From an uncultured Gemmiger sp. (GTDB taxonomy: Bacteria > Bacillota > Clostridia > Oscillospirales > Ruminococcaceae), in the NCBI GenBank assembly GCA_944386495.1, contig CALXBE010000017.1, positions 1-51,318 of the forward strand: a stretch of DNA of 51,318 nt, written 5' to 3'. This document shows, piece after piece, positions 1 to 51,318 of this stretch (the stretch's first letter is position 1; every line of letters begins with the position of its first letter). A model generated the notes under the pieces. The model was not told the DNA's origin, made no database searches, and saw only the letters and a list, made by a program, of their open reading frames with translations. A program made the position numbers and the translations under genes.

Positions 1-55
1 GACCGCAACTTTATTCTACCAGAAGGTCTTTTTCACTATATAATCTCTTTACACT

Positions 56-72
56 CCCCGGCATAGCCGGGG
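56..72. other. GC-rich hairpin near the window edge
   Basis: A perfect 7-bp stem (CCCCGGC, loop ATA, GCCGGGG) followed on the + strand by GGTTGTTGTTG. It may be the terminator of a gene that lies before the window, but the T-run is interrupted by G. The first 55 bases hold no gene that I can support. Confidence 0.4.
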
Positions 73-100
73 GTTGTTGTTGCGCTTAAGCTAACAAAAC

Positions 101-145
101 AAAACCGGATACCGGGGAAGTTCTCCCCGGCATCCGGTTTTTATT
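101..145. terminator. Bidirectional intrinsic terminator
   Basis: Two stacked stems, AACCGGAT and CCGGGGA, face TCCCCGG and ATCCGGTT across a short loop, with one mismatch between the stems. T-rich sequence follows on both strands. It ends the TetR gene on the minus strand and could also stop transcription entering from the left. Confidence 0.8.
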
Positions 146-147
146 TT

Positions 148-744
148 TCATTTGTTCTGCGAGACCCGGGCAGCGGCGCCCCGCATTTGATCATTCAGCA
201 TGGTGTCGGCAAAGTGGATCAATTCTTCCGGGGTGCGGTCTATCTCTCCCAGCAGCCAGCTTTCCATAAGTCCTGCCAGCGCCACCACATAAAAATGGGT
301 CAGCATTTCCACATCAATAAAGGAATCCAGGTTGTTCCCCACCCCAATTTCATGGGCCAGCTGTTCAACGGTAAGGTGGATGATGGCGTAAATATCCGCC
401 TCAAAAAAGCGTTTGATGTGGTCACGGCCCATGGACCGCAGCGCACACAGGCAGACCGCCCGGTTTTCCTCCAAATACCGGAACATCTGGAGCAGCCCTT
501 CTTTCCAGAGCAGAGCCCCTTCCTGCTGGCGCAGCAGGGAAATAGCCTCCTTTTCAAACATCCAGCGGAGGAGGTCATAGATATCCTCAAAGTGATAATA
601 AAAGCTTTGGCGCCGGATATTGCAGGCAGCAGCCAGTTCCGCAATGGTGATTTTTTCCAGAGGCTTTTGAGCCATGGCTTTTTTCAAAGCATTGGCAAGC
701 TCCTGTTTTGTCTGCTCGGAAACAGAGAGATTTTTCTGGTTCAT
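148..744 (-). CDS. TetR/AcrR family transcriptional regulator
   Basis: This is a one-component repressor of about 198 residues. Its N-terminal TetR helix-turn-helix spans about residues 10-57, with the typical run ITIAELAAACNIRRQSFYYHF. The alpha-helical C-terminal half would bind a ligand and dimerise, and resembles the DhaS-like TetR_C group. I chose the ATG at 742-744 because a GGGGGTGG ribosome site sits just upstream; an in-frame GTG four codons earlier would place that site inside the gene. It is transcribed away from the MMPL exporter operon starting at 920, the usual arrangement for a TetR protein that represses a neighbouring exporter. The 16-bp palindrome at 819-834 between the two genes is the natural operator candidate. 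The ligand is unknown. Confidence 0.88.
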   Translation of the reverse strand: MNQKNLSVSEQTKQELANALKKAMAQKPLEKITIAELAAACNIRRQSFYYHFEDIYDLLRWMFEKEAISLLRQQEGALLWKEGLLQMFRYLEENRAVCLCALRSMGRDHIKRFFEADIYAIIHLTVEQLAHEIGVGNNLDSFIDVEMLTHFYVVALAGLMESWLLGEIDRTPEELIHFADTMLNDQMRGAAARVSQNK

Positions 745-769
745 AAAGGCTACCACCCCCTCAGTTTAC

Positions 770-778
770 AGTATAGCA
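770..778 (-). promoter_or_regulatory. Extended -10 promoter of the tetR gene
   Basis: On the minus strand TGCTATACT gives an extended -10 (TGn plus TATACT), about 25 bases before the ATG at 744. No good -35 box is present 16-18 bases upstream, which suits an extended -10 promoter. Confidence 0.55.
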
Positions 779-818
779 CATTGCCCTGGTTCCTTCTATC
801 GGTCAGATACCCCCTCTG

Positions 819-834
819 TGTCAAAATTTTGACA
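819..834. promoter_or_regulatory. 16-bp perfect palindrome, candidate TetR operator
   Basis: TGTCAAAATTTTGACA is perfectly self-complementary and lies between the divergent tetR and MMPL-operon promoters. TetR proteins bind palindromes of about this size. It also carries TTGACA on both strands, but no -10 is suitably spaced from either copy. Confidence 0.5.
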
Positions 835-853
835 TCCGCAGTTGTTTTGTCCT

Positions 854-882
854 TTGCACCGTTTTCAAAAGATGTCTAGCAT
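854..882 (+). promoter_or_regulatory. Promoter of the MMPL/GLUG operon
   Basis: TTGCAC, a 17-base spacer and TAGCAT are placed about 38 bases ahead of the first start codon at 920. The -10 matches the consensus only moderately. The palindrome at 819-834 ends 19 bases before the -35. Confidence 0.5.
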
Positions 883-919
883 AAAAGAAAATGCGCTCAG
901 TGCAAAGGAGGAAGATGGG

Positions 920-1249
920 ATGGAAGAGTACAGAATTGTCCTGGAAAGCCAGCTTGGTCCCCGGGAAGGCTCTCTCCTGCTGGAGGAGCGGGGCAACGGA
1001 GTCCTGGTTGGTTCCATCACCTTGCTTGGCGTGGAGAATCCCGTTCAGGGAGAACGAAAAGATAAAAATTTCATCCGGCTGTCACATCACCTGCGGACTC
1101 AGGTCAGCGACCTGGAATGTGTCTCCGTGTTCAGACTGGAAGGCAGCAGGCTTTCCGGGACCCTGCAGAGCAGCAAGTGCACCATGCTCTGGCGTGGAGA
1201 GAAAGTGACCGCCGGGAAAGGAGGCTTCCGAAAGAATGCCGGAGAATGA
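920..1249 (+). CDS. Small protein of unknown function, first gene of the MMPL operon
   Basis: A protein of 109 residues with no family that I recognise. It has no signal peptide and no membrane segment, so it is probably cytoplasmic. Its sequence alternates short beta-like stretches, such as EYRIVLES, SLLLEER and GVLVGSITLLG, with charged turns, which suggests a small all-beta fold. The start is the ATG at 920 because AAAGGAGG lies seven bases upstream; the frame stays open further upstream but lacks a ribosome site. Its last 14 bases overlap the MMPL gene, so the two are probably translationally coupled. A role as a small accessory protein of the exporter is only a guess from position. Confidence 0.7.
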   Translation: MEEYRIVLESQLGPREGSLLLEERGNGVLVGSITLLGVENPVQGERKDKNFIRLSHHLRTQVSDLECVSVFRLEGSRLSGTLQSSKCTMLWRGEKVTAGKGGFRKNAGE

Positions 1250-3680
1250 GAAAAAGGCAGGCCCCGGTTTTATGACCAGGCTTGCCACCTTTATTGTGGA
1301 TAAGCGGAATCTGTTTTTTCTGCTTACCATCATCACCATTATTTTTTCCGCCTTTTCCCGGAACTGGGTGGAGGTGGAAAGTGACCTGGCCGCCTATCTT
1401 CCGGAAGAATCCGGAACTCGTCAGGCTCTGGATATTATGGAAGAGCAGTTCACCACCTACGGCACAGCCCAGGTCATGGTAGCCAACATCTCCCAGGACA
1501 AGGCGGAGGAGCTGAAAAGCCAGATTTCCGGCATCAAAGGTGTCCAGAGTGTGGAGTACGACAACACGGAGAGCCACTATAACAACACCTCTGCCCTGTA
1601 TGCAGTCACCTTTGACTACGACGAGTCCAGCGAGGATTGCCTGGCCAGTCTGGAGGAAGTGAAAAACGCCCTTTCCCCCTACGACATCTATGTTTCCACC
1701 GAACTGGGCAATGCGGAACAGGAAGCCATAGACCATGAAGTAAGCGTTATCATGGTCTATGTGGCTGTGATTATTGTGCTGGTTCTGCTCTTTACCTCCC
1801 AGACCTATGCCGAGGTCCCGGTTCTGATTCTGACCTTTGTGGTGGCCATGATCATGAACCTGGGGACCAATTTCCTTTTGGGGAAGATTTCCTTTGTCTC
1901 CGACTCAGTGACCAGTATTCTTCAACTGGCCCTTTCCCTGGACTACGCAGTTATCTTCTGCAACCGGTACAAGGAAGAGCACCAGAATCTGCCCATCCGG
2001 GAAGCAGTCATTGTTGCCCTGAGCAAAGCCATCCCGGAAATCGGGGCCAGCAGTCTGACCACCATCGGCGGTCTGGTGGCCATGATGTTCATGCAGTTTC
2101 GCATCGGTTCCGACATGGCGGTCTGTCTCATCAAATCCATTCTGTTTGCACTGCTGGCCGTCTTTACGGTAATGCCGGGGCTTTTGATGCTGTTTGGTCC
2201 GCTGATGGACCGCACCGAGCATCGGAACTTTGTTCCCAAGATTCCCTTCGTGGGAAAATTTGCCTACAAGACCCGGTTCATTGTTCCGGTTCTCTTTCTG
2301 ATTGTCATCGTGATTGCCTTCCCTCTCAGCCAGAAATGTCCCTATGCCTATGGTGAAAGTTCCCTGGAAACCCCGGTTTTGAACAAGACCCAGATTGCAA
2401 AAAACATGATCAGAGACAACTTCACCTCCACCAACATGCTGGCTTTGATGGTTCCCGCCGGGGACTACGAAAAGGAAGCCGCCCTTCTCCACGAGCTGGA
2501 GGAATACGATGAGGTGGACTACACCATGGGAATTGCCAATGTGGAAGCCATGGGCGGCTACACCCTGGCAGACCAGCTGACTCCCCGGGAATTTGCGGAG
2601 CTGGCCGGACTGGACTACGAGGTTGCCCAGGTGGTTTATGCCGCCTACGCCGTCCAGCAGGAGGATTACGGCCAGATACTGGGCAATCTTGACAGCTACC
2701 AGGTGCCCTTGATCGATATGTTCCTTTTCGTCTGTGACCAGGTTGATTCCGGCATAGTGACTCTGGACGAGGAACAGACCGCCCTGCTCAATGATGCCTA
2801 CACCCAGATGACCTCCGCCAAAAAGCAGCTGCAGGGCACCGATTACAGCCGTATGCTGGTTTATCTGACCCTGCCGGAAAGCGGCGAGGAGACCTATCAT
2901 TTCATTGATACCATCCGGGAAACTGCCGGGAAATACTATCCCGACGGCAGTGTTTACATCGCGGGCAACTCCACCACGGAATATGACTTCCAGAAAGCCT
3001 TTGCCCGGGACAATCTTGTGGTCAGTGTAGTATCCATCCTTATTGTGCTGGTGGTGCTGCTCTTCACCTTCAAATCCGCAGGCATGCCGGTCCTTCTGAT
3101 TCTGGTGATTCAGGGAAGCATCTGGATCAACTTCTCCCTCCCCTACCTGCTCGATCAGCCCCTTTTCTTCATGAGTTACCTGGTGGTCAGCTCCATCCAG
3201 ATGGGCGCCAACATTGACTATGCCATTGTGGTGGCCAACCGCTACCAGGAGCTGAAAGACCAGATGAACCACCGGGACGCCATCATTGAAACCATGAATT
3301 TTGCCTTTCCCACCATCATTACCTCTGGTACCATCCTGGCGGTGGCGGGCACCCTTATCGGCATGATGACCTCCACCGCCTCCATTACCGGCATTGGCCA
3401 GAACCTGGGCCGGGGCACCATCATTTCCATTCTGCTGGTCATGTTTGTGCTGCCTCAGATTCTCCTGGTAGGTGGCAAGGTGGTGGATATGACCGCCTTT
3501 GAAATGCCCAATGTTGCCAAGAAACAGCAGGGACGGGGCCGTGTCAAGGTGGACGGTCTGGTCCGGGGTGAGATTCATGGTGTGGTCAGCGGCACCATCC
3601 ACGCCATTGTGGACGGGGATGTGGACCTTAACCTGATTTCCGGCACAGTATCGGAGGAAAACCAAGATGAAGCGGAATAA
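1236..3680 (+). CDS. MMPL/RND family transporter with a beta-repeat C-terminal tail
   Basis: This is an 814-residue inner-membrane exporter of the MMPL branch of the RND superfamily, which uses the proton gradient to move lipids or other hydrophobic compounds. It has the family's two-fold design: a first helix at about residues 28-46, an extracytoplasmic loop to about 165, five more helices, then a repeat of this pattern. The family motif is visible in both halves: LSLDYAVIFCNRYKEE near residues 232-248 and MGANIDYAIVVANRYQE near 657-673, with the DY pair expected to carry protons. After the last helix (about residue 765) comes an unusual tail with repeating G-V/I units (VDGLVRGEIHGVVSGTIHAIVDGDV) resembling a small beta-helix of bactofilin type. 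It overlaps both neighbours by 14 bases. The substrate is unknown. Confidence 0.9.
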   Translation: MPENEKKAGPGFMTRLATFIVDKRNLFFLLTIITIIFSAFSRNWVEVESDLAAYLPEESGTRQALDIMEEQFTTYGTAQVMVANISQDKAEELKSQISGIKGVQSVEYDNTESHYNNTSALYAVTFDYDESSEDCLASLEEVKNALSPYDIYVSTELGNAEQEAIDHEVSVIMVYVAVIIVLVLLFTSQTYAEVPVLILTFVVAMIMNLGTNFLLGKISFVSDSVTSILQLALSLDYAVIFCNRYKEEHQNLPIREAVIVALSKAIPEIGASSLTTIGGLVAMMFMQFRIGSDMAVCLIKSILFALLAVFTVMPGLLMLFGPLMDRTEHRNFVPKIPFVGKFAYKTRFIVPVLFLIVIVIAFPLSQKCPYAYGESSLETPVLNKTQIAKNMIRDNFTSTNMLALMVPAGDYEKEAALLHELEEYDEVDYTMGIANVEAMGGYTLADQLTPREFAELAGLDYEVAQVVYAAYAVQQEDYGQILGNLDSYQVPLIDMFLFVCDQVDSGIVTLDEEQTALLNDAYTQMTSAKKQLQGTDYSRMLVYLTLPESGEETYHFIDTIRETAGKYYPDGSVYIAGNSTTEYDFQKAFARDNLVVSVVSILIVLVVLLFTFKSAGMPVLLILVIQGSIWINFSLPYLLDQPLFFMSYLVVSSIQMGANIDYAIVVANRYQELKDQMNHRDAIIETMNFAFPTIITSGTILAVAGTLIGMMTSTASITGIGQNLGRGTIISILLVMFVLPQILLVGGKVVDMTAFEMPNVAKKQQGRGRVKVDGLVRGEIHGVVSGTIHAIVDGDVDLNLISGTVSEENQDEAE

Positions 3681-6600
3681 TACATTCAAGATAAAAGAGC
3701 GGTGGATTTCCGCCGGCCTTGCCCTTGTTCTGCTGGCCGGCGTTCTCTTCCCTGCCCTGGCCTTTGCCGATGAACCGGATGCCATCCATATCCAGTCCCA
3801 GGAGGACCTTCGGGAACTGGCGGAGAACTGCCGACTGGATACCTGGTCCCAGGGCAAAACCGTAATTCTGGACCAGGACATCGCCCTGGACCGGGAGGCG
3901 GAGGATTTTCTGCCCATTCCCACCTTCGGGGGGACTTTTGAAGGAGACGGACATACCATCAGCGGCTTTTCCCTTACCGGCGAGGATTCTCATGCCGGGC
4001 TCTTTGACACCCTCCAGCAAAGCGCTGCCGTTAATCACCTGAAGGTAGTGGGACAGGTGACCCCCAGCGGAGCCGGGAACATCATCGGCGGCATTGCGGG
4101 CACCAACTACGGCAAGATAATGGGCTGTTCCTTCGAGGGAGCCGTAAAAGGGGACGACTCGGTGGGCGGTCTTGTGGGGATCAACGAAACCACCGGCCAG
4201 CTTATCAGCTGCAGTTTTCAGGGCACCGTTACCGGGGAACATTATATGGGCGGCATCGCCGGGCAGAATACCGGCAGCCTGATCCAGTGCCGGAACGAGG
4301 GTGAAATCAACACTACAGCGGTAGAGGTATCCGCCGATTTATCCGACCTTTCTTTGCTGGGCACCCCCGAGAGCGTTCCCGCCGGCACTGACATCGGCGG
4401 CATTGCAGGATTCTCGGTGGGAGTGATTCAAAGCTGCACCAACGCCGGCAATGTGGGCTATGAACACATGGGCTACAATGTGGGCGGTATTGCAGGCCGT
4501 CAGTCCGGGTATCTGGACGGATGCACCAATACCGGGACCATCAAAGGCCGGAAGGATGTGGGGGGCATTGCGGGACAGCTGGAGCCCCAGGTGACCCTGC
4601 GCTATAACGAGGACCTGCTGGACAAGCTGTGGGCCGAGCTGGACACCCTGCAGGGGCTGACCAGCCAGGCCACCACCCACGCCCAGAACAGTTCCAGCAC
4701 CCTTGCAGGGAACTTCAATGACCTGTCCGCCAACATCAGTGCCGCCAAAAATGCAGTAAGCGGCCTGAGCGGCGCCCTTACCGACTGGGGCAATAAAAAC
4801 CTGGGGCAGATCAATGATATCTCTGCCCGTCTTTCCTGGGTGATCAGCCAGCTTGGGCCGGTATCGGCCAATATAACCGACTCCGTCTCCGCCCTTCAGG
4901 AGGCCGTTGCCCTGCTGCAGCAGGCTGCCGGGAAAGCAGACACGGGAAGTGAGGAGGGCGCCGCAGCCGCCGCCGAGCTGGAACAGGCCGCCCAGGATCT
5001 GCAGACTGCCGCAGACCACGCCCAGGCTGCCGCCTCCCATCTGAGCGCAGCCCTGGAACTGGCCCAGAAAATGATGGACGGAGGCCAGAGCACCGAAACC
5101 ATCACCGGCCTTTTGAATGAGCTGAACGCCGCCGGGGCCGAAGCCCAGCAGGCCAAGAGTTCCCTGGAAAGTGCTTTGGCTCACGCCGAAACCGCCAGAG
5201 GGTATCTGGAATCCATGGGAGAAGCAGGCACTGCCGCCCTGGAGGACCTGAATGCCGCTTTCGGGAAACTGGAATCCGCCCTGGGTTCTCTGGGCGGAGC
5301 AGTGGACCAAATCAGCCAGATCGTTTCCACCCTGGCAGACCAGCCGGCCATCTCCTTTACACCGGTGGACAGCAGTGTGACCAGCCAGGGGGACGCCCTG
5401 GATTCTGCCCTGTCCCAGGTAATTACCAATGCCAATAACCTGAGCGGCAATCTCACTTCCGCTTCGGACACTTTGCTGGGGGACATGAGAGCCATCAACA
5501 ACCAGCTGGGGGTGATCGTGAACCTGGTACGGGATGAGATGGAGGAGGTCAAGGAGAAGGATGCCGCCGATCCCTTTGAGGATGTATCAGACCAGGCTTC
5601 CGCCGAACCGGCTGCGGGCAAGGTGATGAATTCCCTTAACAGCGGCTCTGTCCAAGGCGATGTAAATGTGGCCGGCATGGTGGGGTCCATGTCTGTGGAA
5701 TACGATTTTGACCCGGAGGACGACCTGACCGAGGACGGCACCCGTTCCCTGAATTTCCAGTACCGTACCCTGGCAGTAGTGACCGGCTGCACCAACGAGG
5801 GCTCGATTTCCTCCAAAAAAGACTATGCCGGAGGGATCGTGGGCCGAATGGACCTGGGGGCCGTAAAGTCCTGTGAAAGCTACGGTCAAGTGGAAAGCTC
5901 CAGCGGGGACTATGTAGGCGGGATTGCCGGAGTCTGCCGGGCCACCATCCGGAACTGTTATGCCAAATGCTCCCTCTCCGGCGGTGACTATATAGGCGGT
6001 GTGGCCGGTTCCAGCGAGGAAAACTCAGTCATTACCGGCTGCTATACCCTGGTGGAGATTCCCCGGGGCGGCCGCTACACCGGTGCCGTCTGTGGCACCG
6101 AGACCGGAGAGTTCACCGACAACTATTATGTATCTGATTCTCTGGCCGGTCTGGGCCGCATCAGCTACACCGGAAAGGCCCAGCCCCTTTCCTTTGAAGC
6201 CCTGACCCAGGTGGCCGGTCTTCCCAGCCGGATGACCCGGTTTACCCTCCGGTTCCTGGTGGAGGGCGAGGAGCTGAAATCCTACGACTTTTCCTACGGC
6301 GCCTCCTTTGGCCCGGAGGCATTCCCGGAAATTCCGGAAAAAGAGGGCTACTATGCCGCCTGGGACACTCAGGACCTGTCTGATCTTCGTTTTGACAAGA
6401 CGGTGACTGCCGAGTATGTCCGGTATGTTCTCACCCTTCCCTCCCAGGCTTCCCGTCCCAGCGGGCGGGCGGTCTTCCTGGTGGACGGGAACTTTGACGA
6501 CAAGTCCTCCCTGACTGCCGTTGCCGTGGACGCCCCGGAGCAAATCAAGGGGGAAACTGCGGCGGAGCAGTGGCATCTTTCCTGGCCGGATTCTTCCGGG

Positions 6601-7632
6601 GAAAGTTATACCGTCCACTATCTCACACCGGATGAAACCACCCGGGGCTACTCCGTTTTTGTCCGGGAAAATGATACCTGGGAGAAAGTCCCCTGTTCTG
6701 ATTTTGGAAGCTACCTGGTCTTCCCGGTGACCTCCTGTAACCTGGATGTGGCCCTGGTGCCTGCCGCAAGTATATGGCTCCAGTGCCTTCTTGTGGGGGC
6801 AGCGGTGGTGCTGCTCATCCTTGTAATTCTGGCTGCTGTCCGGAAAAGCCGGCACACCCGGGCAAAAGACCTGCCCGCTCCGGTATCCGCTCCGGAAACC
6901 GCAAAACCGGAGAGCTCCCCCAAGAAGCCGACCGGCGCCAAAAAGAAAAGCCTGATTATTCTGATCTGTCTGGTACTTCTGGCCGTTGTTTTCCTCTGCG
7001 TATTCCTGAACGGGACTTTTGGCTCCGCAGCCAAAGCCTGCACCTTGCTGGAGGAGTTTGCCCGGCAGCCTGATAGCGCCATGGACCTGTCCATGAGCAT
7101 CCAGCTCAACGATACCCTGGCCAACGCAGAGCTGGATATCACCCGGACCCAGGTGGAGGGCCGCCCGGTCACCTGTATCCAGAGCCAGGGCCTTGCCCTT
7201 TATTACGCCGACAACGCCGTTATTATGGAAAACGGGAAAGCCTACAAAATCAACGACCTGCACCCGGACTATTCTCAGCTTCCCTCCCAGGCCGTCCGGC
7301 TTTTCAAAACCGGTTCCTTCTCCACCAGCCGCAGCGGCGGTGTGGTCACCTGTCAGTTGACAGCCGAAGGAGAAAATGCCAAGGAACTGCTCAAGGTCCT
7401 TCTGCCCGGTCAGGAAGAGAATTTCTCGGACACCCAAAAACTGACCGTAAAACTTTCTGTTTCCGGGGACCAGATTCTTTCCCTGGATTTCACCTCCCAG
7501 GGGACCCTGGTGGACGAGTCCAAAACAGCCTACTCCCTCACCGCCCAGCTCAAGCCCAAACAGGAGGACGAAGCCCTTGTCATTCCCGACCCGGTAAAAG
7601 AGGCCGTCCTCTCCGGGAACACGGCAGGATAA
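3667..7632 (+). CDS. GLUG-repeat membrane-anchored surface protein, ends at an in-frame TAA
   Basis: A 1321-residue exported protein. A signal peptide ends near ALAFA (residue 35). GLUG-type repeats with the core GGIAG or GGLVG occupy about residues 135-300. Then comes an Ala/Gln/Ser-rich helical, coiled-coil-like stretch of about 330 residues (about 310-640), followed by a second GLUG block (about 660-830) and a beta-rich region. Two membrane helices lie near residues 1034-1058 and 1095-1117, joined by a Pro/Lys-rich loop. The C-terminal domain after the second helix should return to the outside. It overlaps the MMPL gene by 14 bases, so the two proteins probably work together at the envelope. 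The reading frame continues after the TAA at 7630-7632 as far as 8271, so this product is probably a truncated form of a 1534-codon gene. GLUG repeats are known from surface proteins and adhesins; a specific role is not assigned. Confidence 0.82.
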   Translation: MKRNNTFKIKERWISAGLALVLLAGVLFPALAFADEPDAIHIQSQEDLRELAENCRLDTWSQGKTVILDQDIALDREAEDFLPIPTFGGTFEGDGHTISGFSLTGEDSHAGLFDTLQQSAAVNHLKVVGQVTPSGAGNIIGGIAGTNYGKIMGCSFEGAVKGDDSVGGLVGINETTGQLISCSFQGTVTGEHYMGGIAGQNTGSLIQCRNEGEINTTAVEVSADLSDLSLLGTPESVPAGTDIGGIAGFSVGVIQSCTNAGNVGYEHMGYNVGGIAGRQSGYLDGCTNTGTIKGRKDVGGIAGQLEPQVTLRYNEDLLDKLWAELDTLQGLTSQATTHAQNSSSTLAGNFNDLSANISAAKNAVSGLSGALTDWGNKNLGQINDISARLSWVISQLGPVSANITDSVSALQEAVALLQQAAGKADTGSEEGAAAAAELEQAAQDLQTAADHAQAAASHLSAALELAQKMMDGGQSTETITGLLNELNAAGAEAQQAKSSLESALAHAETARGYLESMGEAGTAALEDLNAAFGKLESALGSLGGAVDQISQIVSTLADQPAISFTPVDSSVTSQGDALDSALSQVITNANNLSGNLTSASDTLLGDMRAINNQLGVIVNLVRDEMEEVKEKDAADPFEDVSDQASAEPAAGKVMNSLNSGSVQGDVNVAGMVGSMSVEYDFDPEDDLTEDGTRSLNFQYRTLAVVTGCTNEGSISSKKDYAGGIVGRMDLGAVKSCESYGQVESSSGDYVGGIAGVCRATIRNCYAKCSLSGGDYIGGVAGSSEENSVITGCYTLVEIPRGGRYTGAVCGTETGEFTDNYYVSDSLAGLGRISYTGKAQPLSFEALTQVAGLPSRMTRFTLRFLVEGEELKSYDFSYGASFGPEAFPEIPEKEGYYAAWDTQDLSDLRFDKTVTAEYVRYVLTLPSQASRPSGRAVFLVDGNFDDKSSLTAVAVDAPEQIKGETAAEQWHLSWPDSSGESYTVHYLTPDETTRGYSVFVRENDTWEKVPCSDFGSYLVFPVTSCNLDVALVPAASIWLQCLLVGAAVVLLILVILAAVRKSRHTRAKDLPAPVSAPETAKPESSPKKPTGAKKKSLIILICLVLLAVVFLCVFLNGTFGSAAKACTLLEEFARQPDSAMDLSMSIQLNDTLANAELDITRTQVEGRPVTCIQSQGLALYYADNAVIMENGKAYKINDLHPDYSQLPSQAVRLFKTGSFSTSRSGGVVTCQLTAEGENAKELLKVLLPGQEENFSDTQKLTVKLSVSGDQILSLDFTSQGTLVDESKTAYSLTAQLKPKQEDEALVIPDPVKEAVLSGNTAG

Positions 7633-8271
7633 ATTTCCATTTCCCAGGACCTGTTCCGGCTGCTCAGTGCCTGGACCATTCTGGGGCAGGAGGAATCTTT
7701 CTCCGCAGATGTAGCCCTGAATGTCCAGTGCGGCCCCATCTCCCTGGATGAGACCCTGAAATACGGGCAGGCCCTTGTAGAGGGGACCAAAATCAGCTGC
7801 GTGCGGAAAGACGATCTGGCACTGTATTTTTCCGGTGAGACCTTCTGCGACCAGAACGGTCAGCTGCTGACTGAGCAGGATACTCCTCTTGCCAGCCGTG
7901 CCCGGCTGCTGGAGCTGCTCAAGCAGATCTGTCTCAACGGAGAATTTGACTGCACCGACACCGGCAACAACACCTGGCTCTACACTCTGGCCCTGGATGA
8001 AAACGCCATGAAATCCATCGCCTATGCTGCCGCTCCTGAAATGGAGTCTCTTCCTGTGGCCCTTTCCTCCGGCAGCGTACAGGTCATGGTAAGCGGTACC
8101 ACCATCAAAGAAGTGGACTGTTCCTGCACCGGCGGTCTGGAAGGTTTGGAAGAAGCTGCACCTGTTACGGTCTCTGCAAAGCTGGTATTTGAACAGAGCG
8201 GCGAGCTGACTGTACCCGGCGCAGTAAAAGACCAGTTGATACAGCGAGGAGGGTCAAATCATGGGGAATAA
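7633..8271 (+). pseudogene. C-terminal part of the GLUG protein gene, separated by one stop codon
   Basis: Reading on past the TAA at 7630-7632 in the same frame gives 212 codons without interruption, beginning ISISQDLFRLLSAW. The encoded domain resembles the domain just before the stop: LALYYADNAVIMENGKAYKI before it matches LALYFSGETFCDQNGQLLT after it, so the stop lies in the linker between two tandem copies. There is no ribosome site with a start codon that would let this part be made on its own as an exported protein; a GTG at 7801 is the first candidate and has none. It therefore looks like a recent nonsense mutation, a sequencing error or, less likely, programmed readthrough. The last 11 bases overlap the next gene. 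Confidence 0.75.
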
Positions 8272-8863
8272 AATCATATCCATTGCGCGGGAATTCGGAA
8301 GCGGCGGCCATGAAATTGCGGTCCGGGCTGCCGCCCGGCTGGGCATCCGGGTCTATGAAAAGGATTTGTTCCGGCTGGCCTGCCGGTACGGGGAACTTTC
8401 CGAAAAGCTGATGGAGTCTGCGGATGAGACCGCCACCAATCCCTTTTTGTACCGGACCGTACACGAGGGGAACTACCACGTCACCCGGGGACTTCCCACT
8501 TCGGAAGTTTTGTTTGACCTGCAAAGTCATCAGATCCGGCATATTGCGGCCCGGGAAAGCTGTATCTTTGTAGGCCGCTGTGCAGACTTTGTACTGCGGG
8601 ACCAGGAGGTGAATCTGCTTCGTGTGTTTATCCGGGCTCCTCTGGAAAACCGGATAAAACGGAAAATGGAGCAGGAGAACCTTTCCCGGGAGAAGGCCGC
8701 CCGGCTGGTCCGGAAGATGGACAAACGGCGAAAAAAATACTACGAGTCCTACACCGGCCTGGTTTGGGGTGCGCCGGAGGGTTACGACCTTTGCATTGAT
8801 ACCGGCACCCTGGATTTTGATGGTGCAGTAGACCAGATATGTACCGCCTATCAGAATCTGTGA
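8261..8863 (+). CDS. Cytidylate kinase-like family protein
   Basis: A 200-residue P-loop protein of the cytidylate-kinase-like group (PF13189). The N-terminus IISIAREFGSGGHEIA holds the modified phosphate-binding loop. The middle has the conserved IFVGRCADFVLRD segment and a charged LID-like stretch, RIKRKMEQENLSREKA, ends before KMDKRRKKYYE. Members resemble CMP kinase but are short and their substrate is mostly unknown. The true housekeeping cmk is usually beside other genes, so this is probably not it. The start overlaps the end of the GLUG reading frame by 11 bases and has GAGGAGGG upstream. It closes the operon and is followed by a strong terminator. Its link to the exporter is unexplained. 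Confidence 0.85.
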   Translation: MGNKIISIAREFGSGGHEIAVRAAARLGIRVYEKDLFRLACRYGELSEKLMESADETATNPFLYRTVHEGNYHVTRGLPTSEVLFDLQSHQIRHIAARESCIFVGRCADFVLRDQEVNLLRVFIRAPLENRIKRKMEQENLSREKAARLVRKMDKRRKKYYESYTGLVWGAPEGYDLCIDTGTLDFDGAVDQICTAYQNL

Positions 8864-8911
8864 TTTCCCTTTTCCATTTCCATGGAAGGATATTTTTCCC
8901 CCCTTCCGCAC

Positions 8912-8950
8912 AAAAAGCCCAGCCAAACTTGGCTGGGCTTTTTCTTTTTT
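8912..8950. terminator. Bidirectional terminator between convergent genes
   Basis: AAAAAGCCCAGCCAA faces TTGGCTGGGCTTTTT with a tiny loop, with A- and T-runs on either side. It ends the MMPL operon from the left and the sigma/anti-sigma pair from the right. Confidence 0.92.
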
Positions 8951-9590
8951 ATTTAGTCCAAAGCAGGACGGCGTTTTCCATTTCCTGGGCCAGTTGGGTC
9001 TGGCTCAGCCGGCTCAGGTCGGCGCAGTCTCCGGTGTAATAGTACACCTTTTCGATCTGGTCTGCCCCCTTATCCGCCGGGCAGAGGGTGTACTTGCAAT
9101 AGGTCTGGTCTCCGGTAATCAGGTCATCCCAGGCAGTATCCGTAAAGCCGAAGAAGAGGCATTTTCCCTCCTGGGTTTCCAGGGTGACCGAGGAACAGGT
9201 GTACCAGAGGGTCCCTTCCAGCTGGCTGACCAGGCCTTCCTTTTCCATGGTGACCTGTATGTTGTCCTTGTACTCCACCATTCGGACAGTATTTTTCAGG
9301 ACGGTGGAGACCAGGAGCATACACACCACCGCCAGAGCCACACAGATGACCCCGATCTGAATCTGCTTTTTTCTCAGTTTCTTTTTCAGGGACCGGAAGG
9401 AGGCCGCCTTCTTTTCCTCCTCATCCGGTTGGGGGAGGGGTTCCTGCCCCACCTTCAATGCTTCCAGACTGGCTCTGCACTGGGGGCAATGGGCCAGATG
9501 TTCCTTGACGGCCTGACTGCTTTCAGGGCTGCACACTCCGTCATAGTAGAGGGGCAGCAGATCCTTGATGATTCCACAGGGATAGTTCAT
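8949..9590 (-). CDS. Anti-sigma factor with a zinc-finger (zf-HC2) domain
   Basis: A 213-residue membrane-anchored anti-sigma factor. The zinc motif H31-x3-C35-x2-C38 (HLAHCPQC) is typical of ZAS-type anti-sigma factors that hold an ECF sigma factor at the membrane. One membrane helix is visible near residues 77-97 (IGVICVALAVVCMLLVSTVL), leaving about 115 residues outside the cell as the sensory part. Its ATG overlaps the TGA of the sigma gene (ATGA), the usual coupling for this pair. What releases the sigma factor is unknown; the signal is likely to be an envelope stress. Confidence 0.88.
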   Translation of the reverse strand: MNYPCGIIKDLLPLYYDGVCSPESSQAVKEHLAHCPQCRASLEALKVGQEPLPQPDEEEKKAASFRSLKKKLRKKQIQIGVICVALAVVCMLLVSTVLKNTVRMVEYKDNIQVTMEKEGLVSQLEGTLWYTCSSVTLETQEGKCLFFGFTDTAWDDLITGDQTYCKYTLCPADKGADQIEKVYYYTGDCADLSRLSQTQLAQEMENAVLLWTK

Positions 9591-10060
9591 TCAATCTCCT
9601 CCTTCAGTTTCATTCTGGCCCGGTGGTAGGTGACCCGGGCCCAGCTCTCGGTTTTGCCCCAGATGGCCCCGATTTTCCGGAAGGACAGTTCCCCGAAAGT
9701 CCTCATCCAGAAAACCTCCTTGTAGGGCTGGTCCATCCGGTGGAGCAACCGGTGAAGGGTCAGGGCGGTGTCCCCGTCCATCAGCCGCTCCTCCAGGTCC
9801 TCCCCTGCCGGGATGGTTTCCGGGGTCAGTTCCGTCTGTTTGCTCTGTCCCCTGACCATGGTGCAATAGGTGTTTTTGGCAATCTGACAAAGCCAGACCG
9901 ACAGCTTGCATTCCCCCCGGAAGGTGTCGATTTTCTTAAGCGCCCTGAAAAAGGCTTCCTGAGTCACTTCCTGGGCCAGCTGCCGGTCCCGGCAAAGGGA
10001 GAGGATGTACCGGAACACGGTGTCGTAGTATTCCGAGTATATCCTTTCAAAGTCGTTCAC
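9587..10060 (-). CDS. ECF-type RNA polymerase sigma factor
   Basis: A 157-residue extracytoplasmic-function sigma factor, the usual size. Region 2 is visible in FERIYSEYYDTVFRYI and AQEVTQEAFFRAL (about residues 4-45), and region 4 in MDQPYKEVFWMRTFGELSFRKIGAIWGKTESWARVTYHRAR (about 110-150), which is a helix-turn-helix. The start is the GTG at 10058-10060, eight bases after AAAGGAGG; the frame is open far upstream but without other start signals, and overlaps the divergent gene. It is the first gene of the pair with the anti-sigma factor. Besides the sigma-A promoter, TGTAAC about 60 bases upstream could be an ECF -35 for self-activation, but I see no convincing -10 for it. Confidence 0.9.
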   Translation of the reverse strand: MNDFERIYSEYYDTVFRYILSLCRDRQLAQEVTQEAFFRALKKIDTFRGECKLSVWLCQIAKNTYCTMVRGQSKQTELTPETIPAGEDLEERLMDGDTALTLHRLLHRMDQPYKEVFWMRTFGELSFRKIGAIWGKTESWARVTYHRARMKLKEEIE

Positions 10061-10154
10061 TCCATCGCCCTCCTTTCGGTTCCTTTGTCCATAAGACTCT
10101 CTTTCCCCAAATTCGTTACAAGAAATTTTATTTTTTCCTTTTCTTCCGTCTGCC

Positions 10155-10185
10155 ATTATACCACCAGCGCTCTTTTTATTGTCAA
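10155..10185 (-). promoter_or_regulatory. Promoter of the sigma/anti-sigma pair
   Basis: On the minus strand TTGACA (10180-10185) and TATAAT (10155-10160) are both perfect, with a rather long 19-base spacer. Its -35 overlaps that of the divergent GH3 gene promoter. Confidence 0.6.
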
Positions 10186-10208
10186 AAAGGCGGCCCCGGA
10201 TGTAAAAT
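10179..10208 (+). promoter_or_regulatory. Promoter of the GH3 lipoprotein gene
   Basis: TTGTCA (10179-10184), 18 bases, TAAAAT (10203-10208), 32 bases before the start codon. The -35 lies on the same bases as the -35 of the minus-strand sigma promoter, so the two should exclude each other. Confidence 0.6.
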
Positions 10209-10240
10209 AAGGATAGTACCCAAAAGGAGGGACCCCGCCC

Positions 10241-11440
10241 ATGAAACCATCTTCCTTGAAAGCCATCCTCTCCCTCTTGCTTTCGGCCGGGCTGCTGGCC
10301 GGGTGCAGCGGGAGCGCCACGGAGGTTTCCCAGACCATTCAGCCCTCCCCCCAGCCTGTCCAGACCTGGGATGTGGAATCCCTGATGGCCGGGATGAGCC
10401 TGCGGGAAAAGGTGGGGCAGCTGTTTCTGGTCCGGCCCGATGCCCTGGACCCGTCCCAGACCCAGGAGGAAATAGACGATTCCGACGCGCCGGGGGCGAA
10501 AGAGCTTACCCCGGCCATGGAAGAGATGCTGGAAAAATTCCCGGTAGGCGGAGTGGTCCTGTTTGGGAAAAACCTGTCCTCCCCCCAACAGGTGACCGCC
10601 TTTAATCAGGCCCTTCAGGAAGCCAGCAGCATTCCCCTTTTCATTGGAGTGGACGAGGAAGGGAGCTCGGTAGCCCGGCTGGCCAACCATCCCGGGTTTG
10701 ATCTGCCCCAATATGAGAGCGCCGGGGCGGTGGGTGCCACCGGTGACCCGGAAAACGCCCGGGAGATGGGCCGGGTGATCGGGGCTTATCTGAAAGAATA
10801 CGGCTTCAATCTGGACTTTGCCCCGGTGGCGGATGTGAACACCAATTCCCAGAATCCGGTGATTGGGGACCGGGCCTTTTCCTCCCAGCCCCGGCAGGCC
10901 GCTCAGATGGCCTCCGCCATGGCGGAGGGTCTGGCCCAGGAAGGAATCATTCCGGTATTCAAGCATTTCCCCGGACACGGGGACACCGCCGAGGACAGCC
11001 ACTCCGGAATTGCCGTCACCTATAAGACCGCCCAGGAGATGGAAAGCTGCGAGTGGATTCCCTTTTCCCAGGTCCCGGAGGGGGCCTGGGTGATGGTAGG
11101 GCATATTGCCGCCCCCAAGATAACCGGAGACCTGACCCCCGCCTCCCTCTCTCCCGCCCTGGTCACCGGGGTGCTGCGGGAACAGCTGGGCTTTGAGGGA
11201 CTGGTGGTCACCGATTCCCTGGCCATGGGCGCCATCACCCAGGAATACACCCCGGGGCAGGCCGCCCTGGAAGCCCTGAACGCCGGGTGTGACCTGCTCC
11301 TGATGCCTGCCGGACTGGAGGAAGCCTTCGAGGCGGTGGTCACCGCCCTGGAAAACGGGAGCCTTTCCCAGGAACGGCTGGACCAGAGTGTGGAACGGAT
11401 TCTGGAATACAAGCTGGAATACGGACTATTAAACGGATAA
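10241..11440 (+). CDS. GH3 family beta-N-acetylhexosaminidase lipoprotein (NagZ-like)
   Basis: A 399-residue secreted lipoprotein. The lipobox LAGC puts the modified cysteine at residue 22. The rest is a glycoside hydrolase family 3 N-terminal domain. It has the NagZ signature KHFPGHGDTAEDSHSG near residues 241-256, which supplies the His/Asp acid-base dyad specific to beta-N-acetylglucosaminidases of this family, and VVTDSLAMGAI near 322-332 with the Asp nucleophile. It probably trims N-acetylglucosamine from muropeptides or from host or dietary glycans outside the membrane. It is a stand-alone gene with AAAAGGAGG upstream and a terminator downstream, divergent from an ECF sigma gene. In Gram-positives such enzymes are commonly outside the cell, in contrast with the cytoplasmic NagZ of enterobacteria. 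Confidence 0.9.
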   Translation: MKPSSLKAILSLLLSAGLLAGCSGSATEVSQTIQPSPQPVQTWDVESLMAGMSLREKVGQLFLVRPDALDPSQTQEEIDDSDAPGAKELTPAMEEMLEKFPVGGVVLFGKNLSSPQQVTAFNQALQEASSIPLFIGVDEEGSSVARLANHPGFDLPQYESAGAVGATGDPENAREMGRVIGAYLKEYGFNLDFAPVADVNTNSQNPVIGDRAFSSQPRQAAQMASAMAEGLAQEGIIPVFKHFPGHGDTAEDSHSGIAVTYKTAQEMESCEWIPFSQVPEGAWVMVGHIAAPKITGDLTPASLSPALVTGVLREQLGFEGLVVTDSLAMGAITQEYTPGQAALEALNAGCDLLLMPAGLEEAFEAVVTALENGSLSQERLDQSVERILEYKLEYGLLNG

Positions 11441-11448
11441 AAAAGGAA

Positions 11449-11482
11449 GCCGCCCGGAACATTTGTTCCGGGCGGCTGTTCT
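11449..11482 (+). terminator. Intrinsic terminator after the GH3 gene
   Basis: GCCGCCCGGAAC, loop ATTT, GTTCCGGGCGGC then TGTTCTTTCTT. It sits between convergent genes and may also act for the permease gene, since an A-rich run lies on the other side. Confidence 0.88.
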
Positions 11483-11491
11483 TTCTTCGGT

Positions 11492-14149
11492 TTACTCCTG
11501 ACGGAGCCGGTCCACCACCGACCGCCGCCGGGCTGCCCGGCAGCTGAGAACGGGGATGGTGACTCCCAAGATGGCGAAGAGGGGCAGGATCACCCCAATG
11601 GGCCAGATGGTGAATTTATAGGTGAAGAACCAAATCAGGCCATTCAGGGCAGGCCCCATAAAAGGCGCCGTAGCCAGCACCAGGGCCAAGGCCAGAAGGG
11701 CGGCTCCCAAAGTATAGAAAAGCCCTTCCAGCGCCAGCATGGTCTTGATTTGCCCCACCGTCATACCGATGGCTTCCAGCACCGCCAGTTCCCGGCGGCG
11801 GGCAGTGATTCCGGTAAGGATGGCGTTGAAGAAGTTGAGCACCCCTACCAGCCCCACAATAAAGCTGAGGGCTCCGCCCAGGAGCAGGAACATATTCCGG
11901 GTGCTTTCAAACTGTCCCTGGTAGGTAGCCTTGCTCTCATAATCAAACTGGGGGTTCTGGTTCTGGGTGTAGTCCGCCAGGAAGGATTCCATGGCAGCGT
12001 TTCCCTCCGGAGTGGTATCAAAGACGTAGTACATGACGTTCTCCGTCCCGGTATCCCGGATGAAGGTGTCCACCCCCATGATAAACTCGTCGGCGCCGTA
12101 ATACCGGTAGGAGAAGGGATTGGGCACCGTGACCAGGGCGGCCACCGTGTACTCCACATCCCGGTAGACCTTGGCCCGTTCCCCAAAGTTCACATTATCC
12201 GGTATTTCTTCCAGAGAAGGGTAAATCTGGCCGGTGGCCAGGTCATAGTATTCATACTCCTCTACATACCGGATGGTGACGGTATCCCCCAGTCTGGCCC
12301 AGTGGCTCTCCATCAGGGGATTGCCGTAGTCATCCTCGGAATAGACTGCGGCGATATACTGGCTGTCCGGCTGGTTCAGCAGGCTCAGGTCCCCTTCCAG
12401 CACGGTCAGGTGGTCCAGGGCGAAAGGCTCCATTCCATAAAGCTGGACCCGGTCAGCCAGAAGTCCCTCTTCCGTCATTTCCTGCATTGCCATAAGGCTT
12501 TCCACCTGTTCCGGGCCCATCCATTCGCCATAAACCTGCCGGAAATATTCCGGGGTCACAAACTCCTGGGCCGGACTGGTTCTCCCGTAGATTCGTCCCT
12601 CCCCGGCAATTCCGCCCTGGGCCTGGACCGTCTCAATCACTTCCTCAGGGACTGCCATATTTTCGTCAAAGACTTCCCCGCCGGTCTGGAACTGGCCTAC
12701 ATCCGCCAGGATAAAGTCGCTGGCAGTAAAATAGGAGAGGTATTTGTCCATGTCAAAGCCGGTGGTGAAGGTGACGGTAAAGGTGAGAAGCACCACCGCC
12801 AGGGAGAGGGAAACCACCGTAATGATGGTCTTGCCCCGGCTCCGGCCCAGGTTGGCCCAGGCCATGGAAAGAAGGGAGGCGTTCTTGGCTTTCCGCTTTG
12901 CCTTTCCTCCCGAGATTTTTCCCTCGGTATACCGCACCGCCTCCACCGGGGAGACCTTTCCTGCCAGGCGACCGGGGCGGCGGCAGGAAATCAGGACGGT
13001 GACCAAGGCGAATACCGCTGCCCCCAGAAAGAGCAGGGGGTCTGCCGATACCAGGGTGGTGATTCCGTTAAGGTGGGCTGTTATCACCGGGGTGATGGCT
13101 CCCCCCAGCAGCCATCCTGCCAGAAGTCCCAGGGGAATCCCGGCCAGGGAAAGAAGAAGAGCCTGGGTGCGGATGATCCGCCGCAGCTGCCGGGGCGTGG
13201 TGCCGATGGTTTTCAGAAGGCCATAGAACCGGATGTCCCCTGCCACCGAAATCTGGAACACATTATAGATGATAAGATACCCGGTAAGAAGGATGAGGGC
13301 CAGCATTCCCACAATGATGACCACCACCGAAAGGTCCATTCTGTCGGAAAGCTGTGCGCCGGTGTATCCCCAGTTGACCCCAATGCCGATGTAGTTTTCC
13401 TTGGTTTGGTCCTGGCACTGGTAACCTTTGGAGGCAAGGATCTGGGTCAGGTCCTTTTCAATGGACCGGGAACCGGATTTCAGCATAACATCCATGTTCC
13501 AGCAGCCGGTGACCCCGTCATTGCCCGGCGGAGTCACCCCCACCTCCTCCAGCACTTGGTCCACCCGGCTTTCCGGAATCAGAATATGATTGGCCACCAC
13601 CACCGGGTCATACTCCCACCAGCCGCAGAGGGTAAAGGTCTGGGTGGTAGGGGTCCCGTCCACAAAAAAGCTGATAGTGAATTCCGTTCCCAGCTCCGGT
13701 TCCACCCCCAGCAGTTCCAGCACATGGGTGTCGGTGGCTGCCTCGTTGGTTCCCTCGGCGGGCAGACGGCCCTCCACCGGGTCGCAGTACATCCAGTGGG
13801 CCTCGTTGGAATTGCACCAGCTTATCTCCACATGGGATTTATTGAAGGGGACCTCTGTGGGCATTCCCAGCACCCGCCGTGCCCCCCACTGGTCAATGAG
13901 AGGGTCATCCCGCAGTTCCTCAAACTGTTCCCGGGTCATGTGTTTGAAGCTGCCGTGGGCAAATCCGCCCGCCTGGCGGAAGTTGGATTGCTGGATCCCC
14001 TCGTTGATGGAAAGAGCAATGGTGAACAGGGAGGTAAACAGAAGGGTGGTCAGGGCAATGGCTGCCACCGCCACCAGGTTCCGGGTGCGGTTGGCCAAAA
14101 GTCCCCGCAGACTGATTCGGCGGATGCAGCCTCGATTGGATACGTTCAT
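11492..14149 (-). CDS. ABC transporter permease, FtsX/MacB type
   Basis: An 885-residue membrane protein with two FtsX modules. The N-terminal helix (NLVAVAAIALTTLLFTSLFTIAL) is followed by a large extracytoplasmic domain to about residue 275, three helices around 275-400, a central helix near 440, a second large outer domain (about 470-750), and three C-terminal helices. This long form occurs in Firmicute exporters or signalling transporters that act with a partner ATPase. The ATPase gene ends 13 bases upstream and a response regulator/kinase pair precedes it on the same strand, as in modules that sense and resist antimicrobial peptides or handle lipoproteins. The substrate cannot be read from the sequence. 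Confidence 0.9.
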   Translation of the reverse strand: MNVSNRGCIRRISLRGLLANRTRNLVAVAAIALTTLLFTSLFTIALSINEGIQQSNFRQAGGFAHGSFKHMTREQFEELRDDPLIDQWGARRVLGMPTEVPFNKSHVEISWCNSNEAHWMYCDPVEGRLPAEGTNEAATDTHVLELLGVEPELGTEFTISFFVDGTPTTQTFTLCGWWEYDPVVVANHILIPESRVDQVLEEVGVTPPGNDGVTGCWNMDVMLKSGSRSIEKDLTQILASKGYQCQDQTKENYIGIGVNWGYTGAQLSDRMDLSVVVIIVGMLALILLTGYLIIYNVFQISVAGDIRFYGLLKTIGTTPRQLRRIIRTQALLLSLAGIPLGLLAGWLLGGAITPVITAHLNGITTLVSADPLLFLGAAVFALVTVLISCRRPGRLAGKVSPVEAVRYTEGKISGGKAKRKAKNASLLSMAWANLGRSRGKTIITVVSLSLAVVLLTFTVTFTTGFDMDKYLSYFTASDFILADVGQFQTGGEVFDENMAVPEEVIETVQAQGGIAGEGRIYGRTSPAQEFVTPEYFRQVYGEWMGPEQVESLMAMQEMTEEGLLADRVQLYGMEPFALDHLTVLEGDLSLLNQPDSQYIAAVYSEDDYGNPLMESHWARLGDTVTIRYVEEYEYYDLATGQIYPSLEEIPDNVNFGERAKVYRDVEYTVAALVTVPNPFSYRYYGADEFIMGVDTFIRDTGTENVMYYVFDTTPEGNAAMESFLADYTQNQNPQFDYESKATYQGQFESTRNMFLLLGGALSFIVGLVGVLNFFNAILTGITARRRELAVLEAIGMTVGQIKTMLALEGLFYTLGAALLALALVLATAPFMGPALNGLIWFFTYKFTIWPIGVILPLFAILGVTIPVLSCRAARRRSVVDRLRQE

Positions 14150-14162
14150 GGTCCGCCCCTCC

Positions 14163-14831
14163 TTATCCCTTTACCACCCGGCCATCCTCGATACGGATGA
14201 TCCGGTCGGCCATCTGGGCGATTTCCTCGTTGTGGGTGATCATGACCATGGTCTGGCCAAACTTCTGGCCGCTCACCTTCAAAAGGCTGAGTACATCCTG
14301 GCTGGTCTTGCTGTCCAAGTTTCCGGTGGGCTCATCCGCCAGAAGGATGGCCGGTTTTGCCGCCAAAGCCCGGGCAATGGCCACCCGCTGCTGCTGACCG
14401 CCTGACAGCTGGCTGGGCAGGTTTTCCAGTTTCTTTTCCAGGCCCAGGGTCCGGACCACCTCCTTCAGGTAGTTCCGGTCCACCCTGCCCCCGTCCAGCT
14501 GGATGGGAAGCACAATATTCTCCCAGACACTGAGGACCGGCACCAGGTTATAGGACTGGAAAACAAACCCGATTTTCCGCCGCCGGAAGATGGTGAGTGC
14601 CTCGTCTTTCAGAGAGAAAATATCCTTTCCGTCCACCAGCACCTGGCCCGAGGTAGGCCGGTCCAGTCCGCCCAGCATATGAAGGAGGGTGGATTTGCCC
14701 GAGCCGGAGGTTCCTACAATGGCCAAAAACTCCCCCTGCTCTACGGTCAGGTTCACTCCGTCCAGGGCTTTCACCTGGGTCTCCCCTGTTCCGTAATACT
14801 TTTTCAGTTCCTTGGTCTGTAAAACGGTCAT
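14163..14831 (-). CDS. ABC transporter ATP-binding protein (MacB/LolD-like)
   Basis: A 222-residue ATPase that powers the FtsX permease encoded next. The Walker A motif GTSGSGKST is at residues 40-48, the signature is [15 protein letters not shown] and the Walker B is ILLADEPTGNLD, the last being typical of the MacB/LolD branch. I chose the ATG at 14829-14831 because GGAGG lies nine bases upstream and the family's conserved N-terminus starts there; a longer frame begins at 14891 in the leader hairpin and is unlikely to be used. It is followed after 13 bases by the permease, so the two form one transcription unit. Confidence 0.93.
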   Translation of the reverse strand: MTVLQTKELKKYYGTGETQVKALDGVNLTVEQGEFLAIVGTSGSGKSTLLHMLGGLDRPTSGQVLVDGKDIFSLKDEALTIFRRRKIGFVFQSYNLVPVLSVWENIVLPIQLDGGRVDRNYLKEVVRTLGLEKKLENLPSQLSGGQQQRVAIARALAAKPAILLADEPTGNLDSKTSQDVLSLLKVSGQKFGQTMVMITHNEEIAQMADRIIRIEDGRVVKG

Positions 14832-14853
14832 AGATTCTGTCCTCCATAAGGAA

Positions 14854-14885
14854 AAGTCTGTACTGTCTTTCGACAATACAGACTT
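14854..14885. promoter_or_regulatory. 32-base hairpin between the kinase and ABC genes
   Basis: A 14-base stem with one mismatch. On the minus strand AAGTCTGTATTGTC, loop GAAA, GACAGTACAGACTT, then TTCC. The loop is a stable GNRA tetraloop. It could be an operator, an mRNA processing or stability element, or a weak terminator lowering transcription from the two-component genes into the ABC genes. Confidence 0.6.
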
Positions 14886-14939
14886 TATCAAACAAATCTT
14901 TCCTGCCCCTTTCTGAAATATAACAGTTTTGAAAGAAGT

Positions 14940-15845
14940 TCAGGATTTTTCCCTGGGCAGATAGAGGGAGAAGGTGCTGCCCTTTCCTTCCCGGCTCTCT
15001 ACCTTGATATACCCGCCCTGTTTTTCTGCGATCTGCCGGGCCAGGTAAAGGCCGATTCCCACCCCCTGGGTCTGCCGGGCAGCGGCGCCCCGGTAAAACC
15101 GGCCGAAGATCCGGGGCTGTTCCTCCTCCGGGATTCCGGGGCCGTTGTCTTTTACCCGGAGTGCGGCAAAAAGCGGATAGGCTTCCACCGATATCTCCAC
15201 CTTTCCGCCGGCGGGGGTGTATTTCAGGGCGTTATCCAGCAGGTTGCAGAGGGCTTCCTCGGTCCATTTGGGGTCAAAGCAGGCACTCCCCTCCGCCTGC
15301 GGTGCCAGAAGGGTGATTTCCTTTTCTTTCGCTTTAAGGGCATACTGCGCCACTGCCCCCTCCACCAGAGGGGCCAAAGGTGTTTCTTCCGGGTAAAGGG
15401 CCAGGATTCCGGTTTCCAGCCGGGAAGCCTTGACCAGAGCGTCCACCAGGTTTTGCAGCTTTTCCCCCTGGGCTTCCAGGGCGGCGGCGCAGTCCCGGCC
15501 CCGGGGAGTGAGGGGTTCTTCCTCCAGCAGCTGGGTATACAGCCGGAGGTTTGCCACCGGGGTTTTGGTCTGGTGGGAGATATCCGACACCAGGGCCGCG
15601 ATCTCATCCCGCTGGGCCTGGAGGCTCCGGGCGGAGAGGGTGCTGGCCGAGAGATACCGGGCCAGCCGGTTTTCCAAAGAGGAAAGGCGGCTCTCGTCAA
15701 AGGTCTCGGGGACGAAATCTCCCCGGATGGCGGCATCCAGCATTTCCTCCAGCCGGGCCATCAGCCGGGCAGTCCTCCACCGGCTGACCCCTGCCAGAAT
15801 CAAAGCCGCTGCCAGGGCCACTCCTCCGATTATCCAGCCCATCAT
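14940..15845 (-). CDS. Sensor histidine kinase with one membrane helix
   Basis: A 301-residue kinase. A single N-terminal helix (about residues 4-20) is followed at once by a HAMP-like cytoplasmic linker, so there is almost no outside sensory domain. The phosphorylated histidine is H91 in SDISHQTKTP. The ATP-binding part shows the N box (ALCNLLDNALKYT), G1 (VKDNGPGIP) and G2 (GVGIGLYLARQIAEKQGG). Such short kinases often receive their signal through a partner membrane protein, here perhaps the FtsX permease encoded downstream; this is inference from the BceAB-type modules. The start overlaps the response-regulator stop by ATGA. Confidence 0.92.
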   Translation of the reverse strand: MMGWIIGGVALAAALILAGVSRWRTARLMARLEEMLDAAIRGDFVPETFDESRLSSLENRLARYLSASTLSARSLQAQRDEIAALVSDISHQTKTPVANLRLYTQLLEEEPLTPRGRDCAAALEAQGEKLQNLVDALVKASRLETGILALYPEETPLAPLVEGAVAQYALKAKEKEITLLAPQAEGSACFDPKWTEEALCNLLDNALKYTPAGGKVEISVEAYPLFAALRVKDNGPGIPEEEQPRIFGRFYRGAAARQTQGVGIGLYLARQIAEKQGGYIKVESREGKGSTFSLYLPREKS

Positions 15846-16525
15846 TCCTTGTCCTCCCAGGTGTAGCCGATGCCGTAAACGGTTTTCAGGTACCGGGGGT
15901 GGGCAGGGTCGGCTTCCAGTTTGCTCCGAAGCCGCCGCACCGTCACCGAGAGGGCGTTCTCCTCCACAAACTCCGCCCCGTCCGACCAGACCCGGTCCAC
16001 CAGCTGGCCTCGGGTCAGGGTCCGGCCCCGGTTTTCCACCAGCATCCGGAGAAGTTTCTGCTCGGTTTTGGAAAGTTCCACCGGCTTATCCTCCCGGCGG
16101 AACTCCATCTTATCAAAATCAAAGGCGAAGGGGCCCAGTACCAGCTGCTCCTTCTTTTCCCGCCCCTGACGGCGGAGCTGGGCGTTGACCCTGGCCCGGA
16201 GCACCGCCAGGGAGAAAGGTTTTGTAATGTAATCGTCCGCCCCCGCTTCCAGGCCGGTTACCTCGTCCAGTTCCAGGTCCCGGGCTGTGAGAAGGATGAC
16301 CGGGGTATGGTCCCCTCTCTCCCGCAGCTGCCGCACCAAATCCAAGCCGCTGCCGTCGGGAAGGTTGATGTCCAGAATCAGAAGGCTGAACTCTCCTTTT
16401 TCCAAAGCCGCCCTTCCCTCTGCCAGGGTCTGGGTCCTTTGGACGGTACAGTCAGGAGATTCCAGGGCCATGGCAATCCCCCGGCCCAGGTCCCGGTCAT
16501 CTTCCAAAAGCAAGATTTCTTTCAT
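15842..16525 (-). CDS. OmpR family response regulator
   Basis: A 227-residue DNA-binding response regulator. The receiver domain has the acidic pair E8/D9-D10, the phosphorylated D52 in LLILDINLPD, T80 and K102 in ITKPF. The winged-helix output domain follows at about residues 130-225 (ELSKTEQKLLRMLVENRG, then VTVRRLRSKLE). It is the partner of the histidine kinase encoded next and probably controls the ABC genes downstream and its own operon. A 15-bp palindrome and a good promoter lie just upstream. Confidence 0.95.
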   Translation of the reverse strand: MKEILLLEDDRDLGRGIAMALESPDCTVQRTQTLAEGRAALEKGEFSLLILDINLPDGSGLDLVRQLRERGDHTPVILLTARDLELDEVTGLEAGADDYITKPFSLAVLRARVNAQLRRQGREKKEQLVLGPFAFDFDKMEFRREDKPVELSKTEQKLLRMLVENRGRTLTRGQLVDRVWSDGAEFVEENALSVTVRRLRSKLEADPAHPRYLKTVYGIGYTWEDKE

Positions 16526-16549
16526 AGGTCTGCCTCATTGTATGGTTTT

Positions 16550-16564
16550 GGGGAAAGTTTCCCC
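16550..16564. promoter_or_regulatory. 15-bp palindrome between promoter and start of the response regulator
   Basis: GGGGAAAGTTTCCCC is a perfect inverted repeat about a central base. It lies just downstream of the -10 at 16574-16579, where a bound protein would block transcription. OmpR-type proteins more often bind direct repeats, so the binder is uncertain. Confidence 0.4.
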
Positions 16565-16573
16565 GTTCCTTTT

Positions 16574-16602
16574 ATGATAGAGTTTTTTCCCCGGCAAATC
16601 AA
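16574..16602 (-). promoter_or_regulatory. Promoter of the two-component operon
   Basis: On the minus strand TTGATT (16597-16602), 17 bases, TATCAT (16574-16579), about 49 bases before the response-regulator start. Confidence 0.65.
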
Positions 16603-16610
16603 CCACAAAA

Positions 16611-16638
16611 CAAAAGCCCCGGTAAAACCGGAGCTTTT
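16611..16638. terminator. Terminator after the XRE regulator gene
   Basis: CAAAAGCCCCGG faces CCGGAGCTTTTG with one mismatch and an A/T-rich loop. On the minus strand it is followed by TTTTGTTTTG, five bases beyond the end of the XRE gene. Confidence 0.85.
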
Positions 16639-16642
16639 GGGG

Positions 16643-17401
16643 TCAGGATTCATATTTTTTGCCCACCAGGTAAAGCGGGAAAAGCAGCCCTCCCAGGGTG
16701 ACGGCCAGGATCATGTAGAAGAAAGCCCATTCTGACAGGCCCGGGAAAAGGAGTCGAAGTCCCATATGCAGGAAGGGAAATCCTGCCAGGTCGGCGCAGG
16801 ACCAAATCCTGCATACCTGCAGAATGTGGGGCCAGTTCCGGTTATTGAAGGAGAGGCCAGCCATATTCATCCGGACCGGGCCGTCCATGAACCCGCTGAT
16901 CCGGTGCTGGTCATAGTAGTCGGGAAGCCGGAGAGGAGCAAAAAAGCAGAAATAGAGTCCAAACACTCCGCCCAGGATGAGAGGAGTGGAAAGATTGTAA
17001 AGGGGCAGGCCCAGCCAAACATGGAGCGCTGCACCGGCCGCCCCCGTCAAAGCAGCCGCCGAGAAAATCCATCCCCAGGGCCCCAAATGGGTATAGGCTC
17101 GCTTTCTCTCCTTTGCCGGGTACTGAATGGCCTGCTGGACCACCTCTTCCACTGCTTCCTTATCCAGGGTCTCCCCGGGGGTCTGGCGGCGGCAGAGGAG
17201 CAGCTCCGTCACCGTCACATCCAGGGCCTGGGCCAGAGGGACCAGCATGGGGGTGTCCGGGATGCTCACCCCGGTCTCCCACTTGCTCACCGCCTTGTCC
17301 GACAGGCAGAGCCGGGCCGCCAGTTCCTTCTGGGTGTAGCCCTTCTCCTTCCGCAGGCTGGCCACAAAAGCGCCGAATTCCTTTTTATCCAGCTGATACA
17401 T
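16643..17401 (-). CDS. XRE family regulator with C-terminal membrane segments
   Basis: A 252-residue protein. The N-terminal helix-turn-helix covers about residues 7-60 (FVASLRKEKGYTQKELAARLCLSDKAVSKWETGVSIPDTPML), the classic Cro/C1 pattern. The C-terminal half has four or so hydrophobic segments (about 107-155 and 205-245), so this is a membrane-bound transcription factor, a design seen often in clostridia. The start is the ATG at 17399-17401 with GAGGTG five bases before it; an in-frame GTG lies three codons upstream and overlaps that site. It is probably a single-gene unit ending at the terminator 16611-16638. Its targets are unknown; the neighbouring CmpB-type protein is possible. Confidence 0.85.
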   Translation of the reverse strand: MYQLDKKEFGAFVASLRKEKGYTQKELAARLCLSDKAVSKWETGVSIPDTPMLVPLAQALDVTVTELLLCRRQTPGETLDKEAVEEVVQQAIQYPAKERKRAYTHLGPWGWIFSAAALTGAAGAALHVWLGLPLYNLSTPLILGGVFGLYFCFFAPLRLPDYYDQHRISGFMDGPVRMNMAGLSFNNRNWPHILQVCRIWSCADLAGFPFLHMGLRLLFPGLSEWAFFYMILAVTLGGLLFPLYLVGKKYES

Positions 17402-17466
17402 TTCGCTCACCTCGGGGAAATCCTAACACATCCCCCCTGTTTCCGGCAACCGAATCAAAAGAGAGT

Positions 17467-17484
17467 TTCAGAATTCTTTCTGAA
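17467..17484. other. Short inverted repeat after the CmpB gene
   Basis: TTCAGAA, loop TTCT, TTCTGAA. It lies eight bases past the stop of the minus-strand gene and could be a weak terminator, but the T-run after it is broken. Confidence 0.3.
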
Positions 17485-17491
17485 TACCGTT

Positions 17492-18826
17492 TTATTTTTC
17501 CACAATCTTGGCGTTGGGATAAATCCGTTCCATCCGCTGGTCCGGGAACCGTTCATCCAGCAGCTGGCTCAGGGCGGTGGTGCTGGGCTGGGCCACTGTG
17601 TTCCGCTCCACATACCGGGCCATGGCCAGGCTGCTCACTATCATGTTAAAGACCATGAACACCACCAAAATCCAGGTAAGGATGGTGCCGGTGCGGACCG
17701 GGATTTTTTCAATCAGGTCAGACAGGCGGGGGTAAACGCCCTTGAGCCAGGCCACCGCCGCAATTCCCCAAAAGAAGCAGTAAAGAAGGTTGATGCGTCC
17801 TCCCAGGTTGAAGGGGATGTGGCTGTAATCCCAGAAGACCGTCCCGAACACCAGCTCGGTAAAGACGCTGCACACATACTCGTAGGCGCCGCCCAGGACG
17901 GTACCTACCAGGAAGATATACCGGTCGCTCTTGTCCCGCCACCGGTAGAGGATGGCGGTCAGGAGAACAGCGCCCAGGCCCCACACAATGCTGAAGGGGC
18001 CATAGACCACACTGCTCCGGCTCATGAGTACCCCGGAGGTGACAAAGCAGAAGATGGTCTCGATAATATCCCCCAAGAAGGCGCCGATGAAAAAGAAAAG
18101 GGTCAGCTTGTAAAAGCCGCAGCCCTGGGCAAACACCTTGGGGCCTGCTTCCACCTCCCGCCGGGCCTTGACTTCCTCCAGCAGCTTGTCCACCTGAAGG
18201 TTGGGGTAAGCCCGGACCATACGGTGCTGTATTCTCCGGGTAAGGGCGTTGCCCAGCCGGTCGGTGATTTGGCCAAGACCTTCCCCCAGTTCCTCCATAC
18301 GGCCCAGCCGCAGCTTCATCTGGGTCACTGCCGCGGCGCTGGTGATAAAGTCTGCTGCAAAGAGGAAGGTCAGGATCCAGAGAACCAGTTTTCCCACCAA
18401 GGGAGGGCAGAGCCCGCCCAGCCGCAGAAGGACGGGGTTGAGCAGCTTCATGCAGAGGACCCCGAACAAGCCCCAGATCGCACTGTATTTCAGGCAGACA
18501 TACCCTTCAAACTGAAATTTCTGTCCCGAGTAATCCCACCATTTCCGGTGGAAAATTGCTTCCAGAATCTTGCCGCTGACCAGTTCTACAAAGGAGGAAA
18601 GGATCATCCCTCCCAAAAACAGGAAAAACCAGGTGTCCGCCAGTTCCGGCAGGAAGAGGGCAAAGCTGACCGAGACAATGCCGTAAATGGGGCAGAGGGG
18701 CATATTCAGAAAGCCCCGGTTAACAAACCGTTTCTGTACCACCGCCGCCTGAGCTGTCTCCAGCACCCAGCCTGCAAAGGAATAGACAAAGAATAATCCC
18801 ATCAGGGGGTAAAGTCCGTAGGTCAT
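17492..18826 (-). CDS. Membrane protein with two CmpB-type (PF06541) domains
   Basis: A 444-residue protein of the family called 'putative ABC transporter type IV permease' (CmpB). It seems to hold two copies of the domain: one in residues 1-150 (FVYSFAGWVLETAQ, GFLNMPLCPIYGIV, KWWDYSG) and a second in about 245-410 (FFFIGAFLGDIIETIF, SRSSVVYGPFSIVWG, FWDYSHIPFNLGGRINL). Both copies keep the G-W/D-x-x-E-T start, a YGP/IYG motif and the W-DYS motif. A helical stretch of about 70 residues joins them. The function of this family is not established despite the name, since no ATPase is nearby. The start is the ATG at 18824-18826 with GAGAGGTG upstream. Confidence 0.82.
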   Translation of the reverse strand: MTYGLYPLMGLFFVYSFAGWVLETAQAAVVQKRFVNRGFLNMPLCPIYGIVSVSFALFLPELADTWFFLFLGGMILSSFVELVSGKILEAIFHRKWWDYSGQKFQFEGYVCLKYSAIWGLFGVLCMKLLNPVLLRLGGLCPPLVGKLVLWILTFLFAADFITSAAAVTQMKLRLGRMEELGEGLGQITDRLGNALTRRIQHRMVRAYPNLQVDKLLEEVKARREVEAGPKVFAQGCGFYKLTLFFFIGAFLGDIIETIFCFVTSGVLMSRSSVVYGPFSIVWGLGAVLLTAILYRWRDKSDRYIFLVGTVLGGAYEYVCSVFTELVFGTVFWDYSHIPFNLGGRINLLYCFFWGIAAVAWLKGVYPRLSDLIEKIPVRTGTILTWILVVFMVFNMIVSSLAMARYVERNTVAQPSTTALSQLLDERFPDQRMERIYPNAKIVEK

Positions 18827-18910
18827 AAAAGGCACCTCTCTTTTTTCTTCTGCCCAGGCAGGGAAAAAGACAATAATAGGAATAAATGGTATAAAGGCTA
18901 CTCTGCGGTC

Positions 18911-18939
18911 ATTATATCACAGCGACAATTCAAATAAAA
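18911..18939 (-). promoter_or_regulatory. Extended -10 promoter of the CmpB-type gene
   Basis: On the minus strand TGATATAAT (TGn plus perfect -10, 18911-18919), with only a poor -35 (TTTTAT) 17 bases further upstream. The leader to the start codon is about 80 bases. Confidence 0.6.
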
Positions 18940-18970
18940 CCCTTGTGGAAAATCCTGCTGAGTCCCATAA

Positions 18971-19014
18971 AAAAGGCCAGGCCCCCACCCAATTGGGCAG
19001 AGGCCTGGCTTTAT
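18971..19014 (-). terminator. Terminator of the large surface-protein gene
   Basis: On the minus strand AAAGCCAGGCC faces GGCCTGGCCTTTTTT. The inner part contains a second small palindrome, CCCAATTGGG. It lies 43 bases past the stop codon. Confidence 0.85.
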
Positions 19015-19056
19015 TTGTATATACGGGTAATTCCCGTCCTCATGGGGAGGCTATTA

Positions 19057-22000
19057 TCAATCTCTGGTTCTGCGGCGGAAAATGGTCACTGCCGCCACTG
19101 CCAGAATCAGAATGACTGCACCCCCGGCAATGAAGGGGATGACCGACCCAGACTGGGTCTGGGTTGGCTGACTTTCGGGAATCTCAGGGTTGGGCAGGGT
19201 CTCTACCGGCTCGCCGGCTGTCCCTTCCAGCTGCTCTTCCACCACCAGATAATAGACGGAACAATGTTCCAGGGGAAGCTTTACCAGTCCCTCTCCGTCC
19301 ACCTCTACGGTGGCGATCCGTTCCGGATTGCCCTCTTGGGGCAGATAGAACAAGCCGCATCGGGTATTTCCGAAGGTGTCAGGATCCACCCTCAGTTCCA
19401 GCACCGCTGCACCAGGCAACTGGCCGGAGAAGCCGGTCTCCAGGGCTGTCATAGTGCCTTCCCCGGTGTGACTGCGGATCTGTTCCATAATGGCCTCATC
19501 CAGCTGACGGATGACAGAGGTGTCAAATACCCCTTCCGGAAGCTTGGTATCGGTGAGATCCTTCCGGTCGAAGGACCAGGCATAGCCGCTGCCTTCCAGA
19601 CGAAGGACACCGGATTCCCGCTCCATCAAAAGTTCAAAAGCCTTCTGACTGACCATGGGCTGGCCATTCAGTTTAAGGGTAACATCCTGAGGCTGGTCTG
19701 CAAAGGCATCCATTACCTTCTGAGCGCTGAACAGTTTCTGCTGAGTATTGCCACTCTGGACATTTTTTCCGGGACGGGTTGTGCTTCCGCCGTTTCCTGC
19801 TGCCGCCGGAGTTGCACTGGGCAGCGGGGTTGCAGCGGGAGTGGCCGCAGGGGTTCCGGAGTCAGAAGGATTGTTCCCGGAAGAACCACTTCCACCGGAA
19901 GAGCTGCCGCCACCAGGAGTGGGGGTAGGTACAGGGGTGGGAGTAGGCTGGGACACATCCACCAGTTTTCCGCTGGTGATCACATACTCAGAGCAGTGAT
20001 CCACAGTGATGATGTACTCATTGGTCTTCTCGTCATAGGTCACTTCCACCACTTCGGCGGGAACAATGGTCCCGTCCTCCTTGACCCAGTAGAGATAGAG
20101 CTGGCTCAGATCTCCCTGGGGCAGGTCGGAAGCCTTGATCCGGATGGTGGTCCGGCCGGGCAGCTGGCCGTTATGGCTCAGGTTGACCTCCTGAACCACC
20201 TTGGCCTGTTCGCTTTCAGGCAGGCTGTCCACAGTGTTCTGGGCCTTGTCAGACAGTTCATCGGACAGGTTCAGGTTGGTTTCAATGGTAGTATCGGTAA
20301 TTTCCGGGATAGACCAGGATGCAAACTGTTTTCCCTCGGCATTCCGGATGGGAGCGCTTACGGCCAGACCATTTTCCTGCATGGTGGCAAAGGCCTGGGC
20401 AGTAATGACCAGGGCGTCATTTCCTTCCTGGGGCTGTTCCAGGGGCAGGATAGCGGTGTTGTCCTGCACCTCCAAGGTTTCCAGGTCTACATCCATCTTG
20501 GTATGGGCTTTGTCCAGATAGTAGGGAGAAGCATACACATCTGCGGTCTTACCCTCTACCTGGTTGACCAGGATCTCATCATATCCGGATTCCCCAAATT
20601 TAGTGTATTCCTTAGCATCCACCACTACCGTGTCGGGGCCGGGTTTGACTGCACCATCCCGGACACCCCAATAGTTCTGGGGCAGACTCTCTTCCAGAAG
20701 AACAACATTACCGGTGGAATCGCCGCTGACACCGGCGCAGTCATACTGGTTGTTTTCAAAGTCGCAGAACCGCACCACGCCCTGTTCCAGGAACGCCATG
20801 ATATTCTCGGTAAACCGGGTGTTGTAGCAAGTAGCCCATTCTACGCCTACCTGGCAGTTTTCTACCTGGCAGCCACGCAGGTAAATGCTGTTTTCATGGA
20901 TACCTTCCACACCAATGACACAGTTCCGAATCACGCAGTTCCTCAGGGTGTAAGAAACAGGGACCTGGATATTGGAAACGCTCTTATCAAAAGTATGGGT
21001 AGCGCCGCTGCGCTGACCGCCGCCGTCAATGACAATGTCCTGAAGGACCAGACCGGGGACATAAGGATTCACCCGGACAATATAGGAGTACCTGGGCATA
21101 TTCTGTTTTGCCAGGGGAGACTGGGTATATTCCGGGTTTCCGGTAAAGATGGCAGGATCTGCGGGGTCTTTGCTCCGGAGAACCACATTTTTCTGGTCCA
21201 GCACCAGGTCCATGGCATACTCTCCGCCGGCCAGCTCAATAATGGTGGGTACGGCAGAAGGAGTCAGCTTATCCAGAATAGCCTGTAACTGCTGGGCATT
21301 GGCAGCCTCTTCCGTCTCCACCATGTCCTCCGTCACTACCTGGAAAGTATACCCGATGGTCGCGGTCTTGGTCCCGTACACATCGGGATTCTTGAAGGTG
21401 ATGGTGGCTGTTATGTCACAGCTTCCGGCGCCCACCGGAGTGATCCGGGCACCAAACGCCTGGTTGGACTGGTTCTGCTCATCTTTGAGAGAAGCCTCCT
21501 CCAGATTTTCCGTAACCTGGAGAATCTGGGAGTCCGAACTTTCAAAGGTTACCGACTCTACCAGTTCGCTGCCAAAAGTTCCGTTGCCATTGAATCCCAT
21601 GGAGTCCTTATAAAGCCCATAGAAGAACAGTTCAAAGGGACCGTCCTCCACAAACCGGGCACGAGCCACATCCAGGGACTCAAAGTTAAATCTGCCATTT
21701 TCAAGGGCATATTCCAGGGAATCCACCAGCTTGAAATTCACTTCTCCGGCTCCCCCGGAAAGGATGTAGCTTCCGGAGGTGACATTATTTCCGAAGTTGA
21801 TAATGACCTGAATCTGTTTTACGGGAGCGGTTCCCCCATTGGATTTAGGTCCGGTGGGAATGGTGATCACAGCCTGGCCTTTCACCTGGTTTTCCAGGTA
21901 AATGATACCAAAGCAGGACAGATTCTCCCCCCAAAGGACCCGGATATTCTCCTTGGCAGAGCCAGTCACCACCGGTTCGCCGGTCACCACCGGGGTGGAA

Positions 22001-23871
22001 GGGTCAATCCAGGGAGAATTCTCATCCTCCCCCTGAAGCCAGAAAGTTTTCATTGATTCAAAGGAAACCTGCTGTTCCACTCCACGCTCGATCACATAGC
22101 CGCTCCTGATGGAGGTGTTAAATCCGGCCCATCCGGCATAGGCCATTACAGGCACCGTTTGGAGTATCTGGTTTCCTTTCATGATTTTGAAGGAGACCGA
22201 ACCATCCTCTGTGGGGCGAAGGGGGAAGAGCACATAGGCCCATACATCCAGGTTTCTGCCCTGTTCACTGTCGTAGTACTCCACCGGTGCAGTGAGACAG
22301 AGAAGGTCTTTCTGGTCATAATCCAGAGTAATGCCGCTTTCTTCCAGTTCAGTTTTGGTCTCGGCCAGAGTGCCGTCAGCGGTGGCAGGTATTACCCAGT
22401 ATCCTCCGGCAAAAACAGAGGGGACTCCGCTGTCATTTTTGTGGGTTGCCAGCCGGTAAACACTTGCTTCCTTCACCAGCAAAGTGAAGATAATGTCCCG
22501 GCCGGGCTCATTGGCCTGGTACTGGTCACTTTCCAGCTGGATAGGGACAGCCTTACCGATGTCTTCGGAAGAGGGATTGTAACTCACTTCCAGGGTACAG
22601 CCGTCCTCCAGGACCTTGACAGTTACCCAGTCAGGCAGAACGCTCTGTTTTATCTCATCCAAAGAAATGGGATAAGTCTCGGTGGTGTCAGGCAGATCAT
22701 ACTGGTTGGGAGCATAAAGCCGCAGCTGAATGGTCCCGGAAGTTCCGGCATACAGCATAGCCACGGAATCATTGCGCAGCGTTCCGTCCTTCACCAGATA
22801 CCAGGCAGCCTTTTCGGCCAGCTGAGTGCGGGTATAGGTCAGAGGGAAAGAATGCTCCTGACCGGTAAAGTTGTCGACGAAGGAGATTGTTCCTGTCACA
22901 GTCTGCCCCACCCGGAGCTGAGAGAATGCCTCGGTCTTCTGAAGATGAGGATATTTGTACAGCTTGGATTCATACAGCTGGAACTCTTTCCACTCTTCCC
23001 CTTCGACCAGGGTAAAATACTGAGCCATGTCTCCTTCCAGCTTGATCTGGCTGGCCAGAGCAAAGACAGAGCCCTCATTGAAGCTGATACCGTAACTTTC
23101 CCAGTTCGGGCGGGTATACCGGAAAATACCGTCTCCTTCATAAACCACCTGAGAAGGATTTTCCTGAGTAGGGATGGTGCTCTCGATCACACCGGCGGAC
23201 TGAGGGATTTCCCAGGTAAGGGTAATGGTCTGGGATTCTCCGCCGGCAGGTGCATAGGCAACCTTGATCTGGATTTTGGTATCCTTCAAGTGTTCCAGCC
23301 AGTATGCTGCACTTTCGGGGGTATCAGGGAAAGACCACTGGAAAACTGCTCCGGGATTCAAATCGTAGATTTCCCCCTTGATGGCTCCCTTGGGAATTTC
23401 CTCCCCATTCATCCAGTAACTGATGGTGAGATAGTCTGCCACCACTTTTACCTTTTCTTCCCGGCCCAGGACCACCTCAAAATAAGTTCCGATAACGGTT
23501 TGCCCGTCCCCGTAATACTCATTATGGTCCCCGTAGTTGACCTTCAGCAAAAGCTCTTCCTCTGCCAAAGGGCTCTGGTCAGAAGCCAGACTTTCCTGTT
23601 CCGGCTCCTGAACAGCGGGAACCTGGAGAGGTTGAGGGGTCTCCTGGGGTGCAGGAGTTTCTTCCGGCTTGGCATCGGTCTCCTCAGCTGCTTTCGGAGT
23701 GGCCTCGGCCTGAGCCGTTTCCTCCGGCTGGGCCTGCTCAGTTGCCGCCGGTACCACTTCTGTTTCCGGCTCCTGAGCCATTGCCAGAGGTGCAAAGGCG
23801 CTGACCACCAGCATAAGGCAAAGTCCCAGAGCCGCCAGCCGCAGGCCTATGCTCCGCTTTCCATTTCTCAT
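19057..23871 (-). CDS. Large secreted, membrane-anchored protein with a beta-helix domain
   Basis: A 1604-residue surface protein. Residues 1-32 form a signal peptide (LRLAALGLCLMLVVSAFAPLAMA). Residues 33-105 are a Glu/Ala/Pro/Thr-rich spacer. A long beta-rich region follows. About residues 895-1060 look like a right-handed parallel beta-helix, with stacked YTLRNCVIRNCVIGVEG and IYLRGCQVENCQVGVEW rungs similar to pectate-lyase-type folds. A Pro/Thr and Gly/Ser linker is near 1307-1377, a further domain near 1380-1545, then a terminal membrane helix (about 1575-1596) and RRRTRD. There is no LPXTG motif, so it is held by the helix. No catalytic motif is evident; it could be an adhesin or glycan-binding protein. 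It follows the BlaI/M56 pair on the same strand but has its own promoter. Confidence 0.85.
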   Translation of the reverse strand: MRNGKRSIGLRLAALGLCLMLVVSAFAPLAMAQEPETEVVPAATEQAQPEETAQAEATPKAAEETDAKPEETPAPQETPQPLQVPAVQEPEQESLASDQSPLAEEELLLKVNYGDHNEYYGDGQTVIGTYFEVVLGREEKVKVVADYLTISYWMNGEEIPKGAIKGEIYDLNPGAVFQWSFPDTPESAAYWLEHLKDTKIQIKVAYAPAGGESQTITLTWEIPQSAGVIESTIPTQENPSQVVYEGDGIFRYTRPNWESYGISFNEGSVFALASQIKLEGDMAQYFTLVEGEEWKEFQLYESKLYKYPHLQKTEAFSQLRVGQTVTGTISFVDNFTGQEHSFPLTYTRTQLAEKAAWYLVKDGTLRNDSVAMLYAGTSGTIQLRLYAPNQYDLPDTTETYPISLDEIKQSVLPDWVTVKVLEDGCTLEVSYNPSSEDIGKAVPIQLESDQYQANEPGRDIIFTLLVKEASVYRLATHKNDSGVPSVFAGGYWVIPATADGTLAETKTELEESGITLDYDQKDLLCLTAPVEYYDSEQGRNLDVWAYVLFPLRPTEDGSVSFKIMKGNQILQTVPVMAYAGWAGFNTSIRSGYVIERGVEQQVSFESMKTFWLQGEDENSPWIDPSTPVVTGEPVVTGSAKENIRVLWGENLSCFGIIYLENQVKGQAVITIPTGPKSNGGTAPVKQIQVIINFGNNVTSGSYILSGGAGEVNFKLVDSLEYALENGRFNFESLDVARARFVEDGPFELFFYGLYKDSMGFNGNGTFGSELVESVTFESSDSQILQVTENLEEASLKDEQNQSNQAFGARITPVGAGSCDITATITFKNPDVYGTKTATIGYTFQVVTEDMVETEEAANAQQLQAILDKLTPSAVPTIIELAGGEYAMDLVLDQKNVVLRSKDPADPAIFTGNPEYTQSPLAKQNMPRYSYIVRVNPYVPGLVLQDIVIDGGGQRSGATHTFDKSVSNIQVPVSYTLRNCVIRNCVIGVEGIHENSIYLRGCQVENCQVGVEWATCYNTRFTENIMAFLEQGVVRFCDFENNQYDCAGVSGDSTGNVVLLEESLPQNYWGVRDGAVKPGPDTVVVDAKEYTKFGESGYDEILVNQVEGKTADVYASPYYLDKAHTKMDVDLETLEVQDNTAILPLEQPQEGNDALVITAQAFATMQENGLAVSAPIRNAEGKQFASWSIPEITDTTIETNLNLSDELSDKAQNTVDSLPESEQAKVVQEVNLSHNGQLPGRTTIRIKASDLPQGDLSQLYLYWVKEDGTIVPAEVVEVTYDEKTNEYIITVDHCSEYVITSGKLVDVSQPTPTPVPTPTPGGGSSSGGSGSSGNNPSDSGTPAATPAATPLPSATPAAAGNGGSTTRPGKNVQSGNTQQKLFSAQKVMDAFADQPQDVTLKLNGQPMVSQKAFELLMERESGVLRLEGSGYAWSFDRKDLTDTKLPEGVFDTSVIRQLDEAIMEQIRSHTGEGTMTALETGFSGQLPGAAVLELRVDPDTFGNTRCGLFYLPQEGNPERIATVEVDGEGLVKLPLEHCSVYYLVVEEQLEGTAGEPVETLPNPEIPESQPTQTQSGSVIPFIAGGAVILILAVAAVTIFRRRTRD

Positions 23872-23922
23872 CTTTTTTCATCCTTTCCCCGTTTTCCTGT
23901 TGGCAAACGGTGTCTGATGTTG

Positions 23923-23950
23923 TATCTGAATAAAATATTTTATTCAGATA
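23923..23950. promoter_or_regulatory. 28-bp perfect palindrome in the leader of the surface-protein gene
   Basis: The arm TATCTGAATAAAAT is followed directly by its exact complement ATTTTATTCAGATA. It starts about ten bases after the expected transcription start and ends about 50 bases before the start codon. As DNA it would suit a dimeric repressor. It has no T-run and no loop bases, so it is not a terminator. Confidence 0.65.
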
Positions 23951-23967
23951 AAATACCTGTCCAAAAC

Positions 23968-23996
23968 AGAATACTCTTTTTCCCATAAAAGGTCAA
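23968..23996 (-). promoter_or_regulatory. Promoter of the large surface-protein gene
   Basis: On the minus strand TTGACC (23991-23996), 17 bases, TATTCT (23968-23973). It lies just downstream of the M56 gene, so the surface protein can be expressed apart from the BlaI/M56 pair. Confidence 0.65.
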
Positions 23997-24012
23997 TAGC
24001 TTTTTCACAATT

Positions 24013-25761
24013 TTATCCGTCCGCCCTGGTCAGGCTGCATTGAAGCTGCGCCAGAGGGAAGGCAGCCATGGGGTCCCGGTAGCTTTCCACCCAAACCCAA
24101 GTCTGGCCGTTTTCCTCCTTTTGTTCCAAAGGATAGAAAGGTTCTTCCCCGTTATTGGTGTAAAAGTAGGTCTGGCTAACAGAATCGTAAACAGCCGGGT
24201 CATCACAGAAAAAATTCTCTGTTCCAAAGTATTCCTTTGCCAGCCGGGTCATCCGGTCCCGGCTAAAGGGAGGTGTTTCCCCCTTATCCTCCATGGCGGT
24301 CTCCATACAGACCCTGGCCACAGTGACCGGCAGCAGTTCCCCTTCTCCGAAATCGGTCTGTTCCAGGTTCCGGGCCAGGCGCACCGCCAGATTCACCGCC
24401 TCATTGGTTCCTTCCAACAAGCGAATCCCCTCATATTTATCCCGGGGCATAAGGCAGGAGACAAAGGGTTCCTCCCGGTACTCTGTCTGGGTCAGCCGGG
24501 CTACCAGGGTTCCCCTGCCCGGGGTATAAACAGCGCTCCCCTCCTCTACGATTACTGTAAGGTAGACTTCAGCAGAGCGGTTGTTGTTAAAGTAAAGGTC
24601 CACATCCTCCACCACCAGCTCTGCCTGGCGGAAGGGTTCATACACCGGGGTGTAATATTCCGGGTCCATGCTGGCCAGCCATGCCAGCTGTTCCGGGTCT
24701 CCCGTCTCCAGCGCCTGAACCAGCCCGGAGGCAGCCTGACGGAAGGCATCTTTCTGTGTTTCGGACACAAATACAGAAGAAACCGGAATGTAGCTGTCCG
24801 CTTTTACTACCGGGTTGGTCATGGTGGTGGCAAAAACCAGGCAGATAGTCCCCCCCAAAAAAATCTTTCCCCACCGGGGCAGTGCTTTCCAGTTCAGCAC
24901 TCCCATAATTCGATGGGAGGTATTGTCCCGGCTGAATCCCGGATTGGAAAGCAAATGCCGCCGGGGGTCTGCCCAGTCCAGAAGAGTCTGAGCATAGTCC
25001 AGCCGCCGGGAAGCATCCAGGGGTTCCAGCACGCCCTGGTCGCAGGCAGACTCTATGTCCTGAACCATCATTTTCTGAGCGATCCAGACCAGTGGATTAA
25101 ACCAGTGAAGGACCGCCGCCCCCGTAAAGAGAAGAAGAATAAGATGGTCCTTTCGCCGGATATGGGTCAGCTCATGGGCAAGAATATATTCTACTCCCCG
25201 TCCCCGCTCCTCCAGGGCAGCGGGCAGAACTACCTTGGGATGAAGGCAGCCAAACACCATGGGAGAGGCAACCCGGGCAGAATAGACCACTGGCACCCGT
25301 TTTTCCTTTAGAATCCCGGCAAAAAGAGGTTCAAAAGGAGTCAGATCTGCGCTGCGGGCATGGGCCAGCCTTTTTCTTAGAAGAAAATACTTTCCCAACG
25401 CCGCCAATCCCAATATCAAAGCGCCTGCGTACCACACCAAAGCCAAGATTTCCAGCAGTTGACCAAATCCGCTGTTTTCTCCCTGAGGGAGAGTCTGGAG
25501 CGCAGGTTGATAGGATTCAATATATTCCACCGAAATCAATGCGCCGCCGGGTGTGGCCAGATTTTTTCCGAACAGATTGTAAAGACTGGCTTTGCTGGGT
25601 AAAGAAAACGGGATCAGCAGTCGAAACAAAAAGGGAATCCAGAGCAGATAAAGAAACCCGCCTGTATCCACCTTGCCCATCAGCCGCCGAAGCAGCACCA
25701 CAAACCCAAAAAGGATGGCTGCTGCTATGCTCATATTTAAAACCGAGATGAAAAGCTCCAT
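24013..25761 (-). CDS. M56 family membrane metallopeptidase (BlaR1/MecR1-like)
   Basis: A 582-residue membrane protein. Helices lie near residues 5-25, 35-55, 108-128 and around 305-320. The cytoplasmic zinc-protease motif is HELTH near residue 195 (ILAHELTHIRRKDHL), with a supporting DIESACD near 240, as in BlaR1/MecR1. The C-terminal 260 residues outside the membrane do not look like the penicillin-binding sensor of BlaR1: I see no SxxK/KTG pattern. The signal is therefore probably not a beta-lactam. BlaR1-type proteins respond to a signal by leading to cleavage of the BlaI repressor, which is encoded 20 bases upstream. No beta-lactamase gene is nearby. The regulated target could be the surface protein downstream, but its promoter lacks the BlaI box. 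Confidence 0.88.
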   Translation of the reverse strand: MELFISVLNMSIAAAILFGFVVLLRRLMGKVDTGGFLYLLWIPFLFRLLIPFSLPSKASLYNLFGKNLATPGGALISVEYIESYQPALQTLPQGENSGFGQLLEILALVWYAGALILGLAALGKYFLLRKRLAHARSADLTPFEPLFAGILKEKRVPVVYSARVASPMVFGCLHPKVVLPAALEERGRGVEYILAHELTHIRRKDHLILLLFTGAAVLHWFNPLVWIAQKMMVQDIESACDQGVLEPLDASRRLDYAQTLLDWADPRRHLLSNPGFSRDNTSHRIMGVLNWKALPRWGKIFLGGTICLVFATTMTNPVVKADSYIPVSSVFVSETQKDAFRQAASGLVQALETGDPEQLAWLASMDPEYYTPVYEPFRQAELVVEDVDLYFNNNRSAEVYLTVIVEEGSAVYTPGRGTLVARLTQTEYREEPFVSCLMPRDKYEGIRLLEGTNEAVNLAVRLARNLEQTDFGEGELLPVTVARVCMETAMEDKGETPPFSRDRMTRLAKEYFGTENFFCDDPAVYDSVSQTYFYTNNGEEPFYPLEQKEENGQTWVWVESYRDPMAAFPLAQLQCSLTRADG

Positions 25762-25781
25762 GGTCTTTCCGTAATTTCCCT

Positions 25782-26153
25782 TTACTTTTCCTTCCGTTTC
25801 TGGTCGATCATGGCCTGGAGCTGGTCCAGGGTATCCTCAGGCAGAGAATCAGTTTTCAAGAAATTGGCAAACAGATCCGGAAAACTGCCTCCAAACATTT
25901 TATCCACCAGAGTATGGGTCTCAGCGCTCTGGACCTGCTGACGGGTAATGATGGGTGTAACCGTATACTTGGGATAATCCCGCTGAATGGCGCCTTTTCC
26001 CTCCAGCCGTTTCAGCACAATATAGGTAGTGCTTTTTTTCCAGTTGTACTTATCCAGAAAAACCCGGGCCAAGTCTACTGCCAGGCAGGGGCCATTCTCC
26101 CAGAGATATTCCATCAGCAAAAGTTCTGAATCAAAAATTTTAATATCGTCCAT
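25782..26153 (-). CDS. BlaI/MecI/CopY family transcriptional repressor
   Basis: A 123-residue winged-helix repressor of the Penicillinase_R family. The N-terminal DNA-binding half shows the usual FDSELLLMEYLWENGPC and NWKKSTTYIVLKRLEGKGAI segments; the C-terminal half (about residues 75-120) is the dimerisation region that a M56 partner protease would cleave. A strong GGAGGAGG site lies just before the ATG. The gene's own promoter carries a perfect TACA-N2-TGTA operator on the -10, so it very likely represses itself and the M56 gene. Confidence 0.92.
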   Translation of the reverse strand: MDDIKIFDSELLLMEYLWENGPCLAVDLARVFLDKYNWKKSTTYIVLKRLEGKGAIQRDYPKYTVTPIITRQQVQSAETHTLVDKMFGGSFPDLFANFLKTDSLPEDTLDQLQAMIDQKRKEK

Positions 26154-26187
26154 GATTCCTCCTCCATTTTATCATTATAAAATCCAG

Positions 26188-26220
26188 TACAAGTGTATCT
26201 CTTTTTCCTTTCACCGTCAA
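26188..26220 (-). promoter_or_regulatory. blaI-type promoter with BlaI operator on the -10
   Basis: On the minus strand TTGACG (26215-26220), 17 bases, TACACT (26192-26197). The -10 lies inside TACACTTGTA (26188-26197), which fits the TACA-N2-TGTA core bound by BlaI, MecI and CopY. Binding there would directly block RNA polymerase. Confidence 0.75.
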
Positions 26221-26251
26221 GGAAAAGCTATTCAGAAGATTTTTTCAAACT

Positions 26252-26287
26252 AAAAACAGCCATCCCCGCCGGGACGGCTGTTTTTTC
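26252..26287 (-). terminator. Terminator of the YbaK-type gene
   Basis: On the minus strand AAAACAGCCGTCCC faces GGGATGGCTGTTTT with a small GC loop and one G-T pair. It begins directly after the stop codon. Confidence 0.85.
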
Positions 26288-26758
26288 TTACTCCCAGTTT
26301 TTACACACATCTACCCAATCCCGGGTGCGGGCGAAGGTTTCCAGCTCGGGCAGGGTCACCCGAATGGCGCTGTTGGCGCTGCCGCAGGCGGGGTATACTG
26401 TCTCAAACCGCTTGAGGGATTCGTCCAGGCAGACCCGCACCCCCGGGTTGATTCCAAAGGGGCAGACCCCGCCTACCCGGTGGCCGATTTTTTCCTCCAC
26501 CTGGTCGGGAGGAAGCATTTTTGCCTTCACTCCAAAGGTTTCCTTGAACTTGTGGTTGTCCACCTTGGCATCCCCGGCTGCCACGATCAGCAGGCTTCCC
26601 TGGGGCAGTTCAAAGGAAAGGGTCTTGGCGATCTGCTTTCCCTCGCAGCCGACGGCCTGGGCGGCCAGTTCCACCGTGGCGCTGGACACAGGAAACTCCA
26701 GCACCCGGTCCTCCGCCCCAAATTCCTTCAGATACTCTTTCACGCGCTCCAATGACAT
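26288..26758 (-). CDS. YbaK/EbsC-type aminoacyl-tRNA deacylase
   Basis: A 156-residue protein with the YbaK/ProX editing-domain fold that fills its whole length. Family members remove wrongly attached amino acids from tRNA, classically cysteine or alanine from tRNA-Pro. Recognisable parts are QIAKTLSFELPQGSLLIVAAGDAKVDNHK (with the conserved lysine near residue 45) and GGVCPFGINPGVRVCLDESLKRFE, holding the G-G-x-x-P-F-G substrate loop. The ATG has only a weak GGGA site. It is transcribed alone and ends at its own terminator; it diverges from the LRR/VWA/MoxR operon. Confidence 0.9.
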   Translation of the reverse strand: MSLERVKEYLKEFGAEDRVLEFPVSSATVELAAQAVGCEGKQIAKTLSFELPQGSLLIVAAGDAKVDNHKFKETFGVKAKMLPPDQVEEKIGHRVGGVCPFGINPGVRVCLDESLKRFETVYPACGSANSAIRVTLPELETFARTRDWVDVCKNWE

Positions 26759-26792
26759 TTTCCCAAAATTCCCCTTTCCCTGTTTCGGGCTA

Positions 26793-26821
26793 TTTTCACA
26801 CCCTTCATTTTATGGTATACT
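26793..26821 (+). promoter_or_regulatory. Promoter of the LRR/VWA/MoxR operon
   Basis: TTTTCA (26793-26798), 17 bases, TGG plus TATACT (26816-26821), an extended -10. It lies 46 bases before the start codon of the first gene. Confidence 0.6.
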
Positions 26822-26866
26822 GGGTCAAATGTAAAGGATTTTTCCCGGAGGAAGGAGGAAGAGAAG

Positions 26867-27811
26867 ATGGCTTCCATGGTACTGCACTGGCAGCCTTTGG
26901 AGCAGGGCGCCCGGCTGGTTCGGGTGGAGTCGGACAGCTCCGTTCTCCGTCTTCCCGCCCAGGTAGAGGGCCGCTCCATTCTGGAAATCGGCCCTTACTG
27001 TTTCAGTGCCACCCCGCCCTCTCCCCGGGGTCCGGTTTACACCACCCGTATCGGGGAAGACATTTCTCTCGTTCCCCTGGCCGGAAACCAGGTCCTGGGG
27101 TTGGAGCTGCCCGCTCAGGCCGTGCTTCTGGATAATGCCGCCTTCTACAACTGCCGGAAGCTGGAATGGCTCCGGGTGGGGCCTTCCCTGGTCCAGACCG
27201 GAAGCGATTTATTCAGCAACTGCTTTGCCCTGGGCCGTCTGGAACTGGACGCCGGGGCGGGACAGGCTACCGGTCTGCGGAAGCTGCTGGCCGCCCTGCC
27301 CGGAGATCTGGAGGTAATATTCCGGGACGCCCGGCTTTTCTATCCGGAGTATGACGAGGAGATAGACGAGACCGCTCCCGCCCACATTTTCAGCCGGACC
27401 ATTTCGGGGGAAGGATACCGGTACCGGCAATGCTTTTCCGGAGGACAGGTCAGCTTTGGAGAGTATGACGCCATCTTCCAGCGGGAGAAGGCCCAGGAAA
27501 ATCCTGTAAGCCTCTGCCGGCTGGCCTTGGGGCGGCTGGAATATCCCTATGCCCTCTCCCCCGCCGCCCGGCAGGATTATCTGGACTATCTTTCCGGCCA
27601 GGATTCCACTGCCCTGACCTATCTGGTCAAACAGGAGGATATTGAGGGAATCAACTTTTTCCTGGGGCTGGGAATCACCTCCCCCGCCGCACTGGCAGCG
27701 GCCCAGGACCTGGCTTTGGAAAAGGAGCTGGGGGAGATTTCCGCCCTTCTTCTGGACTGGCAGCACCGGCTTTTCCCGGTAAAGAAAAAGACCTATGACT
27801 TTGATCTTTGA
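26867..27811 (+). CDS. Leucine-rich (BspA-type) and ankyrin-like protein
   Basis: A 314-residue cytoplasmic protein. The first 150 residues contain imperfect BspA-type leucine-rich repeats, for example SILEIGPYCFS and AAFYNCRKLEWLRVGPSLVQTGSDLFSNCFALGRLEL. The C-terminal 60 residues (ALTYLVKQEDIEGINFFLGLGITSPAAL, then AQDLALEKELGEISALLL) look like one or two ankyrin-type helix pairs. There is no signal peptide. Both regions are protein-binding folds, so an adaptor role is likely. It is the first gene of an operon with a VWA protein and a MoxR ATPase, 21 bases apart from the next gene. The start is the ATG at 26867 with GGAGGAAG upstream. Confidence 0.75.
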   Translation: MASMVLHWQPLEQGARLVRVESDSSVLRLPAQVEGRSILEIGPYCFSATPPSPRGPVYTTRIGEDISLVPLAGNQVLGLELPAQAVLLDNAAFYNCRKLEWLRVGPSLVQTGSDLFSNCFALGRLELDAGAGQATGLRKLLAALPGDLEVIFRDARLFYPEYDEEIDETAPAHIFSRTISGEGYRYRQCFSGGQVSFGEYDAIFQREKAQENPVSLCRLALGRLEYPYALSPAARQDYLDYLSGQDSTALTYLVKQEDIEGINFFLGLGITSPAALAAAQDLALEKELGEISALLLDWQHRLFPVKKKTYDFDL

Positions 27812-27832
27812 TTCAGGAAAGGAGGGATCTCC

Positions 27833-29194
27833 ATGGCACCCCTGACCCAAACCCGTTGGGAGGAGGAAAAAGCCGCCCAGGCCCTGGAACTGGCCCGGAC
27901 CGAGTTATATATGAAACTCCGCCATCTGGACTGTGCCCTCAGCGGCCTGACGCCCCGCCCGGTCCAGGGGCTTCGGGGAATCGCCGTGGACGGAGTCCAT
28001 CTGGACTACTCCCCCGCCTGGGTGCTGGAACTGTTCCGGCACAATCCGGTCTATCTCTCCCGCACCTATCTCCATGCCCTGTTCCACTGCCTGTTCCGGC
28101 ATCTCTGGCTCCGGGGACCCCGGCAGCCCCAGCTCTGGAACATTGCCTGTGACATTGTGGTGGAACATCTGCTGGACCAGCTGCAGGTGTTTCCCCGGCC
28201 CATGGCCCTTCTCCGAACCCAAATCTACACCCAGGTGCTTGACCCCTTGCCCCTGGCAGCTCCGGGACCGGTTTACCGGTGGCTGGCCACCCAGACCCAA
28301 TATTCCCTGGACCAGCTGGCCCGGGAGTTTTACGGAGACGACCACGGCAAGTGGCCTCAGGACCCACAGGCCCCCCAGTCCACCGCCCTGGCCGCCCAGT
28401 GGGAGAATCTCAGCCGCCAGACCCAGACCCGGATGGAAAGCCGGGCCAAGGAGCAGAGCGAGGGGGACGGAGCCCTGGCCGCCCAGCTTTCCGCCTCCAA
28501 AAGCCGGCGGAGCTACAAAGAATTTTTACGGAAATTTGCGGCCCTCCGGGAGGAGCCCCATCTGGACCCGGACAGCTTTGACCTGAACTTTTACACCTAC
28601 GGCCTGAGCCTGTACGGGAATATGCCCCTGGTGGAGCCCTTGGAGACCCGGGAGCAGCTGCGGGTGGAGGAATTTGTGCTGGTGCTGGACACCAGCTATT
28701 CCACCAGCGGGGATTTAATTAAGGAATTTCTACGGCAGACCTTCGCCCTTCTGAAAAGCAGCGAGAGCTTTTCCCGCCGGTGTAATCTCCGGATTTTACA
28801 GTGCGACGATACGGTCCGGGCGGACACCCTGGTCACCGACCTTTCCAGCTTGGAAAACCTGCTTTCCCAGTTCACGGTACTGGGGGGCGGGGGCACCGAT
28901 TTCCGTCCCGCCTTTGCCTATGTGGACCGGCTGGTGGAGCAGAAAGCCTTCCGCCACCTTCGGGGGCTGCTCTATCTCACCGACGGAAAAGGGATCTATC
29001 CCAGCCGCCGCCCCGGCTACGATGTGGCCTTTTTGTTCCTCAACCACTTTTATGAGGATGAGGGGCTGCCCCCCTGGGCCATGAAGCTGGTATTGGACCC
29101 GGAAGAATTTCTGGCCCCGCCCCCGGTCCGGGAGGACCTGGACTATGACCCCGAAAGCGACCCCGATTACTTGGAGGAGGACATCCAGTTATGA
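27833..29194 (+). CDS. VWA-like protein with a degenerate DUF2201-type metallopeptidase domain
   Basis: A 453-residue cytoplasmic protein. The N-terminal part resembles the DUF2201 putative metallopeptidase domain, but where the zinc motif HExxH is expected it has H81-A-L-F-H85, with another histidine at 90; the catalytic glutamate is missing. The C-terminal VWA-like domain has the metal-ion site motif D-T-S-x-S (VLDTSYSTSGD, near residue 285), then GGGGTDFRPAF near 352 and LTDGKG near 381. VWA proteins of this kind act with MoxR ATPases as chaperone pairs, as RavA/ViaA do in enterobacteria. The MoxR gene follows with a 4-base overlap (ATGA). Confidence 0.85.
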   Translation: MAPLTQTRWEEEKAAQALELARTELYMKLRHLDCALSGLTPRPVQGLRGIAVDGVHLDYSPAWVLELFRHNPVYLSRTYLHALFHCLFRHLWLRGPRQPQLWNIACDIVVEHLLDQLQVFPRPMALLRTQIYTQVLDPLPLAAPGPVYRWLATQTQYSLDQLAREFYGDDHGKWPQDPQAPQSTALAAQWENLSRQTQTRMESRAKEQSEGDGALAAQLSASKSRRSYKEFLRKFAALREEPHLDPDSFDLNFYTYGLSLYGNMPLVEPLETREQLRVEEFVLVLDTSYSTSGDLIKEFLRQTFALLKSSESFSRRCNLRILQCDDTVRADTLVTDLSSLENLLSQFTVLGGGGTDFRPAFAYVDRLVEQKAFRHLRGLLYLTDGKGIYPSRRPGYDVAFLFLNHFYEDEGLPPWAMKLVLDPEEFLAPPPVREDLDYDPESDPDYLEEDIQL

Positions 29195-30717
29195 ATATCA
29201 AACGAGCCAAGGAAGAAATCAAAAATACCGTCCGGGCTTATCTGGAAAAGGACGAAAACGGTCAGTACCGGATTCCGTCCCTGCGCCAGCGGCCCATCCT
29301 GCTCATGGGGCCTCCCGGTATCGGAAAGACCCAGATCATGGAGCAGGTAGCCCAGGAGTGTGAGATTGCCCTGGTGGCCTACACCATCACCCATCACACC
29401 CGCCAGAGCGCCGTGGGCCTGCCCTTTATCCGTCAGGTGAATTTTGCCGGGAAGGATTACTCGGTCACCGAGTACACCATGAGCGAGATCATTGCCAGCA
29501 TTTACCGGAAGATGGAGTCCACCGGCTTGAAAGAGGGCATCCTCTTTATTGACGAAATCAACTGTGTCTCCGAGACTCTGGCCCCCACCATGCTCCAGTT
29601 CTTACAGTACAAGACCTTCGGAAATCAGGCCATTCCCCAGGGCTGGATCATTGTAGCCGCCGGCAACCCGCCGGAGTACAACAAGTCGGTGCGGGAGTTT
29701 GACATTGTCACCCTGGACCGGGTGCGCCGGATGGACCTGGAGCCGGACCTGACCGTCTGGAAGGAATACGCCCGGGGACAGCGGCTCCACTCTGCCCTCC
29801 TCAGTTATCTGGAGCTGCGGCCCCAGAACTTCTACAAAATCAACGCCGATGTGGACGGGACCCAGTTTGTCACCGCCCGGGGCTGGGAAGACCTCAGCGG
29901 GCTTCTGGAAGAGTATCAGCGGCTGGGCCTGACCGTGGACGAGGATGTGGTCTCCCAGTATTTACAGCACCGGGAGATTGCCAAGGATGTAGCCTCCTAT
30001 CTGGATTTGTACCGGAAGTACGCCGACGATTACGGTGTGTCCGACATTCTCCAGGGTCTGGTGGACCCCAAGGTGTACCAGCGGGTCTATGCGGCGCCCT
30101 TTGACGAACGGCTCAGTCTGGTGGGGCTTATTCTCAGCGGAGTGAACACCCTCATCATCCAGAGTCGGGACACCGAGGCGGTCACCGACCAGTGCTACCA
30201 GGTGCTGAAGGAGTTCCGTTCCCGGCTGAACGAGGGCATCGTAATTGCCCTTATGATTTACCAGGAACTGGTGGAGGAGTACGAGGGAGAGACCCGCCGG
30301 ATGGAGCAGTCCGGCCTGGCCGACCGGCGGACCCTCACCTGCCGGAAAGACGCCGCCCGGCTTCTCCGAGGCTGGATGCCCGACTCCGGTCTGGACGGGG
30401 AGGCCGCCTTCCAACAGGTGCGGGGAATGTTCAATCACCAGGTCCGGCTGCGGGAGGAATCCCTGGGCCACGCTTCGGAAGCCCTGGAAAACGCCTTCGA
30501 CTTTATGGAAGCCGCCTTTGCCAACGGCCAGGAGATGGTGGTCTTTGTCACCGAGCTGACCCTTGGGCTCGACAGCCACGCTTTCATTACCGAGAACGGC
30601 TGCGAGCGGTATTTCCAGTACAACAAGACCCTTATGCTGGACAGCCGCCGGGCCGCTCTCATGGCCGAACTGGAGCAGGACGACCTGCGCAGCCAGGAGG
30701 GCAGCGCTCCCTTCTGA
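29191..30717 (+). CDS. MoxR-type AAA+ ATPase
   Basis: A 508-residue ATPase. Walker A is GPPGIGKT (residues 40-47), Walker B is ILFIDEIN (about 117-124), and the sensor 1 region is WIIVAAGNPPEYN. The AAA core is followed by about 200 residues of helical C-terminal extension, longer than in a minimal MoxR protein of about 330 residues. It is the engine of the three-gene unit and probably remodels a target held by the VWA protein. The start codon overlaps the stop of the VWA gene. A strong terminator follows. Confidence 0.9.
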   Translation: MNIKRAKEEIKNTVRAYLEKDENGQYRIPSLRQRPILLMGPPGIGKTQIMEQVAQECEIALVAYTITHHTRQSAVGLPFIRQVNFAGKDYSVTEYTMSEIIASIYRKMESTGLKEGILFIDEINCVSETLAPTMLQFLQYKTFGNQAIPQGWIIVAAGNPPEYNKSVREFDIVTLDRVRRMDLEPDLTVWKEYARGQRLHSALLSYLELRPQNFYKINADVDGTQFVTARGWEDLSGLLEEYQRLGLTVDEDVVSQYLQHREIAKDVASYLDLYRKYADDYGVSDILQGLVDPKVYQRVYAAPFDERLSLVGLILSGVNTLIIQSRDTEAVTDQCYQVLKEFRSRLNEGIVIALMIYQELVEEYEGETRRMEQSGLADRRTLTCRKDAARLLRGWMPDSGLDGEAAFQQVRGMFNHQVRLREESLGHASEALENAFDFMEAAFANGQEMVVFVTELTLGLDSHAFITENGCERYFQYNKTLMLDSRRAALMAELEQDDLRSQEGSAPF

Positions 30718-30732
30718 TTATTTCATACAACA

Positions 30733-30772
30733 AAAAACCCCCGGAACGGATTTCTCCGTTCCGGGGGTTTTC
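30733..30772. terminator. Bidirectional terminator between moxR-type gene and pnp
   Basis: AAACCCCCGGAACGGA, loop TTTC, TCCGTTCCGGGGGTTT: a perfect 16-bp stem, with A/T runs on both sides, between convergent genes. Confidence 0.93.
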
Positions 30773-30792
30773 TTTATCTTTCAGGTTTTGAA

Positions 30793-32949
30793 TCAGCCGT
30801 TCTGCTGGGCCTTCTTGGCAGCCAGCTTAGCCAGAGCGTCCTTCCGGCTCAGGTTGATACGGCCCTGCTGGTCGATATCGGTGACCATGACAATGAGCTC
30901 GTCGCCCACAGCCACTACATCCTCAACCCGCTCTACACGCTTGGTGTCCAGCTTGCTGATGTGAACCAGGCCTTCCTTGCCGGGAGCGATCTCCACAAAG
31001 GCGCCGAAGTTCATGAGACGGGTAACGCGGCCCTTGTAGATGGCGCCCACCTCGGGGTCCTCCACAATGGTCTTGATGGTGAAGATGGCACGGTTGGCAT
31101 CGTCGGCATCCACAGCGGATACGAAGACATGGCCGTCCTCTTCAATGTCGATCTTGCAGTTGTTGTTGGCGCAGATCTCCTGAATCACCTTGCCACCCTT
31201 GCCGATGACATCCTTGATCTTGTCCACGGGGATCATCATGCTGAACATCTTGGGAGCGTACTTGCTCAGCTGAGCACGGGGCTCTGCAATGCAGGGCTTG
31301 ATGATCTCATCCAGGATGTAGAGACGGCCCTTCCGGCACTTCTCAAAGGCTTCCTCGATGATTTCGTAGGTCAGGCCGTCCACCTTAATGTCCATCTGGA
31401 TGGCGGTGATGCCCTTCCGGGTGCCGCCTACCTTAAAGTCCATATCGCCGTGGAAGTCTTCCACGCCCTGGATGTCCAGCATGGTCATCCAACGGCCGCC
31501 GTTGAGGGGATCACCGTCGGTGATCAGGCCGCAGCTGATGCCGGCCACAGGAGCCTTGATGGGTACGCCTGCGTCCATGAGAGCCAGAGTGCTGCCGCAG
31601 ATGGAAGCCTGGCTGGTGGAACCGTTGGAGGAGAGGACCTCGGACACGGCCCGGATGGTGTAGGGGAAGTCAGCCAGGTCGGGGAGAACGGGGATGAGCG
31701 CCCGCTCTGCCAGAGCGCCGTGGCCGATCTCACGACGGCCGGGGCTGCGGGGAGCACGGGCCTCGCCTACGGAGTAGGGAGGGAAGTTGTAGTGGTGGAT
31801 ATACCGCTTGGTATCCTGATCGCTCAGGTCATCCATGAGCTGAGCGTCCTTGGTGGAGCCCAGAGCCACAGCGGTGAGGACCTGGGTCTGGCCGCGGGTG
31901 AACATGCCGGAGCCGTGTACCCGGGGCAGCAGGCCGACCTGGGCGTTCAGGGGACGGATCTCGTTGATGCCACGGCCGTCAACCCGCTTGCCGTCCCGGA
32001 GCAGCCAGGTACGAACTACCTTCTTCATCATCAGGTAGCTGATCTGTTCCAGGTCGCCCTCGGTCAGGTCGGGGTACTCGGCAGCGATCTCGTCCATAAT
32101 GGGGAGAACAGCAGCATCCCGCACATTCTTGTCGTCGGTGTCCATGGCAGCTTCAAACTGAGCCAGGTGCTTCTCGGTAATGTCAGCCATCATAGCGGGG
32201 TCCATCTCCACGGGAGTGAACTCTACCTTGGGCTTGCCGATCTGGGCCACAATGCCGTTGATGAAGGCGATGGTCTTCTTGATCTCCTCATGAGCGGTCT
32301 TGATGGCCTGGAGCATGGTAGCCTCGTCCACCTCGTTGGCGCCAGCCTCGATCATAACGATCTTGTTCATGGTGGCAGCCACGGTGAGGGCCAAGTCGCT
32401 TACATCCCGCTGTTCCCGGGTGGGGTTGAGGACGATCTCGCCGTCCACCAGACCTACCTGAACGCCGCCGATGGGGCCGTTCCAGGGAATGTCGGAAATG
32501 CTCAGGACCACGGAAGTGCCGATCATGCCGGCAATTTCGGGGCTGCAGTCAGGGTCTACGCTCATGACGGTCATGGTAACGCAGACATCGTTCCGCAGCT
32601 CGTGGGGGAAGAGAGGACGGATGGGACGGTCCACCACACGGGAGGTGAGGATAGCCTTCTCACCGGGGCGGCCTTCACGGCGCATAAAGCTGCCGGGAAT
32701 CCGGCCTACTGCATACATCTTCTCCTCAAATTCCACGCTGAGGGGGAAGAAATCAATGCCCTCACGGGGCTTGGGGCTCATGACCACATTGCAGAGCACG
32801 CAGGTATCGCCGTAGCGGATCATAGCGCTGGCGTTGGACAATGCACACATCATTCCGGTCTCCACCACAAAGGGACGGCCGGCCAGGGTGGTCTCAAACT
32901 TCTTGTAGTTGGGGAAAGTTTCTTTCCTGGAACCAAACTCGATTGCCAT
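30793..32949 (-). CDS. pnp: Polyribonucleotide nucleotidyltransferase (PNPase)
   Basis: A 718-residue 3'-to-5' exoribonuclease that degrades RNA with phosphate. It has two RNase PH-like domains (about 10-225 and 320-545) joined by a helical domain. The phosphate-binding region is TSQASICGSTLALMDAG. A KH domain (IPVDKIKDVIGKGGKVIQEI) and an S1 domain (GAIYKGRVTRLMNFGAFVEI) follow, giving the full usual length. I chose the ATG at 32947-32949 with AAGGAGG upstream. It follows rpsO with its own long structured leader, which holds a stable hairpin at 33006-33053. Confidence 0.97.
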   Translation of the reverse strand: MAIEFGSRKETFPNYKKFETTLAGRPFVVETGMMCALSNASAMIRYGDTCVLCNVVMSPKPREGIDFFPLSVEFEEKMYAVGRIPGSFMRREGRPGEKAILTSRVVDRPIRPLFPHELRNDVCVTMTVMSVDPDCSPEIAGMIGTSVVLSISDIPWNGPIGGVQVGLVDGEIVLNPTREQRDVSDLALTVAATMNKIVMIEAGANEVDEATMLQAIKTAHEEIKKTIAFINGIVAQIGKPKVEFTPVEMDPAMMADITEKHLAQFEAAMDTDDKNVRDAAVLPIMDEIAAEYPDLTEGDLEQISYLMMKKVVRTWLLRDGKRVDGRGINEIRPLNAQVGLLPRVHGSGMFTRGQTQVLTAVALGSTKDAQLMDDLSDQDTKRYIHHYNFPPYSVGEARAPRSPGRREIGHGALAERALIPVLPDLADFPYTIRAVSEVLSSNGSTSQASICGSTLALMDAGVPIKAPVAGISCGLITDGDPLNGGRWMTMLDIQGVEDFHGDMDFKVGGTRKGITAIQMDIKVDGLTYEIIEEAFEKCRKGRLYILDEIIKPCIAEPRAQLSKYAPKMFSMMIPVDKIKDVIGKGGKVIQEICANNNCKIDIEEDGHVFVSAVDADDANRAIFTIKTIVEDPEVGAIYKGRVTRLMNFGAFVEIAPGKEGLVHISKLDTKRVERVEDVVAVGDELIVMVTDIDQQGRINLSRKDALAKLAAKKAQQNG

Positions 32950-33005
32950 AGATTTTGCCTCCTTATACTTTGTTTTTTCATAGAGGGGGGCGTTCACCCT
33001 TTAAG

Positions 33006-33053
33006 CAACAAATCCGGCGCCCTACCCTTAAAGGTAAGACCCTCGATTTATTG
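33006..33053 (-). promoter_or_regulatory. Long hairpin in the pnp leader
   Basis: On the minus strand CAATAAATC pairs with GATTTGTTG over nine bases (one G-U pair). An inner stem GTCTTACC pairs with GGTAGGGC (two G-U pairs). It lies 57 bases before the start codon. In E. coli a leader hairpin is cut by RNase III and used by PNPase to limit its own synthesis; the same role is possible here. Confidence 0.6.
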
Positions 33054-33106
33054 CTGAAAGCGGTACCCGCCGCCCCTCGGATTCCATACCGGGAAAAACA
33101 GGAAAA

Positions 33107-33135
33107 CAGACAGGCGGAAAGACTCCGCCTGTCTG
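33107..33135 (-). terminator. Terminator after rpsO
   Basis: CAGACAGGCGGA faces TCCGCCTGTCTG with a 5-base loop, followed on the minus strand by TTTTCCTGTTTTT. No clear promoter follows for pnp, so this is probably leaky. Confidence 0.75.
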
Positions 33136-33147
33136 CCTTTGTTCCAA

Positions 33148-33405
33148 TTACTTACGCAGACCCAGCTTAGCGATGAGAGCACGGTACCGCTCAACATCCT
33201 TCTTCTGCAGGTAAGCCAGCAGATTCCGGCGGCGGCCGATCATCTTCAGCATGCCCCGACGGCTGTGGTGGTCCAGGGGGTTGGCCTTCAGGTGGTCGTT
33301 CAGGTGGTTGATCCGAGCGGTGAGCAGGGCAACCTGTACCTCGGGAGAACCGGTGTCGTTCTCAGACAGCTGAATACCGGCAATAATTGTCTTCTTGTCT
33401 TCCAT
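33148..33405 (-). CDS. rpsO: 30S ribosomal protein S15
   Basis: An 85-residue primary rRNA-binding protein of the small subunit. It carries the family signature, with [24 protein letters not shown] and [23 protein letters not shown]. The start is the ATG at 33403-33405, five codons inside the open frame, with GAGGT nine bases upstream. It has its own promoter and a leader of about 90 bases that may bind S15. Confidence 0.97.
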
Positions 33406-33495
33406 TGTTGTATACCTCACTTAATTCTATTTGCCGATGGCCAAGAAATGGGTAGGAGTATGCGAGGCATCCGCCCAAAACTGAGCCACGGTAAC
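33406..33495 (-). promoter_or_regulatory. Structured leader of rpsO, candidate S15 autoregulatory site
   Basis: About 90 bases separate the promoter from the start codon. The leader holds small hairpins, such as TGC-CTC-GCA within GGA...TCC and GCC-ATC-GGC. S15 is known to control its own mRNA in several bacteria through such leader structures. The exact fold here was not computed. Confidence 0.4.
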
Positions 33496-33501
33496 TACTT
33501 G

Positions 33502-33530
33502 ATGATACCACAAATCCTTCCCTACTGCAA
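33502..33530 (-). promoter_or_regulatory. Promoter of rpsO
   Basis: On the minus strand TTGCAG (33525-33530), 17 bases, TGG plus TATCAT (33502-33507). It lies between ribF and rpsO, and no terminator separates these genes, so readthrough from the nusA-infB operon also reaches rpsO. Confidence 0.7.
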
Positions 33531-33556
33531 GGGTTTTTGGATTTTTTGAAAAAGAT

Positions 33557-34495
33557 TTACTCCCCGGGCTTTTTGCAGCCGTGGTACGAAAGGGCCTGGT
33601 CGGCCCAGTTCATTACCGCCTGGCGGAGTTGGGCCACATTTTCAAACTTGTGGCTGGGCTCCAGATACCGGCAGAACTCCAGGGGCACTTCCTTGTCGTA
33701 AAGGTTCCCCTCATAGCCGGGGATAAAAGTCTCACAGCTGATGGAGGTGGGGTCGTCATTGACGGTGGGACGGCTGCCCAGCCCGGTAATGCTGGGTCTC
33801 CACTCTCCGTTCACCCTCACCCTGGTAATATAGATTCCCAGCCGGGGGATCTGAAATCCCTCCGGATATTTTTGGTTGATGGTGGGCATTCCCAGGGTCC
33901 GGCCCAGCTTCTGGCCGTGGACCACCGGGAAAAGGATCTGGTAGGGCCGGCCCAGCATGGCGGTGACCTGTTCCATCTCCCCTTCCTCCAGAGCCTTCCG
34001 GATCCGGGTGGAGCTGACGGTCCGGCCCTGGTACTCGGCCATGGGAACTACCCCCACCTGGATTTCCAAGGGTCCGCAGAGCTGCCGGAGAACTTCCACA
34101 TTCCCCGCCGCCTTTTTTCCGAAGGTAAAGTTTTCCCCGCAGAAGAGAGCCCGGGCATGATAGAGTTTCCCCATCATCTCCTCCACGAACTCCCGGGGAC
34201 TAAACCCGGCAATGGTCTCAAAGGAAGGTTCCAGGAAGTATTCCACTCCCAGTTCCTCCATCACCTGGTATTTCTGTTCCTGGGTCTGGAGCCGTTTTCC
34301 CTTCATGGTGCTGGACACCGGCAGATTGAAAGTAAACACTGCCGGGGCAAGCCCCTCTTTCCGGGCGGCTTCCACTGCATGGGACACCACCTGACGGTGG
34401 CCCAGGTGGACTCCATCAAAAAAGCCCATAGCCACCGCAGTATTGATTCCCTGGGGCAGTTCTTCCAGGGCATGGTAGATTTTAATGGCAGTCAC
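33557..34495 (-). CDS. ribF: Bifunctional riboflavin kinase/FAD synthetase
   Basis: A 312-residue enzyme that makes FMN and then FAD. The N-terminal adenylyltransferase domain shows AMGFFDGVHLGHRQVV (HxGH-type motif, near residues 22-37) and the downstream STRIRKALEEG. The C-terminal riboflavin kinase domain has GRTLGMPTINQKYP and the beta-barrel region GIYITRVRVNGEWRPSITGLGSRPT. It is of normal length. The start is a GTG that overlaps the truB stop as GTGA. It ends the run of coupled genes downstream of infB. Confidence 0.96.
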   Translation of the reverse strand: MTAIKIYHALEELPQGINTAVAMGFFDGVHLGHRQVVSHAVEAARKEGLAPAVFTFNLPVSSTMKGKRLQTQEQKYQVMEELGVEYFLEPSFETIAGFSPREFVEEMMGKLYHARALFCGENFTFGKKAAGNVEVLRQLCGPLEIQVGVVPMAEYQGRTVSSTRIRKALEEGEMEQVTAMLGRPYQILFPVVHGQKLGRTLGMPTINQKYPEGFQIPRLGIYITRVRVNGEWRPSITGLGSRPTVNDDPTSISCETFIPGYEGNLYDKEVPLEFCRYLEPSHKFENVAQLRQAVMNWADQALSYHGCKKPGE

Positions 34496-35370
34496 GCCCT
34501 TTCCACAAACAACTTTTCCACATTCAGCACCCCGCCGGTGACCCGGGCCGTGCCCAGAAAGTTTCCTTCCTGGTCCTGCACCCGATACCGGCCGTCCTGT
34601 GCTTTGTAATGGCTGGTGGGGCAGCCGTTCCGCAGGTGGGCCTCCACCCCTGGATTTACCCGGAGAAGGGGCAGGTGTGCAAAAACCGTTTCCAGGTCCA
34701 GCAGCAGCTCCTCTGCCCTGCCCTGACCGGCCAGCTCCAGAATTTCTTCCAGGGAATGGGACTGTTCCTGGGTGTACACCCCCGCCGCCGTCCGCCGCAG
34801 GGCGGTCATGGTGGCAGGACAGTCCAGGGCCGCCCCGATATCCTCCAGCAGGGTCCGGATATAGGTCCCCTTGCTGCAGGAAGCTTCCAGCAGGAATTCA
34901 TTGGGTCCCAGTTCTTCCAGGCAGGTGAGGGAGTAGACCCGGATGGTCCGGGCTTTCCGCTCCACCTCTTTTCCCTGGCGGGCCAGCTTATAAAGGGGCA
35001 CGCCCCCCACCTTGACGGCGCTGTACATGGGAGGCACCTGGCTCTGCTCCCCCAAAAAGGAGGGAAGCACCGATTCCAGCTCCTGCCGGGTGACAGTACA
35101 CTCCTTCTGGCGGACCGGGTTTCCGGTAATGTCCCCCGTGTCGGTGGCCAATCCGAACCGGACCGCCGCCCGGTAGGCCTTATCGTGGTTTTCCTGAAGG
35201 TCCACTGCCTTGCTGGCAGCCCCCACAAAGACCGGGAGCACCCCGGTAGCCATGGGGTCCAGAGTGCCGGAGTGGCCCAGCTTCCGGGTGCCCAGAGCAC
35301 CCCGCAGCTTGGCGATCACATCAAAGCTGGTCCAGCCCGAAGGCTTATCTACCACCAGGATTCCTCTCAT
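34492..35370 (-). CDS. truB: tRNA pseudouridine(55) synthase
   Basis: A 292-residue enzyme that makes pseudouridine 55 in the T arm of tRNA. Its family motifs are GILVVDKPSGWTSFDVI at the N-terminus, then KLGHSGTLDPMATGVLPV, which contains the catalytic aspartate (near residue 38). The C-terminal PUA-like part is present. Its ATG overlaps the stop of the DHH gene by four bases and its stop overlaps ribF. Confidence 0.96.
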   Translation of the reverse strand: MRGILVVDKPSGWTSFDVIAKLRGALGTRKLGHSGTLDPMATGVLPVFVGAASKAVDLQENHDKAYRAAVRFGLATDTGDITGNPVRQKECTVTRQELESVLPSFLGEQSQVPPMYSAVKVGGVPLYKLARQGKEVERKARTIRVYSLTCLEELGPNEFLLEASCSKGTYIRTLLEDIGAALDCPATMTALRRTAAGVYTQEQSHSLEEILELAGQGRAEELLLDLETVFAHLPLLRVNPGVEAHLRNGCPTSHYKAQDGRYRVQDQEGNFLGTARVTGGVLNVEKLFVERA

Positions 35371-36377
35371 ACTTCTTCCTGCTGCTCCGTCTGTTCCTCC
35401 TGCTGCCGGGCGGTGGCCGCCTCCAAAGCAGCGGTCACCTCCTGAATCAGCAGTTCCTTAATGCTTTCCTGACTTCCGTCCAGCTCACAGCCGGCGGCAC
35501 GGGCATGGCCGCCGCCCCCGAACCGGTTGGCGATGGCACAGGCGTCCACCAGCTTGGTGGTCCGGACGCTCACCTTGTAGCTGCCATAGGGCTGCTGGCG
35601 GAGGGTCAGACCCACCTGTACTCCTTCAATGCTCCGGGGCAGGCTGGTCAGGTCCTCCAGCTCAGCGGGGGCCACCCCGCTTTCCTGAATCTGCTCCTTG
35701 GTCAGGCAGACCATGGCGCAGGCTCCGTCCAGATAATATTCCAGGCTTTCCAGGGCCATCCGCTCGATTTCCAGCCGGGCGGTGGAACGGCTCTCAAAAA
35801 GGATCCCGTTAAGTTCCTCCACATTGGCCCCGGCTTCCATAAGCTGGGCGGCAATTCGGTGGGTCCGGGCGGTGGTGCTGCTGAACTTGAAGCAGCCTGT
35901 ATCGGTACTGATACCGGTATAAAGGCAGTCCGCCATCTGGGGAGTCAGCTCCACTTCCAGCTCCTGGGCCAGAAGGGTGATGATCTCCGCCGCAGCTGCA
36001 GCGGTGGGGTCCAGCACCGTCTCGTAGGCGTAGCCGGTATTCCCCCCATGATGGTCAATGCAGAGGTTGGGATTTTCGGAATACTCCAGCATGAGCTCCG
36101 ACTCTCCCAGCAGCTGAACGCTGGCCACATCCACCGCCACCACAAAATCCGGGTGGAACTGGCCCTCAAAGGGCTCGATATTCATGTAATCGTAGATTTC
36201 CGGGATAGGGTCGCCGCACAGAACCGCCGCCTGTTTTCCCAGACTGCGCAGAATCCATTGCAGGCCGCCCGCACACCCGATGGTATCTCCATCGGGATTT
36301 TTATGGGACAGGATCAGGATATTTTCCGCTTCCCGCAGTCGCTGGGCCGCAACCGCTAGGTCCACAAACTCAGTCAT
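35367..36377 (-). CDS. nrnA: DHH/DHHA1 phosphoesterase, NrnA-like oligoribonuclease
   Basis: A 336-residue enzyme of the DHH family that degrades short RNA pieces and pAp in Firmicutes. Visible motifs are LSHKNPDGDTIGCAGGL (near residue 24), DVASVQLLG and CIDHHGGNTGYA with the DHH triad. The C-terminal DHHA1 domain ends with FGGGGHARAAGCEL. The start is the ATG at 36375-36377 just after AAAGGAGG. It lies between rbfA and truB, the normal Firmicute place for nrnA. The symbol is by family and position. Confidence 0.92.
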   Translation of the reverse strand: MTEFVDLAVAAQRLREAENILILSHKNPDGDTIGCAGGLQWILRSLGKQAAVLCGDPIPEIYDYMNIEPFEGQFHPDFVVAVDVASVQLLGESELMLEYSENPNLCIDHHGGNTGYAYETVLDPTAAAAAEIITLLAQELEVELTPQMADCLYTGISTDTGCFKFSSTTARTHRIAAQLMEAGANVEELNGILFESRSTARLEIERMALESLEYYLDGACAMVCLTKEQIQESGVAPAELEDLTSLPRSIEGVQVGLTLRQQPYGSYKVSVRTTKLVDACAIANRFGGGGHARAAGCELDGSQESIKELLIQEVTAALEAATARQQEEQTEQQEEV

Positions 36378-36406
36378 TTCTTCCTCCTTTGACGGGGGGA
36401 AGAGGA

Positions 36407-36784
36407 TCACTCCTCTTCCTCGTCAGGTGTGTTGTCCTTGCTGATATTCAATCCATTCAGAATCTCGTTGATGTGGGCGGCATAGGCAGCGCCGTCATCT
36501 GCCACAAATTCCAGCCGGGGGGCCTTCCGGATGTGCATCCGGCGGCTCAGCTCGGTGCGGACATGTCCGCTGGCCTTCTGAAGGGCGGCCACCACCGGAG
36601 CGGTGCCCCCTTCCCGGCCCATTACGCTGATATATACCCGGGCCAGATCCAGATCGGGGGTCACATCCAGCCGGGTGACGGTGAGAAGTCCTCCCGTCAG
36701 GCGGGGGTCCTTCATCTGGTCAATGATGGCAATGACCTCCCGCTTCATATCCTGGGCCAAACGGCCCTGATTTTTACTGGGCAT
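36407..36784 (-). CDS. rbfA: Ribosome-binding factor A
   Basis: A 125-residue 30S maturation factor with one KH-like domain. Family features are the N-terminal RLAQDMKREVIAIIDQMKDPRL and, further on, RTELSRRMHIRKAPRLEFVADD. It sits between infB (18 bases away) and nrnA, as in most Firmicutes. The extreme C-terminus is acidic (DNTPDEEEE). Confidence 0.96.
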   Translation of the reverse strand: MPSKNQGRLAQDMKREVIAIIDQMKDPRLTGGLLTVTRLDVTPDLDLARVYISVMGREGGTAPVVAALQKASGHVRTELSRRMHIRKAPRLEFVADDGAAYAAHINEILNGLNISKDNTPDEEEE

Positions 36785-36802
36785 AGCAGTTACCTCCCCA
36801 GA

Positions 36803-39190
36803 TCAATCCCGGTATTCTTCCAGGATATATGCCTCGAAGATGTCCCCTTCTTTTACATCTGCGAACTTCTCCAGAGTCACGCCGCACTCAAAGCCTTCAG
36901 CCACTTCCTTGGCGTCGTCCTTGAACCGCTTCAGGCTGGCAATTTCATCCTCGGCGATGACGATACCGTCACGGACCACCCGAACCTTGCTGTTCCGGGT
37001 GATCTTGCCATGGGTAACACGGCAGCCGGCCACGGTGCCCACGCTGGAGATCTTGTAGACCTGCCGCACATCCAGGGTGCCCAGTTCCACTTCCCGAATC
37101 TTGGGAGCCAGCATACCTTTCATAGCATCGGTCACATCGTTGATGGCATCATAGATAACACGGTACATCCGCATTTCCACCTCGGCCTGGGCAGCTTCTG
37201 CCTTGGCCACGGCGTCAGGACGGACATTGAAGCCGATGATGATGGCTCCGGAGGCGTTGGCCAGCATAACATCGCTCTTGCTGATGCCGCCCACCCCTGC
37301 GTGGATGACCCGTACCCGGACTTCCTCGTTGCTGATTTTTTCCAGGCTCTGCTTCACAGCCTCGGCGCTGCCCTGTACATCAGCCTTGACCACAATGGGC
37401 AGTTCCTTCCGGTCGCCCTCGGCGATCTGGCTGAACAGGTTATCCAGGGTGACCTTGGTGTAAGCGGCGAACTTCTTCTCCTTGGCCTCAGCGATACGCT
37501 GATCGGCCAGTTCACGGGCCAGGCGCTCGTCCTCTACGGCCTCAAAGCTGTCGCCGGCCTCGGGCACTTCGGTCAGGCCGGTGATCTCCACGGGAGTGGA
37601 GGGGCCTGCCTCCTCAATGAACTGACCCTTGTCGCTCCGCATGGTCCGTACACGGCCCACAGCGGTGCCGGCAATGATAATGTCGCCCTTGTGGAGGGTA
37701 CCGTTCTGAACCAGCACAGTGGCCACGGGGCCCTGGCCCTTATCCAGACGGGCTTCCACCACGGCGCCCTTGGCACGGCGGTTGGGGTTGGCCTTCAGTT
37801 CCATGAACTCGGCTTCCAAGGCGACCCGCTCCAGCAGGTCGTTGATGCCCATGCCGGTGAGGGCGGAAACAGGGATGCAGGCCACATCGCCGCCCCAGTC
37901 CTCGCTGATGATCTCGTACTGGGTCAGCTGCTCCTTTACCCGCTCCGGGTTGGCGGTGGGCTTATCCATCTTGTTGATGGCTACAATGACCTTTACGCCG
38001 GCAGCCTTGGCATGGTTGATGGACTCAATGGTCTGGGGCATAATGCCGTCATCGGCGGCAACCACCAGGATGGCAATATCGGTCATGTTGGCGCCCCGGG
38101 CCCGCATGCTGGTGAAGGCTTCGTGGCCGGGAGTATCCAGGAAGGTGATCACATCGTCGTTGATCTTGACCTGGTAGGCGCCGATGGCCTGGGTAATGCC
38201 GCCGGCTTCTCCGGCGGTCACATTGGTCTTCCGGATAGCATCCAGAATAGAGGTCTTGCCGTGGTCAACATGGCCCATGACCACCACAACAGGAGGCCGG
38301 GTCTGGAGGGAAGCGGCATCGTCCTCCTCCACCTGGAACAGACGCTCCTCGATGGAAACATGGACTTCCCGCTCCACCTTGGCGTGGAACTCGTCGGCAA
38401 TGAGGGCGGCGGTGTCAAAATCCACCACATCGGAAATGGCGTGCATTTCGCCCATCATCATGAACTTCTTGATGACCTCGGCGGCAGTCTTCTTCAGACG
38501 GGAAGCCAGCTCGCCCACGGTGATCTCGTCAGGCAGAGTGATCTTGAGCTGGGCGTTCCGGGCTTTCTCCAGCTGGATGCGCTGGAGCCGCTCGGCCTCG
38601 GTCTCCCGGCGGCTCTTGAACTTGTCGTTCCGCTTGTTGTTCCGGTTGGTGAACTTCTGCTTGTTGCCGCTGGGCTGGTTCCGGCGCTTATCCATGCCGC
38701 CCTTGCTGGCAGCCATATCGGTGTAACGCTCGTTGAACTTATCCAGGTTCACATCCACGGTACGGGTGTCCACAGTCACCTGCTGGCGCTGAACCTCCAC
38801 CACCTGGGTGGGCTCAGAGGCAGCCTCGCTTCCGGCCAGCTCATGAAGGCTGACGGACTGGTTGGACTGGTGCTTCTTGGGGCTCTCCTTGGGCTGGGTC
38901 TTTTTGGGTTCAGCCTTCTTCTGGGGAGCGGGAGCGGCTTTCTTGGGCTCTGCCTTGGGAGCAGGCTGGGGTTTGGGCTCCTCTTTCTTGGCGGAGTTCA
39001 GGTAAGCGGTGAGATCGGTCTCGCTGTTGGCGGTGGTGAGCAGATCGAACAGCAGGTTCATCTGGCTCTCCTCCAGGCTGGAGCCGGTCTTAACGGTATT
39101 GTCGCCGGCGGCATTCATCTGTTCCACCAGCTTTTTGGCAGGAAGGCCCAAAGCCTTTGCCACATCAGAGATTTTATATTTAATGGTCAT
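36803..39190 (-). CDS. infB: Translation initiation factor IF-2
   Basis: A 795-residue GTPase that brings initiator tRNA to the ribosome. It starts with an IF2_N domain ([21 protein letters not shown]), has a Lys/Pro/Ala-rich linker to about residue 200, a second IF2_N domain and the G domain. The GTP motifs are [17 protein letters not shown] and NKMDKP (about residues 305-420). Domains II to IV fill the rest. The start overlaps the stop of ylxQ by ATGA. Confidence 0.97.
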
Positions 39191-39540
39191 TCGCTCTTAT
39201 CCTCCTGGTTTGGTATTTGGGCAGCTGCTGCGGCTGCGGATTTGAGAAGGGCATTTTTGCAGAGGGCTGCCAGATTGGAATCCAGCACTCCCAGCACACC
39301 CACCGGCTTACGGGCAAATCCCGCCAGCTGGGCTTGAGTCAAAGGAGTGGGGATCATCTCCACCAGGTCCTGGCAATACAGCTCTACCCTCTTCTGGGTC
39401 TTGGGGCTCAGGTCGGCAGCGGTAAGGACCAGAAACGCCTTACCGGACAGGACCTGATCCTTTACCGGGTCAAATCCCATGGCCAGTTTTCCTGCCTTCC
39501 GGGTCAGGGACAAAGCCCCGTACAATGGGTCCTGTGCCAT
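39187..39540 (-). CDS. ylxQ: L7Ae-family ribosomal protein-like RNA-binding protein (YlxQ)
   Basis: A 117-residue member of the L7Ae/L30e/Gadd45 family. It has the typical [42 protein letters not shown] core and the C-terminal ILGV-like [14 protein letters not shown] segment. YlxQ proteins are encoded in the nusA-infB operon and probably bind a K-turn RNA; the target is not established. The last four bases overlap infB. Confidence 0.92.
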
Positions 39541-39543
39541 GGC

Positions 39544-39831
39544 TTATTCCTCCCTTTCCCCGGAGGGCAGCGCTGCGATCTGCTCCTCCAGCTGAGCATA
39601 AATCTCCGGAGGAATCTCCCGGTCCAGCGCCCGCTCCAGCCGCTTGGCTTTCCGGGCCTTGGTCAGGCATTCTACCTTGGGGCAGATGTAAGCCCCACGG
39701 CCGGGCATTTTCCCCCGGCTGTCCAGGGAGATCTCTCCCTGGGGGCTGCGGACCACCCGCACCAGCTCCCGCTTGGGTTTTCCCTCATTGCAGCCAAGGC
39801 AATGACGGACAGGAATCTTCTTTTGCTGCAC
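39544..39831 (-). CDS. ylxR: YlxR family RNA-binding protein (RnpM)
   Basis: A 95-residue basic protein of the YlxR family, which has been renamed RnpM in B. subtilis because it modulates RNase P. The conserved features are VRHCLGCNEGKPKRELVRVVR and PGRGAYICPKVECL. The start is the GTG at 39829-39831, placed eight bases after AAAAGGAGG; the frame stays open for eight more codons to a TTG, but the ribosome site would then be inside the gene. It lies between nusA and ylxQ. Confidence 0.92.
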   Translation of the reverse strand: MQQKKIPVRHCLGCNEGKPKRELVRVVRSPQGEISLDSRGKMPGRGAYICPKVECLTKARKAKRLERALDREIPPEIYAQLEEQIAALPSGEREE

Positions 39832-39868
39832 CCCGCAGACCTCCTTTTCCCTCAATAATGCTTACTTC

Positions 39869-40933
39869 TCAGGCTTCGTCCTCGCCGTAGTAGCCGGACT
39901 CAGGATGAATATCGATCTTATAGCCGGTCAGCTTGACGCAGAGCCGTACATTCTGGCCCCGGTTGCCGATGGCCAGGCTCAGCTGCTGATCGGGAACAGT
40001 GACCCGGCAGCTCTTGGTCTCGGGGTCCAGGATCTCCACCTTGACCACCTTGGCAGGGCTGAGAGCAGCGCTGATGAACTCTTCAATGTTCTCGCTCCAC
40101 TTGACGATGTCGATCTTCTCACCGCCCAGCTCTTCCACGATCTTGGCCACACGGGTGCCGTGGGCACCAATGCAGGCGCCTACAGGGTCCACATTGGGGT
40201 CCTTGCTGGCCACTGCCATCTTGGTGCGGGCGCCGGCTTCCCGGCTGATGGCCTTGATTTCCACGGTGCCCTCGAAGATTTCGGGGACTTCCATTTCAAA
40301 CATCCGCTTGACCAGGCCGTGATGGGTCCGGCTGATCATGATCTTGGGACCCCGTTCGGTCTCGGCCACATCCACCACATATACCTGAAGGGTCTGGCCC
40401 TCGTAGTATTCTTCGCCGGGGATCTGCTCGTTCCGGGGCAGGATCACATTGCCGCCCTTGCCCAGGTCCAGGCTGACCAGGCCGCGCTCGGCATCCACAT
40501 TGACCACGGTGCCGGTGATGATCTCATGGCTCTTGGACTGCATCTCATTGTACTGCTGGTTCCGCTCGGCATCCCGGATTCCCTGCCGGATAACATGCTT
40601 GGCGGTCTGGGCAGCGATACGGCCGAAGTCCTTGGTCTTGAGCTTGGTCACCATCCGCTGGCCTGCCTTGTAGGTCTTCCGGACCCGCTGGGCATCTTCC
40701 ACGGATACCTGGGTGTGGGGGTTCTCAACTTCCTCCACAATATCCCGGACCAGGCTGGCGGAGAACTTGCCGGCCTCGGGATCGATCTCTACCAGAACAT
40801 TATCGTCCTCTACCCCGCAGTTCTTCTTTACAGCCAGCACCACGGCAGCCCGGATCTTCTCCACCAGGTAGTCCACCGAGATACCCCGTTCCTGACAAAG
40901 GGCAGTCAGGGCGTCAAAAAACTCTTGATTCAT
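39869..40933 (-). CDS. nusA: Transcription termination/antitermination protein NusA
   Basis: A 354-residue RNA polymerase-binding factor. The N-terminal domain (about 1-125) begins MNQEFFDALTALCQERGIS; an S1 domain follows (ITGTVVNVDAERGLVSLDLG) and then two KH domains (VGACIGAHGTRVAKIVEELGGEKIDIV and LAIGNRGQNVRLCVKLTGYKIDI). It is the short Firmicute form without the acidic repeats of enterobacteria. AGGAGG lies upstream of the ATG. It follows rimP after 41 bases. Confidence 0.97.
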   Translation of the reverse strand: MNQEFFDALTALCQERGISVDYLVEKIRAAVVLAVKKNCGVEDDNVLVEIDPEAGKFSASLVRDIVEEVENPHTQVSVEDAQRVRKTYKAGQRMVTKLKTKDFGRIAAQTAKHVIRQGIRDAERNQQYNEMQSKSHEIITGTVVNVDAERGLVSLDLGKGGNVILPRNEQIPGEEYYEGQTLQVYVVDVAETERGPKIMISRTHHGLVKRMFEMEVPEIFEGTVEIKAISREAGARTKMAVASKDPNVDPVGACIGAHGTRVAKIVEELGGEKIDIVKWSENIEEFISAALSPAKVVKVEILDPETKSCRVTVPDQQLSLAIGNRGQNVRLCVKLTGYKIDIHPESGYYGEDEA

Positions 40934-40974
40934 TTTGGGAATTCCTCCTAGATTTTCATATTCGATTCAGGTTA

Positions 40975-41466
40975 TCAAAACAAATCCCGGTCGTCGCAGA
41001 GCTTTACAAAGCTGGCGGCGGTATAGGGGAAGGTCTTTTCCCCTTGGGGAGTATCCAGGGTAAAGCCCTGGCCGTCGGCGGCAGTGAGGGTTCCCTCATA
41101 CTCCCGCTGTCCGGACTCATCAGGGCGGATCAGCCGCACTGCCAGGGGCTGGCCCATGCAGGCTGTGTAATGGGCCGGGCGGGTCAGGCGACGGCCCAGT
41201 CCCGGGCTTCCCACCTCCAGATAATAGCTCTGGTCAATGGGGTCCTCCCGGTCCAGAATGGGGTCAATGGCCCGGCTGAATGCCTCGCAGGTATCTGTGT
41301 CCAGATATCCGCCGGGGCGCTGAATCAGCACCCGCAAAAACCAGTCGGGGCCCTCCTTCTCAAACCGAACGTCCCAAATCTCCAGACCCATCTCCTGGGC
41401 TACCGGAGCTACCAGCTGTTCCACCACCGCAGCGGTGGAGCCTGCGCTGTGATTGCTTTTTGCCAC
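40975..41466 (-). CDS. rimP: Ribosome maturation factor RimP
   Basis: A 163-residue 30S assembly factor, first gene of the nusA-infB operon. Family features are VEQLVAPVAQEMGLEIWDVRFEKEGPDWFLRVLI, then EAFSRAIDPILD and YYLEVGSPGLGRRLT. The start is a GTG at 41464-41466 with AAAGGAGG just upstream. A structured leader with a small hairpin precedes it. Confidence 0.96.
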   Translation of the reverse strand: MAKSNHSAGSTAAVVEQLVAPVAQEMGLEIWDVRFEKEGPDWFLRVLIQRPGGYLDTDTCEAFSRAIDPILDREDPIDQSYYLEVGSPGLGRRLTRPAHYTACMGQPLAVRLIRPDESGQREYEGTLTAADGQGFTLDTPQGEKTFPYTAASFVKLCDDRDLF

Positions 41467-41499
41467 GGGACTTCCTCCTTTCTCTCAAGACAAACAAGA

Positions 41500-41523
41500 A
41501 AAGCGGACCTTGCGGCCCACTTT
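41500..41523 (-). promoter_or_regulatory. Leader hairpin before rimP, possible attenuator
   Basis: On the minus strand AAAGTGGGCC, loop GCAA (a GNRA tetraloop), GGTCCGCTTT, then TTCTTGTTTGTCTT. The stem has ten pairs with one G-T and one mismatch. With the U-rich tail it may end some transcripts before the nusA operon. Confidence 0.5.
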
Positions 41524-41554
41524 CCTTTTACCTTACATTTACTTAACTTTACTT

Positions 41555-41582
41555 AGTATACCATGCTTTTTGGAAAATGCAA
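41555..41582 (-). promoter_or_regulatory. Promoter of the rimP-nusA-infB operon
   Basis: On the minus strand TTGCAT (41577-41582), 16 bases, TGG plus TATACT (41555-41560), an extended -10. The leader is about 80 bases. Confidence 0.75.
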
Positions 41583-41632
41583 CCCCTTTTTCCGGGGTCA
41601 GGAGGCCAAAATCCCCCAAATCAAGCCTTTTT

Positions 41633-42406
41633 TTACTGATAGGTCACAAAACCGTTCAGTTCATCCGGCTCTACAATTCCCATAGCATCCGCCTTGGCCC
41701 GGAGTGCAGCATACAGCTCCGCCAGGGTAGCATTCAGGTACACCATAACAGGCAGGCCCAGGATAGTAGTGAAGCTGATGAAGTCCAGGAAGGGAATCAC
41801 TTCCAGAATTTCTCCGGCCAGAGCAGCCAGAAGTGCCCACCCCAGGAAAGAGAGCTCCAGCACAAAGGTTGCCCATTTTTCCCCATCCATCATCTGACGG
41901 CTGAGCTGCTGGGCCCGGTTTGCCTCCATGTAGGGATTCTCAGCCAGCAGGTAAGGCACCATGTAATACTGGTAGGCCTTGACAATGCCGGGCACCACAA
42001 GAAGAAGGCTCCAAAGGAAAATCTTTACGCCGGTGATGAACTGGACCCAGAGGATGTTTCCGTATCCATCCCGGAACACAGAGAACAGGGTATCCAAAGG
42101 CGGTTCCCCCTGACGGCTTTCCATCAGGTAGCGGATGTAGCCCACCTGGAGAGGCAGCCCCACAAAAAACATCAGCAGTCCGCCTGCAATGCCCAGGGTC
42201 GCCACTTTTCCCATCCACTGGCTACCCACCAGCCGAATCTGGAAAATGCCTGCCACCACAATGTCTGCAAACCGGTACTCTGCGTTATAGGTCACCGAAA
42301 ATCCGTTGAGGGCTTCGTAAATCAATGCTGCCAGAATCAGGATGACCCAGCCCCGCCGGGCGATCACATTCTTTGCGTTGCTTTTCAAGAGTCTTCTGTT
42401 CCACAT
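41633..42406 (-). CDS. DUF975 family membrane protein
   Basis: A 257-residue membrane protein of the DUF975 family. It starts with the family's LKSNAKNVIARRGW motif, has five or six membrane helices, and keeps VVPGIVKAYQYYMVPYLLAENP and QLSRQMMDGEKWATFVLELSFLGW. The function of this family is unknown. It has its own promoter and AAAGGAGG nine bases before the ATG. No clear terminator separates it from the rimP promoter; a small ACCCC/GGGGT hairpin at 41582-41600 may serve. Confidence 0.9.
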   Translation of the reverse strand: MWNRRLLKSNAKNVIARRGWVILILAALIYEALNGFSVTYNAEYRFADIVVAGIFQIRLVGSQWMGKVATLGIAGGLLMFFVGLPLQVGYIRYLMESRQGEPPLDTLFSVFRDGYGNILWVQFITGVKIFLWSLLLVVPGIVKAYQYYMVPYLLAENPYMEANRAQQLSRQMMDGEKWATFVLELSFLGWALLAALAGEILEVIPFLDFISFTTILGLPVMVYLNATLAELYAALRAKADAMGIVEPDELNGFVTYQ

Positions 42407-42439
42407 AAGGGCCAGCCTCCTTTACTCTTCTTTTCCCCC

Positions 42440-42468
42440 AGCATACCATATCGGCAAGGTTACTGCAA
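42440..42468 (-). promoter_or_regulatory. Promoter of the DUF975 gene
   Basis: On the minus strand TTGCAG (42463-42468), 17 bases, TGG plus TATGCT (42440-42445). The -35 lies within the last codons of the aminopeptidase gene. Confidence 0.65.
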
Positions 42469-43701
42469 CACCCATTCTCCCTGGCGGAAAATGGGGATTT
42501 CCCGGCCGTCGGCAGTGAATCCGGTAATGTCCGTATCCCCGGCGCCGATCATCACATCCTCGTGGACGGCACTGGCGTTGACTCCCTTTTCCAGCAGCTG
42601 TTCCGGGGTCATGTCATTTCCCCCGGCTACGGTGCCCGGATAGCCGTCTCCAAAGGCAATATGGCAGGCGGCGTTCTCGTCAAAGAGGGTATCATAGAAG
42701 AGCAGACCGCTCCGGTTGACCGGGCTGGAGGCAGGAACCAGAGCCACCTCCCCGATCCGGCAGGCGTTCTCGTCGCTTTCCAGCAGCTGGGCCAGCAGGT
42801 CGTCATTTTTGGCGGCCCCGTGGCTGACCACCCGACCCTCCTTGAACTCCACCCAGAAGCCTTCAATCAGCTGCCCGTTGTATACATAGGGTTTGGTGCC
42901 GTACACCTTCCCCTCCACCCGAAGCCGGTGGGGAGCGGTATACACTTCCTCGGTGGGGATGTTGGCGATAAACACCGCCCCGTTCTCCGCCCTGCTCTGG
43001 GCCGCCTCCCAGCGGGCGTCCTGAGCCAGACCAATCCACAAATCGGTGCCGTTGCCACTGGTAAAGTGGAGCCGGTCCAGATGATATTCATTCAGTGCGT
43101 TGGCGCACCGGGTCAGCTTTTCCACATGGGCCTTCCAGTTTTCTACCGGGTCGGTGTCCGGGTCCACCCGGCAGACCTTGAAGATGGCCTCCCAAAGCCG
43201 TTCCACCCCTTCTTCCGGGGGCAGTTCCGGGAATACCTTGGCCGCCCAGGCCGGGCAGGGCAGGGCTGCAATGCACCACTGTATCCGGTCCTTCATGGTG
43301 TACTCCTGCCAGGGCTTCATAAAGAGCCGTCCCGCCAGGGCCACACGGTTCACCTTCTCCACATCCAGCCCCTCGAAAATCTGGGGGTCGGCTCCCCGGA
43401 GGGCCAGCAGGCAGCAGCCGTCCGGGTCCTCCGCATAGTCCAGCCAGGCCCGGAGCGCGCTGGGCTTATGACTGGTCAGGTCAGCCTCCGCCCCCTGCTC
43501 ATACCGGATGCGGGTCAGCTTTTCGTCCTCATACCGGACCACCACATCCTTGGCGCCGGCCTCAAATCCCACCTGGGCGCAGATTCGGGCAATGGGGGCC
43601 TGTTCCACCGGGCAGCGGATGATCAGGGTCTGCCGGGGCTGTACATTTACCCCTACCCTTACTACAAATTCTGCATATTTTCTTACCAGTTCCTGATCCA
43701 T
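42460..43701 (-). CDS. M29 family aminopeptidase (AmpS/PepS type)
   Basis: A 413-residue metallo-aminopeptidase of the thermophilic/M29 group, which frees N-terminal residues from peptides in the cytoplasm. The N-terminal segment LVRKYAEFVVRVGVNVQPRQTLIIRCPVEQAPIAR and the metal-ligand regions, including IPTEEVYTAPHRLRVEGKV (Glu near residue 253), LGEVALVP-like IGEVALVPASSPV and HIAFGDGYPG, can be seen. It is full length. AGGGAGG lies upstream of the ATG. It is transcribed alone from a promoter that overlaps that of the divergent MATE gene. Confidence 0.93.
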   Translation of the reverse strand: MDQELVRKYAEFVVRVGVNVQPRQTLIIRCPVEQAPIARICAQVGFEAGAKDVVVRYEDEKLTRIRYEQGAEADLTSHKPSALRAWLDYAEDPDGCCLLALRGADPQIFEGLDVEKVNRVALAGRLFMKPWQEYTMKDRIQWCIAALPCPAWAAKVFPELPPEEGVERLWEAIFKVCRVDPDTDPVENWKAHVEKLTRCANALNEYHLDRLHFTSGNGTDLWIGLAQDARWEAAQSRAENGAVFIANIPTEEVYTAPHRLRVEGKVYGTKPYVYNGQLIEGFWVEFKEGRVVSHGAAKNDDLLAQLLESDENACRIGEVALVPASSPVNRSGLLFYDTLFDENAACHIAFGDGYPGTVAGGNDMTPEQLLEKGVNASAVHEDVMIGAGDTDITGFTADGREIPIFRQGEWVLQ

Positions 43702-43761
43702 ATTCTCTTTATCCTCCCTGAAGATATATAACCAATCTCTTAATTTGTATAATTTTCTTCT

Positions 43762-43790
43762 ATTATAAAGTTCCCCCCTTCAATTGTAAA
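43762..43790 (-). promoter_or_regulatory. Promoter of the M29 aminopeptidase gene
   Basis: On the minus strand TTTACA (43785-43790), 17 bases, TATAAT (43762-43767). Its -35 shares five of six bases with the -35 of the divergent MATE promoter. Confidence 0.7.
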
Positions 43791-43812
43791 GTTTCCGCAA
43801 AGCTCCTATAAT
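43784..43812 (+). promoter_or_regulatory. Promoter of the MATE gene pair
   Basis: TTGTAA (43784-43789), 17 bases, TATAAT (43807-43812), about 60 bases before the ATG at 43872. Confidence 0.7.
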
Positions 43813-43871
43813 ATGATTTGAATAACAACTGTTGGACAGCGTTTGCTGGCGAATTGAAGAGGTTTTGTTTT

Positions 43872-45245
43872 ATGAAGATTCACACCATGCCCCAGGACCA
43901 GAAGGTGGAATACATGCTCACTGCCCCCATTCCGGGGCTTATCTGCCAAATGGCCGTACCCACCATCATCAGTATGCTGGTGACCAGCCTTTATAACATG
44001 GCTGACACCCTTTTTGTAGGCCAGCTGGACACCCAGTCCACCGCCGCCGTGGGCATTTCCTTCAGCGTCATGGCCATTTTTCAGGCTTTCGGCTTCTTCT
44101 TCGGCCATGGCAGCGGCAACTACATCAGCCGAGCCATGGGCGCGCAGCAATTTGACAGTGCCCGGAAAATGGCTGCCACCGGTTTCATCACCTGCCTGAT
44201 TGCAGGGGTAGCCATCGGTGTATTGGGAATCCTCTTTATCTCTCCCCTGTCAGTGCTGCTGGGAAGCACCCCTACCATCCTCCCCTACACCGTCAGTTAT
44301 CTTCGCCTGATTTTTCTGGGTGCCCCCTTTATCATGGGCAGCTTTGTGCTGAATAACCAGATGCGGTTCCAGGGCAGCGCCAGCTCCGCCATGGTGGGAA
44401 TTGTCAGCGGCGCCGTTCTGAACATTGTTCTGGACCCTATCCTGATTTTCGTCTTTGATATGGGGGTGGCCGGAGCTGCCGCTGCCACCGTCATCAGCCA
44501 GGCAGTTTCCTTCTTTATCCTTCTCTGGATGAACCGGACCCAGGCCGTGATTCGGGTGGATTTGAAAATGTTCACCCCCTCCCGGCATTATTTCACCAAC
44601 ATTTTCCGGGGCGGCGTTCCCAGCCTTTGCCGTCAGGGAATCGGCAGCATTGCCACCATTGCCCTGAACACCGCCGCCGGGAACTACGGCGGGGCTGCCG
44701 CTGATGCCGCCATCGCCGCCATGGGGGTGGTGACCCGCATTTCCACCTTTGCCAACAGTGCCCTGATTGGCTTTGGCCAGGGATTCCAGCCGGTCTGCGG
44801 CACCAACTACGGGGCCGGAAAATACACCCGGGTCCGGGAAGCCTTCAACTTCTGCCTCCGGGTGGGGGTCGTCCTCCTTATCATTATCAGTATTGCCGGT
44901 TTTGTGGGAGCCGAACCGCTCATTGCTTTGTTCCGGAAAGATCCCCAGGTCATTGAAATCGGAGTTCTGGCCCTTCGCAGCCAGTGTCTGGTCTTTGTTC
45001 TCAATGTATACATCGTCCTCAGCAACATGATGCTCCAGACCATTGGCATGGCTGCAAGAGCAAGCATTACCGCCGCTGCCCGTCAGGGTATCTTCTTTAT
45101 CCCTCTCATCTTTATTCTTCCCCTCTTCATGGGCCTTACCGGAGTACAGATTGCCCAGGCTGTTTCTGATGTCTGCACCTTCCTTTTGGCCATTCCCCTG
45201 ACCCGGGGCGTTCTGAAACAATTCACTGTTGACAGGGAAGGGTAA
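43872..45245 (+). CDS. MATE family efflux transporter (first of two)
   Basis: A 457-residue multidrug and toxin exporter with 12 expected membrane helices in two halves. The first half shows MAVPTIISMLVTSLYNMADTLFVGQL and, after it, AAVGISFSVMAI; a matching pattern begins the second half around residue 240 (GGVPSLCRQGIGSIATIALNTAAG). It uses a sodium or proton gradient; the substrate is not readable. I chose the ATG at 43872 with AGAGG upstream; a TTG 18 codons earlier gives a poor N-terminus. Another MATE gene follows 59 bases downstream without a terminator between them. Confidence 0.92.
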   Translation: MKIHTMPQDQKVEYMLTAPIPGLICQMAVPTIISMLVTSLYNMADTLFVGQLDTQSTAAVGISFSVMAIFQAFGFFFGHGSGNYISRAMGAQQFDSARKMAATGFITCLIAGVAIGVLGILFISPLSVLLGSTPTILPYTVSYLRLIFLGAPFIMGSFVLNNQMRFQGSASSAMVGIVSGAVLNIVLDPILIFVFDMGVAGAAAATVISQAVSFFILLWMNRTQAVIRVDLKMFTPSRHYFTNIFRGGVPSLCRQGIGSIATIALNTAAGNYGGAAADAAIAAMGVVTRISTFANSALIGFGQGFQPVCGTNYGAGKYTRVREAFNFCLRVGVVLLIIISIAGFVGAEPLIALFRKDPQVIEIGVLALRSQCLVFVLNVYIVLSNMMLQTIGMAARASITAAARQGIFFIPLIFILPLFMGLTGVQIAQAVSDVCTFLLAIPLTRGVLKQFTVDREG

Positions 45246-45304
45246 AAGGATTAAGATACTCTCTTGGCACCATCAAAATCAAGCGCCGGGGAGTGTGACC
45301 TGAA

Positions 45305-46669
45305 ATGACAAAAAATCTTACGGAGGGAAAGCCCCTCCAGCTTATTCTGGGCTTTGCCATTCCGGTATTGCTCAGCCTTTTATTCCAACAATTCTACAGT
45401 CTGGTGGACACCATGATCGTGGGCAAGACCCTGGGCAGCGATGCCCTGGCCGCCGTAGGCAGCACCGGAAGCCTGAACTTTATGGTCATTGGTTTCTGCT
45501 CCGGTGTCTGTGCCGGTTTTGCCATCCCGGTGGCCCAGAGTTTCGGTGCCAAGGATGAGGACCTGCTGAAACGGTACATCGGAAGCAGCACCTGGCTCTG
45601 CATCATCTTCTCGGTGGTCATGGCAGTGGGCACTGCCCTTCCCTGCCGGTTCATTCTTCAAATCATGGACACCCCGCCCGAGATTCTGGATGATGCTTAC
45701 AAGTACATCGTTATCATCTTCTGGGGCATTCCGGTGACTTACCTGTACAACATCCTCTCCTCCATGATCCGGAGCGTGGGAGACAGCAAGACCCCTGTTA
45801 TTTTCCTGGCCCTGGCCAGTCTTTTGAACATTGCCCTGGACTTTATCTTCATTCTCAATTTTAAAATGGGGATTGCCGGGGCCGCCTGGGCCACCGTGGT
45901 GTCTCAGGGAGTAAGCGGCGTGCTCTGCCTGATCTACCTGAAGAAAAAGTTCCCCATCCTTCAGCCCAAGGGCAACCAGTGGCGGCTGACCGCACGGCAT
46001 GCCTCCAAACTCTGCGGAATCGGGATTCCCATGGGGCTTCAGTACAGCGTTACCGCCATCGGCAGCCTGGTGCTTCAGATTTTCATCAACGGTCTGGGCA
46101 CTGCCGCCATTGCCGCCATCACTGCCGGCAGCAAGCTGAGCCTTATCTTTACCTGTCCCTTTGATGCTCTGGGAAGCACCATTGCCACCTATGCAGGGCA
46201 GAATATCGGAGCCGGAAAAATCCACCGGATTCGGGACGGCCTTTACTGCTGCATTCTTCTGGGCAGCGTTTACAGCCTGATTGCCCTGGCCGTTTTCTGG
46301 GTGGCAGGCGGTCCTCTCTCCCTCCTGTTCCTGGACAGCTCCGATGCCCTCCTGGTGGAGAATTCCAGGCTGTATCTGATTCTCAACGCCCTTTTCTATA
46401 TTCCCCTGGCCGCAGTGATCGTTTACCGGTTCTGCATTCAGGGCATGGGGTTCAGCCAGATGGCCATCTGCGCCGGTGTTCTGGAAATGGTGGGACGGTC
46501 CGCCGTAGGTATCTTTATCATCCCTTCCGTGGGATATGTAGCCGCCTGCCTGGCCGGGCCTGTGGCCTGGATTCTGGCAGACCTGTTCCTGGTTCCCGTC
46601 TGCTACTACTACATCAAACGGGTAGCCCGGGAACACCAGGCTGCTTTGGAGCAGCATCAGCTGACCTGA
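45305..46669 (+). CDS. MATE family efflux transporter (second of two)
   Basis: A 454-residue MATE exporter, 12 expected helices. Its N-terminal half reads GFAIPVLLSLLFQQFYSLVDTMIVGKTLGSDALAAVGSTGS, the usual MATE helix 1-2 pattern, and the second half begins near residue 238 (GIPMGLQYSVTAIGSLVLQIFINGLG). It is a distant relative, not a copy, of the gene upstream, and probably shares its promoter. A GGGGAG site precedes the ATG. A strong terminator follows. Substrate unknown. Confidence 0.92.
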   Translation: MTKNLTEGKPLQLILGFAIPVLLSLLFQQFYSLVDTMIVGKTLGSDALAAVGSTGSLNFMVIGFCSGVCAGFAIPVAQSFGAKDEDLLKRYIGSSTWLCIIFSVVMAVGTALPCRFILQIMDTPPEILDDAYKYIVIIFWGIPVTYLYNILSSMIRSVGDSKTPVIFLALASLLNIALDFIFILNFKMGIAGAAWATVVSQGVSGVLCLIYLKKKFPILQPKGNQWRLTARHASKLCGIGIPMGLQYSVTAIGSLVLQIFINGLGTAAIAAITAGSKLSLIFTCPFDALGSTIATYAGQNIGAGKIHRIRDGLYCCILLGSVYSLIALAVFWVAGGPLSLLFLDSSDALLVENSRLYLILNALFYIPLAAVIVYRFCIQGMGFSQMAICAGVLEMVGRSAVGIFIIPSVGYVAACLAGPVAWILADLFLVPVCYYYIKRVAREHQAALEQHQLT

Positions 46670-46688
46670 GTTTATATTTAAGACAGCA

Positions 46689-46723
46689 AAAAATCCCCCG
46701 ACCTGATGGCCGGGGGATTTTTC
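46689..46723. terminator. Terminator between the MATE pair and glyS
   Basis: AAAAATCCCCCG faces CGGGGGATTTTT over a 10-base loop, with A and T runs on both sides, between convergent genes. Confidence 0.9.
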
Positions 46724-46739
46724 TGTCTGAAAGAGAAAA

Positions 46740-48158
46740 TCAGAACTGGATCTTCTCCTCAATATAATTCTTCAGCTGGTCAATGGGGATACGGACCTGC
46801 TCCATGGTGTCACGGTCACGGACGGTGACACAGTGGTCTGCCTCGTCGGTCTCGGAGCCGAAGGTCTGGAAGTCCACGGTAATGCAGAAGGGAGTTCCGA
46901 TCTCGTCCTCGCGGCGGTACCGCTTGCCGATGGAACCGGCATCGTCAAAGTCCACCATGAAGTACTTGCTCAGCTCCTGCCATACGGGCCGGGCCTGCTC
47001 GCTCAGCTTCTTGGACAGGGGCAGCACAGCGGCCTTGAAGGGAGCCAGAGCGGGATGGAGGTGAAGAACGGTACGGATGTCCTCCTTGCCCTTGGCGTCG
47101 GTGCCCAGGTGCTCCTCGTCATAAGCCTCACAGAGGAAAGCCAGGGCTACACGGTCAGCACCCAGAGAAGGCTCAATGACATAAGGAATATAATGCTCGT
47201 TGGTCTCGGGGTCGAAGTATTCCAGGCTCTTGCCGCTGGCTTCCTGGTGACGGCCCAGGTCGTAGTTGGTCCGGTCTGCAATGCCCCACAGCTCGCCCCA
47301 GTCGGTGAAGGGGAAAGCATACTCAATGTCGGTGGTGGCACGGCTGTAGAAGGCCAGCTCGGCGGGTTCGTGGTCCCGCAGGCGGAGGTTCTCCTCCTTG
47401 ATGCCCAGGCTCAGCAGCCAGTTCTTGCAGAAGTCCTTCCAGTAGGCAAACCACTCCAGGTCGGTGCCGGGCTTGCAGAAGAACTCGCATTCCATCTGCT
47501 CAAATTCCCGGGTACGGAAGGTGAAGTTGCCGGGGGTGATTTCGTTCCGGAAAGCCTTGCCTACCTGGCATACGCCGAAGGGCAGCTTCCGGCGGGTGGT
47601 CCGCTGAATATTGGCAAAGTTCACGAAAATGCCCTGGGCGGTCTCGGGGCGCAGGTAGCAGGTGCTGCTGCTGTCCTCGGTAACGCCGATGGCAGTCTTG
47701 AACATGAGGTTGAACTTCCGGATGGGGGTGAAGTCATGCTTGCCGCAGACGGGGCAGACCACATCCTCATGCTCTGCAATGAAGCTGTCCATCTCGTCAA
47801 AGCTCATGGCATCCACATTCACCTCAGGGTGAACATCCCCGATGAGCTTGTCAGCCCGGTGGCGGGCCTTGCAGGCCTTGCAATCCAGCAGAGGATCGCT
47901 GAAGCTGGAAACATGGCCGGTGGTCACCCAGGTCTGGGGGTTCATGATAATGGCGGCATCCAGACCCACATTCAGGCCGGATTCCTGCACGAACTTTTTC
48001 AGCCATGCCTTCTTCACATTGTTCTTGAACTCCACGCCCAGAGGGCCGTAATCCCAGCTGTTGGCCAGGCCGCCGTAAATCTCACTGCCCGGATAGATAT
48101 ATCCCCGGTTTTTGCAGAGGTTCACGATCATGTCCAAAGTTTTTTCGCTGTTTTTCAT
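46740..48158 (-). CDS. glyS: Glycine--tRNA ligase, single-chain dimeric type
   Basis: A 472-residue class II synthetase of the alpha2 type, which differs from the two-subunit GlyQ/GlyS enzyme. It shows [38 protein letters not shown] (motif 1 region), [25 protein letters not shown] (motif 2) and [14 protein letters not shown] (motif 3). A zinc-binding-like CKAC...CPVC region is present near residues 87-150. The start is the ATG at 48156-48158 with GAGGAG six bases upstream. No T-box leader is present; the leader is short. Confidence 0.96.
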
Positions 48159-48213
48159 TTTCTTACTCCTCACTGCACGGCTGGCTGCCGCACCGTATTT
48201 TGTATTTTGTTAC

Positions 48214-48243
48214 TATACCACACCCGCCCCTTCCTTTGCAAGG
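48214..48243 (-). promoter_or_regulatory. Promoter of glyS
   Basis: On the minus strand TTGCAA (48238-48243), 18 bases, TGG plus TATAGT (48214-48219), about 50 bases before the start. Confidence 0.65.
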
Positions 48244-48274
48244 CGCAGGAGAAAAAAGTAGCACTTCCCCGCAG

Positions 48275-48305
48275 AAAAGCCCCGGGAGAAACTCTCCCGG
48301 GGCAG
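48275..48305 (-). terminator. Terminator of the metNIQ operon
   Basis: GCCCCGGGAGA, loop of three, TCTCCCGGGGC, then TTTTCTGC on the minus strand. It begins 12 bases past the metQ stop. Confidence 0.88.
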
Positions 48306-48316
48306 CAGGTCAATGA

Positions 48317-49192
48317 TTAAACAAAGGGAACCACGGAGCCGTTGTAGGTCTCGTTGATGTAGTTCTGGATGGTCTCGCTCTTGAGAGCCTCCACCAGAGC
48401 CTGAATCTTGGGCAGGTTCTCGTTGCCCTCCTTCACGGCGATGATGTTGACAAAGTTCTCCTTGATGGACTCGCTCTGAGCATCTTCCAGGGCAACAGCA
48501 TCAGCGCTGGTGTAACCTGCTTCCAGAGCATAGTTGCCGTTCAGAACCACAAAGGAAACCTCGGAAGCCATCCGGGGAATCTGAGCAGCCTCAATTTCCA
48601 CGATCTCCAGCTCGTTGGGGTTCTCCACAATGTCGTTGACGGTGGCGGTCAGGCCTGCGCCCTCAGCCAGGGTGATGATGCCGTTGGCCTCCAGCAGAGC
48701 CAGAGCACGGGCCTCGTTGGTGGGGTCGTTGGGAACGGCAATGGTGTCGCCCTTGGCCAGCTCAGCCAGGTCGCTCTTGGCGCCGGGGTAGATGCCCAGG
48801 GGCTCGTAGTGGATGGAACCGGCGTTGACCAGGTGGGTGCCACGGCTCTCATTGAACTCGTTCAGGTAGTTGATGTGCTGGAAGTAGTTGGCGTCAAACT
48901 CGCCGGACTCTACCACTTCGTTGGGCTGTACATAGTCGCTGAATACCTTGACCTCCAGCTGGTAGCCCTGTTCCTCCAGGATGGGCTTTACCTGCTCCAG
49001 AATCTCGGCATGAGGGGTGGCGCTGGCAGCCACGGTGATGGTGTTGTCCTCAGCGGACTCCTGAGCAGCAGTGTCCTGAGCGGCATCCTGTGCGGCGTCC
49101 TGAGTGGCGTCTCCTGCGGTGCTGGTGCTGCCGCAGGCGGTAAGGGTCAGGGCCAGAGTGAGGGCCAGGACCAGTGCAATAAACTTTTTCAT
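48317..49192 (-). CDS. metQ: Methionine-binding lipoprotein MetQ
   Basis: A 291-residue substrate-binding lipoprotein of the NlpA family. The lipobox LTAC puts the modified cysteine at residue 20, followed by an Ala/Asp/Gln linker. The binding domain has the family motifs VVESGEFDANYFQHINYLNEFNES and IAVPNDPTNEARALALLE. It delivers methionine, probably both isomers, to the MetNI transporter. It is the last gene of the operon, 17 bases after metI. Confidence 0.94.
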   Translation of the reverse strand: MKKFIALVLALTLALTLTACGSTSTAGDATQDAAQDAAQDTAAQESAEDNTITVAASATPHAEILEQVKPILEEQGYQLEVKVFSDYVQPNEVVESGEFDANYFQHINYLNEFNESRGTHLVNAGSIHYEPLGIYPGAKSDLAELAKGDTIAVPNDPTNEARALALLEANGIITLAEGAGLTATVNDIVENPNELEIVEIEAAQIPRMASEVSFVVLNGNYALEAGYTSADAVALEDAQSESIKENFVNIIAVKEGNENLPKIQALVEALKSETIQNYINETYNGSVVPFV

Positions 49193-49209
49193 GAATACTT
49201 TCCTCCAAA

Positions 49210-49866
49210 TTATTTTCTCTTATCTAAACGGCCTGCAATTGCGTTGCCTGCCATTTGGAACACTTGGAACAGCAGAATCAGGAGCAGTACGGTGACGATC
49301 ATAATGTCGGTCTCGTACCGGTAGTAGCCATACTGGATGGCAATGTCTCCCAGTCCGCCGCCGCCCACGGCGCCTGCCATGGCGGAATAGCCCAGAATGG
49401 TGCCCAGGGCAATGGTAGCCCCGGTGATCAGGCTGGTGCGGGCTTCCACCAGCAGGACCTTCCAGATGATCTGGAAGGTGGTTGCCCCCATACTCTGGGC
49501 GGCTTCAATGACCCCGGCATCCACTTCTTTCAGGCTGCCTTCCACCATACGGGCGATAAAGGGAGCCGCAGCGATGACCAAAGGCACAATGGTGGCAGTG
49601 GGGCCGTAGCTCTTGCCCACGATTGCCTTGGTAACGGGGATAATTAAAATAAGAAGAATCAGGAAGGGGGTGCTCCGCACCACATTGGCAATCACATCCA
49701 GCACCCGGTAGACTACCCGGTTGGGGGACAGTCCGCCCTGGTCTGTCACCGACAGGAGCACGCCCATGGGAAGGCCCAGCAGATACCCGAACAGGGTGGC
49801 AAAAATGGTCATGTAAAGGCTTTCCTGAACGCCCTGCCAGAGCATGGAAATCACAGCTTCACTCAT
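49210..49866 (-). CDS. metI: Methionine ABC transporter permease MetI
   Basis: A 218-residue permease with five expected helices. It has the characteristic EAA-type loop VEGSLKEVDAGVIEAAQSMGATTFQIIWKVLL, which contacts MetN, and the N-terminal QGVQESLYMTIFATLFGYLLGLPMGVLL. The start codon overlaps the end of metN by eight bases. Confidence 0.95.
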   Translation of the reverse strand: MSEAVISMLWQGVQESLYMTIFATLFGYLLGLPMGVLLSVTDQGGLSPNRVVYRVLDVIANVVRSTPFLILLILIIPVTKAIVGKSYGPTATIVPLVIAAAPFIARMVEGSLKEVDAGVIEAAQSMGATTFQIIWKVLLVEARTSLITGATIALGTILGYSAMAGAVGGGGLGDIAIQYGYYRYETDIMIVTVLLLILLFQVFQMAGNAIAGRLDKRK

Positions 49867-50887
49867 GGTCGCTCACCTCCTCCAGTTCCAGGCCCCGCTG
49901 GCGCAGGTAGTCCTTCATGGCCTCCTGCTGGGTACTGCCCGGCATAAACTCCAGCAGCATGTCGCCCTTGGCGGTGCCGCCCACATTCTTGGTGTTGGCT
50001 TTCATAATGTTTACCGGCTCCTTGAAGGTGAGGATCAGGTTGGCAATCACCGGTTCAAAGCTGGAATTCTCGGAAAATACGATTCGAATCCGGTTGCCGC
50101 TCTGAATCCGGTCCTGGGTCAGGGTGCGGGTGTCGCCCTCGCTGGGGCTGTCCTTGCTCACCAGTTCCCGGCCCACATCGCTTTGGGGATGGGCGAAAAT
50201 CTGGGCAACGGAGCCCTCCTCCACCACCCGGCCAGCCTGCATAATGGCCACCCGGTTGCAGATCTCCCGGACCACGCTCATCTGATGAGTGATGATGACA
50301 ATGGTCAGGCCCAGCTTCCGGTTGATGTCCTTGAGCAGTTCCAGGATGCTGTAGGTGGTCTGGGGGTCCAGGGCGCTGGTGGCCTCGTCACAAAGGAGAA
50401 TGCTGGGGTTGGAAGCCAGCGCCCGGGCAATGGCTACCCGCTGTTTCTGGCCGCCGGAAAGCTGGGCGGGATAAGCCTGGGCCTTGTCGGACAGGCCCAC
50501 CACTTCCAGCAGTTCCATAGCCCGCTGCCGGGCCTGGGACTTCTTTACGCCCTGAATGGTCAGGGGGAAGCAGATGTTATCCAGAACATTTTTCTGCATG
50601 AGCAGGTTGAAGTGCTGGAAAATCATTCCCATCTTCTGCCGCTGCATTCGAAGCTGGGCACCGTTCAGGCTGGCCAGGTCTTTGCCCTGGACCACCACCT
50701 TGCCCTGGGTGGGAACTTCCAGATAGTTCATGCACCGAACCAGGGTGCTTTTTCCTGCCCCGGACATTCCGATGATTCCGTAGATGTCTCCGGTCTCAAT
50801 CTCTAGGCTGACCCCTTTCAGGGCCTCCAGGATACCGTCCTTGGTCTGGAATGTTTTGTGCAGGTCTTGTACCAGGATCTCTGCCAT
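49859..50887 (-). CDS. metN: Methionine ABC transporter ATP-binding protein MetN
   Basis: A 342-residue ATPase. Walker A is GMSGAGKST (residues 40-48), the signature is [15 protein letters not shown] and Walker B is [12 protein letters not shown]. The C-terminal 90 residues form the NIL (ACT-like) domain that senses methionine and inhibits transport, so full feedback control should be present. I chose the ATG at 50885-50887 with AAAAGGAGG upstream. It is preceded by a 230-base leader with a methionine-rich peptide and a terminator. Confidence 0.95.
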
Positions 50888-50908
50888 ACTATTCCTCCTT
50901 TTGGAACA

Positions 50909-50943
50909 CAAAAAAAGCGGATGCGTCCATTCCGCATCCGCTT
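50909..50943 (-). terminator. Attenuator terminator ahead of metN
   Basis: On the minus strand AAGCGGATGCG, loop GAATGGA, CGCATCCGCTT then five more T. It is a perfect 11-bp stem, placed only about 22 bases before the metN start, so it must control entry into metNIQ. Bases 51002-51009 (TTTCGCAT on the minus strand) can pair with its left arm and loop (bases 50930-50937) to make an antiterminator. Confidence 0.85.
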
Positions 50944-51021
50944 AGTATCCCATCAATATCCCCGAAAGGATAACGGTCCATAACTCAATCTCGGAAAACG
51001 CATGCGAAAATAAACCCTATG

Positions 51022-51081
51022 TTACTGAATGCACATAGAGCCGCACATCATTTCCATGCTGTGAGCGACGATCCGTTTCAT
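51022..51081 (-). CDS. Methionine-rich leader peptide of metNIQ
   Basis: A 19-codon open frame, MKRIVAHSMEMMCGSMCIQ, followed by TAA. An AAAAAGGAG ribosome site lies eight bases before the ATG. Five of the 19 residues are methionine, with four of them internal and clustered at positions 9, 11, 12 and 16, and two are cysteine. It lies between the promoter at 51123-51150 and the terminator at 50909-50943 and has no other visible purpose. Leader peptides rich in the regulated amino acid are the sensing part of classical attenuators: slow translation at the methionine codons would favour the antiterminator. That this happens here is inference. The call is new to this reading and rests on one sequence only. 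Confidence 0.7.
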   Translation of the reverse strand: MKRIVAHSMEMMCGSMCIQ

Positions 51082-51098
51082 AATCGGTTCTCCTTTTT

Positions 51099-51112
51099 CC
51101 TGCTAAAGCAGG
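51099..51112 (-). promoter_or_regulatory. Small hairpin at the 5' end of the metN leader
   Basis: CCTGC, loop TTTA, GCAGG on the minus strand. It lies near the start of the transcript just before the leader-peptide ribosome site, and may protect the RNA end. Confidence 0.5.
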
Positions 51113-51122
51113 TTACTCTATT

Positions 51123-51150
51123 ATCATAGCCCATTTCCCGGCTTTGTCAA
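51123..51150 (-). promoter_or_regulatory. Promoter of the metNIQ leader and operon
   Basis: On the minus strand a perfect TTGACA (51145-51150), 16 bases, TATGAT (51123-51128), about 40 bases before the leader-peptide start. Confidence 0.8.
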
Positions 51151-51192
51151 CCTTTTTCTGATTTTTTCTTGTTTTTCCCTTTTGGGCCGCCC

Positions 51193-51221
51193 TTGACTGA
51201 ACCTGAAATTCCGGGTATAAT
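51193..51221 (+). promoter_or_regulatory. Promoter of the tRNA-Pro gene
   Basis: TTGACT (51193-51198), 17 bases, perfect TATAAT (51216-51221), 24 bases before the mature tRNA. It diverges from the metNIQ promoter. Confidence 0.85.
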
Positions 51222-51245
51222 CAGGTGTAAATCTTTACAGAATAT

Positions 51246-51318
51246 CCGGGTGTAGCGCAGTTGGTAGCGCGCCTGCTTTGGGAGCAGGATGCCGCAGGTT
51301 CGAATCCTGTCACTCGGA
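51246..51318 (+). tRNA. tRNA-Pro, anticodon TGG
   Basis: The full cloverleaf can be drawn. The acceptor stem CCGGGTG pairs with CACTCGG (one G-T). The D arm is GCGC with loop AGTTGGTA. The anticodon stem is CCTGC/GCAGG with loop TTTGGGA, giving anticodon TGG, which reads CCA and other proline codons. The T arm is GCAGG with loop TTCGAAT. Base 73 is A, the last base of the window, so whether CCA is encoded cannot be seen. Confidence 0.96.

Follow-up and report, generated by a model that had tools for sequence, protein, structure and literature searches.

The metNIQ operon of an uncultured Gemmiger sp., located on the 51,318-base stretch of DNA analysed here (hereafter the window), raises the question of how the transcription of a methionine importer is adjusted in this bacterium. 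The known regulators of methionine genes in Firmicutes are SAM riboswitches, Met T-boxes and proteins. Attenuators of the trp and his type, as described in E. coli, are built from a leader frame with control codons, an alternative pairing and an intrinsic terminator ahead of the first gene. An initial annotation of the window had proposed an attenuator of this plan, reading methionine, upstream of metN. Our analysis supports this proposal: the metNIQ leader is very probably a ribosome-mediated transcription attenuator of the trp type with methionine control codons, which would probably act together with cysteine codons.

Organization of the metNIQ leader

The operon and the parts of its leader are listed in Table 1. 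Upstream of metN, the minus strand carries a sigma-A-like promoter, followed in the direction of transcription by a ribosome site, by a frame of 19 codons with four internal methionines and two cysteines, and by a perfect 11-pair terminator, as the initial annotation had described them. The metN gene starts with the ATG at 50887, behind the Shine-Dalgarno sequence AAGGAGG (50900-50894). The transcript start was assumed to lie at approximately 51116; the leader AUG would then be preceded, as judged from the promoter match only, by its Shine-Dalgarno sequence and approximately 35 transcribed bases, so that the transcript would not be leaderless as that of Streptomyces metL is. The terminator of the window scored 20.5, the maximum among 10 shuffles being 15.6.

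Table 1. Coordinates of the metNIQ operon and of the leader parts in the window.
Feature	Position	Strand	Description	Basis
metN	49862..50887	-	importer ATPase for methionine with NIL domain	TIGR02314 9.9e-107 (under the model's curated cut-off); PF09383 NIL 4.8e-18
metI	49210..49866	-	permease of the importer	NF008049 6.3e-69, above the curated NCBIfam cut-off
metQ	48317..49192	-	NlpA-type substrate-binding lipoprotein	PF03180 1.8e-81; NF008285 8.3e-49 (below cut-off)
Promoter, sigma-A type	51123..51150	-	TTGACA (51150-51145), 16-base spacer, TATGAT (51128-51123)	11/12 consensus matches
Shine-Dalgarno of leader frame	51090..51095	-	AAGGAG	sequence; anti-SD duplex energy -9.3 kcal/mol
Leader peptide frame	51022..51081	-	MKRIVAHSMEMMCGSMCIQ, 19 codons, stop TAA	sequence
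Putative control codons	51031..51057	-	internal Met 9, 11, 12, 16; Cys 13, 17	Met/Cys clusters recur in relatives
Segment 1	51042..51077	-	codons 9-14 (51056-51042) with segment 2; codons 2-7 (51077-51062) in outer helices with 50987-50972	ribosome-free fold
Segment 2	50992..51009	-	partner is segment 1 (via 51006-50992) or segment 3 (via 51009-50996)	folds; both energies in 3/400 shuffles
Segment 3	50930..50943	-	terminator left arm (50943-50933) and part of the loop (50932-50926); antiterminator target	duplex -16.3 kcal/mol
Segment 4	50910..50925	-	terminator right arm (50925-50915) and T tract to 50910	11 pairs, 7 G-C; -18.9 kcal/mol

At the same-genus locus L003, the leader frame reads MKRIAAHSMEMMCGSMCIH and ends with TGA; it differs from that of the window at codons 5 and 19 as well as in its stop codon. 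In the own genome (81% complete), ATGATGTGY is found at 19 places and the sole Met/Cys frame led by a Shine-Dalgarno sequence is the metN leader; the other places include short chance frames such as MMCGARKSPS (L296).

A 30-codon frame, MDRYPFGDIDGILSGCGMDASAFFVFQKEE (50889-50981, minus strand), was considered as a second leader and set aside for its weak Shine-Dalgarno sequence. It covers the terminator and stops just short of the metN start, and L003 shows no difference from the window over approximately 50 bases, from the ATG of this frame to the end of the left arm of the terminator.

Alternative pairings of the leader RNA

The eight-base pairing announced for 51002-51009 was found in the form of 51009-51002 with 50937-50930 (8 pairs, one G-U), and it is extended by the pairing of 51000-50996 with 50943-50939. 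The resulting antiterminator duplex has 13 pairs in total and an energy of -16.3 kcal/mol, against -18.9 kcal/mol for the terminator stem. When the ribosome was placed at codon 9, 11, 12, 16 or 20 (five positions folded), the best fold up to the terminator loop was the antiterminator. In the ribosome-free fold, codons 9-14 pair with 51006-50992 at -13.5 kcal/mol, the outer helices formed by codons 2-7 enclose this helix, and the antiterminator is lost. The competing pairing put forward before, 51034-51029 with 51003-50998, reaches just -3.5 kcal/mol, and the larger ribosome-free fold via codons 2-14 is the better competitor.

The fold of the whole leader has a z of -3.72, and none of 200 shuffles was equally good. 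The 78 bases between the frame and the terminator were also submitted to 400 dinucleotide shuffles: the energy of the antiterminator was reached in 13 of them, that of the best frame pairing in 98, and both in 3, or in 9 when both pairings were confined to one 24-base segment. Given these counts, the antiterminator is unusual whereas the frame pairing alone is not, and the significance of the pairings of the window alone is modest; the comparative evidence presented below is stronger.

In a crude ribosome-position model of the window, the antiterminator probability was 0.82-0.87 with a ribosome anywhere from codon 2 to the stop, and 0.11 (mean pairing) without a ribosome. By itself, the model thus distinguishes a leader with a ribosome from one without, the Met codons having no special place in it, and an untranslated leader should terminate too; this behaviour counts slightly against the attenuator.

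Methionine-rich frames upstream of metN in relatives

The initial annotation had named the conservation of the small frame, its Met codons and the terminator among relatives as a check. MetN was sought in 3 genomes of the genus, in 396 of the family (132 with E <= 1e-80), in 394 of the order (90 with E <= 1e-95) and in 391 of the class (74 with E <= 1e-100), and the best 80 of 428 MetN loci were taken from named GTDB genomes. Upstream regions came from part of the MetN matches, mostly the best: 70 from genus and family (30 loci, 40 stretches), 80 from the named genomes, 68 from the order (28 loci, 40 stretches) and 67 from a class sample (27 loci, 40 stretches). Since this sampling favours close MetN relatives, the frequencies given here are not census values. 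Loci and stretches are designated by L-numbers, family and genus groups by f- and g-numbers.

In each region one frame was picked blind among those of 8-60 codons starting with ATG, namely that with the strongest Shine-Dalgarno sequence whatever its composition, and a frame was called Met-rich when it held at least 3 internal Met amounting to at least 12%. The main set comprised 213 regions, that is 218 minus L098 and L099 (contigs of L002 and L003), L055 (masked upstream) and L201 and L233 (less than 150 bases); the class sample comprised 66 after removal of L440, which was too short.

Blind frames were found in 58 of the 213 regions, and 36 of the 58 were Met-rich; these 36 are not as many independent cases, because there are close relatives among them. 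The 1065 shuffled regions of the control, in which dinucleotides and not coding constraints are preserved, gave 160 frames, of which 2 were Met-rich. For the other residues, between 0 and 14 of the 58 frames were rich, arginine coming next after methionine (14/58) and cysteine reaching 9/58, against 3/160 in the shuffles. The class sample gave frames in 10 of its 66 regions, 6 of them Met-rich. Most of the sampled MetN are without such a leader: no qualifying frame was present in 155 of the 213 regions, and 22 of the 58 frames held too few Met to be called Met-rich. L192 has a leader of the g216 type that starts with GTG; it lies outside these counts, the blind test being restricted to ATG.

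The Met-rich leaders belong to eight family groups (f1, f13, f14, f20, f27, f32, f43 and f52), and they occur in four named records, Lachnospiraceae bacterium IMSAGC_019 (L164), Coprococcus catus VPIC661 (L173), an uncultured Dorea (L175) and a Lachnospiraceae MAG (L169). The peptides vary between groups (MTMMCMMCCELNSRAVRC, MPATVAASRLMMAMQMMDMPMMMGMPMMCRARFG..., MTSDMMMKMNKNVVLHRYGF, MAGRDGMMMAMGMMRMPTLPRARFPHVTR) and have in common a Met cluster, usually with Cys. A terminator score of at least 15 was obtained after 47 of 49 leaders, against 13 of 490 when these stretches were shuffled; at the two misses, L053 and L060, a long-loop hairpin was placed by hand. The recurrence of frame, codons and terminator before metN thus agrees with the attenuator proposed for the window. 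In the order-level group f13/g216, MCMMCG(F/S)ARFSA is found in 7 of 9 aligned leaders, L187 and L205 deviating. The Ala-Arg-Phe codons of this group look like an antiterminator strand, since they can pair, as read by eye, with GAAAACGAGC at the terminator foot. The helix in the best-sampled group (nine leaders aligned) is nearly invariant.

As a separate observation, the frames preceding metN in L191, L221 and L222 (f20, f21) share an RML(C/N)SR-like motif, with few Met in L191 and L222.

Ribosome position in the leaders of relatives

The ribosome-position model was applied to 34 of the 49 leaders, chosen by hand in two sets of 20 and 14, in which leaders related to one another do not count as independent cases. 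For a ribosome placed at the last Met codons, the mean antiterminator probability was 0.82 in the first 20 leaders, against 0.64 in shuffles, and it dropped from Met to stop codon by 0.43, against 0.21; the 14 further leaders gave 0.69 against 0.59, with a drop of 0.24 against 0.08. The Met-stall value exceeded the shuffle mean in 18/20 and 10/14 leaders and was equalled by at most 5% of the shuffles in 7/20 and 3/14, which is modest per leader. The drop from Met to stop exceeded the shuffle mean in 16/20 and 9/14 leaders, and is absent in the window and in L003. In many relatives, a ribosome that has reached the end of the frame may thus occlude the antiterminator, while the window may instead rely on refolding after release.

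Known RNA families

The statement that neither a SAM riboswitch nor a T-box is present was borne out: at the Rfam threshold, no match to the SAM riboswitch (RF00162) or the T-box (RF00230) was obtained in the window, and neither of the two turned up in the leader (50880-51245) when E was allowed up to 5; SAM-I was also absent from the sequence of the own genome, which is 81% complete. Weak matches of the leader to the L20 leader, RAGATH-30 and MicF (E up to 5) were far under the gathering scores and were attributed to chance. Among the 80 named metN loci, 20 were compared with Rfam and gave nothing at threshold; several of their upstream regions hold the MET-box-like repeats mentioned at the end. 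Among the 60 loci of relatives searched, T-boxes were detected at seven (L041, L047, L050, L057, L071, L082 and L087), that of L047 approximately 1 kb upstream of metN, and no Rfam family besides the T-box was found. In the four T-box alignments inspected, AUG follows GAA(G/C) at the apparent specifier, a place that we take to be the specifier codon position.

Met/Cys leaders upstream of other genes

The codon pattern MMC..MC was searched over 396 genomes and matched in at least 139 of them. Of 30 loci fetched, 12 resemble heavy-metal-associated domains (one confirmed, PF00403), five are leaders (L258 and L262-L264 before metN, L268 before metF) and the rest are other genes or chance. Twenty further stretches with this pattern brought leaders in L276, L277, L284 and L290, the last being the same genome place as L268. 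A Met/Cys leader with a terminator is located ahead of metQ-metN in two genomes (L276, L277), ahead of a gene with an MTHFR domain in L290 (metF operon, one genome), where domains for methionine-synthase activation and homocysteine methyltransferase follow, and ahead of a gene for a PLP enzyme, read as cysK, in L284 (one genome). When the upstreams of MetF and CysK were taken as such, a Met/Cys leader was found at 2 of 60 loci, in the genomes of L284 and L290 already found by the pattern; L318 was without usable upstream, and 20 further stretches (19 MetF, 1 CysK) held one weak GTG-start candidate, L386. In the g55 genomes of L276 and L277, a second short frame sharing CAGCCCGGTGTNCGAATGTG lies between the attenuator or terminator and metQ.

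Judged from the peptides compared, cysteine codons belong to the leader signature, beyond the emphasis that had been put on methionine. In a refinement of the attenuator, sulfur amino acids would be sensed generally, Met and Cys codons both being control codons, and cysteine shortage alone would induce methionine uptake. The cysteine content of the first 23 blind frames, from 70 regions (59 of 562 residues, with Met at 108), and the excess of Cys-rich frames over shuffles point in this direction, as do the leader ahead of the cysK-like gene in L284 and the Streptomyces metL peptide, which ends in CMCRRMCAF (PMC8079986). However, some leaders have Met without Cys (L053 and L060, MTSDMMMKMN...), the leader of L089 combines 12 internal Met with a single Cys, and a Met/Cys leader is present at only 1 of 30 CysK loci; this refinement is therefore tentative, its chances falling somewhat short of even.

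The Met/Cys clusters are also similar to metal-binding motifs, and the matches of the pattern search to heavy-metal-associated domains could recall a nascent chain that senses metal or arrests the ribosome, the cluster binding copper or another ligand in the exit tunnel and the supply of codons being irrelevant. We consider this very unlikely: the genes after the leaders serve methionine import or sulfur metabolism, the peptides vary between groups save in their Met/Cys content, unlike arrest peptides with a fixed motif, and T-boxes stand before metN in other relatives.

Proposed mechanism

In the attenuator that we infer, translation of the frame, stalling, control of termination and the direction of the response would be linked as follows. 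When charged tRNA-Met is scarce, the ribosome would stall in the Met/Cys cluster of the leader and keep the RNA of the frame from the competing fold; segment 2 (51009-50992) would then pair with the terminator left arm, the terminator would be blocked and metNIQ transcribed. When methionine is plentiful, the ribosome would complete the frame and leave, the RNA of the frame would pair with segment 2, and the terminator would halt transcription approximately 22 bases ahead of metN.

That the frame is incidental and the leader an RNA switch, a protein-binding RNA or a plain terminator lowering expression, as its good fold when untranslated and a crude model in which nothing counts but whether the frame carries a ribosome might suggest, has hardly any chance in our view, the blind-chosen frames being Met-rich far beyond chance, L003 retaining its frame despite the changed codons and stop codon, and no Rfam family matching at threshold.

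A point against the attenuator itself is that control of the trp type requires transcription-translation coupling, which has been questioned for Bacillus subtilis. The leader would offer a natural way to ask if, in Clostridia, RNA polymerase and ribosome remain near enough to one another for such control. A common attenuator with Met/Cys codons in this class would report tRNA-Met charging directly, and the apparent exchange of leader and T-box before metN would represent two unrelated RNA mechanisms reading one signal.

Relation to known systems

The mechanism class is already known, and compared with the E. coli attenuators the plan of frame, pairing and terminator is the same here and the control amino acid differs. 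Streptomyces metL is the sole precedent that we found for a Met leader before metNIQ. In Streptomyces lividans TK24, this leader peptide has been proposed as a methionine attenuator, termination being unclear (PMC8079986). Both systems have a Met/Cys-bearing peptide (MSTTSDRTPATEATTTPGARCMCRRMCAF in Streptomyces) directly upstream of metNIQ, but the Streptomyces leader belongs to another phylum, its transcript is leaderless and a typical terminator is missing (PMC8079986). In contrast, the leader described here has a frame led by a Shine-Dalgarno sequence, a strong terminator and explicit alternative pairings, and such leaders are found in many Clostridia. According to a 2013 survey, the attenuators of Rfam were those for His, Leu, Thr and Trp, Ile/Val and Phe attenuators are also characterised, and Met is not listed (PMC3766115). 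The view that a Met leader is unusual has to be qualified by the precedent of Streptomyces lividans metL (PMC8079986).

The met operon of Lactococcus lactis is given as a Met T-box case (PMC7058034). Met T-box leaders precede the same kind of gene and would presumably read the same signal, tRNA-Met charging, but a T-box acts by direct binding of the tRNA, for which no frame has to be translated, unlike the leader described here. In mycobacteria, short poly-cysteine ORFs are reported to control an operon (Canestrari et al. 2020) through codons for a sulfur amino acid in a short frame ahead of it, as proposed here; going by the title of that work, these frames are leaderless and cysteine-only. 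An earlier survey of Actinobacteria (2005) records no conserved terminator hairpins at the mycobacterial poly-cysteine ORFs and no conserved RNA structure upstream of methionine operons (PMC1262725). A broad terminator screen describes, in the accessible text, His leader peptides at hisS and hisZ of Bacilli, which are, as here, ordinary Firmicutes leader peptides at a gene elsewhere provided with a T-box, with histidine codons instead; 'metN' is absent from that text and no Met leader is named in it (PMC2965389).

No report of a Met/Cys leader class in Clostridia was found in the literature searched, a weak negative since most subscription papers lie outside it. The leaders of Clostridia might form a widespread and undescribed class of leader peptides that reads Met and Cys codons together and serves a small regulon (metNIQ, metQ-metN, the metF operon and cysK). 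At metN this class would be interchangeable with Met T-boxes, and it would have arisen independently of, or parallel to, the similar Streptomyces leader; such a class would demonstrate that ribosome-paced attenuation is at work in Clostridia. We hold the chances of this for evenly balanced.

Origin of the operon and other upstream elements

Among the named MetN outside the genus, the 78 best (L100-L177), most of them in Lachnospiraceae records, share 61-71% identity with the MetN of the window; for the remaining sample from its own family, the identity over the full length is at most 58%. This closer likeness to MetN outside the genus than to those of the own family suggests a horizontal transfer of metNIQ. 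A Met-rich blind frame is present at 4 of the 78 loci.

The metN promoters of L035, L067 and L076 carry an inverted repeat over the -35, for example CTAAACCTAT-TGACAAC-ATAGGTTTAG in L067, which was not seen in the promoter of the window; a sulfur regulator of the Rrf2 type perhaps has its operator in this repeat. In L100, L104, L105, L111 and L122, repeats like CTATA(A/G)..TTTAAACTATA precede metN where other relatives carry a T-box or a Met leader, and these repeats are similar to the MET-box of MtaR.
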